DNA from: Gemmatimonas sp.
GTDB taxonomy: Bacteria; Gemmatimonadota; Gemmatimonadetes; Gemmatimonadales; Gemmatimonadaceae
DNA length: 64,000 nucleotides
Assembly: GCF_027531815.1 (NCBI RefSeq)
Contig: NZ_JAPZSK010000001.1
Coordinates: 124,001-188,000, forward strand
Reading direction: 5' to 3'
The position numbers and the translations under genes are program-made. Shown here piece by piece: positions 1 through 64,000 of this stretch. Position 1 is the stretch's first letter. Every line of letters begins with the position of its first letter. The notes below the pieces were generated by a model, which ran no database searches, was not told the DNA's origin, and was given only the letters and a program-made list of their open reading frames with translations.

Positions 1-615
<615 letters not shown>

Positions 616-660
616 GCGGTTGCACTGACGACTCGCAACTCGAACTACCAACGACAAACG

Positions 661-688
661 CCCCCGAAGATCACGTGATCTCCGGGGG
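661..688. terminator. hairpin between convergent por and DUF779 genes
   Basis: CCCCCGAAGATCAC (661-674) faces GTGATCTCCGGGGG (675-688), giving a 14-bp stem with one mismatch and no loop bases. It lies 46 bases after the por stop and before the convergent DUF779 stop at 726, so it could end transcription from both sides. There is a short TTCTT run but no long T-tract. The flanks at about 620-660 and 690-733 pair loosely and belong to a repeat seen again in the suf operon. Confidence 0.7.
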
Positions 689-689
689 A

Positions 690-733
690 GTTCTTGGTTC
701 CTGGTAGGAGTTGTCAGTCGTTAGTTCAAACCA
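690..733. repeat. GTTCTTGGTT / AGTCGTTAGTTCAA repeat element, copy 1
   Basis: This segment contains GTTCTTGGTT and then AGTCGTTAGTTCAA. The same words occur in the same order at 25502-25535 between sufB and sufC. Related words (ACTGACCACTAA) occur at 27713-27724. The element overlaps the last bases of the DUF779 gene. It appears to be a short dispersed intergenic element of unknown function. Confidence 0.6.
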
Positions 734-1139
734 CCGACTGCTCCCCCCTCGGCGCCTCCCCCGGCGCCTGCAGCCGCTCCCACTCCGCATCGCGGTACCA
801 CCGCGACCACGTGAGAAAGCGCCCCCCCTCCGGCGCGTCCACGGAGAATCCCGACCCTCGCCCCCGCACGCCGTCAATGATGAGAAGCGTGTGCTTCCAG
901 TATTCGTACTGTTCGCCGCCGATGTAGAAGGGCGTGTCCGCAATGGTCCCCAGGTAGACATCCCGGAAACCGATGCGCAATTCACCGCGCGGGTCGCACA
1001 TGGGCGCGCTGCCATCGCAGCACCCGCCGCTCTGATGGAACACCAGCGGGCCGTGGAGTGCCTGCAGCTTGTGCAGCAGGGCGGCGGCGGCCGGTGTGAC
1101 AGTCGCACGAGCCACGGGCGTTGCCAGCATATCGGTCAC
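726..1139 (-). CDS. DUF779 family protein
   Basis: About 137 residues matching the DUF779 family, whose members are small proteins usually encoded next to an acetaldehyde or aldehyde dehydrogenase gene. Visible features are HQSGGCCDGSAPMC, a Cys-rich segment near residue 35, and an IGGEQYEYWKHT segment. The function is unknown; an accessory role for the aldehyde dehydrogenase is often assumed from gene proximity. Just upstream on the same strand lies the C-terminal remnant of exactly such a dehydrogenase, so the pair has lost its catalytic partner. The start is uncertain: GTG at 1139, ATG at 1130 and TTG at 1160 are possible, and TTG would overlap the dehydrogenase stop. Confidence 0.85.
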   Translation of the reverse strand: MTDMLATPVARATVTPAAAALLHKLQALHGPLVFHQSGGCCDGSAPMCDPRGELRIGFRDVYLGTIADTPFYIGGEQYEYWKHTLLIIDGVRGRGSGFSVDAPEGGRFLTWSRWYRDAEWERLQAPGEAPRGEQSVV

Positions 1140-1146
1140 GTTCGAC

Positions 1147-1400
1147 TCAATAGAACCCAAGCGCGTTCGGGCTGTAGCTCACCAGCAAGTTCGTCGTCTG
1201 CTGGTAGTGGCTGAGCATCATCGTGTGATTCTCCCGGCCGATGCCGCTCTGCTTGTAGCCACCGAAGGCGGCGTGGGCCGGGTACAGGTGGTAGCAGTTG
1301 GTCCACACCCGCCCCGCCTTGATGGCGCGCTCGGCACGGTTCGCGGTGTTCATGTCGCGCGACCACGCGCCGGCACCCAGTCCGTAGGAGGATGGCGCGG
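1147..1400 (-). pseudogene. aldehyde dehydrogenase, C-terminal remnant
   Basis: The minus strand encodes about 80 residues that read like the last sixth of an NAD-dependent aldehyde dehydrogenase. They run from [11 protein letters not shown] through [16 protein letters not shown] and [13 protein letters not shown] to [13 protein letters not shown] and a stop. A complete enzyme is about 500 residues, so the catalytic Cys and most of the NAD site are gone. Upstream the similarity stops near 1390-1400, and the PepSY gene ends at 1524. The remnant reads cleanly without internal stops, so the deletion may be recent. An ATG at 1410 exists but would give only an isolated C-terminus. Confidence 0.85.
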
Positions 1401-1523
1401 TGCGGGGCATCGAGCGCGTGATGGGACAGCCGTTGCGCGACGGGTGTCGCGCTGTATGCCCTCTGCACGCTCAGCGCCGCCGCGAGGGCGGTTGCTGCAA
1501 CGCCAGCGACGACGCGACGCGCG

Positions 1524-2741
1524 TTACGCCGCGACGACCGCCGACGCCTCGGCGCGCGCACCGCGACGGCGCCAGGCCAGGAGGCGACGCAGAGAGAGCA
1601 GGAGGCCGGTGACCACCAGCACCGAGGCCCCCAGCGACACGATTCCGGCGAGCGTCTGCCCCCAGAAACCGAGGACCTCGCCGGTATGCGTGAAGCGCAT
1701 GATGTTGCGCACCTGACGGCCCGTGGTGAGCGAGTCGAACGGCTGCCACGTGGTGGGCTCGCCACGGCGCGACAGGGTGAGCGTGGCCCGCTTGGTGGGT
1801 TCCCCACCCATGCCGCGATCGATCGTGTAGACGAGTGGCGCGTCGGCGGCCTTGGGCCAGGCCAGCGACATGGCGCGCCAGTCGGGCATGCGTTCGGCGG
1901 CCACCGCGTACACGTCGCCTACCAGCGGTGTCGGCGCGGGGGCAGGTCGTGTGCCGGTGGCGGTTCCGGTGGCGGTTCCGGTGGCGGTTAAGGTGGCGGT
2001 TCCCGCGGCGGCGCCCGCGGCCCCCTCCGGCGAGCGCGGCGGCGGTGCCTCGCCCACCGCCTGGTACACGAGGTCACTGGCCCACGGGAAGGAGATCACC
2101 GTGGCACTGGCCACCACGAGGGCGAGCGGGACGGCACTCCAGATGCCGATGACGTTGTGCCAGTTGAAGTCACGCGCCTTGCCCGTGAGCCCCCGCCGGA
2201 AGAGCAGCACGCTGCGCACGGCGCTCCAGGTGAGCTTGCGCGGCCACCAGAGGATCATGCCGGTGAGCACGAGCACGAGGAACGCCATGTTGGACCACCC
2301 CGTGATGGCCTTGCCGGTGGCGCGGTCGTCGTCCTTCATGGCGAGGTAGCGATGCCACTCGGTGGCCACACTGAACACCTTGCGCATGGCCACGCTGCCG
2401 GTGCCCACGACCTCGCCGGTGTAGGCGCTCAGGTACTGCCGCCCCTCACGGCCGAACTGCACTTCGACCGGCATCTCGGCGCCGTTGCGCCAGACAACCG
2501 TGGTGGGCGCCTTGCCGCCGCGCGCGGCGACGAGGGCCAGCAGCGAGTCGGGGGCAAGGCGCACCGCGCCCGGTGTGGGCGGCCCGGCCTCGACGCCGCG
2601 CAGGTCCGCCCAGAGGGTCATCTGCTTCTGGTAGGTCAGCAATACCCCGGTGACCGACATGATGAGCACGACCGCCCCGGCGACGACGCCGGAAACGAGG
2701 TGGGTCCAGAAGAGGAGGGGGCGGAGCGCGCGCATGATCAT
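1524..2741 (-). CDS. PepSY-associated transmembrane protein
   Basis: 405 residues of the PepSY_TM family, inner-membrane proteins often found with siderophore and iron uptake genes and in some cases linked to ferric-siderophore reduction. The N-terminus has the typical [21 protein letters not shown] membrane segment, then a soluble PepSY region (about 60-150), paired membrane segments near 150-215 and a last one near 365-385. Between about 235 and 265 is a Thr/Gly/Ala low-complexity insert encoded by a 12-bp tandem repeat at 1963-2010. ATG codons at 2741 and 2735 are both possible. A Fur-like palindrome lies four bases before the first, and no ribosome-binding site fits. Iron-responsive control is therefore likely but inferred. 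Confidence 0.88.
1963..2010. repeat. 12-bp tandem repeat inside the PepSY gene
   Basis: The plus strand repeats GGCGGTTCCGGT-like units about four times with small changes. In the gene, on the minus strand, this gives an alternating TGTA peptide in the loop between membrane segments. The length is a multiple of three, so copy-number change would keep the frame. Confidence 0.7.
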
Positions 2742-2744
2742 AGA

Positions 2745-2759
2745 TGAGAATAGTTCTCA
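2745..2759. promoter_or_regulatory. Fur-like operator before the PepSY gene
   Basis: TGAGAATAGTTCTCA is a near-perfect palindrome: TGAGAA, three bases, then TTCTCA. It matches the 7-1-7 layout of Fur boxes, and TGAGAATNATTCTCA is a common variant. It sits immediately upstream of the start codon of the PepSY gene, so a bound regulator would block transcription start or early elongation. Iron dependence is inferred from the motif and the gene family. Confidence 0.65.
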
Positions 2760-2799
2760 GAGACTGTTATCGGAGGATAAGGGGAATTGCCGACCGCGT

Positions 2800-3290
2800 C
2801 AATCGGGATTGACGGGGAGACGCGGGGAACGAGGGGGCGCGGGGAGGCCCCGGGGACAACGCGCGGAGGAACGCGCGGAGGAACGCGCGATCGGGGACGC
2901 GTTGGCGACGACGCGTTGGCGGGAACGCGTTGGCACGGACGCATTGGCAATGACGCGGACACCAACGCCGACACCAACGCCGACACCAACGCGGACACCA
3001 ACGCCGACACCAACGCCGACACCAACGCCGACACCAACGCCGACACCAACGCCGACACCAACGCCGACACCAACGCCGGCGCAGCCGCCCCCCGACCCCG
3101 ACCCCAACCCACGTAGTTGCCGTGCGTCGGTGCCCGCGTCGGTGCCCGCGTCGGTGCCCGCGTCGGTGCCCGCGTTGGCGCCCGCGTGGCCCCGCGTCGT
3201 TGCCACCGCGTCCGTGCCAACGCGTTTCCGCCAAAGCGTGGTCGCCAATGCGTCGTCGATCGCGCGTGGTCCCCCGCGTAGTTTCCCTAG
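2800..3290. repeat. large GC-rich inverted repeat with inner tandem arrays
   Basis: This 530-base intergenic stretch, between divergent PepSY and patatin genes, is all repeat. Outer arms near 2870-2958 and 3196-3290 are inverted copies of each other: the words TCCGTGCCAACGCGTT and CGATCGCGCG appear on the right arm and in reverse complement on the left. Inside them, 2958-3077 holds ten copies of a 12-bp unit (GACACCAACGCC). 3124-3186 holds four to five copies of GTCGGTGCCCGC, which is roughly the reverse complement of that unit. The whole could fold as a long cruciform or RNA hairpin. Long open frames through it, such as Gly-Val repeats, are composition artefacts. No gene is seen here. Confidence 0.85.
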
Positions 3291-3293
3291 CCA

Positions 3294-4355
3294 ATGTCGC
3301 GACTCCTGACTCTCCGCGCCGGTCCGCAGGCGCTCGCCCTGCTCCGTGACCGGGGGCTGCGCGCCGAGGACGTCGATATTCTCCCCGGCGCCTCCGGGGG
3401 CGCCAAGTGGCTCGCCCTCGCGGGACTCGACCGCTACCTGTTCGGCACCTTCCTGCAGGCGCCGCGATCGCGGCCGCTGCACGCCATTGGCAGCTCCATC
3501 GGCAGCTGGCGCATGGCCTGTCTGGCCCAGCAGGACCCGCTCGCCGCACTCGCGCGGGGACACGAGGCCTACACGCGCCATCAGGTGTACCCGGCCAATC
3601 CGACCCCCCGTCAGGTAACCGAGGTGCTGACCCGCTGCCTCGACCACCTGCTGGGCCCCCACGGTGCCCAGGAGATCGTGCGCCACCCCACGGTGCGCGT
3701 GCACATCATCACCGCCGAAGCGCGTGGCCCGGCGGCGAGCGAGAAACGACTGGTGCTGGCCACCGCCATGGCATTCGCCGCGGCGGCCAACCTCGTCTCA
3801 CGACGCTCGCTCGCATTGCAGCTGCGACGCACCGTTTTTCATGCCTGCGGCAGCGAGTCCCCCTTTCTCCGATTGCGCGACCTGCCCACAGTGCACCGTC
3901 CCCTTACGGCCGACAACGTGCGCGCGGCGCTGCTGGCCAGCGGCTCCATCCCGCTGCTGCTCGACGGCGTGCGCATTCCCGATACCCCCGGCGTGCATTG
4001 GGATGGCGGTGTGACCGATTATCACCTCGATCTCGACTACGGCGACGGCGACGGGCTCGTGCTCTTTCCGCACTTCGTGGAGCGGGTCATCCCCGGCTGG
4101 TTCGACAAGTCCCTGCCCTGGCGTCGCGCCGGCGCACGCAACTTCGCGCGCACCCTGCTGATCGCGCCCAGTGCCGCCTTCGTGGCCGCGCTGCCGGGCG
4201 GCAAGATTCCTGATCGCCGCGACTTCTACACGCTTGCCGACGCCGAGCGGTTCGCCCGCTGGGACCGCGTGAACGCCATGAGCAGCGCGCTCGGTGACGC
4301 ACTGCACGAACTGATCGCGACCGGTCGCCTCGTCGATCACGTGCGGCCGTGGTAG
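3294..4355 (+). CDS. patatin-like phospholipase family protein
   Basis: 353 residues. Patatin-like proteins are lipid acyl hydrolases with a Ser-Asp dyad. The N-terminal third contains the glycine-rich oxyanion segment [11 protein letters not shown] (about 34-44) and the nucleophile motif GSSIGSW (G-x-S-x-G, about 67). The Asp motif appears as [11 protein letters not shown] (about 239). No signal peptide is seen, so the protein is probably cytosolic or peripheral. It is transcribed alone, away from the large inverted repeat. A TAGTTT hexamer at 3279 ends nine bases before the ATG and may be the -10. The substrate cannot be read from the sequence. Confidence 0.85.
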
Positions 4356-4441
4356 CCCGGGCCGCGCCTTCGACAGCGACGTCCTCCCCGTTGCACGGGT
4401 CCCCCGCCTAGCTTTGTTGGTACAGCAGCACGGTTTGCACA

Positions 4442-4477
4442 GGCTCGTGTTTGCCGACGCAGGCAAACGGGCGAGCC
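4442..4477 (+). promoter_or_regulatory. hairpin in the leader of the glutamate dehydrogenase gene
   Basis: GGCTCG (4442-4447) pairs with CGAGCC (4472-4477), and GTTTGCC (4449-4455) pairs with GGCAAAC (4462-4468), leaving loop GACGCA. The stem totals 13 pairs with a small asymmetric bulge. It lies 87 bases after the patatin stop and 26 bases before the gdh GTG. It has no T-tract, so a leader regulatory fold and a patatin terminator are both possible. Confidence 0.5.
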
Positions 4478-4502
4478 GCCTCCCACCTCCCGCCCCAGCC
4501 CC

Positions 4503-5915
4503 GTGTCCACGAGCTTCCTCGCCCAGGTGAACGCCGCGTTCGATCGCGCCGCCGCTCACACGAAACACGACCGCACACTCCTCGAGCAGATTCGCGCCTG
4601 CAACGCGGTTTACATGGTGAGTTTCCCCATCCGCCGCGACAACGGCTCCATCGAGGTCATTCACGGATGGCGCGCCGAGCATTCGCAGCACAAGTCACCC
4701 ACCAAGGGTGGCATCCGCTATGCGCCCAATGTGAGCGACGACGAAGTGCAGGCGCTGGCTGCCCTCATGACGTACAAGTGCGCCATTGTCGACGTGCCCT
4801 TCGGCGGTGCCAAGGGTGGCGTGAAGATCGATCGCCGGCAGTACTCCGAAGCCGAGCTCGAGCGCATCACTCGCCGCTACACCTTCGAGCTGGTGCGCAA
4901 GCGCTTCATCGGCCCCGGTATCGATGTGCCTGCCCCCGACTACGGTACCTCCTCCAAGGAAATGGCGTGGATCGCCGACACCTACGCCTCACTCGCCAAC
5001 GGCGAACTCGACGCGATCGCCTGCGTGACCGCCAAGCCGCTCGCGCAGGGCGGCATTCGCGGCCGCACGGAAGCCACGGGCCGCGGCGTCTTCTACGGCC
5101 TGCGTGAAGCGTGCGACGATGGCGAGGCCATGAAGCAGCTGGGGCTCACGCGCGGCCTCGAAGGCAAGCGGGTCATCGTGCAGGGGCTCGGCAACGTGGG
5201 CTACTGGGCCGCGCGCTTCCTGCAGGAGGCGGGGGCGCTCGTGGTGGCGATTGCCGAGTACAACGGCGCCGTGACCAACGAAAAGGGGCTCGACATCGTG
5301 GCGCTCGATGCCTGGCGCAAGGCGCACGGTACGCTGCTCGGCTTCCCCGGCGCCACCGACATCCCCGATGCGATGTCGGCGCTCGAACTGCCCTGCGATA
5401 TCCTCGTTCCCGCCGCGCTCGAACATCAGCTCACCGCCGACAACGCGCCGCGCATCCAGGCCAAGATCATCGCCGAAGCCGCCAACGGGCCCACGACTCC
5501 CGAAGCTGAGGCCATCTTCGCCGCGCGCGGCATCCTCGTGCTCCCTGACGTGTGGCTCAACGCCGGCGGCGTGATCGTATCGTACTTCGAGTGGCTCAAG
5601 AATCTCTCGCATGTGCGCTTCGGTCGCATGCAGAAGCGCCATGAAGAAGAGACGCTGCGCAAGCTGCTGCGCGCCATCGAAAGCAAGACAGGGCAGACGT
5701 TTACCGACGCCGAAGCACTCTCGCTCACCGAGGGCGCCGACGAGGAGGATCTCGTGGCCTCGGGGCTCGCCGAGTCGATGATCGTGGCGTATCGCCAGCT
5801 GGCCGAGGTGCACCGCGGGATCGGCGATCCCACGGTGACGTTGCGGACCGCGGCCATGGTGAGTGCCATCAACAAGGTGGCGCAGTCGTACGTGGACATG
5901 GGCATCTTCCCGTGA
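4503..5915 (+). CDS. gdhA: Glu/Leu/Phe/Val dehydrogenase (glutamate dehydrogenase)
   Basis: 470 residues, the usual length for the family. The enzyme reversibly deaminates glutamate to 2-oxoglutarate and ammonia with NAD(P). The N-terminal domain has the substrate motif SPTKGGIRYAP (about 63-73), the lysine-containing VPFGGAKGGVKID (about 97-109) and DVPAPDYGT. The Rossmann domain starts around VIVQGLGNVGYWAARFL (about 223). EAANGPTT and the C-terminal helices follow. The start is GTG at 4503 without an obvious ribosome-binding site. The stop overlaps the next gene's GTG by four bases, so the two are co-transcribed. Glutamate is the likely substrate, but a branched-chain amino acid cannot be excluded. 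Confidence 0.92.
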   Translation: MSTSFLAQVNAAFDRAAAHTKHDRTLLEQIRACNAVYMVSFPIRRDNGSIEVIHGWRAEHSQHKSPTKGGIRYAPNVSDDEVQALAALMTYKCAIVDVPFGGAKGGVKIDRRQYSEAELERITRRYTFELVRKRFIGPGIDVPAPDYGTSSKEMAWIADTYASLANGELDAIACVTAKPLAQGGIRGRTEATGRGVFYGLREACDDGEAMKQLGLTRGLEGKRVIVQGLGNVGYWAARFLQEAGALVVAIAEYNGAVTNEKGLDIVALDAWRKAHGTLLGFPGATDIPDAMSALELPCDILVPAALEHQLTADNAPRIQAKIIAEAANGPTTPEAEAIFAARGILVLPDVWLNAGGVIVSYFEWLKNLSHVRFGRMQKRHEEETLRKLLRAIESKTGQTFTDAEALSLTEGADEEDLVASGLAESMIVAYRQLAEVHRGIGDPTVTLRTAAMVSAINKVAQSYVDMGIFP

Positions 5916-8116
5916 GGCGGGTGCTGGTGATGGCGGGCGCGCTGCTGCTCGGGGCGCGCGCCGCCTCCGCGCAGCCGCTCACCATGTCGCAGATCGTGCA
6001 GAGCGGCGCCATCACCGGCAGTACGCCGGGGGCGGTGGTGTGGGCTCCGGACAGCCGCACCGTGGCCTTCGTGTGGGACAGCACCGGCGGCAACGGCACG
6101 CGCGACGTGTGGCTGGTGAGCGCCGACGGCCGCACACGCCGGGCGCTGTCGCTCGCCGCCGAAGGGGCACCGGCCGCTCGCGGTGCCACCGCTCGCGGTG
6201 CCGCCGTACGCGAAATCGCCTGGCGTGCCGACAGTCGTGCCCTGTACCTGCTGCGCGGCGAGCTGCTGCTGCGCGCGACGCTGGCCAGTGGTACGGCGAC
6301 GCGGGTCATGCTCGACACCATGGCCGTCGTCGCCGCCGACGCGCGCGAGCTGGCGCTGTCGCCGGCGGGCGATCGGGCCGCCTACGTGCGCAACGGTGAC
6401 GTGTGGACCGTGTCGCTCACCAACCCCGCGTCCATACCGGCGCAGCTGACTCGGGTGAGTGTGCCCTCCATGGCCACCGTGCCGCTCGGCACCTACGCGC
6501 GGCTCGACCGCGAGATCGGCGCCGGCACGTGGGGCACCGCGGCGCCGTCGTTCGCATGGGCGCCCGATGGTCGCACCCTCGCCGTGCACGTGGTGGACCG
6601 GCGCGCCGTACGTACCGTGCCGTTTCCGTACTACCTCGGCGCCGAAACGCAGCTCAACATGCTGCGCCGGTCGTATCCGGGTGATCCGAACGAATCGCGG
6701 CAGGTGGCGCTCGTGGATGTGACCAGCGGCACCCTCACGCCGCTCCCGTTCGACGAGTCCACCGCCGTGCAGATCCTCAACTTCGCATGGTCACCGCAGG
6801 GCGTGCTCATGGTGGACCGCGAAGCCGACGACGCCACGCGTCGCTGGGTGCACGTGGTGCGCCCGGGCGCTGCACCGCAGCTGGTGTACAGCGACCGCCG
6901 CGAATCGCGCATCTACACGGAGCACGGATCGGCATGGGCGCATGACGGCCGGTCGCTGCTGCTCACCACCGATCGCGACGATCGCTATCGCGTGTATGCC
7001 GTCTCGCTCACCGACACGACACCGGTGCCCCTCACGCCCGCCACGAGTGACGTGCAGGGCGCCGCGCTGGCGCTACCCAATGGCGCGGTCGCCTGGCTGT
7101 CGTCGGCTCCGTCGGTGAGCGAACGCCATCTGTGGCGCATGGATCGCGGCCAGGCACCGGTGCAGGTCACGCGTCGCGTCGGTACGCACCGGGTGTTCAT
7201 CGCCCCCGACGGCCGCGCGGTGGCGAGCATCGTGAGCGACGATGTGACGCCGCCGCATCTGGTGCTGGTGAGCGGCCCGCGTGGCACCGAGCAGGTGATC
7301 ACGACGGCTGGCGGCGCGGCGCTGGCGGCGGCCCGGGTGGCGGCACCGCAGTACGTGCGCTTTGCCGGTGCCGGCGATGTGCCGGGTGCCGACTCGCTGC
7401 ACGCCAAGCTGTGGCTTCCAGAGGCGGCCACGCGTGGCGAACGCGTGCCCGTGATCTTCGGGCCGGTGTACTCCAATACCGTGCGCAACCGGTGGGGCGG
7501 CACGTACACCCTGCTGCAGCAGCTGCTCGTACAGCGCGGCTATGCCGTGATCCAGGTGGATGTGCGCGGCAGCACGGGGTACGGCCGCGCCTTCCGCGAG
7601 GCGTTCCTCTTCGAGTGGGGCGGCAAGGATCTCGACGATCTCGCGGCCACCAAGCGGTGGCTCGGCGCGCAACCGTGGGCCGACACCGCACGCACCGGCA
7701 TCTTCGGATCGTCGTACGGCGGTCTCATTACCGTGTATGCGCTGTTCACACGCCCCGGGCTCTTCAAGGCCGGGGTCGCGGGCGCTTCGGCCACCGACCC
7801 GCGGTTCTACGGGAGCGACGACGTGGCGATCACGCGTCGGCCGCAGTCGCACCCCGAGGCGTTCACGCGGGGCGCGCTGCAGTACGCCGGCGGGTTGCAG
7901 GATCACCTCATGCTCATTCACGGGCTCATGGACGACGTGGTGCCGTTCAAGACCACGGCCGATCTGGCCGAGGAGCTCATGCGGCAGGGGAAGGATTTCG
8001 ATCTCGTGATTGCCCCATCGGCGACGCATGGATGGACGGCGCGACCGCAGCACGCGCGCTACCTGCTGGGCAAACTGGTGCAGCACTTCGATCGGTATCT
8101 GGGCGGGTCGCGCTGA
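5912..8116 (+). CDS. S9 family prolyl oligopeptidase / DPP-IV-like peptidase, secreted
   Basis: 734 residues. A signal peptide is visible: RRVLVMAGALLLGARAASAQ, with cleavage after ASA. The middle is a seven-bladed beta-propeller-type region with WAPDGRT and WSPQG repeats. The C-terminal alpha/beta hydrolase domain has the nucleophile motif GSSYGG (about 604-609), the Asp in HGLMDDVVPF (about 670) and the His in SATHGW (about 703). The family cleaves X-Pro or similar dipeptides from the N-terminus of peptides. The protein is probably periplasmic. The GTG start overlaps the gdh stop (GTGA), so peptide breakdown and glutamate deamination may be co-expressed for amino-acid use. Confidence 0.92.
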   Translation: MRRVLVMAGALLLGARAASAQPLTMSQIVQSGAITGSTPGAVVWAPDSRTVAFVWDSTGGNGTRDVWLVSADGRTRRALSLAAEGAPAARGATARGAAVREIAWRADSRALYLLRGELLLRATLASGTATRVMLDTMAVVAADARELALSPAGDRAAYVRNGDVWTVSLTNPASIPAQLTRVSVPSMATVPLGTYARLDREIGAGTWGTAAPSFAWAPDGRTLAVHVVDRRAVRTVPFPYYLGAETQLNMLRRSYPGDPNESRQVALVDVTSGTLTPLPFDESTAVQILNFAWSPQGVLMVDREADDATRRWVHVVRPGAAPQLVYSDRRESRIYTEHGSAWAHDGRSLLLTTDRDDRYRVYAVSLTDTTPVPLTPATSDVQGAALALPNGAVAWLSSAPSVSERHLWRMDRGQAPVQVTRRVGTHRVFIAPDGRAVASIVSDDVTPPHLVLVSGPRGTEQVITTAGGAALAAARVAAPQYVRFAGAGDVPGADSLHAKLWLPEAATRGERVPVIFGPVYSNTVRNRWGGTYTLLQQLLVQRGYAVIQVDVRGSTGYGRAFREAFLFEWGGKDLDDLAATKRWLGAQPWADTARTGIFGSSYGGLITVYALFTRPGLFKAGVAGASATDPRFYGSDDVAITRRPQSHPEAFTRGALQYAGGLQDHLMLIHGLMDDVVPFKTTADLAEELMRQGKDFDLVIAPSATHGWTARPQHARYLLGKLVQHFDRYLGGSR

Positions 8117-8127
8117 CGCCGCCGATC

Positions 8128-9138
8128 GTGCTGACGCCTGTCGTTCGCCGAAACCGCCCAGGCGGGTACGCTTGCCGGAGCGTCGTCCTGCTTGCCCGCC
8201 GGCTGCTGTGGTCGGTGACGCTGCTCGGGAGCCTGACGGCGACGCGGGCCGCACACGCCCAAGGTCCCGGTCACCGCCTCGACGTCTTCGTGGTGGCGCA
8301 CGCGGACGACTGGCAACTCTTCATGGGCGATGTGCTCGTGGATGCGCTGCGTCACGGCCGTCCCGTGGTGGCGATCATCACCAGCGCCGGGGATGCGGCG
8401 CGAGGCAGCGAGTTTTGGCACACGCGGGAAGCCGGCGCGCTGGCCTCGATGCAGGCGGCCCAGGGACTGGCGGGCGGTCCGCTCATCGCGCCGCTGTGCA
8501 CCTCGTGGCGGCTGCCCGCGGTGCCGCTCCGATCGCCACGGCGCGGCAGCGAGCCGGGGGGTCGCACCGTGCGCGTGTGCCGCGGAGACGGCACCTCAAC
8601 GGCGTTTCTCCGTCTCCCCGATGGCCGGCCCGATGGTTCGGGCTTCGCCGTGCATGGGTATCGCTCGCTGCAGAAGCTGGCGCAGACCAGCCTCGGCCCG
8701 CTGGCAGCGCTCGACGGCACGGCGGCGTACACGAGTGTCACCGACCTCGCCGAAACAGTCGCCGCGCTCGTGCGCGGCCACGAGCGGCCCGGGATGGCGG
8801 TGCACGTGCATTCCCACGACCCCGAGGTACTGACCAATCCGCTCGATCATGCCGATCATCGGGTGACGGGGCGTATCGCCCTCGAAGCCGCACGAGACCT
8901 CCACGCGTCGGCCACACTGTACGCGGGCTACTCCAACGTGCGGCGCGCCGACAACCTGATGCCCGAGGCGGCCGCGTGGAAGATGTACTGTTTCGTGCAG
9001 TACGACCGGGCCATGATGACCCGCCACGGCAACTGGAGCGCCTACGCCGAGAACGCGTGGGGGCACGCACAGTACCTGTTCCGCACCTACGCGCGGCCGG
9101 CAGGCAGCACCGGGCTGTTGCGGCACAGCTGGCCCTGA
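8128..9138 (+). CDS. PIG-L family deacetylase, secreted
   Basis: About 336 residues. LmbE/PIG-L proteins are zinc-dependent N-acetylglucosamine deacetylases. The metal motif appears as VVAHADDWQL (AHADD in place of the usual AHPDD), and the second motif is HSHDPEVLTN followed by DHADHRVTGR. A leader with VVLLARRLLWSVTLLGSLTATRAAHA precedes GPGHR and looks like a signal peptide. The start is uncertain. GTG at 8128 is used here and gives a long n-region, and no better in-frame start precedes the hydrophobic core. It follows the S9 peptidase by 11 bases and is probably in the same operon. The substrate is unknown. Confidence 0.82.
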   Translation: MLTPVVRRNRPGGYACRSVVLLARRLLWSVTLLGSLTATRAAHAQGPGHRLDVFVVAHADDWQLFMGDVLVDALRHGRPVVAIITSAGDAARGSEFWHTREAGALASMQAAQGLAGGPLIAPLCTSWRLPAVPLRSPRRGSEPGGRTVRVCRGDGTSTAFLRLPDGRPDGSGFAVHGYRSLQKLAQTSLGPLAALDGTAAYTSVTDLAETVAALVRGHERPGMAVHVHSHDPEVLTNPLDHADHRVTGRIALEAARDLHASATLYAGYSNVRRADNLMPEAAAWKMYCFVQYDRAMMTRHGNWSAYAENAWGHAQYLFRTYARPAGSTGLLRHSWP

Positions 9139-9194
9139 CCCTGGCGACGCGGGCCGCCACAACGCCCCGGCCCCACCTGGGCCAGTTGGGCGAC

Positions 9195-9200
9195 TAAGTT
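9195..9200 (+). promoter_or_regulatory. -10 element for leaderless alpha/beta hydrolase mRNA
   Basis: TAAGTT ends exactly six bases before the GTG start at 9207. Transcription would begin at or next to the start codon. The same spacing recurs at many genes in this window. Confidence 0.5.
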
Positions 9201-9206
9201 GCGCGC

Positions 9207-10133
9207 GTGTCTGCCCTCGCCCGCTATCTCGCCTTTCGGCGCACGCTGCCACCACGCCCGCCGCTCGAGCACCGCATGGTGCGCGCGCGCGGTCTCGACT
9301 TCGCGGTGTACACCACACCAGTCATCAGCGACGCGTCCCCGCTGCTGTGCATCAACGGCGGCCTGCTGTTCGACCACACGCTGCTCTGGCCCGCCCTCGC
9401 GCCGCTCGCGTCGCACCGCCAGCTGATCTTCTACGACCAGCGCGGCCGCGGCGCCTCCGACACGCCGCCGGGGCTGCACGCCTCCCGCATCGAATTTGAC
9501 GCCGGTGACGTACCAGCACTGCGCGCTGCGCTCGGTATCGACGAGTGGGACCTGCTCGGCCACTCGTGGGGCGGCGGCATCGCCATGCTCGCCGCGGCGC
9601 AGGAAAGCGCCGCCGCCACCGGCGGTGTGCGCAAGCTGGTGCTCGTGAACGCCGTGGGCGCCACGAGCGACTGGCTGCCACCGCTGCATACAGCCGGCTT
9701 GGCACGACTCACCGGTGACGCGCGCGCCCGGCTCGCGGCGTGCGATGTGCGCCAGCTCGAACGCCCGGAGCTCGGCGTGCACGCCGACTACGCCCAGGCC
9801 TTCTTTCCGGCGTGGTTTGCCGACGCGGCCCTGGCGCGCAGTGTGGCGCCCCCGCGTGGCGACAGTGTGACCGGCGCCCACGTGGCGGCCCGACTGCGGC
9901 GGGACGGCTACGACTGGATCGATCGGTTGCGTGACCTCCCGGTACCCACACTCGTCCTCCATGGTGCGGCAGACGTCCTGCCGCTGTCGGTGGCCGAGCG
10001 TACTGCGCAGTTCCTGGCGCGCGCGCACCTCGTGCCCATTCCCGAAGCGGGGCACAACCCCTTCTGGGAAGCACCCGACGCGTTCTTTGCCGCGGTGCAC
10101 ACCTTCCTCGCGGAGGACGCACCGGCTTCCTGA
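9207..10133 (+). CDS. alpha/beta hydrolase (proline iminopeptidase-like)
   Basis: 308 residues with a complete alpha/beta hydrolase core. The nucleophile elbow GHSWGGG lies near residue 117, the oxyanion region is INGGLLFDHTLLWP, the Asp is in LHGAADVLPL (about 253) and the His is in EAGHNPFW (about 283). GHSWGG and the YDQRGRGAS segment are typical of the S33 proline iminopeptidase group, but haloperoxidases and esterases share them. No signal peptide is seen. The gene starts with GTG behind its own -10-like element. Substrate specificity is unassigned. Confidence 0.85.
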   Translation: MSALARYLAFRRTLPPRPPLEHRMVRARGLDFAVYTTPVISDASPLLCINGGLLFDHTLLWPALAPLASHRQLIFYDQRGRGASDTPPGLHASRIEFDAGDVPALRAALGIDEWDLLGHSWGGGIAMLAAAQESAAATGGVRKLVLVNAVGATSDWLPPLHTAGLARLTGDARARLAACDVRQLERPELGVHADYAQAFFPAWFADAALARSVAPPRGDSVTGAHVAARLRRDGYDWIDRLRDLPVPTLVLHGAADVLPLSVAERTAQFLARAHLVPIPEAGHNPFWEAPDAFFAAVHTFLAEDAPAS

Positions 10134-10136
10134 GTC

Positions 10137-11015
10137 GTGCCTGTGAAGCTCGCCGAAACGCTGCTCGCCTGTTGTGTGGTGGGGCTCGCCTGCTTCATTG
10201 GTGGGCAGACGCTGGGTGCGCGGCAGGCGGTCCTCGACGAGGCGGGGGGCACGATTGTCGGCAAGCCGACACGCGCGATCGCGCGTCCCTCCGGCGACCC
10301 GCGCCCGGGGAGTTCCGCGCGCGGCCTGCGCAACCGGACAGGCAACGGGACGGGCAACGGCAGCAGCGTGGGCGGCGATGCCGACATGGGCCACGTCGAG
10401 GAGATCCTGGTGACCGCTGCCGAACGGCGCGACCGCCGGCGCGACCTCGACGATGTGCGCCGCCGCCTGACCGTTGGAGCGAGCGGCACCTACCTCGATG
10501 AACTGCTCACTGCCCGCGACTCGGCGATCGCCCGCTGGCCGGATCGCGTCGCACGCCCGCTGCGCGTCTTCGTGCGCGAAGCCGTGGCGCTCGAGGGGTG
10601 GAATCCGGACTTTGCCCCCGCCGTGCGTGATGCCTTCGCGACCTGGCGGCAGGCGGGTATTCCTGTGCACTTCACCTTCGTGCGCGATTCGGCGAGCGCC
10701 GATATCACCGTGCACTTCGTCGATCGCTTCGCGAACGGCATCAGCGGCAAGACGGTGTGGAGTCGAGATGGCGGCCACTGGCTGATCTCCAGTGACATCC
10801 AGTTGGCGGTGTCCCATCCCAACGGCGGCACGGTGACCGCCCCGCAGATGCGGGCCATTGCCCTGCATGAAGTGGGACACCTCCTGGGGCTCGATCACAC
10901 CACGAGTGCCGACAACATCATGTCGGCCCGCGTGCGGGTGCGCGAGCTGAGTGACGCGGACAAGGCGACGGTGCGGCTGGTGTACTCGGTGCCCGCGGGG
11001 TCGTTGAAGCGATAG
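10137..11015 (+). CDS. matrixin family zinc metalloprotease
   Basis: 292 residues. The N-terminus (VKLAETLLACCVVGLACFIGG) is a membrane anchor or uncleaved signal. Residues 60-120 are charged and low in complexity. The catalytic domain ends with HEVGHLLGLDH (about 242-252), the HExxHxxGxxH zinc motif, followed by NIMSA, the methionine turn typical of metzincins. The prokaryotic matrixin family contains secreted or periplasmic proteases of mostly unknown target. It starts three bases after the hydrolase stop, so the two are probably one transcript. A local GGGACGGGCAACGG repeat lies in the linker. Confidence 0.87.
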   Translation: MPVKLAETLLACCVVGLACFIGGQTLGARQAVLDEAGGTIVGKPTRAIARPSGDPRPGSSARGLRNRTGNGTGNGSSVGGDADMGHVEEILVTAAERRDRRRDLDDVRRRLTVGASGTYLDELLTARDSAIARWPDRVARPLRVFVREAVALEGWNPDFAPAVRDAFATWRQAGIPVHFTFVRDSASADITVHFVDRFANGISGKTVWSRDGGHWLISSDIQLAVSHPNGGTVTAPQMRAIALHEVGHLLGLDHTTSADNIMSARVRVRELSDADKATVRLVYSVPAGSLKR

Positions 11016-11069
11016 CCCCGGGGTGCGGGGCAGTCGGGATCACCAGCAGTCTGGAGACCCCGACCGCCG

Positions 11070-12407
11070 TCACCGCCCTCCTATCGTCACCACCCGCGGC
11101 GCCGCCCCCCGTGCCTGCACCTGCAGACGCGCGTCGCGCGCCCCCTGCATGACGCGTCGCAGCACGTTCACGTCGCGCACGGCCTGGCCGTTCACCGTGC
11201 GCACGACGTCACCGGCCTTGAGTCCGGCGTCAGCCGCCGGGGTCCCCGCGGGCACCCGCAGCACCAGCACGCCAGGCTCGAGCCCGAGACTCTGCGCGAA
11301 GTCGACGTCCATGGTCGCGAACTGCGCCCCGGCGAGCACGGCCACCCCGTTGGGGCTGAACATCTGCAGCGACAGTTGCGGCGGAAACGGCGCCGACCGA
11401 TCGGGGGTCCCGCGCAGCATGAGACGCACCGGCGCGGCGGCGCTTTCGTCGCGGCGCGCGTCCACCTGTACCGGCACCTCGCGCGGTCGGCCGGCACGGC
11501 GCACCCGCACCTTCACCGTGCTGCCGGCCGTGATGAGCTCCGCATAGTTCACCGCCGCCTGCATCACGTCGCGTCCGTTGTAGGCGACCAGCGTGTCCCC
11601 GGCGGACAGGCCGGCGCGCGCCGCCGGTGAGCCCACGTCGACCGTCTCGACCAGCGGGTATTCGCAATGACTCGTCATCACGCCGTCGGGGGTGACGATG
11701 CGGATTTGTGCACCGCTCAACGACAGCCCCATGTACCCCGAGGGCGCCACCAGCGCACCCGGGAGCGCCGCTTCCGCCTCGCCGGCGAATGCCGCCACCT
11801 GCGGCTGCAGCGCGCGGATGATGCGATTCACCTGGGGCGCGATCAGCACGAAGGTGCTGTCGAGCATCCGACGCACCACGGGCGCACCGCCGCGCATCAT
11901 CGCCTCCATGTCGATCGTCACCGGGCCATTGCCACTGTCCACGGTCACGAACATGCGCCGCCCTGTCACCGGCGGCGCGTAGACGGGCGCGCGCTCCACC
12001 CGTTCGGTGTGTTCGTCACGCGTGAAACGCACCACCACCTGCATGAGCGAATCCATGCCGCGCTGCACCTGCGCAATGCGCTGCAGCTGGTCGCGCTCGA
12101 GCTGCTGCTGCTGCTCGAGCGTGAGCGCCGCACTCTCCAGCTGACGCTTGAGACGCAGCAGCGCCAGCCCCTCGGGCGCGTGCACCAGCGGCGACGGTGA
12201 CGATTCGAGTTCGGTGCAGACGTTCGTGCCGGTAACCGTTCCCGACGCGACCCGCTTGACGGTAGTGCGCGAGCGGCTGCTCACCGGCGTCTGTGCGTCG
12301 AGCGCTCCGGCCATGAGCCCCGTGGCTACCAGCCCCGCCAGCGCCGCCAGCCGCGAGGCGGTGTGCCACCGGGATGCCGTGCTCCCTGTCTCCCTCATGC
12401 CACCCAT
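11070..12407 (-). CDS. periplasmic protein with two PDZ domains
   Basis: 445 residues. A signal peptide region (SRLAALAGLVATGLMAGALDAQ) starts near residue 17. A helical segment rich in Leu, Gln and Arg (about 70-115) looks like a coiled coil. Two PDZ domains follow: one around MGLSLSGAQIRIV to VRRAGRPREVPV (about 225-315), the other from the FAQSLGLEPGVLVLRV segment to the C-terminus. No protease domain is attached, so it probably binds peptides or scaffolds a partner. It begins three bases after the anti-sigma stop and is the last gene of a sigma / anti-sigma / PDZ operon. A link to envelope stress sensing is plausible by analogy with other PDZ-sigma systems. Confidence 0.85.
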   Translation of the reverse strand: MGGMRETGSTASRWHTASRLAALAGLVATGLMAGALDAQTPVSSRSRTTVKRVASGTVTGTNVCTELESSPSPLVHAPEGLALLRLKRQLESAALTLEQQQQLERDQLQRIAQVQRGMDSLMQVVVRFTRDEHTERVERAPVYAPPVTGRRMFVTVDSGNGPVTIDMEAMMRGGAPVVRRMLDSTFVLIAPQVNRIIRALQPQVAAFAGEAEAALPGALVAPSGYMGLSLSGAQIRIVTPDGVMTSHCEYPLVETVDVGSPAARAGLSAGDTLVAYNGRDVMQAAVNYAELITAGSTVKVRVRRAGRPREVPVQVDARRDESAAAPVRLMLRGTPDRSAPFPPQLSLQMFSPNGVAVLAGAQFATMDVDFAQSLGLEPGVLVLRVPAGTPAADAGLKAGDVVRTVNGQAVRDVNVLRRVMQGARDARLQVQARGAAPRVVTIGGR

Positions 12408-12410
12408 CGC

Positions 12411-13235
12411 TCAGTACCGTTCAATGATCTTGTCCACGGGCAGGGCGCCGCTGAGCGCCTGCAACGTGGCCTCGCGCGCACTGTACGCGGCGAGATAGTA
12501 GTGGTTGAGCACCGGATCCTGTGGCGCGTCGCGCAGCGCCACGCGCGACGCTTCCATCATCTGGTCCAGTGCCGCCAGTCGCGCCCGGAACACCTCCGGA
12601 TCACGCATCGTCGTGTCGTTCGACGCCAGCCAGAGCGACGCCCGCTCGTACTCGCGCTGCGCTTCATTGAGCGCGATGGTGGCCTGCTCCACACTGCCGT
12701 ACGTCTCGTCGGCGAACGGGCGGGCGGCGAGCGATACGGGCGTGGCCGACGCGCGGCGCGCGTCACTGCCGGCGCCTGCCAGGGCCACGGACGCGCCGGT
12801 CGGCGCCGCCAGGCTCGTGGCCCGCCCCAGCACGGCCCCACCGCTCACCAGCAACAGGGCGGCGGCGGCCTGCCGCCACCGGGACGCCACAACGCGACGC
12901 GGCGCCGTTGCGGCGGGCGTGTTTGCACCCGGTCGCTCGACGTACCGCGTGGCCGCCGCGTTCTGCCCGCCGGTGGCCCACGACGCGCCCGCCAGCGCGC
13001 CCTCGCTCCGACCCACGCCGGCGAAGATGGCGTCGAACTCGACCAGCCGCGGCGTATCGGGCGATGGCAGCTGCGCACCCAGTGCGCCCGCCATCGCGAC
13101 GACGGCCATTACGGCCTCGTACTCCGTGCGGCACTCGGCGCACGCCGCCAGGTGGGCAAGCTCGCCCGCCAACAGGGGGGTCTCGTCGAATGCCGCCAGC
13201 CGCTCGGCGGCGAGGTGCGGACTACTGGGTTGCAT
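12411..13235 (-). CDS. anti-sigma factor, zinc-finger type
   Basis: About 274 residues. The N-terminal part contains LAHLAACAECRTEYE, a His-x3-Cys-x2-Cys motif of the zinc-binding anti-sigma domain that masks ECF sigma factors. A hydrophobic segment after residue 120 (QAAAALLLVSGGAVLGRA) would anchor it in the membrane, with a periplasmic part of about 140 residues. ATG codons at 13235, 13247 and 13259 are in frame, and the one at 13235 has GGTGG five bases upstream. All overlap the end of the sigma gene, which indicates translational coupling. It presumably holds the upstream sigma factor until an envelope signal releases it. Confidence 0.85.
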   Translation of the reverse strand: MQPSSPHLAAERLAAFDETPLLAGELAHLAACAECRTEYEAVMAVVAMAGALGAQLPSPDTPRLVEFDAIFAGVGRSEGALAGASWATGGQNAAATRYVERPGANTPAATAPRRVVASRWRQAAAALLLVSGGAVLGRATSLAAPTGASVALAGAGSDARRASATPVSLAARPFADETYGSVEQATIALNEAQREYERASLWLASNDTTMRDPEVFRARLAALDQMMEASRVALRDAPQDPVLNHYYLAAYSAREATLQALSGALPVDKIIERY

Positions 13236-13854
13236 AGGTTCCACCATACGACTCACCATATCCGTCTGCAAAATGCCGGGCGGCGCCGTCGTGGCCACGC
13301 CGCTGCTCCACGAGAGGCGCCAGGATCCGCCGCAACTTCGCCCGCGCCTTGAAGAGCTGCGACTTGGACCCACCGGCGGTGATCCCCAACTCGGCCGCGA
13401 TCTCCTCGTGCGTATACCCCTCGACGTCGTGCAACAGGAAGACCGTGCGGGCGCCGGGGCTGAGCTGCCGCGCCGCCTCGTCGATGCTCTGCGCCAACAT
13501 GCGGCGCTCCGCATCCTGTTCCACGACCGCCGAATCCTCCTCGATCCCCGTTTCGGTGGCCGCCAGCCGCTTCACGCTGCGCAGCGCATTGAGCGTGCGG
13601 TTGATCGCCACCCGGTGAATCCACGTGCTGAACTTGGCGTCCCCGCGCCATGACGGGAGCGCACGAAAGATCTGGATCCAGACCTCCTGCGCGATATCCT
13701 CGGCAAGGTCGGGATCTCCGGCGAGGCGGCGGACGACCGCGTCCACGTGCGGCGCATGCTGATTCCACAGCAGCCGCATGGCGCGTTCATCCCCGTCGAT
13801 CGCCCGTCGAACGATGGCGGCGTCGGTCTCCATGGGGGATACGGAATCTGTCAC
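13222..13854 (-). CDS. RNA polymerase ECF sigma factor
   Basis: 210 residues, typical for group 4 sigma-70 proteins. Region 2 spans roughly residues 20-95 and includes DLAEDIAQEVWIQIFR and FSTWIHRVAINRTLN. Region 4 spans about 130-185 and includes LLHDVEGYTHEEIAAELGI and SKSQLFKARAKLRRIL. The gene overlaps the downstream anti-sigma gene by 14 bases if the latter starts at 13235. GTG at 13854 and ATG at 13833 are both usable starts. The target promoters cannot be told from the sequence. Confidence 0.9.
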   Translation of the reverse strand: MTDSVSPMETDAAIVRRAIDGDERAMRLLWNQHAPHVDAVVRRLAGDPDLAEDIAQEVWIQIFRALPSWRGDAKFSTWIHRVAINRTLNALRSVKRLAATETGIEEDSAVVEQDAERRMLAQSIDEAARQLSPGARTVFLLHDVEGYTHEEIAAELGITAGGSKSQLFKARAKLRRILAPLVEQRRGHDGAARHFADGYGESYGGTYATQ

Positions 13855-13890
13855 GGACTGGCGGGGGATGGTTGCCTTCGGCGTTCATGA

Positions 13891-13986
13891 CAAGGCAGGG
13901 AGCAGGGGGAAGGCGTTGAGGGGGCGGGGGGAACACCACGACCGGCGTCCTTCTTCCTGACTGCCTTCCCCCTGCCCCCTCCCTTG
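13891..13986. repeat. G-rich / C-rich hairpin element (GGCAGGG type), copy 1
   Basis: 13891-13914 (CAAGGCAGGGAGC then AGGGGGAAGGC) pairs with 13963-13986 (GCCTTCCCCCTGC then CCCCTCCCTTG), 22 of 24 positions. The 48-base loop is also GC-rich. It fills the gap between the divergent sigma gene and the serine hydrolase gene. Three more elements of this type occur at 16136-16310, 21178-21296 and 59605-59690. Confidence 0.7.
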
Positions 13987-14050
13987 CGACCCGGTGACGT
14001 CATGTCACACACCCGCCGTTGCCCCCGGACCGATTCACCCGTCCGGGGTA

Positions 14051-14079
14051 TTGACGGGGGTGACCGGTCGCCTTAGATG
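14051..14079 (+). promoter_or_regulatory. promoter of the serine hydrolase gene
   Basis: TTGACG (14051-14056) and TAGATG (14074-14079) are separated by 17 bases, a good sigma-70 spacing. Transcription would start near 14086, which favours a GTG start at 14106 or 14130 over the TTG at 14082. Confidence 0.5.
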
Positions 14080-14105
14080 CCTTGAGGGCACTGAGGGATC
14101 GTCAC

Positions 14106-15689
14106 GTGGGCGGCACCACGCGCTGCCCCGTGCGTCCCTTCGCCATATCCTACGGCCGGATTCTCCACGTGTTCCTGCTCGCCGCGCTTGCCATCGCTGC
14201 CGCCGACGTCACTGCCGTGGCTCGGCCTTTCCCGGGCGGCCTCCCCGAACGGGAGCCGGCGGCCGTAGGCATGTCGGCCGAACGGCTGGCCACCATTGAT
14301 CGGGTGGTGCAGCGCGGCATCGAGGCGGGCGGGTACCCCGGCGCGTCGCTCGTGGTGGGGCGCAAGGGATACGCCATCTGGCAACGCGGCTACGGCACCC
14401 TCGACTGGACGCGCGCGTCGCGCGTGACTGCCAACGAAAGCCTCTACGACCTGGCATCGCTCACCAAGGTCGTGGCCACGACCACGGCCCTCATGGTGCT
14501 CTTCGATCAGGGGAAAGTGGAGCTCGACGCGCCAGTCTCGACGTACCTCCCCGACTTCAGCGGTGGACTCAGGGACCAGGTCACGGTACGTCACCTGCTC
14601 ACGCATCGCGCTGGCCTGTCGGCGGGACGCGAGCTGTGGCGCATTGCACGCACGCCGCTGGAAGCGCGCGCCGCGGTGATCAGCTCCCCCATCACCTGCA
14701 CCCCGGGGGCCTGTTACGAGTACTCGGACCTGGGCGCCGACCTGCTCGGGTTCATTGCCGAAGCGGTGAGCGGCGAGTCGCTCGAGGGATTGCTGCAGAA
14801 GCAGGTGTTCCGCAAGCTCGGCATGAACGACACCCGCTTCCGGCTCTCCGACGCCGAGGTGGCGCGCACGGCGCCCACGGAGATCGCGCCGCCACGCGGG
14901 TACCCGCTGCGCGGCGAGGTGCACGACGAAAACGCCTACGCGCTGGGTGGCGTGGCGGGACATGCGGGGCTCTTCAGCACGGCCGCCGACCTGTCGGTCT
15001 TCGCACAGATGCTCCTCGACGGCGGTGTGTACAACGGCACCCGTATCGTGGCCGACAGTACCGTGCAGCTGTTCACGCGCCGTGCCGCCGGGCACCGCGC
15101 CCTGGGGTGGGACACCTGCGCTGGCGGCGCCGGGTGTGGGCAGTTCATGAGTGAGCGCGCCTTTGGCCACACCGGCTTCACGGGGACGTCGCTCTGGATC
15201 GACCCCGATCGGCAGATGTTCGTGGTGCTCCTGACCAATCGCGTGCATGCCGCCCGCGCGCGCCGCCCCAGCAAGGTCATTGCCGACGTGCGCAACGACC
15301 TCGCCGATGCCGCCGTGCTGGCCGTCATGGACGACCCGGGTGGCGTCATGGCCATGCCGGCCAGCTTCCGGGCCGATCTGGCCCAGGATTGGAATCGTCC
15401 CCTGCGCGCGCGCCGCGCCTCCAGTGCCAGTGCGCGCCGCAAGGCGGCCGCCGCCAGACGCGCGGCGGCCAAGCGGTCGGCCGCCAAGGGCCGGTCCAGC
15501 AAGGGGAGCAGCGCGACGCGCAGCACCGGCAAGGCGTCGACCTCGGCTGGGAAGAGCAAGGCAACCGGCAAGAGCAAGGCAGCCGCCAAGGGCAAGTCGA
15601 CAACCAAGAGCAAGTCGGTGGCAAGCGGCAGGAAGACCACCGCGGCCAAGCGCGGTGGCAAGGCGACGTCGTCCCGTTCCAAAGGCTGA
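14106..15689 (+). CDS. beta-lactamase-related serine hydrolase with lysine-rich histone-like tail
   Basis: About 527 residues. A signal or anchor segment (ILHVFLLAALAIAAADVTAVA) is followed by a class C beta-lactamase-type domain. It has SLTK (S-x-x-K, about 117), YSD (the Tyr motif, about 204) and GHTGFTG, an HTG in place of the KTG triad (about 354). Such proteins are usually D-amino-acid or ester hydrolases rather than true beta-lactamases. From about residue 431 the last 95 residues are almost only Ala, Lys, Ser, Arg and Thr with SKGSS and AAKGKS repeats, like histone H1 tails. That is unusual for an exported enzyme. GTG at 14130 is an equally possible start. Confidence 0.88.
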   Translation: MGGTTRCPVRPFAISYGRILHVFLLAALAIAAADVTAVARPFPGGLPEREPAAVGMSAERLATIDRVVQRGIEAGGYPGASLVVGRKGYAIWQRGYGTLDWTRASRVTANESLYDLASLTKVVATTTALMVLFDQGKVELDAPVSTYLPDFSGGLRDQVTVRHLLTHRAGLSAGRELWRIARTPLEARAAVISSPITCTPGACYEYSDLGADLLGFIAEAVSGESLEGLLQKQVFRKLGMNDTRFRLSDAEVARTAPTEIAPPRGYPLRGEVHDENAYALGGVAGHAGLFSTAADLSVFAQMLLDGGVYNGTRIVADSTVQLFTRRAAGHRALGWDTCAGGAGCGQFMSERAFGHTGFTGTSLWIDPDRQMFVVLLTNRVHAARARRPSKVIADVRNDLADAAVLAVMDDPGGVMAMPASFRADLAQDWNRPLRARRASSASARRKAAAARRAAAKRSAAKGRSSKGSSATRSTGKASTSAGKSKATGKSKAAAKGKSTTKSKSVASGRKTTAAKRGGKATSSRSKG

Positions 15690-15727
15690 GGAATCCCGAG
15701 CAGGGAACCGGGGATTGCTCTACCGAC

Positions 15728-15733
15728 TATAGT
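15728..15733 (+). promoter_or_regulatory. -10 element of the MIP18-type gene
   Basis: TATAGT ends five bases before the ATG at 15739, giving a leaderless arrangement. No ribosome-binding site is present between the hexamer and the start codon. Confidence 0.5.
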
Positions 15734-15738
15734 TCGGT

Positions 15739-16089
15739 ATGGACCCTGCCATGGACGAAGTCATGACCGAAACGCCCGCCCCCGCCGCCGGTGCCGTGTC
15801 GGCCGACCAGGCCAAGCTGGCACTGCGCCGGGTCAAGGATCCCGAGCTCAACCTCAACATCGTCGACCTGGGGCTGGTGTACGACATCAGTGTCGAGGGG
15901 AGCACGGTGCGCGTAGACATGAGCCTCACCTCGCCGGGGTGCCCGTCGGGCCCTGAAATCATGGGCGAAGCGGAACAGCAGATCCGCACGCTCCCCGGGG
16001 TGACCGATGTCCAGATGAACCTGGTGTGGTCGCCCCCCTGGACTCCCGAGCGGATCGAGCCGCGCGTCCGCGCGTACATGGGCTTCTGA
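15739..16089 (+). CDS. MIP18 / DUF59 family iron-sulfur assembly factor
   Basis: 116 residues. The family (SufT, PaaD and MIP18 relatives) helps to insert or mature Fe-S clusters in target proteins. The core motif here is VKDPELNLNIVDLGLVYDI, followed by LTSPGCPSGPEI with the conserved Cys near residue 70 and VWSPPWTPERI at the C-terminus, which is typical of the group. The gene stands alone, 7 kb from the suf operon, and ends upstream of a strong terminator. Its client is unknown. Confidence 0.9.
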   Translation: MDPAMDEVMTETPAPAAGAVSADQAKLALRRVKDPELNLNIVDLGLVYDISVEGSTVRVDMSLTSPGCPSGPEIMGEAEQQIRTLPGVTDVQMNLVWSPPWTPERIEPRVRAYMGF

Positions 16090-16135
16090 GCGGGGCTTCG
16101 CCGTCTGGTGATGGACGGCGGGCCTACGTCCTCAG

Positions 16136-16310
16136 GGAGGCAGGGAGCGGGAGGCAGGAGGCAGGAGGCAGGAGGCAGGAGGCAGGAGGCAGGAGGCAGG
16201 GAGAAGCGTATGGGGAAAAGGAAAGACCCGGGCGCGGTGCGCTCCGGGTCTTTGTCATTTTCGCCCTGCTCCCTGCTCCCTACCCCTGCTCGTTGCCCGT
16301 TCGCCCAGCC
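16136..16310. repeat. GGCAGGA tandem repeat with distant C-rich arm (hairpin element, copy 2)
   Basis: About 16150-16200 holds seven copies of the 7-bp unit GGCAGGA. A C-rich partner (CCCTGCTCCCTGCTCCCTAC) lies at 16265-16284, so the two can pair around the internal terminator. Nothing coding is seen in this 245-base gap between convergent genes. Confidence 0.7.
16222..16253. terminator. rho-independent terminator, bidirectional
   Basis: AAAGACCCGG (16222-16231) pairs perfectly with CCGGGTCTTT (16244-16253). The stem is extended inside by GCGC / GCGC around a GGT loop with one bulged T. T-rich bases follow on the plus strand and A-rich bases precede it. It separates the MIP18-type gene from the convergent LspA-like gene and can serve both. 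Confidence 0.85.
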
Positions 16311-16334
16311 CCCAGGGGGCGAGGCCGGCGGCAG

Positions 16335-16898
16335 TTACGCCATGCGCGCCCGCGCGGGGACGCCCTTTGCTCCCCGTTCCGCGCGCGCCATGCGCAGCAC
16401 CGTGATCGCCACGGGGATCAGCATGAGCGCGCCACTCCAGAGGAACAGGTCGGCCACGTTGGCCACCATAGTTACGTTCTGGGTGAGTCGTACCGCGAGG
16501 AAGTCCGCCACGCCTTTCGGGCCGGCCACGATACTGGCGAGGTTGCCGAGCGCCCCGCCGCTGACCAGACCGAGCGCCACCGTCGAGCGCGGATCGACCG
16601 CCGCCATGGGACGCACGACCGACAGGACCAAGCCAAGCGCCAGCACCGAGACCACCACGTTCAGGAGCCATACAAATGGCCCCACCACGGTTCCGCCGGC
16701 AGCACCGAGGTTCCACACCACCGTCAGCGAGAACCGGTCGGTAAGCGTGTAGAGGCCGTACTCCCCGAGCGACCGAACTGCGGCCTCCTTGGTCAGGAGG
16801 TCGATGGCCGCCGCGATGGCCGCCACTCCGAGGTAGCGGTGGAGGGGGGATTCGCCGGAGATCGGCGAAAGCGAGCGTGGAGGCATGGAGACAGACAT
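16335..16898 (-). CDS. signal peptidase II (LspA)-like membrane protein
   Basis: 187 residues with four hydrophobic segments. Family marks: the N-terminal AIDLLTKEA (D..TK), WNLGAAGG, GGALGN and the two catalytic Asp contexts VADFLAV (about 139) and NVADLFLWSG (about 154). LspA cleaves the signal peptide of prolipoproteins at the lipobox Cys. The usual GALGNLIDR is altered (ASIV in place of IDR), so it is a divergent copy. It could be a second, specialised LspA; lipoproteins in the window (M23 peptidase, NAGPA-like protein) show the cell needs the activity. Starts at 16898 or 16886 are possible. Confidence 0.7.
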   Translation of the reverse strand: MSVSMPPRSLSPISGESPLHRYLGVAAIAAAIDLLTKEAAVRSLGEYGLYTLTDRFSLTVVWNLGAAGGTVVGPFVWLLNVVVSVLALGLVLSVVRPMAAVDPRSTVALGLVSGGALGNLASIVAGPKGVADFLAVRLTQNVTMVANVADLFLWSGALMLIPVAITVLRMARAERGAKGVPARARMA

Positions 16899-17142
16899 GC
16901 GTCAGGCATCCGGAAGGAGTCGACTACCGTGTGCCAGTCCCCGTACGCACCTCACGTGCCGCAGCGCAGCCGTTCGTCACGTGGCCCATCGAGAGTCGAA
17001 CACCGTACGCAACGTGCATATTTGCATGCAGTTACGGAAATCCGCGTCGCCCCGTCCCTGCTCACCCCGCCCTACCCCGTTGGACGGACACCACAACAGA
17101 CCGTTGCGCCGACCAACAGGAACGTGGCGCCGGCGCGACAGA
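16899..17142. other. intergenic region between LspA-like and RNase D genes
   Basis: A 244-base gap with no convincing gene. Around 17010-17030 it becomes AT-richer (ACGTGCATATTTGCATGCAG) and contains the palindrome TGCATGCA. This is the likeliest promoter zone for the LspA-like gene, which reads leftwards. I see no clear -35/-10 pair. Confidence 0.35.
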
Positions 17143-18315
17143 TCAGCCGGGCTTGTACGGGGAATCGTCCTTGGCCGCAAAGCCGGCAAGCGCCTTCACG
17201 AAATCGACGCCCAGGACCTCAACCTGCCACTTGCGCAGCTCGGGAATCTCGGCGAGGTCGTCCACGTGCCGCGGTTTGCGGCGAACGACCGCCTCCATGC
17301 GGTCACGCGAGCAGAGCACGCCGGGGTCGAGGTCGAGCCTGGCCGCAACGGTATCGCGTACCGTCTTGAGCCGCGCCACCCGGTCGTCGAAGTCGGGCTC
17401 GCGATCCCAGCGCGCACTCTTGGGGAATCGCGGCAGTTCGGACTCGGGCACGGCGTTGCCACGAGCGATCGCCTGCAGCGCCTCGGTGGCGCGCGCCTCG
17501 TTCATGCCGCGCGGAAATCCCTTCACGCCGAAGAGCGCCTCGCGCGTGGTGGGCGCCGATCGGGCGAGGTCGAGCAGGACCTCGTTGCCGGCCACGCGGA
17601 AGGTGGCGCGATCGAGATCGGCGGCGATGCCGTCGCGCCACGTCACCAGTTCGCGCAGCCGGCCAAGTTCGCGGCGCGTGAGATCCCGCGCTCCCTTGAG
17701 CCGGAGAAAGGCCTGATCAGCCCCGTCGGTGTCCCACCGCGTGCCCTCGGCACGCGCGAACTCCTCGCGCGCCCAGTGCAGGCGTCCCTTGCGTTCGAGG
17801 TCATCATGCAGCCGGTCACGCAACGCCAGCAGGTGCCGTGTGTCCTGCGCCGCGTAGTCGAGCATGTCGGCGGTAAGCGGGCGCATGCTCCAATCGGCAC
17901 GCTGATGCTTCTTGTCCAGCTTCACGCCGAAGAACTGCTCGAGCAGGGCGGCGAGCCCGAACGCGCGAATGCCCAGCAGTTGCGCGGCCACCCGCGTGTC
18001 GAAGAGATGCGTGACACGCCACCCGTAATCCTGATGCAGCAGGCGCAGATCGTAGTCGGCGTCGTGCAGCACGACCTCGACGGTGCGATCTTCGAGGAGG
18101 GTGCCAAGGCGCGACGGCGTGCCGATGGGCAGGGGATCGATCACCGCTTCGTGGTGCAGCGTGGACAGCTGCAACAGATAGATGCGATCGACGAAGCGGT
18201 GAAAACTCGCGCCTTCGGTGTCGAGCGCGAGCGCGCGCACGCCGGTCAGACCGGAGAGAAAGCGATCAACGGCGTCAGCCGTGTCGAGATAGAGAGGGGC
18301 GGGCGGCAATGGCAT
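17143..18315 (-). CDS. rnd: ribonuclease D
   Basis: 390 residues. RNase D is a 3'-5' exoribonuclease of tRNA processing. The DEDDy nuclease residues are visible: ALDTEGASF (D and E, about 30), LHDADYDLRLL (about 85) and YAAQDTRHLL with Tyr and Asp (about 155). The HRDC-type helical domains follow at about 205-280 and 295-370. The start ATG at 18315 is supported by AGGGAG upstream and by its position in the short divergent gap to the PerM gene. A longer reading that continues to 19425 is only the shadow of that gene. Confidence 0.93.
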   Translation of the reverse strand: MPLPPAPLYLDTADAVDRFLSGLTGVRALALDTEGASFHRFVDRIYLLQLSTLHHEAVIDPLPIGTPSRLGTLLEDRTVEVVLHDADYDLRLLHQDYGWRVTHLFDTRVAAQLLGIRAFGLAALLEQFFGVKLDKKHQRADWSMRPLTADMLDYAAQDTRHLLALRDRLHDDLERKGRLHWAREEFARAEGTRWDTDGADQAFLRLKGARDLTRRELGRLRELVTWRDGIAADLDRATFRVAGNEVLLDLARSAPTTREALFGVKGFPRGMNEARATEALQAIARGNAVPESELPRFPKSARWDREPDFDDRVARLKTVRDTVAARLDLDPGVLCSRDRMEAVVRRKPRHVDDLAEIPELRKWQVEVLGVDFVKALAGFAAKDDSPYKPG

Positions 18316-18341
18316 GTCTCCCTGTAAGCTACACTGCTTGG

Positions 18342-18347
18342 TAGTTT
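18342..18347 (+). promoter_or_regulatory. -10 element of the AI-2E transporter operon
   Basis: TAGTTT ends seven bases before the ATG at 18355. The reverse strand of the same 39-base gap carries TAGCTT at 18326-18331, ten bases before the RNase D start, so the gap looks like a compact divergent promoter. Confidence 0.5.
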
Positions 18348-18354
18348 CGGGACC

Positions 18355-19758
18355 ATGACCAACAACGACGAGACGCTGCTTCCCGACCCGCTCCCCCCCG
18401 AGCGGCGTGGCTGGCGCACCGCCGACCTCACGCGCGCGGCGCTGACGGTGCTGGCGGTGTGGTTCGGCCTGCAACTGCTCTGGTCGGTACGCTCGCTGGC
18501 CATTCTCGTCTTCCTGGCGACGCTCTTCGGTGTGGCCGTGGCCCGCGGGGTCGATTACCTCGAGCGGTTCCGCCTTCGCCGCGGCATCGCGTCGGCGCTC
18601 ATCGTGCTGGGGACGCTGGGGGCGATTGGCGGGGTGCTGGCCTTGACGGCCCCCACGCTGGTGGAACAGGGGCGGCAGCTGCAGCAGGAGTTTCCGGCGG
18701 CCGTGACCAAGGTGCAGACGTGGATCGACAGCAAGCGCGGCGGCCTGCTGGGGTCGCTCATTTCCACCGCCGCCGGCACCGGCACTGGCACCGGCACGAC
18801 GGTGGACTCGCTGGCCGTGGTGGCGCCCCCCGGCGGGGCTCCTATGGTCGGGGTGGCGGGGCCGGCCGGTGCCACCACCGGGGGGAGCGTCGCGCCCACG
18901 ACAGGCGCCGGCGCCCCGGCTGCGGCCAACGCGTCCGGCCCGGCGGCGACCGAGTCGCCCACGGACGCGATCAAGCGCCGCCTCAGCGACGGATTGGGGA
19001 GTGTCAGCAAGTACCTCTTCTCGTTCGTGTCGAACACGCTGGCGGCCATCACCGCCTTCGTGCTGCTGATCTTCCTGGCCATGTACATCGGCGCCGAGCC
19101 GGACGTGTACCGCGGGTGGATGCTGGCGATGGTGCCGGCCACGTCTCGCGCGCAGACGCGCGTCGTGCTGGCCGAGATCTCGAAGGTGCTGCGCAAGTGG
19201 CTGGTCACGCAGTTGGTGGCCATGGCCGTGATCGGCACGGTGTCGTATGTGGTGCTGCTGCTGCTTGGCGTGAAGGCGGCCTTTGCCCTTGGCTTCATCG
19301 CGGGGCTGCTCGAGTTCATCCCCACAGTGGGGCCGCTGCTCAGCGCCATCCCGGCGGTACTCATGGGCTTCGTCGACTCGCCGGAGAAGGCGCTGGCGGT
19401 GGCCATCGCCTACTGGGGGATTCAATTCGTCGAGAACAACCTGCTCATCCCTTTCCTCATGCGTGGGGAGATGGACCTCCCGCCGGCGATCACCATCGTG
19501 GCCCAGACGCTCATGACGCTGGTATTCGGCTTCCTTGGCCTCATGGTGGCCGTGCCGCTCACCGCGGCGGTGCTCGTGCCGCTCCGGATGATGGCGGAGC
19601 GGGAGAACGCGCGGGAGAAGCTGCTGGTGCGCAGCAGCAAGGCTCGGCAGGATCTGATGCGGGCGGAGATCAAACCGGAGGTCGTGATGGGAGAGGCCGA
19701 CCGTGGACCCATGGTGGAAGCCGGCGACGCGCCCCGCGCACCGGTGTCTCCGCCATGA
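18355..19758 (+). CDS. AI-2E family transporter (PerM-like)
   Basis: 467 residues. The family has about eight membrane segments; some members export autoinducer-2 or act as Na+/H+ antiporters. Here the segments near 30-95 are followed by a soluble insert (about 115-210) with an Ala/Gly/Pro/Thr-rich stretch, and then the conserved C-terminal half with GLLEFIPTVGPLLSAIPA (about 313-330) and QFVENNLLIPF. The cargo is unknown. ATGA overlaps tie it to the two following genes. Confidence 0.87.
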   Translation: MTNNDETLLPDPLPPERRGWRTADLTRAALTVLAVWFGLQLLWSVRSLAILVFLATLFGVAVARGVDYLERFRLRRGIASALIVLGTLGAIGGVLALTAPTLVEQGRQLQQEFPAAVTKVQTWIDSKRGGLLGSLISTAAGTGTGTGTTVDSLAVVAPPGGAPMVGVAGPAGATTGGSVAPTTGAGAPAAANASGPAATESPTDAIKRRLSDGLGSVSKYLFSFVSNTLAAITAFVLLIFLAMYIGAEPDVYRGWMLAMVPATSRAQTRVVLAEISKVLRKWLVTQLVAMAVIGTVSYVVLLLLGVKAAFALGFIAGLLEFIPTVGPLLSAIPAVLMGFVDSPEKALAVAIAYWGIQFVENNLLIPFLMRGEMDLPPAITIVAQTLMTLVFGFLGLMVAVPLTAAVLVPLRMMAERENAREKLLVRSSKARQDLMRAEIKPEVVMGEADRGPMVEAGDAPRAPVSPP

Positions 19759-20552
19759 TCGCGCAGGTTCCGGGCTTCCGGATCGGGTACGACGATCAGG
19801 GGGAGGGACTCCCGGTCGTCTTCCTGCACGGGTTTCCGCACGATCGCACGCTGTGGGCCACGCAACGGGTAGCGCTGGCTCCGCAGGCGCGGTGCATCGT
19901 GCCGGACATTCGCGGCTTTGGCCACAGCAGCACCCACGGCCCGTACTCCATGGACCAGTATGCCGACGATGTCGTGATGCTGCTGGACGCGCTGCGGCTC
20001 GAGCGGGCGGTGGTGTGCGGCCTGTCCATGGGGGGGTACATCGCCATGGCGCTCTGGCGCCGGCACCCCGACCGGGTGTGCGCCTTCGTGTTCTGCGATA
20101 CCAAGGCGGGGCCCGATACCGAGGAAGGACGGGCGCGCCGTGATGACCTGGCCGCGCTGGTCAAGCAGGGCGGAACCCGGGTCATAGCCGACGCGCAGAT
20201 CACGGGCATGGTGGGGCCGGCGACGCGGGAACGGCGCCCGGAGGTCGTGGCGGCACTGCGGGCCATGATGGGGCGTCAGTCGGCGGCGGGGGTCATTGGG
20301 GCGCTCCAGGCGCTGCGCGACCGCCCCGATTCGCGGGACACCCTGCGGACGATCCGCGTGCCGACGTTGGTGGTGGTGGGCGAGGACGATGCGCTGACCC
20401 CCATCAAGGAGGCGCGCGCCATCGCCGAGGCATTACCTTCCGCCGCGCGGGTGCGGCTCGAAATCATTGCGGGCGCGGGACATGTCCCGTGCCTCGAGCG
20501 CCCTGCGGCCACCACGCACGCCCTTTCCGACTTTCTCGCCACTCTGGCATGA
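19755..20552 (+). CDS. alpha/beta fold hydrolase
   Basis: 265 residues. Complete catalytic set: LHGFPHDRTLW (oxyanion), GLSMGGYIAM (nucleophile Ser, about 94), VGEDDALTP (Asp, about 212) and GAGHVPCLE (His, about 242). It resembles 3-oxoadipate enol-lactonase or pimeloyl-ester-type hydrolases, but no pathway context supports either. The ATG overlaps the transporter stop by four bases, and its own stop overlaps the next ATG in the same way. Confidence 0.87.
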   Translation: MIAQVPGFRIGYDDQGEGLPVVFLHGFPHDRTLWATQRVALAPQARCIVPDIRGFGHSSTHGPYSMDQYADDVVMLLDALRLERAVVCGLSMGGYIAMALWRRHPDRVCAFVFCDTKAGPDTEEGRARRDDLAALVKQGGTRVIADAQITGMVGPATRERRPEVVAALRAMMGRQSAAGVIGALQALRDRPDSRDTLRTIRVPTLVVVGEDDALTPIKEARAIAEALPSAARVRLEIIAGAGHVPCLERPAATTHALSDFLATLA

Positions 20553-21160
20553 CCACCGACGCCGCCTCGCCCACCGTTTCCGCCGCCGAACGTTCCACCG
20601 CTGCCCGCATCGGGCAGGTGCTGTTCAAGAACCGCGGCTGGCTGCCGGTGCCCTTTCTCGCGGTGCCCCTGCTCGCGCCAGGCAATCAGACGGCCACCAC
20701 CTGGACGGTTGGCCTGCTGCTGGTGGCGCTCGGGGAGCTCATTCGCACCGCCGGCGTGGCGGCGGCGGGGACCGTCACGCGGCGTCGTTCGCGCGACGTG
20801 CAGCGGCTGGTCACGTACGGGGCGTTCGCGTGGTGCCGCAATCCCCTCTACGTGGGCAACTTCTTCGCGTGGATGGGCTTCACGGTCGTGAGCGGGGTGT
20901 TCTGGTTCCTGCCCGTCGCCATCGTGATCTTCGCGATCGAGTACACGCTCATCGTGCGCTACGAAGAGGGGGTACTGGAATCGATCTTCGGGCAGGAGTA
21001 TCTGGACTACAAGGCGCGCACGCCGCGCTGGTTCGGACGTCCGCCGGCGGGGAGCACGGAAGGCCCGCACGACTGGAAGGAGGCCATCTGGAGCGAGCGG
21101 TCGACGCTGCTCCAGTATGTGGCGATCATCGCGGCGTTCTGGTACAAGGGTCGGATGTAG
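20549..21160 (+). CDS. isoprenylcysteine carboxyl methyltransferase-like membrane protein
   Basis: 203 residues. Four to five hydrophobic segments and the ICMT/PEMT signature: YGAFAWCRNPLYVGNFF (about 92-108) and YEEGVLESIFGQEYLDYKARTPRWF (about 143-167). Such enzymes methylate lipid or prenyl substrates with S-adenosylmethionine at the membrane. The start at 20549 is chosen because it overlaps the hydrolase stop (ATGA); an upstream in-frame ATG at 20489 would lie inside that gene. It is the third gene of a coupled operon. Confidence 0.8.
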   Translation: MTTDAASPTVSAAERSTAARIGQVLFKNRGWLPVPFLAVPLLAPGNQTATTWTVGLLLVALGELIRTAGVAAAGTVTRRRSRDVQRLVTYGAFAWCRNPLYVGNFFAWMGFTVVSGVFWFLPVAIVIFAIEYTLIVRYEEGVLESIFGQEYLDYKARTPRWFGRPPAGSTEGPHDWKEAIWSERSTLLQYVAIIAAFWYKGRM

Positions 21161-21177
21161 CCGCCGTTGCCTTCTTT

Positions 21178-21296
21178 CTGCTCCCGGCTCCCGGCTCCCT
21201 GCTCCCTCCTCCCTGCGTCCTTTTCGCGGCTCAGGGAGGAAGCAGGGGGCAGGTCGCAGGAAGCAGGAAGCAGGAAGCAGGAAGCAGGGGGCACGA
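21178..21296. repeat. C-rich / G-rich hairpin element (GCAGGAA type), copy 3
   Basis: The left arm 21178-21225 repeats CTCCCGG and CTCCCTG units. The right arm 21233-21293 carries AGGGAGGAAGCAGGG and then GCAGGAA four to five times. The arms are complementary with interruptions. The element lies after the methyltransferase stop and before a perfect hairpin. Confidence 0.7.
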
Positions 21297-21300
21297 AATG

Positions 21301-21335
21301 CCAAGGGCCGCCACGCGATGCGTGGCGGCCCTTGG
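21301..21335. terminator. perfect 16-bp hairpin between convergent genes
   Basis: CCAAGGGCCGCCACGC (21301-21316) and GCGTGGCGGCCCTTGG (21320-21335) pair without mismatch around a GAT loop. It lies 21 bases after the ferredoxin stop (minus strand) and 140 bases after the methyltransferase stop. It has no T-tract but is strong enough to act as a terminator or mRNA end. Confidence 0.8.
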
Positions 21336-21355
21336 TGTCCAGACGATCGCGCTGA

Positions 21356-21619
21356 TCAGCGCGTGGGGCGCCCCGGCGGGTTCGCGCCGTTGAAGACGTC
21401 CTTGTTCTTGCCGATGAAGCTCTTCAGCTGCACCGGGACGTCTTCCTCGGGGAAGATGGCCGTGACCGGGCACTCGGGCTCACAGGCACCGCAGTCGATG
21501 CATTCGTCGGGGTGGATGTACAGCTGGTCCTCACCCTCGTAGATGCAGTCGACGGGACACACGTCGACGCACGACTTGTCCTTGACGGAGATGCAGGCTT
21601 CAGTGATGACGTAGGGCAT
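21356..21619 (-). CDS. fdxA: ferredoxin, 4Fe-4S dicluster / 7Fe type
   Basis: 87 residues. Two cluster-binding segments are visible: [13 protein letters not shown] (Cys spacing C-x3-C-x3-C, about 17) and [16 protein letters not shown] (C-x2-C-x2-C-x3-CP, about 40). This matches FdxA-like seven-iron ferredoxins, with a [3Fe-4S]/[4Fe-4S] or 2x[4Fe-4S] content. It carries low-potential electrons in the cytoplasm. The start ATG at 21619 has GAGCTT ending six bases upstream, consistent with a leaderless mRNA. Confidence 0.92.
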
Positions 21620-21719
21620 GGGACGAAGCTCGGGTCTGGCCAGCCGGAACGGTGGTGGCTGGCGATTCGGGAAGATACACCGCGACGAACGCGGAACAAG
21701 CGCGGAGAGTGTCCGAACG

Positions 21720-22025
21720 TTACTTGCGCCAGGGGGGCAGCGCGCCGCGCTTGAGCTCCGGATTCTCCCGGAAGAGCGTGAAGGTGCGACCGATGACCTG
21801 GATGACCTCGGCCCCCATCTGTTGCGCGGCGTCATTGGCGGCCTCCTTGGCGGAGAGTTCGCCGCCCTTGGCCACCTGCACCTTCACCAGTTCGCGGGTC
21901 CGCAGCACATCGTCGAGGCTCTGCAGCAGGGCCGGCGTGATGCCCGCGTGCCCGATGTGCACCAGCACGTCGAGGTGGTGTGCTTCGGAGCGCAATCCTG
22001 CGCGCTCCTTGCCGGTCATGCTCAT
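21720..22025 (-). CDS. YhbY family RNA-binding protein (CRM domain)
   Basis: 101 residues, nearly the whole being one CRM/YhbY domain. [17 protein letters not shown] and [20 protein letters not shown] lead into [10 protein letters not shown], and the end is [14 protein letters not shown]. YhbY binds the large ribosomal subunit precursor and helps assembly. The ATG at 22025 overlaps the stop of the upstream M23 gene by four bases; ATG at 22019 is a second option. Confidence 0.9.
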
Positions 22026-22666
22026 GGACGAATCCCGTCGAAGGCGAAAAACGAAAACGGATTGATCGGGGGCCCATCCCACCAGGCACGCCCGCGCCCC
22101 CGCTTCATGACCTGGAAGTGCAGATGGGGGGTCGTGGGGGACGCATTCCCCGTCGTTCCAACGTAGCCGATCACGGACCCCTTGGCGACTCGATCGCCCA
22201 CAGCGAGCCCTCGGCGATACCGGTCGAGATGGGCGTAGTAGTACACGAAGCGCTCGTCGGCATCGTGGGCATAGATCACGATCCCCCCCACGGGCCCTTC
22301 GGAAAGCCGCCCGATGATGTGATCGGCGGCGGCCATGACGGGGGTTCCGCGCGGGGCGAGCAGGTCGAGCGCCCCGTGGATGCGTCCGTTGCCGCGAGGC
22401 GCGGTGAAGTTGTCCCGTATGGTGTGGCGCGCCGCCCCTTCGACGGGGAGCATGAGCTGGCGCTGCCAGAGGGCGTCGAGATCGTCGTCGCTCACGGCGG
22501 CGTCGCGGGGACCGTTGTGGCCGGGGGTGGGCCCGATGGCCCGCGTGGGCGTTGGCGCTGGCACTCGTGCGGCCGGAGGGGGAACGGGGATCGCCTCCGG
22601 TTCCGGACGAGCGCGCGAGCAACCGGCCAGCACTATGAAGACACTTACGAGCCAGTAGCGAGCCAC
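22022..22666 (-). CDS. M23 family peptidoglycan endopeptidase, lipoprotein
   Basis: About 214 residues. The N-terminus (VARYWLVSVFIVLAGC) has a lipobox LAGC, so it is likely lipidated at the Cys and sits in the periplasm. A Pro-rich linker follows. The LytM domain shows HGALDLLAPRGTPV (His and Asp ligands, about 95) and a C-terminal HLHFQV (about 180). It cleaves peptidoglycan cross-bridges or acts as an EnvC/NlpD-like activator. GTG at 22666 gives the best leader; a TTG at 22681 is also in frame. Its stop overlaps the yhbY start. Confidence 0.88.
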   Translation of the reverse strand: MARYWLVSVFIVLAGCSRARPEPEAIPVPPPAARVPAPTPTRAIGPTPGHNGPRDAAVSDDDLDALWQRQLMLPVEGAARHTIRDNFTAPRGNGRIHGALDLLAPRGTPVMAAADHIIGRLSEGPVGGIVIYAHDADERFVYYYAHLDRYRRGLAVGDRVAKGSVIGYVGTTGNASPTTPHLHFQVMKRGRGRAWWDGPPINPFSFFAFDGIRP

Positions 22667-22688
22667 ACCCAGATTGGTCAACCGCCAG

Positions 22689-23102
22689 CTACCCCTTCAC
22701 GACCTGGGGGCGAAAATACGGCTCGAGATAGCGCAGCAGGTCTTCCACGGTGCGCACCGACGTCTTGAGCGCGTCGAGCTCCTGGGCGCGCGGCAGGCGG
22801 GCGCCGGCGCGATCGGCGATGACCAGCACGGCGTCCTCGAGATCGAGATCGGCAAGTCCGAAAACGCGGGCGAGGTCGTCGGTCGGATTGACGATGTACT
22901 GCGGTTCCTGCGCCCCGTGCCGCTCGGCGAGGTAGGCATACACCTGCGCCAGCAGATTCTCGGGGTAGCGGCCGCGGAACGCGTCGCGGAACCGAGAGAG
23001 CCCGTCCCGCTCGATGGATTGGCGGTTCATGCGACTTGCCCGGGCCAGCGCAAAGAGCCCCAGCAGCAACACCACAATGGCTACCGAAACGGACAATCGC
23101 AC
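22689..23102 (-). CDS. hypothetical membrane-anchored protein
   Basis: About 137 residues from a GTG at 23102. A single membrane segment (VSVAIVVLLLGLFALARA) is followed by a soluble, acidic, helical region. The end (LDLEDAVLVIADRAGARLP to VEDLLRYLEPYFRP) vaguely resembles the helices of an acyl-carrier-type fold, but no DSL phosphopantetheine motif is present. I do not recognise the family. ATG at 23183 is an alternative start and adds 27 residues without clear features. It may be co-transcribed with the M23 and yhbY genes. Confidence 0.55.
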   Translation of the reverse strand: MRLSVSVAIVVLLLGLFALARASRMNRQSIERDGLSRFRDAFRGRYPENLLAQVYAYLAERHGAQEPQYIVNPTDDLARVFGLADLDLEDAVLVIADRAGARLPRAQELDALKTSVRTVEDLLRYLEPYFRPQVVKG

Positions 23103-23296
23103 TACCGCAGCACCCGTGGCAAAAGTGAGATGCGTGTCGCGGCCACTACCGACGAAGCAGCCATTCGGGGTCGCGAGCCTCATCGCTCGCGAACGGCTCG
23201 GTCCGGACGCCGCCCGCGAAAACGCTCCGCATACTCTACACCGCGGGACGATTTGTGGAAACTCCCGCCTCCATTCGCCTTGCCATTCGTGCACAC

Positions 23297-23310
23297 TTTC
23301 GTTGACGAAA
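23297..23310. promoter_or_regulatory. palindromic operator over the sufR promoter
   Basis: TTTCGT-TG-ACGAAA is a perfect palindrome with a two-base centre. It overlaps the -35 hexamer TTGACG (23302-23307). A regulator bound here would block RNA polymerase. The obvious candidate is SufR itself, which is known in other bacteria to repress its own suf operon when loaded with an Fe-S cluster. Confidence 0.6.
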
Positions 23311-23329
23311 TAGAATGCCGAGCTATATT
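23302..23329 (+). promoter_or_regulatory. sufR operon promoter
   Basis: TTGACG (23302-23307), 16 bases, then TATATT (23324-23329). The -10 ends six bases before ATG at 23336, so the mRNA should begin at the start codon. This decides the sufR start against the upstream ATG at 23315, which lies inside the promoter. Confidence 0.75.
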
Positions 23330-23335
23330 GTCGGC

Positions 23336-24036
23336 ATGGAGGACGTCGTTGGGGCGCTTGGGGGATTTCGCGGGGTTCGTGCCGATTTGCTGGTCGCGCT
23401 GCGCAAGGCGCAGCCGCTCACCGCGCACGAACTCGGCGAGCAGTTTGGCCTGACCGCCAACGCGCTGCGCCGGCACCTCAAGGCACTCGAGGAGGATGGG
23501 CTCGTGCGCTACGAGCGGGACGTGCGTGGCGTGGGGGCCCCGGTGTTCGCCTACTCCCTCACAACCGGCGGGGAAGCACTCTTTCCGCGGTCGTATGTCC
23601 AGGTGTTGGCCACGGCGCTCGAAGCGTTACGGACCCATACGGGCGAGCAGGCCGTTGAGGCGGTGTTGGAGGCCGAGTGGCGTCGGCTGGCGGATGAAGC
23701 CGGGCCGGTCCTCGAGGCGCTGCCCTTGGAAGAGCGGGTGCCGCTGGTGGCCGAGCTGTTGACGGCCAAAGGGTACATGGCGGAGGTCGTGTCGACCTCG
23801 CCGGAGCGCGGCGTGGGTGCGGGGACGAGCGAGGCACCGCGCGTCACGCTCCGCATCCACAACTGCGCGATGCGGGAAATCGCCGAACGGTTTCCGCAGG
23901 CGTGTGCAGTGGAAGAAAAGTTCGTGGAGCGACTGCTGGGTGTCCCGCTCGTGCGCCAGGCGCACCGGCTGGGCGGCTGCGGTCACTGTGAATATGGCGT
24001 GTCAGGTCACCCTTCGACGGTGAAACAGGAGCAGGC

Positions 24037-24040
<4 letters not shown>
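23336..24040 (+). CDS. sufR: SufR-type iron-sulfur-sensing transcriptional regulator
   Basis: 234 residues. The N-terminal winged helix (about 10-75) contains [21 protein letters not shown] and [11 protein letters not shown]. The C-terminal half carries the likely cluster ligands: [15 protein letters not shown] and then GGCGHC, i.e. Cys-x12-Cys followed by C-x2-C, as in SufR proteins. It is first in the suf operon, its stop overlaps sufB by four bases, and a perfect palindrome covers its own promoter. It most likely represses the operon when Fe-S supply is adequate. Confidence 0.9.
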
Positions 24041-25470
<1,430 letters not shown>

Positions 25471-25501
25471 CCGGACGTCCCGCGCACCGAAGAAGGTTTT
25501 T

Positions 25502-25578
25502 GGTTCTTGGTTGTAGTTGTTAGTCGTTAGTTCAACTGACCACTAACGACTACAACCAACAACTGACCACTACTCGCC
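25502..25578. repeat. intra-operon hairpin repeat between sufB and sufC (copy 2 of the ACTGACC/AGTCGTTAG family)
   Basis: GTTGTTAGTCGTTAG (25516-25530) pairs with CTAACGACTACAACC (25543-25557), 13 of 15 positions, around a 12-base loop. The segment is much lower in GC than the genes. Its GTTCTTGGTT and AGTCGTTAGTTCAA words match 690-733, and CTGACCACTAA matches 27714-27724. It could tune the amount of sufCD mRNA relative to sufRB. Confidence 0.75.
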
Positions 25579-25605
25579 TTACACATTTCTCCGTCTTCAC
25601 CATAT

Positions 25606-26355
25606 ATGCTGCAGATCACCGACCTCCACGCCTCCATCGACGGCAAGCCCATTCTCAAGGGCATCTCCCTCACCGTGAACGCCGGCGAAGTGCACGCCGT
25701 CATGGGCCCCAACGGGTCGGGCAAGAGCACGCTCGCCCAGGTGCTCGCGGGGCATCCCGCCTACGAGATCACCGGCGGCGAGGTGCTCTACCAGGGAGAG
25801 AACCTCCTCGAGATGGACGCCGAGGTGCGCGCCCAGCATGGGGTGTTCCTCGCCTTCCAGTACCCGGTGGAAATCCCGGGCGTGAGCAACGCGTACTTCC
25901 TGCGTGCGGCCTACAACGAGATCCGCAAGGCGAAGGGGCTCGAGGAAGTGGATCCCATGGAGTTCCTCGACCTGGTCGAGGAGAAGCTCAAGCTGGTGGA
26001 CATGGATGCGTCCATGCTCAACCGCTCGGTGAACCAGGGCTTTTCGGGCGGCGAGAAGAAGCGAAACGAGATCCTGCAGATGGCAGTCCTGCAGCCCACG
26101 CTCAGCATCCTCGACGAGACCGACTCCGGGCTCGACATCGATGCGCTGCGTATCGTGGCGGAGGGCGTGAACGCGCTCAAGCGCCCCGACAACGCGAGCA
26201 TCGTGGTGACACACTACCAGCGCCTGCTCAACTACATCGTGCCCGACTACGTGCACGTGCTGGCCGGGGGCCGCATCATCAAGAGCGGCGACAAGTCGCT
26301 GGCCCTGGAACTCGAAGCCCGCGGGTACGACTGGGTGCTGGAGACGGTGGCGTGA
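25606..26355 (+). CDS. sufC: Fe-S cluster assembly ATPase SufC
   Basis: 249 residues. An ABC-type ATPase: Walker A GPNGSGKST (about 34), a Q-loop region FQYPVEIPGVSNAYFLR (about 85), the signature SGGEKKRNEILQM (about 146), Walker B and the following LSILDETDSGLD (about 166), and the H-loop His in VVTHYQRLL (about 205). It powers cluster assembly on SufBD. Its stop overlaps the sufD GTG by four bases. Confidence 0.97.
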   Translation: MLQITDLHASIDGKPILKGISLTVNAGEVHAVMGPNGSGKSTLAQVLAGHPAYEITGGEVLYQGENLLEMDAEVRAQHGVFLAFQYPVEIPGVSNAYFLRAAYNEIRKAKGLEEVDPMEFLDLVEEKLKLVDMDASMLNRSVNQGFSGGEKKRNEILQMAVLQPTLSILDETDSGLDIDALRIVAEGVNALKRPDNASIVVTHYQRLLNYIVPDYVHVLAGGRIIKSGDKSLALELEARGYDWVLETVA

Positions 26356-27668
26356 CCACGGGGCTGCGATTTGCCGAACAGGCGGTGGAAGCCTCGGTGG
26401 CTGACGCGCCCGGCTCCATCAAGGCGCTGCGTGCCGCGGGAGCGACAGCCTTCCAGACGCTCGGCTTTCCCACCACGCGCAATGAGGACTGGCACTACAC
26501 CAGCGTCTCGGCCATCGCGTCGGCGCAGTATGTGCCGGCCATGGGCCGTCCGGCGCACACCGGTGCGGTCACGGCGGCATCACTGGCGCCGTTCACCTTC
26601 GGCGCCGACTGGCCGCTGGTGGTGTTCGTGAACGGGCGGTTCGCGCCATCGCTCTCCACGCTGGGGGCGCTGCCGGCCGGCATTCGCGTGCTGGACATGG
26701 CCACGGCGTCGGCCGAGCAGCCCGAGCTGCTCGGGCGCGTGCTCGGCACCGCGGCGCCGGCCGACCGTGACGGCTTCACCGCGCTCAACGCGGCCTTCGC
26801 CGGCGAGGGCACGTTCATCCACGTGGCCAAGGAGATGGTGATCGAGCATCCCATCCACCTGCTGCACGTGATGGACGAGGCGGGCGCCGGTGTCATGAGC
26901 CACCCGCGGCACGTCATGGTGGTGGAACGCCACGCCAAGGCGAGCGTGGTGGAAAGCTACGTGAGCCTCGCCGACGTGCCGTACTTCACCAATGCGGTCG
27001 TGGAGGCCTTTGTGGAAGACGGGGCCACGCTCAACGTGGTGCGCATCCAGCGCGAGGCCCGCCAGGCCCACCATGTGGGCACCGTGGAAGCGCGCCAGGG
27101 GCGGGACAGCCACTTCATCACGTTCACCTTCCAGACCGGCGCCGCGCTGTCGCGCAGCAACGTGTACACGGTGCTGGGCGGCGAGGGGTGCGGCTGCACC
27201 ATCAACGGGCTGTACATGCTCGACGGGGAGCAGCACGGTGACCACCAGACGCGCGTGGAGCACGTGCAGGAGAATTGCTTCAGCCGCGAGGCGTACAAGG
27301 GGCTCATCGACGACGCCGCGCACGGCGTCTTCAACGGCAAGGTGTACGTGCACCCCGAGGCGCAGAAGACCGACGGCAAGCAGACCAACCACACGCTGCT
27401 GCTCTCCGAGAAGGCTCAAATCGACACCAAGCCGCAGCTCGAGATCTTCGCCGACGACGTGAAGTGCACGCACGGCGCCACAGTGGGGCGCATGGACGAA
27501 ACGTCGCTCTTCTATCTCAAGAGCCGCGGTGTGGGCAAGGTGCTGGCCAAGCAGTTGCTCATGTACGCCTTTGCGGCGGACGTGCTCGAGACCATCGAGC
27601 ATCCGCTCATCGTGGAAGCGCTCGAGAAGCTGACTGTGGAGCGGTTCACGGGGAGTTCGAGTCACTGA
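26352..27668 (+). CDS. sufD: Fe-S cluster assembly protein SufD
   Basis: 438 residues. Partner of SufB in the SufBC2D scaffold. Recognised by FPTTRNEDWHYTSVS near residue 38, GCTINGLYMLDGEQHGDHQTRVEH (about 280), the KVYVHPEAQKTDGKQTNHTLLLS segment and LEIFADDVKCTHGATVG (about 363) with the conserved Cys and His. GTG start in GTGA overlap with sufC. A 122-base gap with a hairpin follows before sufU. Confidence 0.96.
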   Translation: MTTGLRFAEQAVEASVADAPGSIKALRAAGATAFQTLGFPTTRNEDWHYTSVSAIASAQYVPAMGRPAHTGAVTAASLAPFTFGADWPLVVFVNGRFAPSLSTLGALPAGIRVLDMATASAEQPELLGRVLGTAAPADRDGFTALNAAFAGEGTFIHVAKEMVIEHPIHLLHVMDEAGAGVMSHPRHVMVVERHAKASVVESYVSLADVPYFTNAVVEAFVEDGATLNVVRIQREARQAHHVGTVEARQGRDSHFITFTFQTGAALSRSNVYTVLGGEGCGCTINGLYMLDGEQHGDHQTRVEHVQENCFSREAYKGLIDDAAHGVFNGKVYVHPEAQKTDGKQTNHTLLLSEKAQIDTKPQLEIFADDVKCTHGATVGRMDETSLFYLKSRGVGKVLAKQLLMYAFAADVLETIEHPLIVEALEKLTVERFTGSSSH

Positions 27669-27712
27669 GTGGTTCAGCGTTGAACAGGTCGCACTGAGAA
27701 CCAAGCACTATC

Positions 27713-27785
27713 ACTGACCACTAAGGACTTCTTTGGGACACGAGTCTTTAGTGGTAAGTGAAAGTCTTCAGTCATAAGTCTTTCT
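27713..27785. repeat. intra-operon hairpin repeat between sufD and sufU (copy 3)
   Basis: ACCACTAAGGACT (27717-27729) pairs with AGTCTTTAGTGGT (27743-27755), 12 of 13 positions, loop 13. The segment is AT-rich for this genome and shares ACTGACCACTAA with the element between sufB and sufC. A start codon at 27758 inside it is ignored in favour of ATG 27791. Confidence 0.75.
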
Positions 27786-27790
27786 CCCCC

Positions 27791-28246
27791 ATGACCGACC
27801 TCCAGGAGCTGTACCAGTCCGTCATTCTCGACCACAACCGGAAGCCGCGCAATTTTGGCGCGCTTCCGGAGGCGAATCGGGAAGCCGACGGCAAGAACCC
27901 GCTGTGCGGGGACGAGGTGCACGTGGCGCTGGTGCTCCAAGGCGACACGATCACCGACGTGAGGTTCACCGGCCACGGGTGCGCCATTTCGAAGGCCTCG
28001 GCGTCACTCATGACGGCGGCCGTGAAGGGCAAGACCCGAGCCGAAGCCGAGGCGCTCTTCGAGCGCTTTCACACGCTCGTGCTGGGCAAGGACGCCGACG
28101 CCGGCAAGGATCTCGGGCAGCTGGTGGTATTCAGCGGCGTCTCGCGGTTCCCGGTACGCGTGAAGTGCGCGTCGCTGGCGTGGCACACGCTCAAGGCGGC
28201 GCTCGAAAGCGAAGCCTCGGACCCGGCCGCCGTCAGCACCGAGTAG
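27791..28246 (+). CDS. sufU: sulfur acceptor / Fe-S scaffold protein SufU
   Basis: 151 residues. SufU is a zinc protein that accepts persulfide sulfur from SufS. The key residues are present: NPLCGDEV (Cys and Asp, about 40), GHGCAIS (Cys, about 64) and VKCASLAW (Cys, about 127). LYQSVILDHNRKPRNFG at the N-terminus is typical. The ATG at 27791 fits the family length; the upstream ATG at 27758 lies in the repeat. A second, shorter SufU-like gene closes the operon. Confidence 0.95.
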   Translation: MTDLQELYQSVILDHNRKPRNFGALPEANREADGKNPLCGDEVHVALVLQGDTITDVRFTGHGCAISKASASLMTAAVKGKTRAEAEALFERFHTLVLGKDADAGKDLGQLVVFSGVSRFPVRVKCASLAWHTLKAALESEASDPAAVSTE

Positions 28247-28252
28247 CCGCGC

Positions 28253-28648
28253 GTGGCGTCTGACGATGGCGTGCGCACGGAACCCGAGGCGGGCGTAGGC
28301 GGTACGTGGGAACGGGTGGCACGTGCGGAGGAGGTACCCACGGACTTCCCGCTCGCCGTGACGCTGACGGATGGGCGCCGGGTGTGCCTCGTGCGTGTGC
28401 ACCACGAGGTGTTCGCCGTGGAAGACCGGTGTCCGCACCGCGATTTCCCGCTGTCCGGGGGTGATGTGGCCGAGGGGTGCCTCGAGTGTCCGTTTCACGG
28501 GGCCCGCTTCGATGTGCGTACCGGCGCCTGCGTGCAGGGGCCGTCGGAGGGGGATGCCGTGGTGGTGTACCCGGTGATGCAGGTGAACGGGGTGGTCCTG
28601 GTCGGGGGGGCGAACCGACGACCCGAAACGCGAAGTCACGACCCATAA
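28253..28648 (+). CDS. Rieske-type [2Fe-2S] protein
   Basis: 131 residues. The cluster motifs are CPHRDFPLS (C-x-H, about 61) and CPFHGARFD (C-x2-H, about 79), as in small NirD- or BphF-type Rieske ferredoxins. The rest is the usual beta-sandwich. It starts with GTG seven bases after sufU and precedes sufS. Position inside the suf operon suggests it supplies electrons to, or is an early client of, cluster assembly; this is inference. The N-terminal 25 residues are poorly conserved. Confidence 0.9.
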   Translation: MASDDGVRTEPEAGVGGTWERVARAEEVPTDFPLAVTLTDGRRVCLVRVHHEVFAVEDRCPHRDFPLSGGDVAEGCLECPFHGARFDVRTGACVQGPSEGDAVVVYPVMQVNGVVLVGGANRRPETRSHDP

Positions 28649-28668
28649 CTGATCAGTTCAGGGTACAG

Positions 28669-29892
28669 ATGCTCTCCTCGCTCGCTCCTCGTTCCGAGTT
28701 TCCGCTGCTGGCCGCCAACCCCGGCCTGCACTACCTCGACTCCGCGGCCACGTCGCAGAAGCCGGCGGTGGTCCTGGACGCCATTCGCGACTTCTACGAG
28801 ACGGCAAACGCCAACCCGCACCGTGGGGCGTACGCGCTGAGCGCGCGCGCCACCGACCTGTACCATGAGGCACGGGCCACGGTCGCGCGCTTCGCCGGCG
28901 TGGCGGATGCCGACACGGTGATCTTCACGCGCGGCACCACCGAGGCGATGAACCTCGTGGCCTCCAGCTGGGGACGCGCGAACGTGCAGGCCGGTGACGA
29001 GATCGTGATCACGGCGCTCGAGCACCATGCGAACTTCGTTCCGTGGCAGCAGCTCGCGCTGGCGACCGGGGCCACGCTGCGCATCGTGGAGTTGCGCGAC
29101 GATCAGACCATCGACCTCGACCAGCTGCGCGCGCTCGTGAATACGCGCACCAAGCTGGTGGCGATCACGCACGTCTCGAATGCCGTGGGGGCGATCACGC
29201 CGCTCGAGGATGTGGTCCATCTCGTGCGCGCCCGGTCGGCCGCCGTCATCGTGGTGGACGGGGCCCAGGCCGTGCCGCATCTGCCGGTGGCGTTCGATGC
29301 CCTCGACATCGACTTCTACGCCTTCAGCGGCCACAAGCTGCTGGGGCCCATGGGCATCGGCTGCCTCATCGGGCGGCGCGCGCTGCTGGAGAAGATGCCG
29401 CCGTACCAGTATGGCGGCGACATGATCGAGTGGGTGCGCGACACCGACAGCACCTGGAACGTCATTCCGCACAAGTTCGAGGCGGGAACCCCCAGCGCCG
29501 CCGATGCGGTGGCACTGGCGGCCGCCATCCGCTACCTCGAACAGCTGGGCATGGCGAACGTGCGGGCACATGAGGTGGCGTTGCTGGAGCGGGCGGAGGC
29601 CGCGGTGCGCGCGCTCCCCGGGGTCACCGTCTACGGGCCACCGCCCGCGCAGCGCAGCGGCGTCCTGAGCTTCTCACTCGCCGACGTGCATCCGCATGAC
29701 CTGGCCACCATTCTCGATCAGCACGGCGTGTGCATTCGCGCCGGGCACCACTGCGCGCAGCCGCTCATGAGGCGGCTTGGCGTGAGTGCCACCGCCCGCG
29801 CCAGCTTCTACGTGTACAGCGACGAAGCCGACGTGAATGCCCTGGTGGGTGCGCTCACCGCCGCGCAGCAGCTGTTCGCCACCGTCGAATGA
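28669..29892 (+). CDS. sufS: cysteine desulfurase SufS
   Basis: 407 residues. A PLP-dependent class V aminotransferase-fold enzyme that takes sulfur from cysteine as persulfide. The start of the fold reads LHYLDSAATSQKP (about 21), RGTTEAMNLVA contacts the cofactor, the Schiff-base Lys is in FYAFSGHKLLGPMG (about 226), and the active-site Cys is in IRAGHHCAQPLM (about 364). HHCAQP marks the SufS group rather than IscS. Its stop overlaps the second sufU-like gene. Confidence 0.96.
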   Translation: MLSSLAPRSEFPLLAANPGLHYLDSAATSQKPAVVLDAIRDFYETANANPHRGAYALSARATDLYHEARATVARFAGVADADTVIFTRGTTEAMNLVASSWGRANVQAGDEIVITALEHHANFVPWQQLALATGATLRIVELRDDQTIDLDQLRALVNTRTKLVAITHVSNAVGAITPLEDVVHLVRARSAAVIVVDGAQAVPHLPVAFDALDIDFYAFSGHKLLGPMGIGCLIGRRALLEKMPPYQYGGDMIEWVRDTDSTWNVIPHKFEAGTPSAADAVALAAAIRYLEQLGMANVRAHEVALLERAEAAVRALPGVTVYGPPPAQRSGVLSFSLADVHPHDLATILDQHGVCIRAGHHCAQPLMRRLGVSATARASFYVYSDEADVNALVGALTAAQQLFATVE

Positions 29893-30311
29893 CGCCGAGC
29901 GTGGCGCGCATTGCCGCCATTTACCAGGACGCGCTGCTCGCGCATCACCGGGCACCGCACAACCGCCGCGAGCTCCCACACGCCACCGCCACGGCGTCGC
30001 AGCGCAACCCGGTGTGCGGTGACGACATCACGGTGGGCGTGCGCATTGCGGACGGTGTGGTCACGGAGATCGCCTTCTCCGGGCGCGGCTGCTCCATTGC
30101 CACCGCCAGCGCCAGCATGATGACCGACGCGGTGTGCGGGCTGCCGGTGCAGGAGGCGCTCACGCTCGGTGAGACCGTTGATCGCATGCTCAGCGGCGGC
30201 GGGGTGGAGTTGCCGGAGGTCCTCGCGCCATTGCGCGGGGTCGCACCGTTCGCGGGACGGCACAGCTGCGCGCGCATGCCGTGGCAGGCGCTGCGCGACG
30301 CCCTCACGTAA
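29889..30311 (+). CDS. second SufU-like (NifU N-terminal type) protein
   Basis: 140 residues. A paralogue of the SufU gene 1.6 kb upstream. It keeps all ligands, NPVCGDDI (Cys and Asp), GRGCSIA (Cys) and RHSCARMPW (Cys), and the IYQDALLAHHRAPHNR start. The sequence between them differs widely from SufU, and it is 11 residues shorter. ATGA overlap with sufS means strict co-expression with the desulfurase, so this copy may be the real SufS partner. It ends in an eight-base convergent overlap with the nitrilase gene. Confidence 0.9.
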   Translation: MTPSVARIAAIYQDALLAHHRAPHNRRELPHATATASQRNPVCGDDITVGVRIADGVVTEIAFSGRGCSIATASASMMTDAVCGLPVQEALTLGETVDRMLSGGGVELPEVLAPLRGVAPFAGRHSCARMPWQALRDALT

Positions 30312-31281
30312 GGTCGACGCGGGGAACTTCGCCTCCGTCAAACCGCGCCATGGCCTGCCGTTCGCGGTTCACGTGCAGCTGCAGCACGTCGGGGCGACCG
30401 TAGTGACCGGCCACATCGAAGTTCTGCCGCTCCTCGCGCACGCGGTGGTGGGCAATGTCGGCCACGAACCGCTGCTCCACGTGCGGGGTGGGCTCCACGA
30501 TCCACGTCCCGTCCGGCGCGGCAATGGCCGTGCCGCCTTCGCTGAGGATCTCCGGTAGGCGTTCCCGCAGCTCGTCTACGAACGGGATGTGCTCACCCAG
30601 CTGGTCACGACGCAGCACGCTGCACACGGAGAGCACGTACGACCGCCCCTCGCGCGCCACGAAGCGCGTAATGGCTTCGGTGTTGCGCACACTGCCAGGC
30701 CAGATGGCCACGTGCAGGTCTTCTCCTTGCGCGTACAGTGCGGCGCGCGCGAGGGGGAGCCAGTTCTCCCAGCAGTTGAGCGCCCCCAGCGTGAAGGCCC
30801 CCACGCGCGTGGTGCGCAGGCCATGCCCGTCACCGGAGGCCCAGCTGAGTCGCTCTTCGTAGGTGGGCATGAGCTTGCGGTGCACCGTGACGATGCCGTG
30901 CGCGGGGGTGATCGTGACGCAGCAGGCGTAGATGCTGTGGCCACCGCGGTCCCGTGGGCGCTCGATGATGCCGAGCACCACGGTCATGCCATGGCGCGCC
31001 GCCGCCTCCACGACGGGGTCGAGGTGCCCGGCCTCGATCTGCACCGCCTGATCGAGATAGTGCGCATGCAGCACCTTCTGCATGTGGCTGTCGAACCGTG
31101 CCCCGTCGGTGTGCTCGATCCAGAACGGATATCCGGGCACGAACGCTTCGGGGAACGCCAGCAGCGCGATGCCGTCCGCCGCCGCTTCGGTGATGGACTG
31201 CACGACCCTGGCGATGGTGCCGTCACGATGCAGCCACACGGGAGCAAGCTGCGCACCGGCAATGCGGAGGGTGTCGGACAT
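30304..31281 (-). CDS. nitrilase / carbon-nitrogen hydrolase
   Basis: 325 residues. The Glu-Lys-Cys triad is visible: FPEAFVPGYP (Glu, about 44), VHRKLMPTYEERL (Lys, about 127) and LNCWENW (Cys, about 161). Length, PGYPFW and NCWENW put it with true nitrilases, which turn nitriles into carboxylic acids and ammonia, rather than amidases. No leader sequence is seen. It stands alone between the suf operon and the NAGPA-like gene; no aldoxime dehydratase is near. The natural substrate is unknown. Confidence 0.9.
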   Translation of the reverse strand: MSDTLRIAGAQLAPVWLHRDGTIARVVQSITEAAADGIALLAFPEAFVPGYPFWIEHTDGARFDSHMQKVLHAHYLDQAVQIEAGHLDPVVEAAARHGMTVVLGIIERPRDRGGHSIYACCVTITPAHGIVTVHRKLMPTYEERLSWASGDGHGLRTTRVGAFTLGALNCWENWLPLARAALYAQGEDLHVAIWPGSVRNTEAITRFVAREGRSYVLSVCSVLRRDQLGEHIPFVDELRERLPEILSEGGTAIAAPDGTWIVEPTPHVEQRFVADIAHHRVREERQNFDVAGHYGRPDVLQLHVNRERQAMARFDGGEVPRVDLT

Positions 31282-31307
31282 GCGAACGAAATGGGTGCGG
31301 GTGAGTG

Positions 31308-32519
31308 CTAGGCGCCGGTGCACCGGGAGAGCACGGCGAGGGCATTGCCGACCGGTCGCTCGGTTTGGTCCGACGGGCGGTTGACCACACGAACGACCGT
31401 GTCGGCCCCGGAGCGCAGGACGAGCGCACTCGAGCCGCCGCCATCGAGGTTGAGGGCGTGGGTGGCCCCAAGGGACTGCATGAGTTCCGCCACCTGTCGC
31501 AGGGTCATACCCATGCTGTAGCCGGGCTGTCGCCCGTCGATGACCGCGAGCCAGGCGCGCGTGCGGGCCCGATTGAAGCCGATGGCGCTGCGCGGGTTGA
31601 GGTTGCGGAACCCCGCATTGCCTTCCGTGTCCACGTCGCCGGTAATCGCGCTGTCGACAAGCACCATGGGACGCCCACCGACCGCGTCGGCAACGCGTAC
31701 CGGGCCGCGAGCAGTGGCGAGGCCAAGCCGTACCCGTACCGTATCACCGGCGCGCAGGGCGGTCGCCGCAGCGCCGGTGCGAGGCGGTGGCGGCAGATGC
31801 ACGAGCAGCGTGTCCCCAAAGACGAGCGTATCGGCGGGTGCGGCGGTGCGCACGATGTAGCGGCCGTTGAGCGTGGCCATGCTCCCCACCTTGCGGGCAC
31901 CACGACCGGCCACCGGGTCGAGACGCCAGGTATGCCGACGCGTGAGGCTATCGAGGGGTACGCCCCAGTGCGCATCCACGATGCCGGCGCTGGATGGGGT
32001 TGGGCGGTTCCACGACGCGAGGCGCAAGTCGAGACCGGCCATCGTGAGCCGTCCATCAACGACGACCGTATCGATCCGGACTCGGCGTGCATCGGTAAAG
32101 ACCACCGGCTTGGGACCGGGGCCTGCCAGCATCGTCCCGCGCTCCACATGCAGGTTGGTGGGCACCCCCGGTGGGGCAAAGAGAAAGAAGTCGGCGTTGA
32201 TGGCACCGACGGCCCCCATGGCGGCAGGCAACGCCGCCAGCAGTTGGCTGGTCGTGGTGCGCCCCACCGCCGTCGCGCCGCCCTTGAGGGCATGCAGGCG
32301 ACTGCAGCTGAGATCCACTTCGAGAACGAACGCGCGCCACGGCAACGTGGTGTTCACCACGCGATGCAGGCGCGCGCCGGGAGCCACCCGTGTCGTGACC
32401 ACCGAATCGGCAACCGTCGCGGACAGTGTGAGCGGCCGGGCATCCAGAGGGGCTGGCGCACGACAGCTGGCCATGGCGCACGCCAGCAGGACCGCGGCAC
32501 GGCGAACGAAGGAACGCAT
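31308..32519 (-). CDS. NAGPA domain (phosphodiester glycosidase) lipoprotein
   Basis: 403 residues. The N-terminus (RRAAVLLACAMASC) ends in a lipobox-like Cys, so it is probably lipid-anchored. The NAGPA domain shows GAINADFF (about 104), VIDGRQPGYSMGMTL (about 316) and NLDGGGSSALV (about 345). The family removes N-acetylglucosamine from phosphodiester-linked sugars or acts on exopolysaccharide and teichoic-type polymers. A TAGATT hexamer ends six bases before the ATG (minus strand, 32526-32531), indicating leaderless expression. Confidence 0.88.
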   Translation of the reverse strand: MRSFVRRAAVLLACAMASCRAPAPLDARPLTLSATVADSVVTTRVAPGARLHRVVNTTLPWRAFVLEVDLSCSRLHALKGGATAVGRTTTSQLLAALPAAMGAVGAINADFFLFAPPGVPTNLHVERGTMLAGPGPKPVVFTDARRVRIDTVVVDGRLTMAGLDLRLASWNRPTPSSAGIVDAHWGVPLDSLTRRHTWRLDPVAGRGARKVGSMATLNGRYIVRTAAPADTLVFGDTLLVHLPPPPRTGAAATALRAGDTVRVRLGLATARGPVRVADAVGGRPMVLVDSAITGDVDTEGNAGFRNLNPRSAIGFNRARTRAWLAVIDGRQPGYSMGMTLRQVAELMQSLGATHALNLDGGGSSALVLRSGADTVVRVVNRPSDQTERPVGNALAVLSRCTGA

Positions 32520-32600
32520 GGCGCGAATCTACCGCGGGACGCGCCGAACGGGCCGCCAAGGCGGGTTCCGGCGCGTGCTGCCGCCGTTTGCGGGGGCCGA

Positions 32601-32606
32601 TAGCTT
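32601..32606 (+). promoter_or_regulatory. -10 element of the VTT membrane protein gene
   Basis: TAGCTT ends exactly six bases before ATG 32613. With the TAGATT of the divergent NAGPA-like gene at 32526-32531, the 93-base gap holds two outward-facing leaderless promoters. Confidence 0.55.
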
Positions 32607-32612
32607 TCAGGC

Positions 32613-33176
32613 ATGGCTCATCCCGGTCCCGCCGCGCGCCTGTTTGCGCGGATGCAGCAGTGGGCCGACGCCGGCTGGTCGAACAGCGTCGTGTTCACGT
32701 GGGGGCTGCTCCAGGGGCTGGTATTCCCCGGGGTGGCCGACCTGTTCTTCCTGCCACTCGCCATCGCGCGTCCCGAGCGTGCCTATCGATTGGCGCTGGT
32801 CGCCACCAGCGGCACGCTCATCGGCAGCATGGTGCTGTACTGGGTCGGCGCCGAAGCGCTGGTGTGGCTGCAGGGCCCGGTCACGCGGGTGGTGGAGCTG
32901 TCGCCAGCCGACCTCGCGGCCTACCGCACACGGCTCGCGGAATGGGGCGGCTGGGCGATCTTCGCCAGCACGATGAGCCCACTCAGCACCAAGCTCACGA
33001 GCATTGCGTCGGGAGCGGCCGGGGTGCCGTTCACGACGTTCACCGTGGCGCTGCTCGCCGGTCGCCTGACCCGCACCATGGCGTTTGCCTGGCTCGTCCG
33101 CAACGGCGGGGCGAAAGCGGTCGAGCGCTGGGTGCGCACATCCGGGAGCCCTGCGGGACACGGGGAGCCCCAATAG
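32613..33176 (+). CDS. YqaA-like VTT domain membrane protein
   Basis: 187 residues. Several hydrophobic segments and the DedA/VTT-type pattern FPGVADLFFLPLAIARPERAYRLALVATSGTLIGSMVLYWVG (about 29-71), then the WAIFASTMSPLSTKLTSIASG amphipathic loop (about 112). The family includes lipid scramblase-like and envelope maintenance proteins. The cargo here is unknown. It ends ten bases before the HD hydrolase gene. Confidence 0.8.
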   Translation: MAHPGPAARLFARMQQWADAGWSNSVVFTWGLLQGLVFPGVADLFFLPLAIARPERAYRLALVATSGTLIGSMVLYWVGAEALVWLQGPVTRVVELSPADLAAYRTRLAEWGGWAIFASTMSPLSTKLTSIASGAAGVPFTTFTVALLAGRLTRTMAFAWLVRNGGAKAVERWVRTSGSPAGHGEPQ

Positions 33177-33179
33177 TTT
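33174..33179 (+). promoter_or_regulatory. -10 element of the HD hydrolase gene
   Basis: TAGTTT ends six bases before ATG 33186 and overlaps the stop of the preceding gene. The downstream gene may thus be expressed independently of its neighbour. Confidence 0.55.
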
Positions 33180-33185
33180 GACCGC

Positions 33186-33833
33186 ATGTCCATTGCCCCC
33201 CACGATCTCCACGGTATCCTCGACTTCCTGCGGGCCGCCGAGGCGCTGAAGCACACCACGCGCGTGGCGTGGACGTCCACCGGCCAGCAGGAGAGCGTCG
33301 CCGAGCACACGTGGCGACTCTGCCTCATGGCGCTGGTGTTCGCGCCGCGCTTCCCCGGTGTGGATGTGGGCAAGCTGCTGCGCATCTGCATCGTGCACGA
33401 CCTGGGCGAAGCCATTGGCGGCGACATCTCGGCCACCCTGCAGGCGAGCATGCCGAACAAGGCGGAGCAGGAGCGCAAGGATCTGCTGCAGCTTACCGAA
33501 CCGCTGCCGGCGCACACGCGCGCCGAGATCGTGGCGCTGTGGGACGAGTACGAGCAGGCAGCCTCGCTCGAGGCGCGCCTTGCGAAGGGGCTCGACAAGC
33601 TGGAAACCATCCTGCAGCACAATCAGGGCGCGATGCCCGAGGGGTTCGACTTCCGCTTCAACCTGCAGTACGGGGCGAAGTACACGACCGACGATCCCAT
33701 TCTGCGCACCATTCGCGCGGTCCTCGACGAGGAGACCGAGCGGCGGGCGCGGCAGCGGGAGGGCGAGTCGCGAGCGCGCGAGTCGCGCGCGCGCGAGTCG
33801 CGAGATCCCGCGGTACGCACCGGCGCGTCGTGA
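33186..33833 (+). CDS. HD domain phosphohydrolase (YfbR-like)
   Basis: 215 residues. The metal-binding HD set is complete: SVAEHTWRL (His, about 42), VHDLGEAIGGD (His-Asp, about 72) and AKGLDKLET (Asp, about 137). It resembles 5'-deoxyribonucleotidases of the YfbR/HDDC2 type, which dephosphorylate dNMPs. The last 25 residues are repeats of RARES, encoded by a GAGTCGCGAGCGCGC-like repeat, and look like a disordered tail. Its stop overlaps the tgt GTG by four bases. Confidence 0.87.
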   Translation: MSIAPHDLHGILDFLRAAEALKHTTRVAWTSTGQQESVAEHTWRLCLMALVFAPRFPGVDVGKLLRICIVHDLGEAIGGDISATLQASMPNKAEQERKDLLQLTEPLPAHTRAEIVALWDEYEQAASLEARLAKGLDKLETILQHNQGAMPEGFDFRFNLQYGAKYTTDDPILRTIRAVLDEETERRARQREGESRARESRARESRDPAVRTGAS

Positions 33834-35047
33834 GCGGCTTTGCCTTTGGGGTGGACGCAACGGAGGGCGCCGCGCGTGCGGGGACTTTCCGTACGCCGCA
33901 TGGTGACGTCGCCACGCCCGCCTTCATGCCGGTGGGCACGCACGCCAGTGTGCGCGGGCTCGCCATGCACGAGGTGCGTGACGCCGGCGCGCACATGATC
34001 CTCGCCAACGCGTATCACCTGTACCTGCGTCCGGGTGACGAAATGGTGCGCGCGCTCGGGGGGCTTCATGCGTTTTCCCGCTGGCATGGCCCCATGCTCA
34101 CCGACAGCGGCGGCTATCAGGTGTTCTCACTGGCGCGCTACCGCAAGGTGAGCGAGTCGGGCGTTGAGTTCCGCAACAAGCTCGACGGGTCGCTGCACGA
34201 GTACACCCCCGAGCGCGTGATGCAGATCGAGCGCAACATCGGCGCCGACGTCATCATGCAGCTCGACGAACTGATCGAAGGGGGCTGCGATCACCGCGCG
34301 TCGCGCAAGGCCATGGAACGCAGCCTGCGCTGGCTGGAGCGCTGCCGTGTGGAGTTCGACCGCCTATCGCGCGACGGACGTGCACCGGTACCGCACGTCT
34401 CGGCCACCGATGGCTCACCGCCGCTCGACACGCAGCACCGTGACGACGAATGCGCCGCGCCACCGCAGGCGCTCTTTCCCATCGTGCAGGGCGGGACCTA
34501 TGCCGACCTGCGTGCGGCCAGCATTGCCGGCATCCTGCAGACGGGCGACTGGGCGGGTGTGGCGGTTGGCGGGCTCTCGGTGGGCGAGGCCAAGAGCGCG
34601 ATGTACGACACCTTCGACACCTGTGCGCCGCTGCTGCCCTGGGACCGGCCCCGGTATCTCATGGGGGTCGGCTTCCCGGACGATCTGCTCGAGGCGGTGG
34701 GGCGAGGCATGGATCTGTTCGATTGCGTGGCGCCCACGCGCATGGGGCGACACGGCACGGTGTTCACCCCCGACGGCAAGGTGCAGCTGCAGAAGAGCAG
34801 TCATCGCACCGACCGCCGGCCGCTCACCGCCGAGTGCCCCTGCCCCGCCTGCACGCACTACGATCGCGCGTACCTGCGGCACCTCATGGTCACCGAGGAG
34901 CCGCTGGGGCCGCGGTTGCTGGCGCTGCACAACATCACCTTTCTCATCACGCTCATGGGCGAGGCCCGGGCACGCCTGCAGCTGGGGCAGTTCACCACCT
35001 GGAGCAGCGACTGGTTGCGGCGCTACCGGGCCCGCACGTCGCCGTAA
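33830..35047 (+). CDS. tgt: tRNA-guanine transglycosylase
   Basis: 405 residues. It replaces guanine 34 of certain tRNAs by the queuosine precursor. The active-site Asp residues appear in LTDSGGYQVFS (about 89) and FDCVAPTRMGRHG (about 300). The zinc site is CPCPACTHY and a following His near 370. VQGGTYADLR and VGGLSVGE are also typical. A 35-residue insert rich in Pro, Asp and His (about 185-220) is longer than in most relatives. The GTG at 33830 overlaps the HD gene stop (GTGA). Confidence 0.96.
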   Translation: MSGFAFGVDATEGAARAGTFRTPHGDVATPAFMPVGTHASVRGLAMHEVRDAGAHMILANAYHLYLRPGDEMVRALGGLHAFSRWHGPMLTDSGGYQVFSLARYRKVSESGVEFRNKLDGSLHEYTPERVMQIERNIGADVIMQLDELIEGGCDHRASRKAMERSLRWLERCRVEFDRLSRDGRAPVPHVSATDGSPPLDTQHRDDECAAPPQALFPIVQGGTYADLRAASIAGILQTGDWAGVAVGGLSVGEAKSAMYDTFDTCAPLLPWDRPRYLMGVGFPDDLLEAVGRGMDLFDCVAPTRMGRHGTVFTPDGKVQLQKSSHRTDRRPLTAECPCPACTHYDRAYLRHLMVTEEPLGPRLLALHNITFLITLMGEARARLQLGQFTTWSSDWLRRYRARTSP

Positions 35048-35101
35048 CCGTCGGACGGTCCACCGTGCCCTTTGCCACCGTCACCGAGGCGCGTGACGTG
35101 G

Positions 35102-35107
35102 TAGCTT
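35102..35107 (+). promoter_or_regulatory. -10 element of the kinase gene
   Basis: TAGCTT ends six bases before ATG 35114. This spacing selects ATG 35114 over the in-frame GTG at 35108, which would lie within the spacer. Confidence 0.55.
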
Positions 35108-35113
35108 GTGGGC

Positions 35114-37948
35114 ATGCATGATCTTCTGACGACGCTGCGGCAGGCGCTCGGCGATCGGTTCCGCCTCGACCGCGAGCTGACCGGCGGGGGCATGAGCCGG
35201 GTGTTCGTGGCCGAGGAGCTGGCGCTGGGGCGGCAGGTGGTCCTCAAGGTGCTCCCTCCCGATGCCGCCGCGACGGTGAATGCCGATCGATTCCGCCGGG
35301 AGGTCCTGTTCGCCGCGAAGCTGCAGCATCCGCACATCGTGCCGGTCCTCGCGGCCGGTGAGGACGCCGGGACGCTGTGGTACAGCATGCCATTCGTGGA
35401 GGGGGACACGCTGCGTGGCCGCCTCACGCGGCAAGGGCTCCCGGTGCGCGAGGCGCTCACGTACTGGCAGCACATGCTCGATGCCCTCTCGCACGCACAT
35501 CGCGCCGGCCTCGTGCACCGGGACATCAAGCCGGAAAACGTGCTGGTGAGCGGACGCCACGCGCTCGTCACCGACTTCGGCATTGCCAAGGCCGTCGCCT
35601 CCGCGGCCGCCAGCCCCGCCGCTTCGGGACTGACGGGCATTGGCTTCGTGGTGGGGACCCCGGCGTACATGGCACCGGAACAGGCGGTGGGCGGTGACAG
35701 CGTGGATGCCCGCACCGATCTCTACGCCGCCGCGCTCGTGGCCTACGAGATGCTCACGGGGAAGGCCGCATTTGGCGGGCTCACGCCGCCGCAGACGCTC
35801 GCGGCGCAGGTGCAGACCATGCCGGCCGCTCCGCGCACCCTGAATGCCGCCATCCCCGCGGCCATCGATGCCCTGCTCATGCAGTGCCTGGCCAAGGACC
35901 CGCAGCACCGGCCGGCATCGGCCGACGCGGTCCTGCAGGCGCTCGACGCCATTGCCCGCGAGCCGGGCGCGCTGGCCGGCCCGGCCACTCCGTCCCGACC
36001 GGCCGGACCACGCGTCGCCGGCGCGCTCATGGCCGCCACACTCGTGCTCGGTGCCGGCCTCGTGTGGCGTACCCGCGCCTCCTCGCCCGCCACCCCCATC
36101 GAGCGGGATCTGGTGCTGCTGGCGTCGCTGGCGCACGAACCCAAGGACTCCTCCACGGCCAGCGCGCTCGCCGAGGCGTTGCGCATCGATCTGCAGCAGT
36201 CGCCGCGGCTCAAGGTGGCCGACCCGCAGGTGGTGCGTGCCGCGCTGGTGGCCATGCGCCAGGATCCGTCCGTCGCCGTGACCGATAGCATCGCCAGGGT
36301 GCTGGGCGTGCGACTCGGCGCCAAGGCGTACGTCACCGGCGCGCTGTCGTCGGTGGGGACGGCCTACGTGCTCACAGCGCGACTGGTCAGTGTAGCCGAC
36401 GGATCGGAGGTGGCGGCGCTGCGCGAAACCGCGGGCGCTGCCGATGACCTGCTCACGGCCGCAGACCGCCTGTCGAAGGGGCTGCGCGAGCGGGCGGGCG
36501 AATCCGTAGCCTCGCTGCGTGCCAGTCCGGCCCTCCCGGCCGCCACCACGGCGTCGCTCGAAGCGCTGGAACGCTATGCATCGGGCAGTGCGCTGTTGCG
36601 CACGGGAAAGTCCGACCTCGCCATTGCCGAGTTCGAACGCGCCATCGCGCTCGACAGCAGCTTCGCGACGGCGTGGTCGGGGCTCGGGACGGCGCTCTAC
36701 AACCTCCGGATCCGACCGGGCGACCAGCTCCGGGCCGTCAGCCAGGCCTACGCCCTGCGCCGCCAGCTGCCGGAAATCGAGCGCCTGCGCATCGAATCGC
36801 GCTATTTCGCGTCGCGCGGCGAACGTGATTTGGAGCTTGGGGTTCTGCGTCGCATCCTGAGCCTCGAGCCCACGACCTTTGCCGCGCTGAACAATCTGGC
36901 CTACCGCGTCTACAACAAGGGGGAGTTTCGGGAGGCGGAGTCGCTCATGACGGTGGCCAGCCGGTTGCAGCCACAGGCCCTGGGCCCCATCGACCTGCTG
37001 ACCAACATCGCCACCGAGCGGGGGGACCGCCGCCTGCTCGACTCGCTCGAACGCACATTCCCCACCGGAGCGGATGGGGCACGGCTCCGGTGGACGCGCG
37101 TGGAGAGTGAGCGGATGAGCCGGGCCGACTACGCGGGATATCTCGGGCAGCTCGACAGTGCCATCGCGCGCACGACCGAACCGAGTCTGCTTGCCGAGCA
37201 CCACGCGATGCGCGCATACGTGGGCGTCGTTCTCGGGCGCCTGCGCACCGTCGAGTCGGATCTCGAGCAGACGCTGAAGCCGCAGCTCCTCAGGAACGAC
37301 CCGGAGTCGGTGCCCGGCTGGCAGCGCCTGTTGGCCGCCGCGCGGGCACGCTTTCTCGACGACAATGCCGGCGCGTTGCGCCTGATCGCGCGGAGCGATG
37401 CGTTCTACACGAGCGACCGCGAGCCTGTGGATCGCACCACGCTCGAGCGGGCCATGGCGCGCCTGACCGCTGGGGACATCGCCGGGGCGCGACGGCTCCT
37501 GCAGCAGGTTACCGCCCCCCTGCCGCGTGACACGGCCTTCGTCAGCCTCGTGCGGGGGGAGCTGGCGCTGGCCGAGGGCAAACCGGCCGACGCGGTCCGG
37601 ATTCTCCGTGGCACCGCGGGGGCCGAGTATCTCTGCCCGACGTGCAACCTCGGGGCACTCGCGCGCGCCTACGATGCGCTCGGGCAGCGGGATTCGGCCC
37701 TGGCGGTGTATACGCGACTGCTCGACAGCCGGTTCGCCCGCAGCGGGCGGCTCGTGGAGGACATTCTGGAACGGCCGCAGGCGCTCCGGCGCGCCGGCGA
37801 GCTGCTTGAGGACCGCCGCGACCTGAAGGGCGCGCTCGCCCGCTACCGCGCCTTCGTGGAGCTGTGGCAGGACGCCGATCCCGAACTGCAGCCGATCGTG
37901 CAGGAGGTGCGGGAGCGCATTGCCCGACTCGAGCGCGCCCGCGGCTGA
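35114..37948 (+). CDS. transmembrane serine/threonine kinase with TPR-type extracytoplasmic domain
   Basis: 944 residues. The kinase domain (about 15-275) has GGGMSRVF (glycine loop), VVLKVL (Lys), HRDIKPENVLV (catalytic loop), DFGIAK and MAPEQA. A single membrane segment (VAGALMAATLVLGAGLVW) lies near 300. The remainder is outside the cytoplasm. It has a TolB-N-like region with AEALRIDLQQSPRLKV (about 350-450) and then tetratricopeptide-like helices from about 475, e.g. SGSALLRTGKSDLAIAEFERAIALD. The architecture suggests a receptor kinase. The signal and targets are unknown. Confidence 0.92.
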   Translation: MHDLLTTLRQALGDRFRLDRELTGGGMSRVFVAEELALGRQVVLKVLPPDAAATVNADRFRREVLFAAKLQHPHIVPVLAAGEDAGTLWYSMPFVEGDTLRGRLTRQGLPVREALTYWQHMLDALSHAHRAGLVHRDIKPENVLVSGRHALVTDFGIAKAVASAAASPAASGLTGIGFVVGTPAYMAPEQAVGGDSVDARTDLYAAALVAYEMLTGKAAFGGLTPPQTLAAQVQTMPAAPRTLNAAIPAAIDALLMQCLAKDPQHRPASADAVLQALDAIAREPGALAGPATPSRPAGPRVAGALMAATLVLGAGLVWRTRASSPATPIERDLVLLASLAHEPKDSSTASALAEALRIDLQQSPRLKVADPQVVRAALVAMRQDPSVAVTDSIARVLGVRLGAKAYVTGALSSVGTAYVLTARLVSVADGSEVAALRETAGAADDLLTAADRLSKGLRERAGESVASLRASPALPAATTASLEALERYASGSALLRTGKSDLAIAEFERAIALDSSFATAWSGLGTALYNLRIRPGDQLRAVSQAYALRRQLPEIERLRIESRYFASRGERDLELGVLRRILSLEPTTFAALNNLAYRVYNKGEFREAESLMTVASRLQPQALGPIDLLTNIATERGDRRLLDSLERTFPTGADGARLRWTRVESERMSRADYAGYLGQLDSAIARTTEPSLLAEHHAMRAYVGVVLGRLRTVESDLEQTLKPQLLRNDPESVPGWQRLLAAARARFLDDNAGALRLIARSDAFYTSDREPVDRTTLERAMARLTAGDIAGARRLLQQVTAPLPRDTAFVSLVRGELALAEGKPADAVRILRGTAGAEYLCPTCNLGALARAYDALGQRDSALAVYTRLLDSRFARSGRLVEDILERPQALRRAGELLEDRRDLKGALARYRAFVELWQDADPELQPIVQEVRERIARLERARG

Positions 37949-37966
37949 CGCTTCTGCGGCTGACGC

Positions 37967-38695
37967 TCAGGTGGTGAGGGACTTCCAGAGCAGCGCCGCC
38001 AGCGTTGCGCCCACGATGGGCCCCACCACCGGAATCCACGCGTAGCCCCAGTCGCTGGTGCCCTTGTTGGCAACGGGCAGCAGCGCGTGCGCGATGCGCG
38101 GGCCGAGGTCGCGCGCGGGATTGATGGCGTAGCCGGTGGGGCCGCCCAACGACAGGCCGATCCCCCACACCAGGCATCCCACCAGGAAGCTGCCAAGGTT
38201 GGTGGCGGGTGACGCGCCCAGCACACCCTCCGCGCCAATGGCGCCGGCGACAATGACCAGTACCGCAGTGCCGATGATCTCGGCCACCAGATTGGGCCCC
38301 GTACTGCGCACCGCGGGCGTATTGCAGTAACAGGCGCGAATGAGCTCGGCGTCGCCGGTGCGCGCCCAGTGCGGCAGGTAGTGCAGCCAGACGAGCGTGG
38401 CGCCCACGATGCCCCCCAGCATCTGCGCCCCCACGTGCGCCAGGCCGGTGGCCAGCGGATACACGCCGGTCACCACGTTGGCGAGACTCACCGCGGGATT
38501 GAGTTCTCCGGGTGCCCCCAGCGCCACGGCCACCATGCCGCCACTCATCACGGCGAAGGCCCAGCCGGCGGTGATCACGATCCACCCGCTCCCGTGTCCC
38601 TTGGCGTCGGTGAGCAACACGTTGGCCACGACGCCGTTGCCGAGCAGCAGGAGAATGACGGTGCCGAAGAACTCGCCCAATACGGTGGCAGGCAT
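37967..38695 (-). CDS. MIP family aquaglyceroporin
   Basis: 242 residues, six membrane segments. The two NPA boxes are ELNPAVSLA (about 69) and AINPARDLGPR (about 190). The Asp after the second NPAR is the mark of glycerol facilitators (GlpF-type) rather than strict water channels. ATG 38695 starts directly at PATVLGEFFGTVILLLLGNG, the usual N-terminus. It is convergent with the kinase gene, 18 bases away. No glycerol kinase is nearby. Confidence 0.9.
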   Translation of the reverse strand: MPATVLGEFFGTVILLLLGNGVVANVLLTDAKGHGSGWIVITAGWAFAVMSGGMVAVALGAPGELNPAVSLANVVTGVYPLATGLAHVGAQMLGGIVGATLVWLHYLPHWARTGDAELIRACYCNTPAVRSTGPNLVAEIIGTAVLVIVAGAIGAEGVLGASPATNLGSFLVGCLVWGIGLSLGGPTGYAINPARDLGPRIAHALLPVANKGTSDWGYAWIPVVGPIVGATLAALLWKSLTT

Positions 38696-38802
38696 GGTGG
38701 CGCGGGTGAACGGAGGAAGGGAGGCGGGCTCGTGCCGACGGGATTGTACGTGGCGGACCACCGCCCCGCGAGCCGCGGTTTGCCGGTGGGCGCACGGTGA
38801 GG

Positions 38803-38808
38803 CATAAT
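38803..38808 (+). promoter_or_regulatory. -10 element of the MBL-fold gene
   Basis: CATAAT ends six bases before ATG 38815. This supports that start over the upstream in-frame ATG at 38797. Confidence 0.5.
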
Positions 38809-38814
38809 CGTGAC

Positions 38815-39765
38815 ATGCCCACTTCCCCGCTCCGTCGCGCGTTGCTTGGCGTGACCTGGCTGTCCCTCGCGCTCGCCGCGCCCGCCGCGGCGCGGGCGCA
38901 GATCCGTACCGCCGACCCGGCAGTGCGCGGCGTTCCGCTCAGCGCGTTCCCGCGACTGGTCAAGCTCTCGAAGCATGTGTACGGCTACGAGGAGATCCGC
39001 CAGCCGGGCTTCACCACGGTGAGCCTCATCGTGATCGGGAAGGACGGCGTGCTCATTGCCGACGCGCAGGGATCGGCGGCGGCGACGCAGACGATGCTCG
39101 ATCGCATCCGCACGATCACGCCGCTGCCGGTCAAGTGGTACGTGGTGGGCTCCGATCACGGTGACCATACGGCGGGCAATCACGTACTGCCGGCCGGCAT
39201 CACGTGGGTGGTGCACCCCACGTCGCTGGCGCAGCTCAAGCGCGACTCGGCGGCGGCGACGGCCGCGCGCCCGGTGGTGGTGCCGCCCACGGCGATGAGC
39301 GGCACCACGCAGACCATCGACCTCGGCACGACGGAGGTCGTCGTGCGGTTCCTGGGGCGCGCGCACACGGGCGGCGATCTCATGGTGCATCTGCCCAGGG
39401 AACAGATCCTGTTCATGAGTGAGGCGTTCCTGAATCGTGTGTTTCCGGCGATGCGCAGTGCGTATCCGTCGGAATGGGCGCGCGCGATTGACGCGGCGCT
39501 CGCGCTCGAGCGGGTGAAGCGCTTCGTGCCGGGGCACGGGTTCATCGAAAAGGCCAAGCGCTCGCGCGAGGAGCTCGTCGCGTTCCGCGACGCGATCACG
39601 GCGGTGATTGCCGAGGCCACCCGCCTGCGCACCACGGGGCTCACGTTCGATGCGGCGGTGAAGCAGGCGCAATGGGGGCCGTACGCCACCTGGTTCCTTG
39701 TCGACCAGCAGGCGCCGATCGCGATTCGGCGGGTGTGGCAGGAACTCGCAGGCGAACTGCGCTGA
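38815..39765 (+). CDS. MBL-fold metallo-hydrolase, secreted
   Basis: 316 residues. A signal peptide ends near LAAPAAARAQ. The metallo-beta-lactamase motif that is normally HxHxDH reads SDHGDH here (about 123), so the first His is a Ser. The later ligands look normal: GRAHTGGD (about 184) and PGHG (about 242). With one zinc ligand missing it may bind a single metal or have altered activity. Relatives include B1-type lactamase-like and quorum-lactone hydrolases. The gene ends seven bases before a long repeat that begins the restriction-modification island. Confidence 0.85.
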   Translation: MPTSPLRRALLGVTWLSLALAAPAAARAQIRTADPAVRGVPLSAFPRLVKLSKHVYGYEEIRQPGFTTVSLIVIGKDGVLIADAQGSAAATQTMLDRIRTITPLPVKWYVVGSDHGDHTAGNHVLPAGITWVVHPTSLAQLKRDSAAATAARPVVVPPTAMSGTTQTIDLGTTEVVVRFLGRAHTGGDLMVHLPREQILFMSEAFLNRVFPAMRSAYPSEWARAIDAALALERVKRFVPGHGFIEKAKRSREELVAFRDAITAVIAEATRLRTTGLTFDAAVKQAQWGPYATWFLVDQQAPIAIRRVWQELAGELR

Positions 39766-39771
39766 CGACCG

Positions 39772-43281
<3,510 letters not shown>

Positions 43282-43294
43282 GGGATCAGCGATG

Positions 43295-43310
43295 GTCAAC
43301 GATGGTTGAC
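43295..43310. promoter_or_regulatory. palindrome before the res start
   Basis: GTCAAC-GATG-GTTGAC, 6-bp perfect arms with a 4-base centre, 13 bases upstream of the res ATG. It is either an operator or a leader hairpin that hides the translation start. Confidence 0.5.
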
Positions 43311-43337
43311 AATGTGCAACTTTCGGCTGACAATGAT

Positions 43338-43364
43338 CGTATACCGTGTGTAGTCACTACACAC
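43338..43364 (-). promoter_or_regulatory. candidate res promoter with central operator palindrome
   Basis: GTGTGTAG-N3-CTACACAC (43346-43364) is a perfect palindrome with 8-bp arms. Directly downstream on the minus strand is TATACG (43338-43343), a plausible -10. The palindrome would occupy the spacer between -35 and -10. Restriction genes are often controlled separately from methylase genes, which fits, but the bound regulator is unknown. Confidence 0.5.
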
Positions 43365-43410
43365 ACACATCGGCGCGGTCGGGAGCGGGTTTGCCACGGT
43401 GAGCCCCAGC

Positions 43411-43430
43411 GTCCTCCCCTCGGGGAGGAC
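43411..43430. terminator. hairpin after the DUF3800 gene
   Basis: GTCCTCCCC (43411-43419) and GGGGAGGAC (43422-43430) pair perfectly around two bases. It lies 18 bases after the DUF3800 stop on the minus strand and before the res promoter region, so it may separate mod/DUF3800 from res transcription. There is no T-tract. Confidence 0.55.
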
Positions 43431-43447
43431 CCCCGATCGCGCCTTTG

Positions 43448-44200
43448 TCATGGCCATACTCGGTCGTCGACGACCAACGGCGCGCAGTGCGTGGTCCACA
43501 GTCTCAGCACCTCGCGGTCGGACGCCGTTTTCGGGTTCCCATTGATCTTGGCAACTCGGTTTCTCAAGAACGCCACGCAGTCGGCCATTTGCACCAGCCG
43601 ACTATCGACCGAACGTACGTAGTGAAGTGACGGTAGCAGGTGCGTAATCTCGCGGGCTCGGTATCCGGTCGTGGTCCCGATGTGGGTCCACTGATTGAAC
43701 TGATGGATCATTCGCCGCTCGACCTCCTGCTGTTCATCGGCAACGATCAGACCGAGTGCCGACACGGTTGGGGACGCGAGCCAGTCATTGATACGCTCCA
43801 CCAGGTACTGGAACCCGCGATCGTACGGGTGGCCCGGCGCGAGTCCAGTTCTGGCCTGCCGGATCGCGAGCCCGCGCTTGTTGATTCCCCGAGAGAAGAT
43901 CCGTGCGTGGTACGGTGCAAGCAGTGACAGCAACTCCTCGTAGCAGGCAATGCGCCCGGCCGGTGCCATTCCCTGCGCGCATCCACGACCGCTGAACAGT
44001 TCGGATCCCTTGACCTCGAAGTCCATGTGGCTGGTCGCACTGGTACCGAAATGGCGACAGCACGTGAGATAGATACCACGATCGACATCGCGCACGAGTG
44101 ATTCGTCGATGCCGACAGCGACGAGCCAATGAATCGGCTCGACATCGTGATCGAGCTTCGCTCCCGTATTGCCCGAATCGTCGATGTGGAAGAGGATCAC
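43448..44200 (-). CDS. DUF3800 family protein within the R-M cassette
   Basis: 250 residues. DUF3800 marks: FHIDDSGNTG at the N-terminus (the DDSG motif), LIVADEQQEVE (about 165) and SRLVQMADCVAFLRNR near the C-terminus. The family has a predicted RNase H-like fold with acidic residues and is often found near defence genes; its activity is not settled. GTG 44200 overlaps the mod stop by four bases (GTGA), so it is translationally coupled to the methylase. GC content is visibly below the neighbours, as in the specificity part of mod, suggesting it arrived with it. An in-frame upstream reading to 44365 is inside mod and is rejected. Confidence 0.88.
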   Translation of the reverse strand: MILFHIDDSGNTGAKLDHDVEPIHWLVAVGIDESLVRDVDRGIYLTCCRHFGTSATSHMDFEVKGSELFSGRGCAQGMAPAGRIACYEELLSLLAPYHARIFSRGINKRGLAIRQARTGLAPGHPYDRGFQYLVERINDWLASPTVSALGLIVADEQQEVERRMIHQFNQWTHIGTTTGYRAREITHLLPSLHYVRSVDSRLVQMADCVAFLRNRVAKINGNPKTASDREVLRLWTTHCAPLVVDDRVWP

Positions 44201-47001
44201 GCGAGCGCCTTCACCACCACCAGCTCGTTCCCGCGGTCGTCGATCACCTTCACCGCAATCTGGTTGTGCTCCCCGGCGAAGAATGGCGCGCTGGTGTCGC
44301 CGGCCAGATGCTCGAACACGCCAGGCTCGAACTGGGCCTTGAGCGCCTTCTGCATGGCCTCCCACGCCCCCGTGCGGGGAAAGAACACCTGCGTAGCCCG
44401 GAACACACGGCCGTTGTAGTCGCTGTCGAGCAGCCAGGCGGGCACATCACTGCCCTGCGTGTGTGACGTGGTCATGGTGGCCGGGTCGAACACATCGAGC
44501 CCCCCCAGCCGTACCTGCCAGCGTGGCGGGTCACCGGCCGCCGCCGGGGGCACCTTCGTAACGGTGACATCCGGCAGCCCGGCCACGCTGAACACCTGAC
44601 TGGCGCGGGTGGTCTTGAGCAGGCTGCCCATGACCAGGTCGGGGGTGGCCTGCACGTAGGTGGCGGGCACGCCGAACTGCGCACTCTGCTCCACCAGCAG
44701 CCGCGCGTTCCCCTCAATGGCGAAGCCCACCACGAACAGCCGCGTGTAGTTCTTGCGGTCGGCTTCCTTGAGCGCCTGATGCACGAGCTGTTCGGAAACG
44801 GCGCCATGTTCGGGGCCGAACACGAACGCCACCGGCTCCGGCGTCTCGCCCGTCAGCACGGCCTCGGCGTTGAGTACCAGCGCCCGCGCGGGCGGGCGCA
44901 CCTGCTCGAAGGCCACGCGCTCGTTGTTGGCGGTGGCTATGCTGGGGCTCCGGCGCAGCACCTCCAGCATGCGATCCACGAAGTTGCCGTGGGCCTCCAT
45001 GGGCATCGCGCCGCTGTCGCTTTCGCCGTCGCCTTCCCAGTCCACCGGCGTGGGAATGGTGGCCTCCACCACGAAGGGGCCCGCCACGCGCGTGACCTTG
45101 CTCTCCTCCTCCGGGCGGTCCACCAGCACTTCCATGGTGGGCGGTTCGTTGTTGGCGATGCTCTTGAGCGTGATGTGCGGCACCAGCCCGCCGACATCCT
45201 CCCCGCGCTTGTTCTGCTTTCGCACATACGTGAACCCGCCCGCCGGACCGCGCGACGCGTCCTTGAGCGTGTACCACGGAAAGGTGGCCGTGAGCAGGCG
45301 CTGCCGCGCCAGCGCGAGCGGCACGCGCGACGTGTCCATGGTGATCCACCGGCGCCCCCACTGCTCGGCCACGTACGCGGTCGTGCCGGAGCCGCAGGTC
45401 GGGTCGAGGACCAGGTCGCCGGGATCGGTGGTCATCAGGAGGCAGCGTTGGATGACTTTTATGCTGGTCTGGACAACATAGAGTTTATCCGACGCGAATC
45501 CTGCGATTGACGTGTCAGTCCAAAGTTGAGTCAGGCTCGTGAGCGGAAAGTCGGATAAATAGCGAACGTATGAGAGCGTGTTTCCTACCGGGAAGAGGCG
45601 GTTCAACTCTACTAGCCTTGCCATCCCAGTTTCGGTAGTCGTCCAGCCGCGCTGACCGGACGGGAAGAAGTCCTGTCCTGAAACGGTTACCGCAAAGTGC
45701 ATCGCAGATCCCGGACCCGACTGTCGTCCGAGCCTTTGGCTCGTTGGGTCAGCAGGCTTGAAGAGCCGAGCACCTGCATCGAGAGACTCGGGGTTCCTTC
45801 GCTCCGTCTCAGTGAGGCGGTGGCGCTCACCGCTCGAAAGCTCGACGTGGTTGTAGCCGGACACCTCGATTGCGTCGCGCACATCTCGCGGCACAAACAG
45901 TGGCCTGTACTTCACGGATCTCCGCTCACGGGCATACCACAGCACGTAGTCTGTGGATCCGGGCAAAAGATCGCCTGTCGATCCAGCAGACTTTGCGAAT
46001 GCGATCACCGCACAGCAGTTCTCCGCCCCAAACACCTCATCCATCACCTCACGCACGTGGTGCAGATTCTCGTCCGAGATCTGCACGAACACACTCCCGC
46101 TCGGCGTGAGCAGCTCCTTCGCCAGCAGCAGCCGATCGCGCAGGTACGTGAGATACGAGTGCAGCCCCAGCTCCCACGTATCGCGGTACGCCTGCACCAT
46201 CTCCGGCTCGCGGGTGAGGTCGGCGTCGTCGTTGTGCTTCACGTCGCGCTTGCGCACGAACGGCTGGAAGTTGCTACCGAACTTCACGCCGTACGGCGGG
46301 TCGATGTAGATCATCTGCACCTGCCCACCCATGCCTTCGTACTGCAGCAGGCTGTTCATGCACACCAGTGAATCGCCCAGCATCATGCGGTTCACCCAGC
46401 GGTCGCGATGCTCGTAGGCCTTGAGCACCTGGTCCACCACCGGGCGGCGCGGGTCGGCGAACAGGTCGAACAGGTCGTGCTGCTGGTCTTTTCTGTGCGC
46501 GCCGAGCGTTTCAAGAATTGCCTGCGTGCTGAGCCGCTCGTGCACGAACAGCGGCAGCGTGGGCACGTCGAACGACAGCCGCTCCGCCTTGCCGGTCCAG
46601 TTGAGGAAGGGCTGCTGCAGTGTTGCCAGCTCCGCCGCCGCGGCACGCCCGGCGGCACGCGCGGCCTTCGCCGCATCGCCGTCACCCTCGGCGGCCAACC
46701 CCGTCTGCACCACCGCGAGCAGTTCGCTCACGCGATCGCGCAGCGCCGCGTGGCCGCCGTCCCACACCAGCTCGGGCGCCAGCGACGAGTCGTAGCGGTA
46801 GGTGGCCGGCGCCTTCTTCTTGCGGAACTGCGCCTGCGTGCCCGCCTCAGGGCGCATGGCCGCGTCGGCGGCCACATGCTCGTACGACCGCGCGGGGGTG
46901 GGCGACGCGGTGGCCGCTGGGGCCTTCCCGGTGGTCGGCGGGGCAGCTGCCGCAGCCTTCTTTGCGGAAGCCCTGGTGGGCGGAGTCTTCTTCGCCGGCA
47001 T
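44197..47001 (-). CDS. type III-like DNA methyltransferase, beta class (Mod)
   Basis: 934 residues, long for the family. Residues 1-45 are Ala/Pro/Lys-rich. The order is that of beta-class amino-methyltransferases: motif IV IDPPYGVKFG (about 234), then a target-recognition region (about 330-525), then motif I LDPTCGSGTTAY (about 531). DPPY suggests N6-adenine or N4-cytosine methylation. About 375 residues after motif I form extra C-terminal domains that are normally absent in short Mods and may contact Res. The recognition region (45430-46010) drops to roughly half GC while the rest is near 70%, a sign of replacement. It heads the mod / DUF3800 / res cassette. Confidence 0.92.
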   Translation of the reverse strand: MPAKKTPPTRASAKKAAAAAPPTTGKAPAATASPTPARSYEHVAADAAMRPEAGTQAQFRKKKAPATYRYDSSLAPELVWDGGHAALRDRVSELLAVVQTGLAAEGDGDAAKAARAAGRAAAAELATLQQPFLNWTGKAERLSFDVPTLPLFVHERLSTQAILETLGAHRKDQQHDLFDLFADPRRPVVDQVLKAYEHRDRWVNRMMLGDSLVCMNSLLQYEGMGGQVQMIYIDPPYGVKFGSNFQPFVRKRDVKHNDDADLTREPEMVQAYRDTWELGLHSYLTYLRDRLLLAKELLTPSGSVFVQISDENLHHVREVMDEVFGAENCCAVIAFAKSAGSTGDLLPGSTDYVLWYARERRSVKYRPLFVPRDVRDAIEVSGYNHVELSSGERHRLTETERRNPESLDAGARLFKPADPTSQRLGRQSGPGSAMHFAVTVSGQDFFPSGQRGWTTTETGMARLVELNRLFPVGNTLSYVRYLSDFPLTSLTQLWTDTSIAGFASDKLYVVQTSIKVIQRCLLMTTDPGDLVLDPTCGSGTTAYVAEQWGRRWITMDTSRVPLALARQRLLTATFPWYTLKDASRGPAGGFTYVRKQNKRGEDVGGLVPHITLKSIANNEPPTMEVLVDRPEEESKVTRVAGPFVVEATIPTPVDWEGDGESDSGAMPMEAHGNFVDRMLEVLRRSPSIATANNERVAFEQVRPPARALVLNAEAVLTGETPEPVAFVFGPEHGAVSEQLVHQALKEADRKNYTRLFVVGFAIEGNARLLVEQSAQFGVPATYVQATPDLVMGSLLKTTRASQVFSVAGLPDVTVTKVPPAAAGDPPRWQVRLGGLDVFDPATMTTSHTQGSDVPAWLLDSDYNGRVFRATQVFFPRTGAWEAMQKALKAQFEPGVFEHLAGDTSAPFFAGEHNQIAVKVIDDRGNELVVVKALA

Positions 47002-47182
47002 TGTGCAGAATGGAGGAGAAAGAGCGATTTCGTGTATGCTCGCCGGTGCGCCTGTAGCACACAAGGCACCACGTGACGCCAGCAGGTCGCCCTTGGCCAC
47101 ACTGGCGGCCGGCGCACACACACGCGCACACAACGATGGGCGCCTCGGCAACGGGATGCCGATCACCACCGCGGAGCCGGCG
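47002..47182. other. upstream region of the mod gene
   Basis: 181 bases between the mod ATG and the right repeat, without a gene. It contains AT-richer words (GATTTCGTGTATGC) and must hold the mod promoter on the minus strand. A TTGTGT and CATACA pair is present but with a poor 20-base spacing. I see no strong hairpin. Confidence 0.35.
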
Positions 47183-47499
47183 CCCCCCCGACCCCGACCA
47201 AGCCAGCGCAGCGTCGCGCCCCCCGACCACAACCGGTCCCCCGACCGCCGTATCGCAGTCGACCCCGACCCAGCGCCAGCGCAGCGTCGCGCGCCTCCCC
47301 GACCCCAACCCAAACCCGCGCCGCCGTACCCCCGCGCCCCGACCTCGACCGGCTGCCCCCGCCCTACCCCGGGCCCGGCCACGACCCCGACTGCCCGAAA
47401 GACCCCGACCGTGGTGGCTGTGCCCCGACTGCCGTGGCAGTACCCCGACCGTGGTGGCTGTGCCCCGACCCCAACCACCCCCGACCGCGGGTCAGGCGT
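47183..47499. repeat. G-rich repeat, right inverted copy flanking the R-M cassette
   Basis: On the minus strand this copy starts with ACGCCTGACC at 47499 and follows the left copy almost base by base, ending at a shorter GGTCGGGG tract. It lacks the eight-unit (GTCGGG)n extension of the left copy. The stop codon of the adjacent 118-residue membrane protein gene lies in its outermost bases. The two copies point inward towards the cassette like terminal inverted repeats. I find no target-site duplication outside them and no transposase inside. Confidence 0.9.
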
Positions 47500-47848
47500 T
47501 CACGCGATCGTTGCGCAGCAGTCGCGAGACGCCGCCGGCGAGGCCACCTGCCTGCACCGCCGGCAGCAGCAGCGTGACCGCCAGGATGGCCCACGCCGGC
47601 AGCGTGAAGTTACCGCCGATCATGCCGGCGAAGCGCAGCACGTTGCCGCCCTGCAGCGCCGTCCACAGCAGCAGGAGCGCCGCCGCTACGGCCGCTGCCG
47701 CAAACCCCACGCGAAACGCCCCGCGATCGCGAAGGAGCACGCCGGTGACGATCCCCGCCACGGCCGCCCCCCACACCCCACCGAACGCCTGCGCCACGAG
47801 TTGCAGCGCCAGCGCGACCAGCATGCCCGTCGTCATGTTCATCGTCAT
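47492..47848 (-). CDS. small hydrophobic membrane protein
   Basis: 118 residues with about four membrane segments: MLVALALQLVAQAFGGVWGA, IVTGVLLR with GFAAAAVAAALLLLW, and WAILAVTLLLPAVQAGGLAGG. I do not recognise the family. It starts eight bases after the penicillin acylase stop and is likely co-transcribed with it. Its last two codons and stop fall inside the outer end of the G-rich repeat, so the repeat may have defined the present C-terminus. Confidence 0.7.
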   Translation of the reverse strand: MTMNMTTGMLVALALQLVAQAFGGVWGAAVAGIVTGVLLRDRGAFRVGFAAAAVAAALLLLWTALQGGNVLRFAGMIGGNFTLPAWAILAVTLLLPAVQAGGLAGGVSRLLRNDRVNA

Positions 47849-47856
47849 GCGGTCAC

Positions 47857-50382
47857 TCAGCGGGTGAGGGTGAGCGTCGCGCGCACATCCGACGCGGCGA
47901 GGTCGGCGGCCGTGCGCGGCGTGCGCACACTGTCGAGCGCGCCGTTGCTCCACATGGCGAACCGGTCGAGGTAGCGCGGACTCGCCGGGTTGCCGCTCTG
48001 GCCGCCGGGGTACACGCCGTGGATGCGTGGCGTCCCGTCGAGCTCCACTACCATGCGCCAGCTGGCACCGAAGTTGGCGTACGCCGACCCCACCGAGGGA
48101 TTGAGCGTACCACGCCCCCCATCGATGGGCGTGGGCGGGGCGGAGAACCCATCGAGTCGCAGCAGATGCCGCGGCCGTGCGGGGGCCACCCTTCCCCACG
48201 TCCACGGCGACTTCGCCGGATCGCCGAAGTCGGCCCGCAGCGTGTCATACGCAGCGGTCAAGGCGCGCGCGAGCAGTGCATCGCGATCCTCCCGCACGTT
48301 GGCCGTACGGCGATCATCCCACCACGGACTCGTGGAGTCACGCACGAGCTGCAGCAGTCGCGACTCCGACGGCCGTACCGCAGGTGCCGACTTCCCCGGC
48401 GGAGCGAACTCATCCCAGAGCAGCGCCGATACCCGGGCCAGCGTCGTCTCGAACAGGCGCGCTCCGGTGTTGTCGCGCGTATAGCGCCGGTCCCACGTGC
48501 GCAGCACCGCCTCGGCGGCGGCCAGGCTGGTCGACGTGTCTCCCTGCTTCACCCGCGCCTGTGCCGCGGCCACCAGCACCGGCGCGAGACGATCGGCACG
48601 CACACTCCCCGGATCGGTGTGGAACGCCCGCATCTTGTCGGGGGTCATGGCGCTGTCCGCGCGCAGCAGCCGATTGATCTGCAGGGCGCGCCAGATTTCG
48701 TAGTGCGCGTCGGTGCCCAGATACAGCGAGTCGAGCGCGGGATCGACCGGTTCCTGATTGGCCGACGCCAGATAACCCTGCGCGGGATTGATGCTTTGCG
48801 GATACTGCGCCACGGTACGGAAGCCCATCCAGTCATTGGCGCGCGTGCGGCCATCGAGAATTTCGGTTCCGCGCCCCCGGTTGGCGCGAATGGGATGCCG
48901 TCCTGTGGAGCGAATGGCAATCGTGCCCGCGGTATCGGCCACGATCATGTTCTGTGCGGGCGCCTGGTAGTACGCCGCGAGCGAATCGAGAAACGCCGTG
49001 GCACTCGTGGCCCGCAGCCCGCTGTAGAAACCGAGCAACTCATTGCCGGCTTCGAGCACCGTCCAGCGCATGGATAGCCACTCCGTTCCCTGCCGGCGCA
49101 TGGGACCACGATGCGTGTAGTACACCGTGTCCGTATCGATCACCGCGCCCTGCTTGTTGCGATAGACCTCCACCCGGCTCTCGAGCGGAACGGGCTGTCC
49201 ATCGAGTTCGTACGACGTTGGCGCGGCCGCGTTGTTCACCGTCTCCCGCCAGAAGTCCATCACGTCGGCGCCGGTATTGGTGAAGCTCCACGCAAAAGCC
49301 CGCGTGTAGCCAATCGTCACCCCCGGCAGCCCGGGAATGGTGACCCCGCCCACATCCATCTGGCCGGGCACCACGAGGTGCACCTCGAACCAGATGCTGG
49401 GCAGAGTGAGTTCGAGATGCGGGTCACCCGCGAGCAGCGCCTTGCCACTGGTGCTGCGCTGCGGGCTCACGGCCCAGTTGTTCGAAGCAAAGGCGCGCTC
49501 CTGCTGCACCGCAAACCGCGCCTCGGCGGGCAAGGCCAGATCACGCTGCCAGCGCAACGCCCCGGCACCCGTGCCCAGGGCGGCCAGCCTGCGCAGCGCG
49601 GCCGTATCCGGCGAACCCGGTGACGGCAGCGCGGCGAATGCCTCGCGCGGCGCCGTACGAGGCGCGGGCTGAATGGGCTCCTGCACGGGCGAGGAGGTGT
49701 CCCAGAACGCCCGCGCCGCGCTGTCGCCCACCAGCGCGCGGGCCTCGAGCAGGTCGAGCTCAATAGGCGAATGGGCCAACGTGTACCCCATGCGATTGAG
49801 CAGGTGCATGGAATGCACCGGCAGCCATGGGCGCGGCGCTCGCTGCAGGAGCTTGTACTCCACGGGCAGCTGCGCCGTGGAGAGCGACGTGCGATACGCG
49901 TTGATCCCCTCCGCATACGCGGACAGGATGCGGTACAGCGTGCCGGTGGTGTCCATGCGCTGCATGCGTTGCTCGGCTGCGCGCGGCATGCCCAACTGGC
50001 GCGTTTCCTGATCGGCGGGGAGCGCGACATCGCCCACGAGTTCCGTGAGCGTCCCCTCGCCGGCCCGCGACTGGAGCTCCAGCTGGAACAGCCGGTCTCG
50101 CGCCACGACGTACCCCAGCGCCCGCACGGCATCGAGCTCCGTCTTGGCGAAGATGTGCGGCACGCTGCGCGCGTCGTAGCGGATATCCACCGCGTCGGTC
50201 AGCCCGGGGATCTTCGCCGACGCGGAGGCAGGGAGGTCGTTGGTGGTGTTGGCCCACAAACCAACCGCGGGGGAAAGCAGCGCCCCCAGGGGCGGTACCT
50301 CGCCAATACCGCGGGCACCCGCCCAGGTAGCGCCGGCGCCGACGGCCAGACAGAGGAGTGCAACAGGAAGGTTCCGTGCCAT
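47857..50382 (-). CDS. penicillin acylase family protein (S45), secreted
   Basis: 841 residues. A signal or anchor segment (NLPVALLCLAVGAGATWAG) starts the protein. These enzymes are made as one chain that cuts itself before a Ser, which becomes the N-terminal nucleophile of the beta subunit. The cleavage region is FASNNWAVSPQRS (about 303). The alpha part contains IRYDARSVPHIFA and YVVARDRLFQLEL, and the beta part has GDPHLELTLPSIWFEVHL. Substrates may be acyl-homoserine lactones, beta-lactams or other amides; the sequence does not decide. The start ATG 50382 gives the leader; an upstream frame to 50454 has no support. Confidence 0.92.
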   Translation of the reverse strand: MARNLPVALLCLAVGAGATWAGARGIGEVPPLGALLSPAVGLWANTTNDLPASASAKIPGLTDAVDIRYDARSVPHIFAKTELDAVRALGYVVARDRLFQLELQSRAGEGTLTELVGDVALPADQETRQLGMPRAAEQRMQRMDTTGTLYRILSAYAEGINAYRTSLSTAQLPVEYKLLQRAPRPWLPVHSMHLLNRMGYTLAHSPIELDLLEARALVGDSAARAFWDTSSPVQEPIQPAPRTAPREAFAALPSPGSPDTAALRRLAALGTGAGALRWQRDLALPAEARFAVQQERAFASNNWAVSPQRSTSGKALLAGDPHLELTLPSIWFEVHLVVPGQMDVGGVTIPGLPGVTIGYTRAFAWSFTNTGADVMDFWRETVNNAAAPTSYELDGQPVPLESRVEVYRNKQGAVIDTDTVYYTHRGPMRRQGTEWLSMRWTVLEAGNELLGFYSGLRATSATAFLDSLAAYYQAPAQNMIVADTAGTIAIRSTGRHPIRANRGRGTEILDGRTRANDWMGFRTVAQYPQSINPAQGYLASANQEPVDPALDSLYLGTDAHYEIWRALQINRLLRADSAMTPDKMRAFHTDPGSVRADRLAPVLVAAAQARVKQGDTSTSLAAAEAVLRTWDRRYTRDNTGARLFETTLARVSALLWDEFAPPGKSAPAVRPSESRLLQLVRDSTSPWWDDRRTANVREDRDALLARALTAAYDTLRADFGDPAKSPWTWGRVAPARPRHLLRLDGFSAPPTPIDGGRGTLNPSVGSAYANFGASWRMVVELDGTPRIHGVYPGGQSGNPASPRYLDRFAMWSNGALDSVRTPRTAADLAASDVRATLTLTR

Positions 50383-50524
50383 GTGGTGAAGCGGGAAGGA
50401 GGGAGGAAGGACTCCGAAGGATCCCCCCGGGCCACCCGGTGTGCAAGTTCCCAAGGCGGTGGCGTCCTACAGGGTGACTGAGTCGTGGCACCCGGGTCGA
50501 GCATGTCACCCACCATTCCCAACC

Positions 50525-51070
50525 ATGGACAACCTCGAACGACTGTTCCGCGAGTATCACGATCCGCTGGTGCGCTACCTGGCGCGCCGTGTGGGCGATC
50601 GTGATCTGGCCGAGGAACTGGCGCAGGAGACCTTTGTGCGGGCCATGCGCCATGGCCCCGTGGCGCGGGAGCGCGCCTGGCTCTTTGCCGTGGCCACGAA
50701 CCTCGTGCGCGACGAAGTGCGTCGCGATGCCCGGGAGCGCCGGCGCCTGTCACTGCTCAAAGGCGAGGCCGACGTGGCCGGCCCGCAGGAGCCCGACGTC
50801 TACACGGCCGAACGGGCGGCCGATGCCGTGCGCGAACAGGCGCTGGCGCGGCGCGCGGTAGACGCGCTGGCCGAACGGGACCGCATGGCGCTGCTGATGC
50901 GGGAAGAAGGGTTGGACTATCACGAAATCGCCGCGGTGCTGGGACTGAGCGTGGGGAGCGTGGGCACGACGCTCTCCCGGGCCCGCCGCCGCCTGGTCGA
51001 AGTCTACGAGACGCTGCAGCGCGACCGTTCTGGTACGCGCGCGGCGATGGAGGGGTCCGATGTCGCGTGA
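50525..51070 (+). CDS. RNA polymerase ECF sigma factor
   Basis: 181 residues. Region 2 (about 8-75): LFREYHDPLVRYLARRVGD, DLAEELAQETFVRAM and ERAWLFAVATNLVRDE. Region 4 (about 110-165): ALLMREEGLDYHEIAAVLGL and SVGTTLSRARRRLVEVYE. Its last 11 bases overlap the next gene, whose N-terminus is an anti-sigma zinc finger. It is divergent from the penicillin acylase gene across a 142-base gap. Confidence 0.92.
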   Translation: MDNLERLFREYHDPLVRYLARRVGDRDLAEELAQETFVRAMRHGPVARERAWLFAVATNLVRDEVRRDARERRRLSLLKGEADVAGPQEPDVYTAERAADAVREQALARRAVDALAERDRMALLMREEGLDYHEIAAVLGLSVGSVGTTLSRARRRLVEVYETLQRDRSGTRAAMEGSDVA

Positions 51071-53663
51071 CGAATTCATGGTGTCCGACGAACGCCTGCT
51101 GCCCGTGTTCGACGACGCAGGGCACGTGGACGAAGGGACGGTGCACGCCTGGCTAGACGAGGCGTTCGACGACGCGGCGGCCGCGCTGGTGGCCGCGCAC
51201 GTGGCGCAGTGTGCTCACTGCGCCGACCAGGTCGCGGAAGCGCGTGGATTCAGCGCCGCGAGTTCACGCGTGCTGGCGGCACTCGATGCGCCAGCCGCAA
51301 CGCCCGCGATGGTGACGGCGCATGCAGCCGCCGCGCGACGTACCGCACCCTCGCTGCGCCCGCAGTGGTGGTGGAAGGCAGCAGCAGGCCTGTTCGTGGT
51401 GCTCGGCGGGACGGTGCTGCTGCGTCGGTCGGAAGGGAACCGCCGTCCTCCGGAAGCGCGGACGGCGGTGGCGCGGACGGCGGAAGCGCGGACGGCGGAG
51501 GCTGTGCCGGCGGCATCGGATGCCGCGGCGAGTAAACCCGGTGCCGCGCGCGGCACTTCCGCGCCCAGTACTTCCGCACCCCGGGCCTCCGTCGTCAACG
51601 TGCCCGCGGCTCCCGCTGCCGAAGCACGCGTTGCCGCCGTTCGTGCGTCCGCTCCCCCTGCCACCGAGGGTGCACCGCCGGCGCTGCCCGCCCGTCTCGC
51701 CTCCGCCGATGCCTCGCCAGTTGCCAACATCACGGTGACCGTGGCCGGCATGGTCAGCGATGCCGCATCGGCGCAGCCGATTGCCAACGCCCAGGTGTGG
51801 GTGCGCCTACCGAATGGCGACACCCGCCAGACGCAGACGAATGCGGTGGGTGGCTACGCACTGCCGACGTTCGAGGTCGCACGGGGGGCGCGCATCGAGT
51901 ATGGCGTGCGAGCCTTCGGTTTCAGGGCGGTCTCGGGGCAGTTCGCGGCGGATTCCGCGCAGAACACCTTGCACGTGAAGCTCACGTACGCCGCGGTGGC
52001 GTTGAACAGGATCGTCACCGGTGTCCCCGCGCCGATGCCGCAGCCCCGCGCGATGGCGACAGCATCTGCCGCGGTGCTCGACGGGCCGGCAAGCAAACGG
52101 CTGCCGGCCGCGGCGCCGGCGCCGTCCCCATCCATGGCCGTGCACGAACGTGCCGCACGGCGCGTGGGCGACCTGAGTGCCGGCCCCATCGGCACCGGCC
52201 GCACGGAACGGGACGCGTTCAACCGCGAGCAGTACGACCGCATCGAGGACAATCCGTTCCTCGGCGTGCGCACCAACCCGCTGTCCACCTTTTCCATCGA
52301 TGTGGACCGGGCGAGCTACGGCAACGTGCGCCGCTTCCTCACCAGCGGCCAGCGCCCACCCAAGGACGCGGTGCGTATCGAGGAGCTCATCAACTACTTC
52401 CCGTACGAACTGCCCGAGCCGCGCGGCTCCGATCCGGTCGCCATCACCAGTGAGGTCATGACGGCCCCCTGGCAGCCGCAGCACCGGCTGGTTCGCATTG
52501 GCCTTCAGGCACGGCGCATCGAAACGGCCAGTCTGCCCCCCAATAATCTCGTCTTCCTCGTCGACGTCTCCGGCTCGATGAACGAGTGGAACAAGCTGCC
52601 CCTCGTGAAGCAGTCGCTGCGCCTGCTCGTGAACGCGCTGCGACCACAGGATCGCGTGGCCATCGTGGCCTATGCCGGTGCCGCCGGCCTGGTGCTGCCC
52701 AGCACGAGTGGCGACGAGAAGGCGCGCATTGCCGACGCCATCGATCGGCTCGAGGCGGGTGGATCCACCGCCGGCGGGGCGGGCATCGAACTGGCGTACC
52801 GCACAGCGCGCGAGCATTTCCTGGAGCGCGGCAACAACCGGGTGATTCTGGCCACCGACGGCGACTTCAACGTGGGGGTGAGCAGCGACGCCGAACTCGA
52901 ACGACTCGTGGAGCAGCGGCGCCGCGACGGCACCTACCTCACGGTACTCGGCTTCGGCACCGGCAACTACCAGGCAGCGAAGATGGAAAAGCTGGCCAAG
53001 GTGGGGAACGGCAATGCCGGCTACGTGGACTCGCCGGCCGAAGCCCGCAAGCTGCTCGTGGAAGAGATGGGCGCCACGCTGCTCACGGTGGCCAACGACG
53101 TGAAGCTGCAAGTGGAGTTCAATCCCTCACGGGTACAGGCGTACCGGCTCATCGGGTACGAGAACCGCCTGCTGTCCACCGAAGACTTCAACGACGATGC
53201 CAAGGACGCCGGCGACATTGGCACCGGCCATCAGGTCACCGCGCTGTACGAGGTCGTGCCCGTGGGTGTCGACGGCACCGTGCCAGTGCGGGGCATGGAC
53301 TCGCTGCGCTACGTGGCGCCCGACGCCACCGTGCGGAGCACCACCCGCGGCCCGAGCGACGAACTGCTCTTCGTGAAGCTGCGCTACAAGCGTCCCGGCA
53401 ATTCGGCCAGCCAGCTGCTGTCGCACGCTGTACCGTCGCGAATCTCGGCGCGCCCGAGCACCGATGCCCGGTTCATTGCCGCGGTGGCGAGCTTCGGCAT
53501 GCTGCTGCGCGACAGCGAGTACAAGGGAAACAGCAGCGCCGCGCAGGTCCTGGAGCAGGCCCGCGCGGCGCTGGGAGAAGATCGGGGCGGCTATCGCGCC
53601 GAGTTCGTGGGGCTGGTCGAGCGCTGGCGCGCGCTCGGTGTTACGGCTGGCGAACGGCGGTGA
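51060..53663 (+). CDS. anti-sigma zinc finger fused to a YfbK-like von Willebrand factor A protein
   Basis: 867 residues. Order of parts: an anti-sigma-like zinc finger HVAQCAHCADQ (about 46), a membrane segment WKAAAGLFVVLGGTVLL (about 105-122), an Ala/Pro/Thr-rich linker, a carboxypeptidase-regulatory-like fold (about 224-320), the YfbK N-terminal segment FLGVRTNPLSTFSIDVDRASYG (about 400), and a VWA domain with MIDAS DVSGSMNEW (about 500) and ATDGDFNVG. A DUF3520-like end follows. The start overlaps the ECF sigma stop. The fusion suggests that an extracytoplasmic VWA domain senses a ligand and controls the sigma factor through one chain. This is inferred from architecture. Confidence 0.87.
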   Translation: MSRDEFMVSDERLLPVFDDAGHVDEGTVHAWLDEAFDDAAAALVAAHVAQCAHCADQVAEARGFSAASSRVLAALDAPAATPAMVTAHAAAARRTAPSLRPQWWWKAAAGLFVVLGGTVLLRRSEGNRRPPEARTAVARTAEARTAEAVPAASDAAASKPGAARGTSAPSTSAPRASVVNVPAAPAAEARVAAVRASAPPATEGAPPALPARLASADASPVANITVTVAGMVSDAASAQPIANAQVWVRLPNGDTRQTQTNAVGGYALPTFEVARGARIEYGVRAFGFRAVSGQFAADSAQNTLHVKLTYAAVALNRIVTGVPAPMPQPRAMATASAAVLDGPASKRLPAAAPAPSPSMAVHERAARRVGDLSAGPIGTGRTERDAFNREQYDRIEDNPFLGVRTNPLSTFSIDVDRASYGNVRRFLTSGQRPPKDAVRIEELINYFPYELPEPRGSDPVAITSEVMTAPWQPQHRLVRIGLQARRIETASLPPNNLVFLVDVSGSMNEWNKLPLVKQSLRLLVNALRPQDRVAIVAYAGAAGLVLPSTSGDEKARIADAIDRLEAGGSTAGGAGIELAYRTAREHFLERGNNRVILATDGDFNVGVSSDAELERLVEQRRRDGTYLTVLGFGTGNYQAAKMEKLAKVGNGNAGYVDSPAEARKLLVEEMGATLLTVANDVKLQVEFNPSRVQAYRLIGYENRLLSTEDFNDDAKDAGDIGTGHQVTALYEVVPVGVDGTVPVRGMDSLRYVAPDATVRSTTRGPSDELLFVKLRYKRPGNSASQLLSHAVPSRISARPSTDARFIAAVASFGMLLRDSEYKGNSSAAQVLEQARAALGEDRGGYRAEFVGLVERWRALGVTAGERR

Positions 53664-54027
53664 AGGGCATGACACCCATGCCCGAGACATCGAGGGCGCC
53701 GTTCATGTTGTCCTTGTCCTTGATGGCGCCGACCCCGTTGATGACCAGCTGCTGGCCACCCATGTCCAACTGGAAGGCGAAGCGCAGCGTGTCGCCCTTC
53801 ACCACGCCCGCCATGGGCGCCGTGCCGAGTTCCGACTCGAGCGTCCCCGTAACGGAGTCGCCCTTCTGGGTGATCGTCATGACCGAGGGCTGCTCACCAC
53901 CGGGCGTGGCGACAGACACATTCCACTTGCCGGTAAGGTCAGCGATGATGCGCGGGGCGGCCGCAGCAACGCTGGCCACGGCGGCAACGAGCGAAAGCGA
54001 GGCGAGAAGGCGACGGGGCAAGGACAT
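53641..54027 (-). CDS. small secreted protein, unknown family
   Basis: 128 residues. A clear signal peptide (LPRRLLASLSLVAAVASVAAAA). The mature part reads like a small beta-barrel: LTGKWNVSVATPGGEQP, MTITQKGDSVTGTLESELGT and MAGVVKGDTLRFAFQLDMGG. This pattern is seen in many uncharacterised secreted proteins of soil bacteria. It overlaps the convergent VWA gene by 23 bases. Confidence 0.75.
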   Translation of the reverse strand: MSLPRRLLASLSLVAAVASVAAAAPRIIADLTGKWNVSVATPGGEQPSVMTITQKGDSVTGTLESELGTAPMAGVVKGDTLRFAFQLDMGGQQLVINGVGAIKDKDNMNGALDVSGMGVMPFTAVRQP

Positions 54028-54134
54028 GGCGGGACTCTGGGAAATGGGTCGGTCATGAGGGAAGCGCCGGGTGCGGCGGAGCATCGTACCCGGTGTCGCT
54101 GTAAAGGATACACACCCAACGGAAGCGCGTCACG

Positions 54135-54353
54135 GTGCGTTTCGCCAGCATGCCAACTCCTGCCTTCTGGCGCCAGTGGCACCGGTGGATCGGTGCCCCG
54201 GCCGCCCTCTTCCTTGCGTTCGCCTCGCTCACGGGCGTCATCGTGGCCGGCGTGGAATTCTTCGGCGAAGACGAAGCGGTGCGCGAAGCCAATCGCCGAC
54301 TGGCCGGTGCCGGTCGGGCCGATCGCACGGGGCTTCGGCGCTGGTTCTTCTGA
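54135..54353 (+). CDS. short PepSY-associated helix protein, possibly truncated
   Basis: 72 residues. FWRQWHRWIGAPAALFLAFASLTGVIVAGVEFF (about 11-43) matches the first membrane helix and following Glu/Asp-rich turn of PepSY_TM proteins. The family usually continues for several hundred residues, whereas this one stops at RRWFF. It may be a naturally short member or the 5' remnant of a longer gene. GTG 54135 or ATG 54150 starts. No Fur-like box is seen nearby. Confidence 0.6.
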   Translation: MRFASMPTPAFWRQWHRWIGAPAALFLAFASLTGVIVAGVEFFGEDEAVREANRRLAGAGRADRTGLRRWFF

Positions 54354-54413
54354 GCCAATCATCCGCCGGGTGACGGATCGCCCTTGGCGGCTGCGGGCAC
54401 CATGCGCCGCCCG

Positions 54414-55607
54414 TCAGGGGCGGCCTGCGGCGGCCTGTGGCGGCCACCGGTGCCGGAGGGGGAGGCTGGTCAGCGTGCCGAGCACGAGGGCGAGCGCATA
54501 TCCGTAGGGCGCGAAGGCGGCCGTGGCGCCGCAGATCAACGCCAGCGCGAAGGCCGACGGCCACCGCCACAGGTCGCGCACCAGCAGGAGGACCGCCACG
54601 GCCTCCACGAGCAGCAGCGCTCCAAGAATGGGCCCGGGGACCAGCCGCTGGAAGGCCGCCGGGTCACCCACGAGAAACAGGCCGGCCAGCACCAGGGTGA
54701 TGCCATAGATCACGGCACTGCCGCCGGTGCGGGCTCCAAACACATAGTGGCCCACGATCCCGCCGGAGCCGTGACAGACGGGCAAGCCACCCACCGGTGC
54801 CGCCAGCAGGTTCATGAGCCCGTAGGTGGTGCCGATGCGGCGCACCGAGAGTGGTTCGCGGTCGGGGAAGAAGTCGGTCACCACCTGCCGGGTGGCGAGC
54901 ACCGAGTTGCCCAGCGAGAGGGCAATCTGCGGGAGCGCCAGCAGGAGGGCGGCGCGCCCGAACTCCTCCGTCGTGGGCCAGCGTGTCGGGAGGCTGGGGA
55001 GGCGAAAGCCCCACGGACCCGGGAGGTCGGCCGGCCAGGTAACGGCGGCAACCGCCAGACCGAGCGCGAGGACGAGCAGCCCCGGCGGTACCAGGCGGTT
55101 GTGCCGGAACCCCACGACGATGGCGACCGCCGCGGCGGCCAGCGCCCACCCCAGCCATCCGCCGGACGGCAGGAACCGGGTGACGGCGAGCATGAGCAGC
55201 TGCAGGCCGAGTCCCACCTGAATGCCGCGCACGACGGCCTTGGGGACGGTACGGGCCATCCATTCGAGGGCGCCGGAGTTGGCGAGTACCAGCATGGTGA
55301 CGCCGACGATGAGCCCACCGGCGGCGAGCAGCGGCGGCGCGATCTTCCCGGCAATGGCGATGGCGGCCATCGCCTTGAGGGGCTGCACCGGCATGGGGAG
55401 CCGGTAGGCGAGCCCGGAGAGAACTTGCAGCACACCGAAGGTGACGAACACGGCGGGGGCGTCCATTCCGGTGGCCAACACCACCCCCACAAGCAGCGGG
55501 AGGTCGGTGCCGAGGTCACCAAAGGCGCCGGCGAGTTCGTGGCGGGAAAATGAAAGCGCAGGTTGCTCGACCGCTCGAACGGCAGGCGCGGCGCTCACGG
55601 CGCACAT
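54414..55607 (-). CDS. MOT1-like molybdate/sulfate transporter
   Basis: 397 residues, about ten membrane segments. The two signature stretches of the MOT1 group are GAFGDLGTDLPLLVG (about 27) and GGLPVCHGSGGIVGHYVFGARTGG (about 270-293); MPVQPLKAMAAIAIAG (about 71) is also typical. Members take up molybdate, and related ones sulfate. No molybdopterin gene is adjacent, so the substrate stays open. It is convergent with the short PepSY gene. Confidence 0.9.
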   Translation of the reverse strand: MCAVSAAPAVRAVEQPALSFSRHELAGAFGDLGTDLPLLVGVVLATGMDAPAVFVTFGVLQVLSGLAYRLPMPVQPLKAMAAIAIAGKIAPPLLAAGGLIVGVTMLVLANSGALEWMARTVPKAVVRGIQVGLGLQLLMLAVTRFLPSGGWLGWALAAAAVAIVVGFRHNRLVPPGLLVLALGLAVAAVTWPADLPGPWGFRLPSLPTRWPTTEEFGRAALLLALPQIALSLGNSVLATRQVVTDFFPDREPLSVRRIGTTYGLMNLLAAPVGGLPVCHGSGGIVGHYVFGARTGGSAVIYGITLVLAGLFLVGDPAAFQRLVPGPILGALLLVEAVAVLLLVRDLWRWPSAFALALICGATAAFAPYGYALALVLGTLTSLPLRHRWPPQAAAGRP

Positions 55608-55646
55608 CGAGCGGATACACCCACGACCGGCAGCGACCAGGGCATT

Positions 55647-56834
55647 TCAGAGAGTGCAAGCGGGCGTACGACAGACGAACGAGCAGGGGGACCAGCGACA
55701 CGTGCTCGGCATGCGCGGAACCTGAAGCAGCGGCTGCAGCGCGGCAAGCAGGTACGTGGTGTTGCGCGACCGCTGCGCCGGCCACGTCTGCAGTGGTATG
55801 GTCAACAGCACGCACCACCAGGCGGCGCTCAGCACCCGGCGCAGGCACTCCCGGGTGGGTCGCGGAATCGCACCCATGGTGGCTGCAACGAGGGGCAAGG
55901 CCAGGAGCCACCAGAGCAACAGCCCGGGCGCCGCCAGGGTGAAGAGCAGCAGCCCCGCCAGCCACGCCATGGTAAGCCAGCGCAGCCTGCCCGCGTGTTG
56001 CCCCATACTGGCCGGGAGCAGCGGCAGCACCAGCAGCAGGAGGGTCACGAGCAGCATGCCCGCTGGGGCGTGCGCCAGCCACACGAAACCGGGCTCATGC
56101 TCCCGTATGGCTGCCCCTCCACCAGCGAGCGCCGTGCGCGCGACGTTGAGCGAGCCGATGTTCGGCAGATCGCGCAGGTGTGGCGTGGCACACCAGCCAA
56201 GCAGCGTAGCGACGACGAAGCGCCACAGGGCGTGGGGCGACGCCTGCCGGCGATCGGCCAGCAGGAAGGCGACCGGCAGCATGCCCAGCGGGAACAGGCG
56301 ATGGCTGTTCACGGCCAGGGTGGCGGCCAAGGCGGCCATCAGCGTACCCGCCCCCCATGTGCCGTCGCGCAGGCGCAGGGCGGCACTCCAGGCCATGGGC
56401 AGGGCTATGGCCAGCGCCAGTTCCGGGATCGTGGCTGGCTGTACGATCCCCCAAAGCAGCACGTGCAACGCGAGGACGAGACGCGTACCCCACAGCGTCC
56501 AGCGGTCCCGGCGCGCCAGATCCCACACGGCCAGCAGGGATGCGCCCATGAGTCCCGCGTGCAGCAGGGCGAGTCCGATGCTCCCTGCTTGTCGCCAGAC
56601 CACGGCGCGGAGGATTTCCGGTAGCCATGAGGGGGCAAACCACGAGCCGCCCACGCGCTGATGCAGCGGCAGCGCGGCGTCGGTGAGCAGCGAGAGAAAT
56701 GCCGCGCCCACGCCCGCCGCAATCACCAGCCACATCCCGGAGGACGCGCTGTTAGCTTCCAGCCTATTCGCGGCGGGATCCTCACCGCCTGCTGACCGCT
56801 CTTCCTCCACGACCTGCCCTGGTGTCTGCATCAT
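55647..56834 (-). CDS. polytopic membrane protein, unknown family
   Basis: 395 residues with about ten hydrophobic segments, starting at ATG 56834 or 56831. NSHRLFPLGMLPVAFLLADRR and LRDLPNIGSLNVARTAL resemble loops of mannosyltransferase-like or bacterial GPI-type membrane enzymes, but no catalytic motif is certain. The 5' end overlaps the divergent ABC ATPase gene by 13 bases if both outer starts are used. The C-terminal 30 residues are Cys- and Arg-rich and soluble. Confidence 0.7.
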   Translation of the reverse strand: MMQTPGQVVEEERSAGGEDPAANRLEANSASSGMWLVIAAGVGAAFLSLLTDAALPLHQRVGGSWFAPSWLPEILRAVVWRQAGSIGLALLHAGLMGASLLAVWDLARRDRWTLWGTRLVLALHVLLWGIVQPATIPELALAIALPMAWSAALRLRDGTWGAGTLMAALAATLAVNSHRLFPLGMLPVAFLLADRRQASPHALWRFVVATLLGWCATPHLRDLPNIGSLNVARTALAGGGAAIREHEPGFVWLAHAPAGMLLVTLLLLVLPLLPASMGQHAGRLRWLTMAWLAGLLLFTLAAPGLLLWWLLALPLVAATMGAIPRPTRECLRRVLSAAWWCVLLTIPLQTWPAQRSRNTTYLLAALQPLLQVPRMPSTCRWSPCSFVCRTPACTL

Positions 56835-57796
56835 CGGTTGCCATTCGCGTCGAACAGGTGCGCAAGGCGTATGCAAACCACGTTGCCGTGCGCGATGTGT
56901 CGCTGCTCGTCCCCACCGGCACGATCTTCGGATTGCTCGGCCCCAACGGCGCCGGCAAGACGACGACCATTCGCATGATCCTCAACCTCATGATCCCCGA
57001 CGCGGGACGCATCGAGGTGCTGGGGCGCCCCAATACCGACCCGGGGATCACCGACCGTCTGGGCTATCTCCCCGAAGAGCGCGGCCTGTATCGCAAGATG
57101 CAGGTGCGGCGCGTCCTTCGCTTTCTCGGCCGGCTCAAGGGGCTCGAAACGCGAGAGGCCGACCGGCGTATTGACCGGTGGCTGGAGCGCCTCGGGCTGC
57201 GCACCGCGCAGCAGGACTGGAGCACGGCCAAGGTGGAAGATCTGTCTCGCGGCATGCAGCAGAAGGTGCAGTTTGCCGGCACCATGCTGCACGATCCGGA
57301 GCTGGTCATCCTCGACGAGCCGTTCAGCGGACTCGATCCGGTGAACGCGCAGGCGCTCAAGGATACCGTACTCGATCTGCGGCGCGAAGGGCGCACGGTC
57401 ATTTTCAGCACCCATGTCATGGATGCCGCTGAGCGCATGTGCGATGCCGTGGCCATCATCGCCCGAGGGGAAGTGGTGGCCAACGGGTCGCTCAAGGCGC
57501 TGAAGGCGGAGTTCGGCGGGCCAGGGCGGGTGTTCATTCAATTCGCCGACGACGGGCGCGATCGCGCGCGCGCCGTGCTGGCCGACCCGTCGCTGGTAGC
57601 CCATCTCGATGATCATGGCCAGCAGGTGGAAGTGGATCTCGTGCCCGGCGTGCACTCCCAGCAACTGCTCAAGGCGCTGCTGGCCCACGAGGTGGAGTTG
57701 GTGCGCTTCGACCGCACGGAAGCCTCACTGCACCGCATCTTCCTCGAGCGGGTGGGCGCCACGGGCGTGGAACCGGGAGTGAGCGGACATGGGTAA
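56822..57796 (+). CDS. ABC transporter ATP-binding protein (NatA-like)
   Basis: 324 residues. Walker A LGPNGAGKTTT (about 40), Q-loop LPEERGLYRKM, signature LSRGMQQKVQF (about 142), Walker B LVILDEPFSGLDP (about 162) and H-loop FSTHVMD (about 200). A DUF4162-type C-terminal extension (about 225-315) is usual for sodium or drug exporters of the NatA group. It is coupled to the permease gene by an eight-base overlap. The GTG start at 56822 may be too early because it overlaps a divergent gene; later starts would remove part of the first beta strand. Confidence 0.93.
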   Translation: MSASSVAIRVEQVRKAYANHVAVRDVSLLVPTGTIFGLLGPNGAGKTTTIRMILNLMIPDAGRIEVLGRPNTDPGITDRLGYLPEERGLYRKMQVRRVLRFLGRLKGLETREADRRIDRWLERLGLRTAQQDWSTAKVEDLSRGMQQKVQFAGTMLHDPELVILDEPFSGLDPVNAQALKDTVLDLRREGRTVIFSTHVMDAAERMCDAVAIIARGEVVANGSLKALKAEFGGPGRVFIQFADDGRDRARAVLADPSLVAHLDDHGQQVEVDLVPGVHSQQLLKALLAHEVELVRFDRTEASLHRIFLERVGATGVEPGVSGHG

Positions 57797-59075
57797 GCTG
57801 CTGGCGGTCATTGAACGGGAATTCGGCGAGCGCGTCCGCTCCAAGTGGTTTCTGGTCAGCACCCTCTTTGCCCCGCTGCTCTTTGCGGCGCTGTTCATCG
57901 GCCCGCCGTACCTGGCATACAAGTCGTCGCGCTCGGTGGACTTCTCGTCCATGGTGATTGTCGACGTCTCCGGCACGACGATGGGGGACGGCATTGCCAC
58001 GGAACTCGCGGGCGGCCTCATGGCGACCGGGCAGCGGGCCACCGTCATTGCCGCAACGGCCACCGACTCCGGGAAGGTGCTGGACTCGTTGCGCACGCGC
58101 CTGGGGAGCAACGCGCTGCCGGCGGTGGCGGTGATCGACGCCAACACCCTGGCCGTAGGCAGCATGCGGCTGCTCCTGGCCGGCGGGGCGCCGATCGTCA
58201 CCTCCGAGCGCGTGCAGGCGGCTGCCGAGCGTGAGCTCCTGCGGCGGCGCGTGGCCGATGCGGGCATCGACCTCGAGCAGGCGCAGCGCATTGCGAAGCT
58301 GCGCATAACGGCCACCGTGGAACGCGTCATGAGGGATGGCCGCAGCGGGTCGGCGCAGGTGAATCTGCTGTTTGGCGCTGGCGTGGCGCTGCTGCTGTAC
58401 CTGATCATCGTGCTGTATGGCCAGATCGTGCTGCGGGGCGTGACCGAGGAGAAGCAGTCGCGCGTCTCGGAGCTGGTGCTGGCGAGCGTGTCGCCGCGCG
58501 TGTTGCTCACGGGCAAGGTGCTCGGTATTGGCGGCGTGGCGCTCGTGCAGCTGGGCTTCTGGACCGCCAGCGCGGTGACGCTGCTGGCCAATCGCGGGCG
58601 CCTGCTGGGCGCGCTCGGGGTCACGAGCACGAGCATAACGCTCCCCGCGGTCACCCTGTTCGAACTGGCCCCACTGCTCGCCTATTTCGTGTTTGGGTAC
58701 ATCCTGTACGCGGCGCTCTTCGCCGCGGTGGGTTCCATCGTGAGCTCCGAGCAGGAGGCGCAGCAGGCGCAGACCCCGGTGGTTTTGCTGTTGGTGGGGA
58801 GTATGGCGTTGCTGCAGCCCGCGCTGAGCGACCCCGATGGCCCCATTGCCCGCACGATGAGCATCGTGCCATTCTCGTCGCCCATCCTCATGCCCCTGCG
58901 GCTTGGGCTGGCGTCGGTGCCGGCGAGCGAATTGCTGCTCTCCATCGTGCTCCTCGTGATCTCGGCCCTCGCCGCCATGGTGGCGGCGGCGCGGCTCTAT
59001 CGCACGGCGCTGCTCATGTATGGCAAGCGGCCGTCCCTTGCCGAGATCGTTCGCTGGATCCGGGTGAACGGGTAA
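57789..59075 (+). CDS. ABC transporter permease (NatB / ABC-2 type)
   Basis: 428 residues. One N-terminal membrane segment (FLVSTLFAPLLFAALFIGPPYLAY) is followed by a large extracytoplasmic domain (about 50-190), then five or six membrane segments. The hallmark loop VTEEKQSRVSELVLASVSPRVLLTGKVLG (about 218-246) is present. It works with the preceding ATPase as an exporter; the cargo could be sodium, a peptide or a drug. Confidence 0.92.
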   Translation: MGKLLAVIEREFGERVRSKWFLVSTLFAPLLFAALFIGPPYLAYKSSRSVDFSSMVIVDVSGTTMGDGIATELAGGLMATGQRATVIAATATDSGKVLDSLRTRLGSNALPAVAVIDANTLAVGSMRLLLAGGAPIVTSERVQAAAERELLRRRVADAGIDLEQAQRIAKLRITATVERVMRDGRSGSAQVNLLFGAGVALLLYLIIVLYGQIVLRGVTEEKQSRVSELVLASVSPRVLLTGKVLGIGGVALVQLGFWTASAVTLLANRGRLLGALGVTSTSITLPAVTLFELAPLLAYFVFGYILYAALFAAVGSIVSSEQEAQQAQTPVVLLLVGSMALLQPALSDPDGPIARTMSIVPFSSPILMPLRLGLASVPASELLLSIVLLVISALAAMVAAARLYRTALLMYGKRPSLAEIVRWIRVNG

Positions 59076-59088
59076 GCCACCCGGCATT

Positions 59089-59133
59089 CCCCGGGCCGCG
59101 CAGGGAACGCGATTCAGCGCCCGCGGCCTGGGG
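59089..59133. terminator. hairpin between permease and bacilliredoxin genes
   Basis: CCCCGGGCCGCG (59089-59100) pairs with CGCGGCCTGGGG (59122-59133), 11 of 12 positions, around a 21-base loop. It sits between convergent stops at 59075 and 59134, so it can serve both. There is no T-tract. Confidence 0.6.
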
Positions 59134-59559
59134 TCACAAGGACGCGCAGTGCTGGTCGAAGGCCTGCGTGAGGTCGGCCGCGATCTCCTGCGCGCTGCGC
59201 CCCTCGATCTGATGGCGCTCGAGCATGAAGACCACGTCACCGTCCTTGAGCAGGGCGATGCTGGGAGACGACGGCCGGTACCCCACGAAGTAGCTGCGCG
59301 CACGCTCGGTGGCCTCCGTATCCTGCCCGGCGAACACCGTGGTGGCCACCTCCGGCTTCACGCGGTGCTGGAGCGCCATGGCCACCGCCGGACGGGCATT
59401 GCGGGCCGCGCACCCGCACACGGAGTTCACGACTACGAGCGCTGTGCCCGTATGCTCGGCGAATTTCGCGTCGACCTCGGCCACGGTCTTGAGCTCTTCG
59501 ACGCCGAGCCGCGTGAGCTCCTGGCGCATGGGAATGAGCAGCTGTTCGGGGTACATCAT
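59134..59559 (-). CDS. BrxA/BrxB family bacilliredoxin
   Basis: 141 residues. The active site is the CGC motif in NSVCGCAARNARPAV (about 47-61); the typical N-terminus YPEQLLIPMRQEL and end ERHQIEGRSAQEIAADL are present. In Firmicutes, bacilliredoxins remove bacillithiol from oxidised proteins. Whether the host makes bacillithiol cannot be told from the window. A GAGTTT hexamer ends six bases before ATG 59559. Confidence 0.93.
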   Translation of the reverse strand: MMYPEQLLIPMRQELTRLGVEELKTVAEVDAKFAEHTGTALVVVNSVCGCAARNARPAVAMALQHRVKPEVATTVFAGQDTEATERARSYFVGYRPSSPSIALLKDGDVVFMLERHQIEGRSAQEIAADLTQAFDQHCASL

Positions 59560-59604
59560 CGGTGCAAACTCCGTGTGGGTGCAAATGGGCGGCGAGAAAC
59601 CAAA

Positions 59605-59690
59605 ACGCGGGGGAGCAGGAGGAAGGGATCAGAAGGACGATGCATAAGCACTCCGCCGTGTGGACTTCCTGCCTCCTGCTTCCTGCTCTG
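59605..59690. repeat. GGAGCAGGAGG / CCTCCTGC hairpin element, copy 4
   Basis: GGGGGAGCAGGAGGAAGGG (59609-59627) has a C-rich partner CTTCCTGCCTCCTGCTTCCT near 59666-59685. Nothing coding is seen in this 133-base gap. The element resembles those at 13891, 16136 and 21178. Confidence 0.6.
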
Positions 59691-59692
59691 AC

Positions 59693-60076
59693 TCAATACT
59701 CCGGGATATCCTCTCGCGGTTCCCGCACCAGCGCCAGAATGGCGGCCTGCGGGACCACGAGATACTGTGCGTCTTCGAAGGTGATCTCCACGGCGGCCTT
59801 GCGGAAAAAGAGCGCGTAGTCGCCCACCTGGGCCTGCATGGGCACGTAGCGCGCCTCGCGCCCCGCCTGTCCGCCAATGCGCCAGGGCTCATCGCCCTGG
59901 TCGGCGAGATCTGGCAGGGCGAGTCCTGGCCCGGTGGCCACGATCTCCCCACCCTGCACCGCCTGGTTGTCCACGGCCGTAGGGGGCAGGTACAGCCCCA
60001 CCTTGGAGCGCTGCTCCCCATCCTCGAGCTTTACGAGGACACGATCCCCGACGACGATCAATCGCTTCCTGGTCAT
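59693..60076 (-). CDS. GroES-like co-chaperonin
   Basis: 127 residues, longer than normal GroES (about 95). Cpn10 marks: VVGDRVLVKLEDGEQRSKVGLYLPP at the start, GEIVATGPG (about 44) and VGDYALFFRKAAVEITFEDAQYLVV at the end. An insert of about 25 residues (DLADQGDEPWRIGGQAGREAR) replaces the short roof loop. No groEL is nearby, so it is a stand-alone paralogue. TAAATT ends six bases before the ATG (60083-60088 on the minus strand) and overlaps the stop of the kinase gene. Confidence 0.85.
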   Translation of the reverse strand: MTRKRLIVVGDRVLVKLEDGEQRSKVGLYLPPTAVDNQAVQGGEIVATGPGLALPDLADQGDEPWRIGGQAGREARYVPMQAQVGDYALFFRKAAVEITFEDAQYLVVPQAAILALVREPREDIPEY

Positions 60077-60082
60077 TCCAGC

Positions 60083-60088
60083 AATTTA
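60083..60088 (-). promoter_or_regulatory. -10 element of the GroES-like gene
   Basis: On the minus strand TAAATT is followed by six bases and ATG 60076. It overlaps the stop codon of the upstream kinase gene, so the GroES-like gene can be transcribed on its own. Confidence 0.5.
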
Positions 60089-61825
60089 GCGGCCGGCGGA
60101 AGTGCCTCCGCCATCCGCCGGCCCCACAGCCGAGGGGCGCCCCGTCCGCGCCTGTTGCGCCACGTGCGCCTCCGCGAAGCGGCCCAACTCCAGCACGAGG
60201 TCGTGCAGCTCTCGCTGCTTGCTCGCGGAAGACAGGGTGAATGCATACCGTGCCCCGCCGAGGGCACTGCCAAGGATACCCAACAGCGCCCCCAGTCCCA
60301 CGAGCGCGCCGGCGGACTTGGACAGGACTGCCATGGTCACGCTCCCCAAGGCCACGCCGAGTCCGGCGCCGAGCCCTCCATACAGGCCCCCGGCAACGCC
60401 GCTGATGTCCTCATAGGCACGAATGGTGGTTCTGCCGTTTCGCACGGCCACGGTGATCTGCAGCAGGCGCATCATGCCGTTCTGCCCCGGACGGGCCGCA
60501 CTGGTGGACATCGTGAGCGTGCGCCCCACCGCGCTGATGGTGATGAGGTCACCCAGGGCGCGGCGGGCAATGTCGGCAAGATCCTCGAAGGCCTCGAGTG
60601 AAAGCTCGCCGTGCACCACGCTCTCGAACTCGAGTTTGGTATACGCGCCGAGGATCGGATTGGGCGCCTTCTGCATCCGGGTGCCCTTCGCGACCGTGAC
60701 CACGCGACTCGCGGCGTGGCGCTCCGCCAACGCGCGCTCGACATACTTCGTCGGGATTCCCGCTTCCACCGCCGCCTCTTTCACGGCCTCCACATCGTAG
60801 CCGCGCGTGAGCGGCTCGCCGGAGGCAGGCGCTGGGAATGACGGCGGCGGCACATGGTACCCGGTGTTGGCCTGCAACGCCGCAGCGCGCGCCCACACGG
60901 CATTGGCCTCCGTCGACGACAGCGGCGCCTCGCCGTGCGCAAGAACCTGCGCGGGCGGCGTACTCGCGGGTGCCACGCGCAAGGCATCAAGACGCTCGAG
61001 CAGCAGACGCGCCGACGCAATGCGGTCCCCGACCTGCTTCTCGAGCAGCGCCTGCACCAGTGCATCCACGTCATCGGCGACATCGGCACGCAGAGACTGC
61101 ACACGCGGCGGCGCACTGTTCACATGTGCCACCAGTACCGCCGACGGCGTCGTACGCTCGAAGGGAAACCGCCGCGTGAGCAAGTGAAAGAGCAACACGC
61201 CAAGCGCATACAAATCACTTCGGCCATCGAGCGTGTCGCCAACCACCTGCTCGGGGCTCATGTAGTGGACGCTACCCAGCACCGTGCCGGTGGCAGTCAG
61301 CGGCTGCGCCTCGCTCACGCGCGCAATGCCGAAGTCGGTCACCACGGCACGACCCGCCTCGTCGAGCAGCACGTTCTCCGCCTTGATGTCGCGATGCACG
61401 ACCCCCAGCGCATGCGCGGCCTCGAGGGCCAGCGCCAGCTGTCGCATGACGGCGAGCGCGCTCGGCACGTCGAGGGGGCCCGTGCGCGCGAGCCGTTCGG
61501 CGAGCGATTCGCCCTTCACGTACCCCATGGTGAAGTAGACCACCGCGTTGCGCTCGGCGGCCGAGTAGATGGGGACGATGTTGGGATGCGACAGCGCGGC
61601 GGCCGTACGCGCTTCCCGCAGGAATCGCTCGCGCACTGCCGGGTCGGCCGCGAGGTGTGGCGGGAGTGTCTTGATGGCTACGTGCCGCTGCAGCTGGGTA
61701 TCCTCGGCCAGATACACCACGCCCATTCCCCCGCGCCCGATTTCACGCTGAAGGAGAAACTCCTCCCCCACGGCTCGGGCCAGGGATGGTGCCGGTTCAG
61801 GCCAGGCGAAGGCGTCGGAGTTCAT
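60086..61825 (-). CDS. serine/threonine kinase with hydrophobic C-terminal hairpin
   Basis: 579 residues. The kinase domain (about 28-290) is complete: IGRGGMGVVYLAED, HVAIKTL, HRDIKAENVLL, DFGIAR and MSPEQV. A Pro/Ala linker follows, then a region with YDVEAVKEAAVEAGIPTKYVERALAE (about 365-390). A Gly-rich double membrane segment GLYGGLGAGLGVALGSV / GALVGLGALLGILGSALGG (about 480-530) precedes a final helix. The arrangement differs from the kinase at 35.1 kb, which has one membrane pass and TPR helices. Targets are unknown. ATG 61825 is used. Confidence 0.92.
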   Translation of the reverse strand: MNSDAFAWPEPAPSLARAVGEEFLLQREIGRGGMGVVYLAEDTQLQRHVAIKTLPPHLAADPAVRERFLREARTAAALSHPNIVPIYSAAERNAVVYFTMGYVKGESLAERLARTGPLDVPSALAVMRQLALALEAAHALGVVHRDIKAENVLLDEAGRAVVTDFGIARVSEAQPLTATGTVLGSVHYMSPEQVVGDTLDGRSDLYALGVLLFHLLTRRFPFERTTPSAVLVAHVNSAPPRVQSLRADVADDVDALVQALLEKQVGDRIASARLLLERLDALRVAPASTPPAQVLAHGEAPLSSTEANAVWARAAALQANTGYHVPPPSFPAPASGEPLTRGYDVEAVKEAAVEAGIPTKYVERALAERHAASRVVTVAKGTRMQKAPNPILGAYTKLEFESVVHGELSLEAFEDLADIARRALGDLITISAVGRTLTMSTSAARPGQNGMMRLLQITVAVRNGRTTIRAYEDISGVAGGLYGGLGAGLGVALGSVTMAVLSKSAGALVGLGALLGILGSALGGARYAFTLSSASKQRELHDLVLELGRFAEAHVAQQARTGRPSAVGPADGGGTSAGR

Positions 61826-61865
61826 GGGCGATAGTCGGGGCCGGCACCAGCAACGAGGCGCGGCG

Positions 61866-63506
61866 TCACTGCAGTGCGCGCACGACCCGATCGGCCGCCG
61901 CCACGCCATGCCACTGCGCTTCCTCGAAGAGACTCAAGTTACTGAGGTCCGCGTGTGCCATGAACAACCGCGGCCCGGGCTCCCACTCCCGCAGCGCCTT
62001 GACGCGCGCCAGTGCACCGGGGACGGGGCGCGCCATCGCGTGCCCCCAGCGCCTGATGTCGATGCGCACCAGCCGTTGCGCGATGTCAGGGTGGGCACGC
62101 TGGAGGTCGGCAATGATGTGATCGCGCCACGCGCTCCATGGCGTGTCGCGCAGCTGCTGGCGTGCCGCGAGTGCCGGTCGGTCAGTGAGCGCGTGATACC
62201 AGGTCCACAGCTGCGTCGTTTGCGGGGTGCCAAGCTGTTGATGCTGCGCGTTCACGTAGCCCAGCGCGCTGCTTCCGTAGATCACGTTGTCCCACGCCAT
62301 GGGTGCACCGCGCTCCGCTGGAGGCCGGTCGAGCACGAGGTTGGCGACCATCCACGGCGCGTACTCGATGCGCACTGGCAGCACCGCGCTGCGCAACACG
62401 CGGGAGAGCACGAACAACGGCGCCGCCCATACCACGGCCTCGGCAATGATGCGCTCCCGCGGTGTGTCGAGCAGCCAGCCGGTCCCTCGACGTGTCAGGT
62501 GCAGTACGGGGGATGACGATTGCAGGCGCGCGCGCCCGCGCGCGTCGCCGCGACGCGCCAACCGGCGCGTCAGGGCGCGCACGAGATAGTCGTTTCCCTC
62601 CGGCCAGGTGAGCGGCCCCTGCTCCTCGTCGCCGCGCGCCGCGAAATAGTGCATGGCCGCCCACGCGCTGGCCTGCTGCAGCGACGCCCCGTAGTCGTCG
62701 CGTGTGCCGTACTCCACCCACCAGCGCAGCGCCGGAGCATCGAGCCGGAGCGAGCGCAGCCACTGGTCGGCGGTGAACCGGTCGAGGGCGTCCACCTCGG
62801 CGGCACGCCGGCCTGCCGCCCCACCCTGCCGTCTGGCCTCCTCGCGTACCGCATGGCCCTGCGCCGACGGCACGCTGAACATGCCACTCGCGCGCCACTC
62901 CGCGACCAGCGATTCGAACTGGGCGAACTGCCGCCGCTCGGCAGCGGTAGCCGCATCCAGGGGATCGAGCCCCTCGCGCCAGCGGCCGTGCTGCCAGAGG
63001 CGCTCCTGCGGCGCATGACACAGCATGGTCTCGTCCCACTCACCGGTCGGTGAGAGCAGCCCCAGCTCGCGACAGAGCTCGCGCACGTGCACGGCGCTCG
63101 CATCGGGAACGGGGAGGTAGTGCGCTCCCCACGGTGCACGCAGGCCGTCGAGTCCGGGGTACTCCGCCGAGCGGGCATTGCCGCCCAGCTGGGTACCGAG
63201 CTCCAGCAGCGTCCAGTCGGTGAGACCGCGCGCATCGAGCCGCCACGCGGCGCTCAACCCGCCAATGCCACCACCCACGATGGCCACCGATACCGCGCGC
63301 TCCGTTCGGGGCCCCGTGGGCACGGTAACGCCGTCACGCAGCGCGTGGCCCGCGGCCGCATCGTCGTCCACGAAGCCGCCCCCGATGACACGCCCCTTTG
63401 GCGCAAGCCCCACGAGCGCGGGGGCCGCGTGCGCGACGAGCGGCGCACCGATCGTCAGCGCCGCCGCCTGCGCGGCGCACTGCACGAACGCCCGACGCGT
63501 GGTCAC
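61866..63506 (-). CDS. FAD-dependent amine-oxidase-type oxidoreductase, exported
   Basis: 546 residues. The N-terminus TTRRAFVQCAAQAAALTIGAP is a twin-arginine-type leader. The FAD site is VAIVGGGIGGLSAAWRL (about 74-90), with LELGTQLGGNAR (about 100) next. The C-terminal part ends in MAHADLSNLSLFEEAQWHGVAAADRVV, the usual second FAD contact. It reads in the same direction as the downstream-facing spermidine-synthase-like gene and starts 22 bases after it. The pair occurs together in other genomes, which hints at polyamine oxidation, but the substrate is not proven. Confidence 0.87.
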   Translation of the reverse strand: MTTRRAFVQCAAQAAALTIGAPLVAHAAPALVGLAPKGRVIGGGFVDDDAAAGHALRDGVTVPTGPRTERAVSVAIVGGGIGGLSAAWRLDARGLTDWTLLELGTQLGGNARSAEYPGLDGLRAPWGAHYLPVPDASAVHVRELCRELGLLSPTGEWDETMLCHAPQERLWQHGRWREGLDPLDAATAAERRQFAQFESLVAEWRASGMFSVPSAQGHAVREEARRQGGAAGRRAAEVDALDRFTADQWLRSLRLDAPALRWWVEYGTRDDYGASLQQASAWAAMHYFAARGDEEQGPLTWPEGNDYLVRALTRRLARRGDARGRARLQSSSPVLHLTRRGTGWLLDTPRERIIAEAVVWAAPLFVLSRVLRSAVLPVRIEYAPWMVANLVLDRPPAERGAPMAWDNVIYGSSALGYVNAQHQQLGTPQTTQLWTWYHALTDRPALAARQQLRDTPWSAWRDHIIADLQRAHPDIAQRLVRIDIRRWGHAMARPVPGALARVKALREWEPGPRLFMAHADLSNLSLFEEAQWHGVAAADRVVRALQ

Positions 63507-63527
63507 GCGAGGCCCCGCGTGGTGCGC

Positions 63528-64000
63528 CTAACGATTGATGGCATCGAACTCGTGCTCGTAGTAGCGCACGAGCACCTGATCGTTGAGTCGATTGGCCTCG
63601 GCGGGCACGCGCTGCATGTCCGCCGGAAAGTCGAAGAGCGTGGGCACGGCCCGGGCCGTGAGGTAGCGCAAGCCTGCGGGCAACCGTGCCGGGGGGGCAT
63701 AGCTATTGACCCCCGCAATCACGAAGCCCCACTCGCCGAAGCTCGGCACGTACACATGATACGGCCAGGTGCGAAGGCCAGCGCCCTCCAGCGTCGTCAC
63801 GATGCTCCAGTATGACTGCCGCGCGAACATGGGCGACGTGCTCTGCACGGCAATGAAGGCACCGGGCGCGAGGTGCTGCTTCACGAGGCGATAGAAGGCG
63901 CTCGTGTACAGCTTGCCCACGTGATAGTTGGACGGATCCGGGAAATCGACGATCACGAAATCGAACTGCGCCGCATTGGCGGCGAGCCACGTGAAGGCGT
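63528..64000 (-). CDS. spermidine-synthase-like (polyamine aminopropyltransferase) protein, C-terminal part
   Basis: 156 residues are visible; the 5' end lies beyond the window. FDFVIVDFPDPSNYHVGKLYTSAFYRLVKQHL is the SpeE-type core: the Asp motif after a hydrophobic strand, then DPSNYHVGKLYT. FIAVQSTSPMFARQSYWSIVTTLE and FGEWGFVIAG follow. This sub-group is often fused to N-terminal membrane segments, which cannot be checked here. It transfers an aminopropyl group from decarboxylated SAM to a polyamine. The FAD oxidoreductase follows on the same strand. Confidence 0.87.
   Translation of the reverse strand, partial: AFTWLAANAAQFDFVIVDFPDPSNYHVGKLYTSAFYRLVKQHLAPGAFIAVQSTSPMFARQSYWSIVTTLEGAGLRTWPYHVYVPSFGEWGFVIAGVNSYAPPARLPAGLRYLTARAVPTLFDFPADMQRVPAEANRLNDQVLVRYYEHEFDAINR

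Follow-up and report, generated by a model that had tools for sequence, protein, structure and literature searches.

The suf genes of this Gemmatimonas strain appear to be controlled by an autoregulated operon promoter, in which a SufR dimer would occupy a 24-26 bp dyad laid over the -35 hexamer and from which sufR would be transcribed as a leaderless message; from sequence comparison we assign this reading a probability of about 0.8. The promoter lies in a window of 64,000 nucleotides (the whole stretch of DNA that was analysed), drawn from a genome assembly of 4,307,374 bases in 27 contigs (G000). The features that carry the argument are visible in the aligned sequences themselves, namely the dyad and its conservation, the geometry of the promoter, the position of the start codon, the cysteine pattern of the regulator and the order of the genes (Table 1).

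The regulator has an N-terminal winged helix-turn-helix domain (PF12840, 39.9 bits against a cut-off of 27; PF01022, 35.6 bits against a cut-off of 22) and aligns with profile positions 4-206 of the 208 of TIGR02702, the cyanobacterial SufR model (101.6 bits, E 4.6e-29), a score below the curated cut-off of 178.8 for that family. A sequence search of the PDB returned one weak winged-helix match. Its only cysteines stand at positions 177, 190, 215 and 218; all 114 aligned orthologues share Cys177, Cys190 and Cys218, and 98 have Cys215, and the C-X12-C-X13-C-X14-C pattern of cyanobacteria, as printed in the accessible text of PMC8593673, does not occur in the protein. Identification as a SufR is drawn from the CX12CX27C cysteines together with the operon context, and by analogy the protein would bind an Fe-S cluster and repress suf. 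The closest named relative that we found, a Gemmatimonas metagenome-assembled genome (L007), encodes a SufR that is 97% identical.

Inspection of the downstream region shows that sufR is the first gene of a row with the order sufR-B-C-D-U-(Rieske-like)-S-U, to which the Rieske-like protein and the second sufU also belong. The overlap between the sufR stop codon and the sufB ATG recurs in 74 of 113 orthologous loci, with 24 further loci left unresolved by our script, and of the 89 sufB starts that were resolved, 67 have a Shine-Dalgarno-like core in front of them.

Table 1. Features of the sufR promoter and suf gene row, in window coordinates.
Feature	Position	Strand	Remarks
Likely SufR operator, 26-bp dyad ATTCGTGCAC-ACTTTC-GTTGACGAAA	23285-23310	.	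Conservation in family and match to published site
Dyad left half TTCGTGCAC	23286-23294	.	Degenerate in window
Dyad spacer ACTTTC	23295-23300	.	6 bp
Dyad right half GTTGACGAA	23301-23309	.	Exact
Palindrome TTTCGTTGACGAAA of the original prediction	23297-23310	.	Spans the final four bases of the spacer, the right half-site and a single flanking base; its own symmetry is not conserved
-35 hexamer TTGACG	23302-23307	+	Within right half-site of 26-bp dyad
Upstream in-frame ATG of longest ORF	23315-23317	+	Lies in the stretch separating -35 from -10; not accepted as start
-10 hexamer TATATT	23324-23329	+	Most family rows have TA...T here
Inferred transcription start, A of ATG (leaderless)	23336	+	6 bp after -10; conserved gap; genome-wide peak at 6 bp
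sufR	23336-24040	+	234 aa; winged helix and CX12CX27C (Cys177, 190, 218)
sufB	24037-25470	+	ATG overlaps sufR stop (ATGA); AGGAG at 24027-24031
sufC	25606-26355	+	
sufD	26352-27668	+	
sufU	27758-28246	+	
Rieske/ferredoxin-subunit-like protein	28253-28648	+	All matches below curated cut-offs
sufS, longest ORF	28477-29892	+	Start probably internal; match to the family runs from residue 72
Second sufU, longest ORF	29730-30311	+	Family match begins at residue 63

For comparison across genomes, we collected orthologous loci (L007-L133, 127 in number) and removed identical promoter sequences, leaving 114; these loci represent the better matches only (30 + 80), matches occurring in 212 of 395 genomes. 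Palindromes were counted in 112 upstream sequences (L010 and L095 were too short), and the family comparison set 65 family-level upstreams against 48 others, with L010 again left out and some of L007-L023 placed in the family by likeness. One record in this range, L023 (CALQGY020000045.1), is titled Candidatus Kuenenia stuttgartiensis but carries a Gemmatimonas-type sufR locus whose promoter is the same as that of G218, a genome of the window's genus; its label is probably wrong.

The original prediction had described a promoter with the -35 hexamer TTGACG, a 16-bp spacer, TATATT and, six base pairs further on, the ATG at 23336, overlain by the 14-bp palindrome TTTCGTTGACGAAA; all of these letters are as it gave them. 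The two hexamers together match the consensus at 10 of 12 positions, and a promoter scan of 22700-24400 returned two promoter-like sites, both using the -35 at 23302-23307, against a mean of 0.1 in shuffled sequence. Recognition by SufR of the palindrome alone, centred on the -35, would draw on its perfect 6+2+6 arms (TTTCGT/ACGAAA, flanking an asymmetric central TG), on its position and on its single exact copy in the genome. A perfect palindrome of this form nevertheless arises in 2.4% of shuffles of the 110 nt before the sufR start, and among the 112 orthologous upstreams such palindromes number 3 against 4.1 in shuffles, which is no enrichment; TTTCGTTGACGAAA itself is exact in one of the 112, the window, and L007 has TTTCGTTGACGAAC at this position, with imperfect symmetry. 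Because the palindrome also omits a conserved left half, we rejected it as the operator and regard its recognition in isolation as highly improbable. As delimited, the 14-bp palindrome is near chance level, which neither the promoter nor the longer dyad is. In the genome search that had been proposed for the palindrome, TTTCGTNNACGAAA occurs exactly once without mismatch and five further times with one mismatch, against three for a control pattern. The original prediction is accordingly supported in part: a dyad does lie over the -35, but an operator centred on 23303.5 gives way to a likelier one of 24-26 bp centred on 23297.5, whose portion from 23285 to 23296 is upstream of the region first marked.

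Alignment of the family-level upstreams reveals this longer dyad directly. One 26-bp element, with the consensus ATTCGTNNAC-N6-GTTGACGAAT and a lowest score of 23.9 bits, aligns in 61 of the 65, although rows within a genus are related and these are not 61 independent observations; columns 2, 9, 18 and 19 are invariant in the aligned rows. When 9-bp arms with at least 8 complementary pairs are counted, N6 is the dominant spacing, present in 23 of 65 upstreams as against approximately 0.8 in shuffles, and exact CAAC-N6-GTTG occurs in 23 of the 61 rows. The window retains an exact GTTG, with GCAC in the left half, so that two of the four CAAC letters are changed. Taken by itself, its dyad pairs at 7 of 9 arm positions, a value equalled in 11% of shuffles; the window's own dyad is thus unremarkable, and the case for an operator is made by its relatives. 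In a gapless comparison with L007, 48 of the 55 bp before the ATG are identical, as against 25% of the next 105 bp upstream.

A search of the genome with the pattern TTCGTNNAC-N6-GTTGACGAA found one place with no mismatches, before sufR, and four others with two; no other site with at most one mismatch exists elsewhere in the genome. The same pattern occurs with at most one mismatch in 26 of 30 genomes of the genus, some of the matches lying elsewhere than at sufR, as do both of those in G351. At L169, ~36 bp of the sufR operator region recur exactly at positions 1500-1535 (G268:C89, ~12254), the sufR copy being at 18850. The second copy is found 6.6 kb ahead of the true sufR promoter, beside M23-peptidase-like neighbours as in the window, and is followed by a minus-strand ORF (1629-3014); either an inserted segment has divided the region here or the copy is an artefact of assembly. 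In the window, GTG 23294 on the minus strand was considered as the start of a divergent gene overlapping the operator and was rejected, since the likely L169 homologue of this ORF starts at the equivalent of ~23102.

The SufR site reported in the available text of four papers is CAAC-N6-GTTG (PMC8593673, PMC13421787, PMC4755962, PMC11995493), and the 26-bp consensus dyad is an extended form of it. We asked how readily the element could instead serve another dimeric regulator, of the Fur, IscR, OxyR or MarR type, with SufR acting elsewhere. Such an assignment would accommodate the departure of the window's left half from CAAC, and also the retention of a SufR without the element by relatives beyond the family and by one genus within it. 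It leaves unaccounted for the agreement of core and spacing with the site reported, in the text accessible to us, for cyanobacteria and Streptomyces, the position of the sole genomic copy at one mismatch or fewer immediately before sufR, and the fact that in one clade changes in the half-sites accompany changes in SufR, a correlation confounded by ancestry. We consider another regulator unlikely and retain SufR as the probable ligand of the dyad.

Variation within the family offers a further view of the element. Paired changes at positions 6/21 and 7/20 (T-A to C-G, C-G to A-T) all fall within one clade of nine rows and hence perhaps represent one event. Nine loci (L051, L052, L053, L054, L056, L059, L060, L064 and L068) carry the right half-site GTTTGCAAA, or CTTTGCAAA in two of them, in place of GTTGACGAA, with the left half changed to match. 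SufR proteins of the GTTTGCAAA clade differ at residues 49 (T), 52 (V/L/I) and 66 (Q/L); these are candidates for setting the specificity, with shared descent as a confounder. The 26-bp element is absent from four of the 65 family-level upstreams, those of L048 and of one genus (L095, L122 and L129) whose SufR proteins are 38-45% identical. The 48 upstreams from outside the family all score below the family range (best 17.4), an N6 dyad with at least 8 of 9 pairs is found in 4 of 48 against 0.6 in shuffles, and a few relatives (L090, L097 and L107) keep AACAAAAGTRTTG forms. A different shared promoter element resembling TTGACAATCCCGAG replaces the dyad in relatives outside the family (for example L084-L087, L098, L103 and L113) and in L095, L122 and L129; its form in L095 is TTGACTATCCCGAC, and a CACCAA or similar run often lies upstream of it.

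Having delimited the operator, we turned to the start of sufR, for which the longest ORF would begin at ATG 23315 and the original prediction had chosen ATG 23336. The latter codon follows the first T of TATATT by 12 bp. To score relatives, we chose the best match to a -10 hexamer at 15-20 bp beyond the -35 and then the first in-frame start codon, with L048 left out and the hexamer of L079 not credible; the 64 scored members comprise 61 and the three loci of the odd genus. The resulting gap is 6-8 bp in 56 of the 64, and 6 bp in the window. Among the 61, it is 6 bp in 22 members, 7 in 30, 8 in four, 9 in two, 4 in one and 3 in two, and in both members with a gap of 3 a GTG precedes an ATG at 6; in L095, L122 and L129 it is 27, 11 and 26 bp. 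Across other families and the odd genus, 28 of 34 scored upstreams (31 + 3) have a gap of 5-11 bp, and 17 more lack TTGAC. The gap varies by single bases, so a reading frame entering from upstream would be broken. An in-frame stop codon lies upstream of the start in 35 of the 61 rows; 8 have an in-frame ATG that reads through to the start uninterrupted from within 60 nt upstream, and 25 have an upstream start codon of any kind.

ATG 23315 lies between the -35 and -10 hexamers and therefore cannot be on a transcript from the sufR promoter, and with an upstream in-frame ATG in only 8 of 61 rows we rejected it as the start. A message with a 5' UTR, produced from a promoter further upstream or translated from 23315, would be compatible with the open frame from that codon, with a possible second promoter of another type, and with the longer distances in the odd genus (27 and 26 nt in L095 and L129) and in L048, where ~60 nt separate a TATATT from the sufR start, unlike in neighbouring rows. 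Since the scan of 22700-24400 found no other sigma-70-type site, and since the narrow distribution of gaps and the scarcity of uninterrupted upstream frames are hard to reconcile with a start further 5', we judge this arrangement improbable. The start at 23336, a correction relative to the longest ORF, is upheld by the conserved gap, and the further claim that sufR lacks a 5' UTR is probably right, judging from that gap and from a genome-wide signal.

This signal was measured in a sample of 864 kb of the same genome (L178-L217 and the window), in which a crude ORF caller gave 631 genes. Before candidate ATG codons, TAnnnT stands 25 times at a gap of 6 bp, compared with an average of 3.15 over gaps of 20-59 (sd 1.67, maximum 7); GTG codons in this sample show no such peak (6 against 4.6), and neither do TTG codons. 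At gaps of 5-8 the motif is seen 50 times where 12.6 are expected, an excess that would make about 6% of the called genes leaderless. A second genome of the genus, G019, also has the peak (11 against 2.23), and in G198, from another family, it is not clear (4, 5 and 4 at gaps 6-8 against a mean of 2.8). No -35 enrichment accompanies the genome-wide -10 set, with ATG and GTG pooled (18% with at least four matches, against 17%). Leaderless genes have been defined by TANNNT ~12 bp before the start, according to the available text of PMC3160421, a placement of the -10 that is shared by the window's sufR and fits the signal in G000. The string 'Gemmatimon' is absent from the texts of PMC3160421 and PMC5397173.

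From these features we infer binding and repression, their dependence on a cluster, the site of transcription initiation and a single common transcript, in the following form. Where Fe-S clusters are plentiful, a SufR dimer that probably carries them would bind both half-sites of 23285-23310. In sigma-70 promoters, region 4 of sigma contacts the -35; SufR spanning -51 to -26 relative to the inferred start would cover this hexamer and block that contact, and, because the right half-site contains the -35, bound SufR would exclude RNA polymerase. Repression would extend to sufBCD-sufU-sufS by read-through and the ATGA stop-start overlap. On loss or reduction of the clusters, SufR would leave the dyad, a release step taken from cyanobacterial work as recounted in the accessible text of reviews. 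The freed promoter would then be transcribed from the A of ATG 23336, or from within a base or two of it, to give a leaderless sufR, and sufB would be translated from the Shine-Dalgarno-like sequence inside sufR. Of the 'self-repressing switch' originally proposed, the compact promoter and the repressor-type dyad are borne out; self-repression itself is suggested by a protein of the SufR type, by agreement with the published site and by conservation.

Comparison with known systems, as far as the available texts describe them, places this locus among several relatives. Cyanobacterial SufR proteins (Synechocystis and others; PMC8593673, PMC13421787, PMC4755962, PMC7058544) likewise have a winged helix, a tie to suf, an N6 dyad and a GTTG half. 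Their sufR gene is divergent from sufBCDS, whereas in the window sufR leads the row; moreover, the half-sites of the window's family extend to TTCG/CGAA, and the window protein falls short of the TIGR02702 cut-off and lacks the printed four-cysteine pattern. In Mycobacterium tuberculosis, which belongs to a different phylum, Rv1460 is also the first gene of a suf operon, its three cysteines have the same spacing (12, 27), and sufR has a leaderless mRNA with a start that was moved inwards, by +73 as compared with +21 from the longest ORF in the window (PMC6034842, in its accessible text). The pairing of SufR with a leaderless, inwardly corrected start is thus not new. Cysteines C203, C216 and C244 of Rv1460 are required for it to replace the wild-type gene, yet in an M. 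smegmatis reporter the cysteine variants were equally able to repress, a finding that counts against simple control by the cluster; a separate transcription start was reported 17 bp before sufB, for which the authors allowed degradation (PMC6034842). That text contains neither 'CAAC' nor 'inverted repeat'. The sufR promoters of Streptomyces avermitilis and Corynebacterium glutamicum carry CAAC-N6-GTTG (GAAC-N6-GTTG in C. glutamicum), and the S. avermitilis dyad overlaps the -10, with its last G as the transcription start, in contrast to the position of the window dyad on the -35 (per the accessible text of PMC11995493).

Taken as a whole, the locus looks like a known kind of self-controlled suf switch in a new group of bacteria. 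Titles and the beginnings of abstracts in the open-licence literature yielded neither a SufR operator nor leaderless genes for Gemmatimonadota, and the dyad accordingly provides a concrete candidate operator for a phylum in which none was found in that literature, together with a fix on the likely start of sufR. The palindrome illustrates how one half of a longer dyad can give rise to a short symmetry that catches the eye, and from the leaderless signal it would seem that the annotation of starts calls for care in a few percent of Gemmatimonas genes. More speculatively, Gemmatimonadaceae may possess an operator on the -35 rather than on the -10 or start as in Streptomyces, a site and DNA-binding residues of SufR that change together (GTTGACGAA to GTTTGCAAA, with T49, V/L/I52 and Q/L66), AUG-only leaderless starts as a regular feature of the genus, and a leaderless sufR set against a Shine-Dalgarno-led, coupled sufB; we put this forward tentatively, as possible but doubtful. 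If true, the separate translation routes of sufR and the operon could tilt the ratio of SufR to SUF proteins when initiation factors change.
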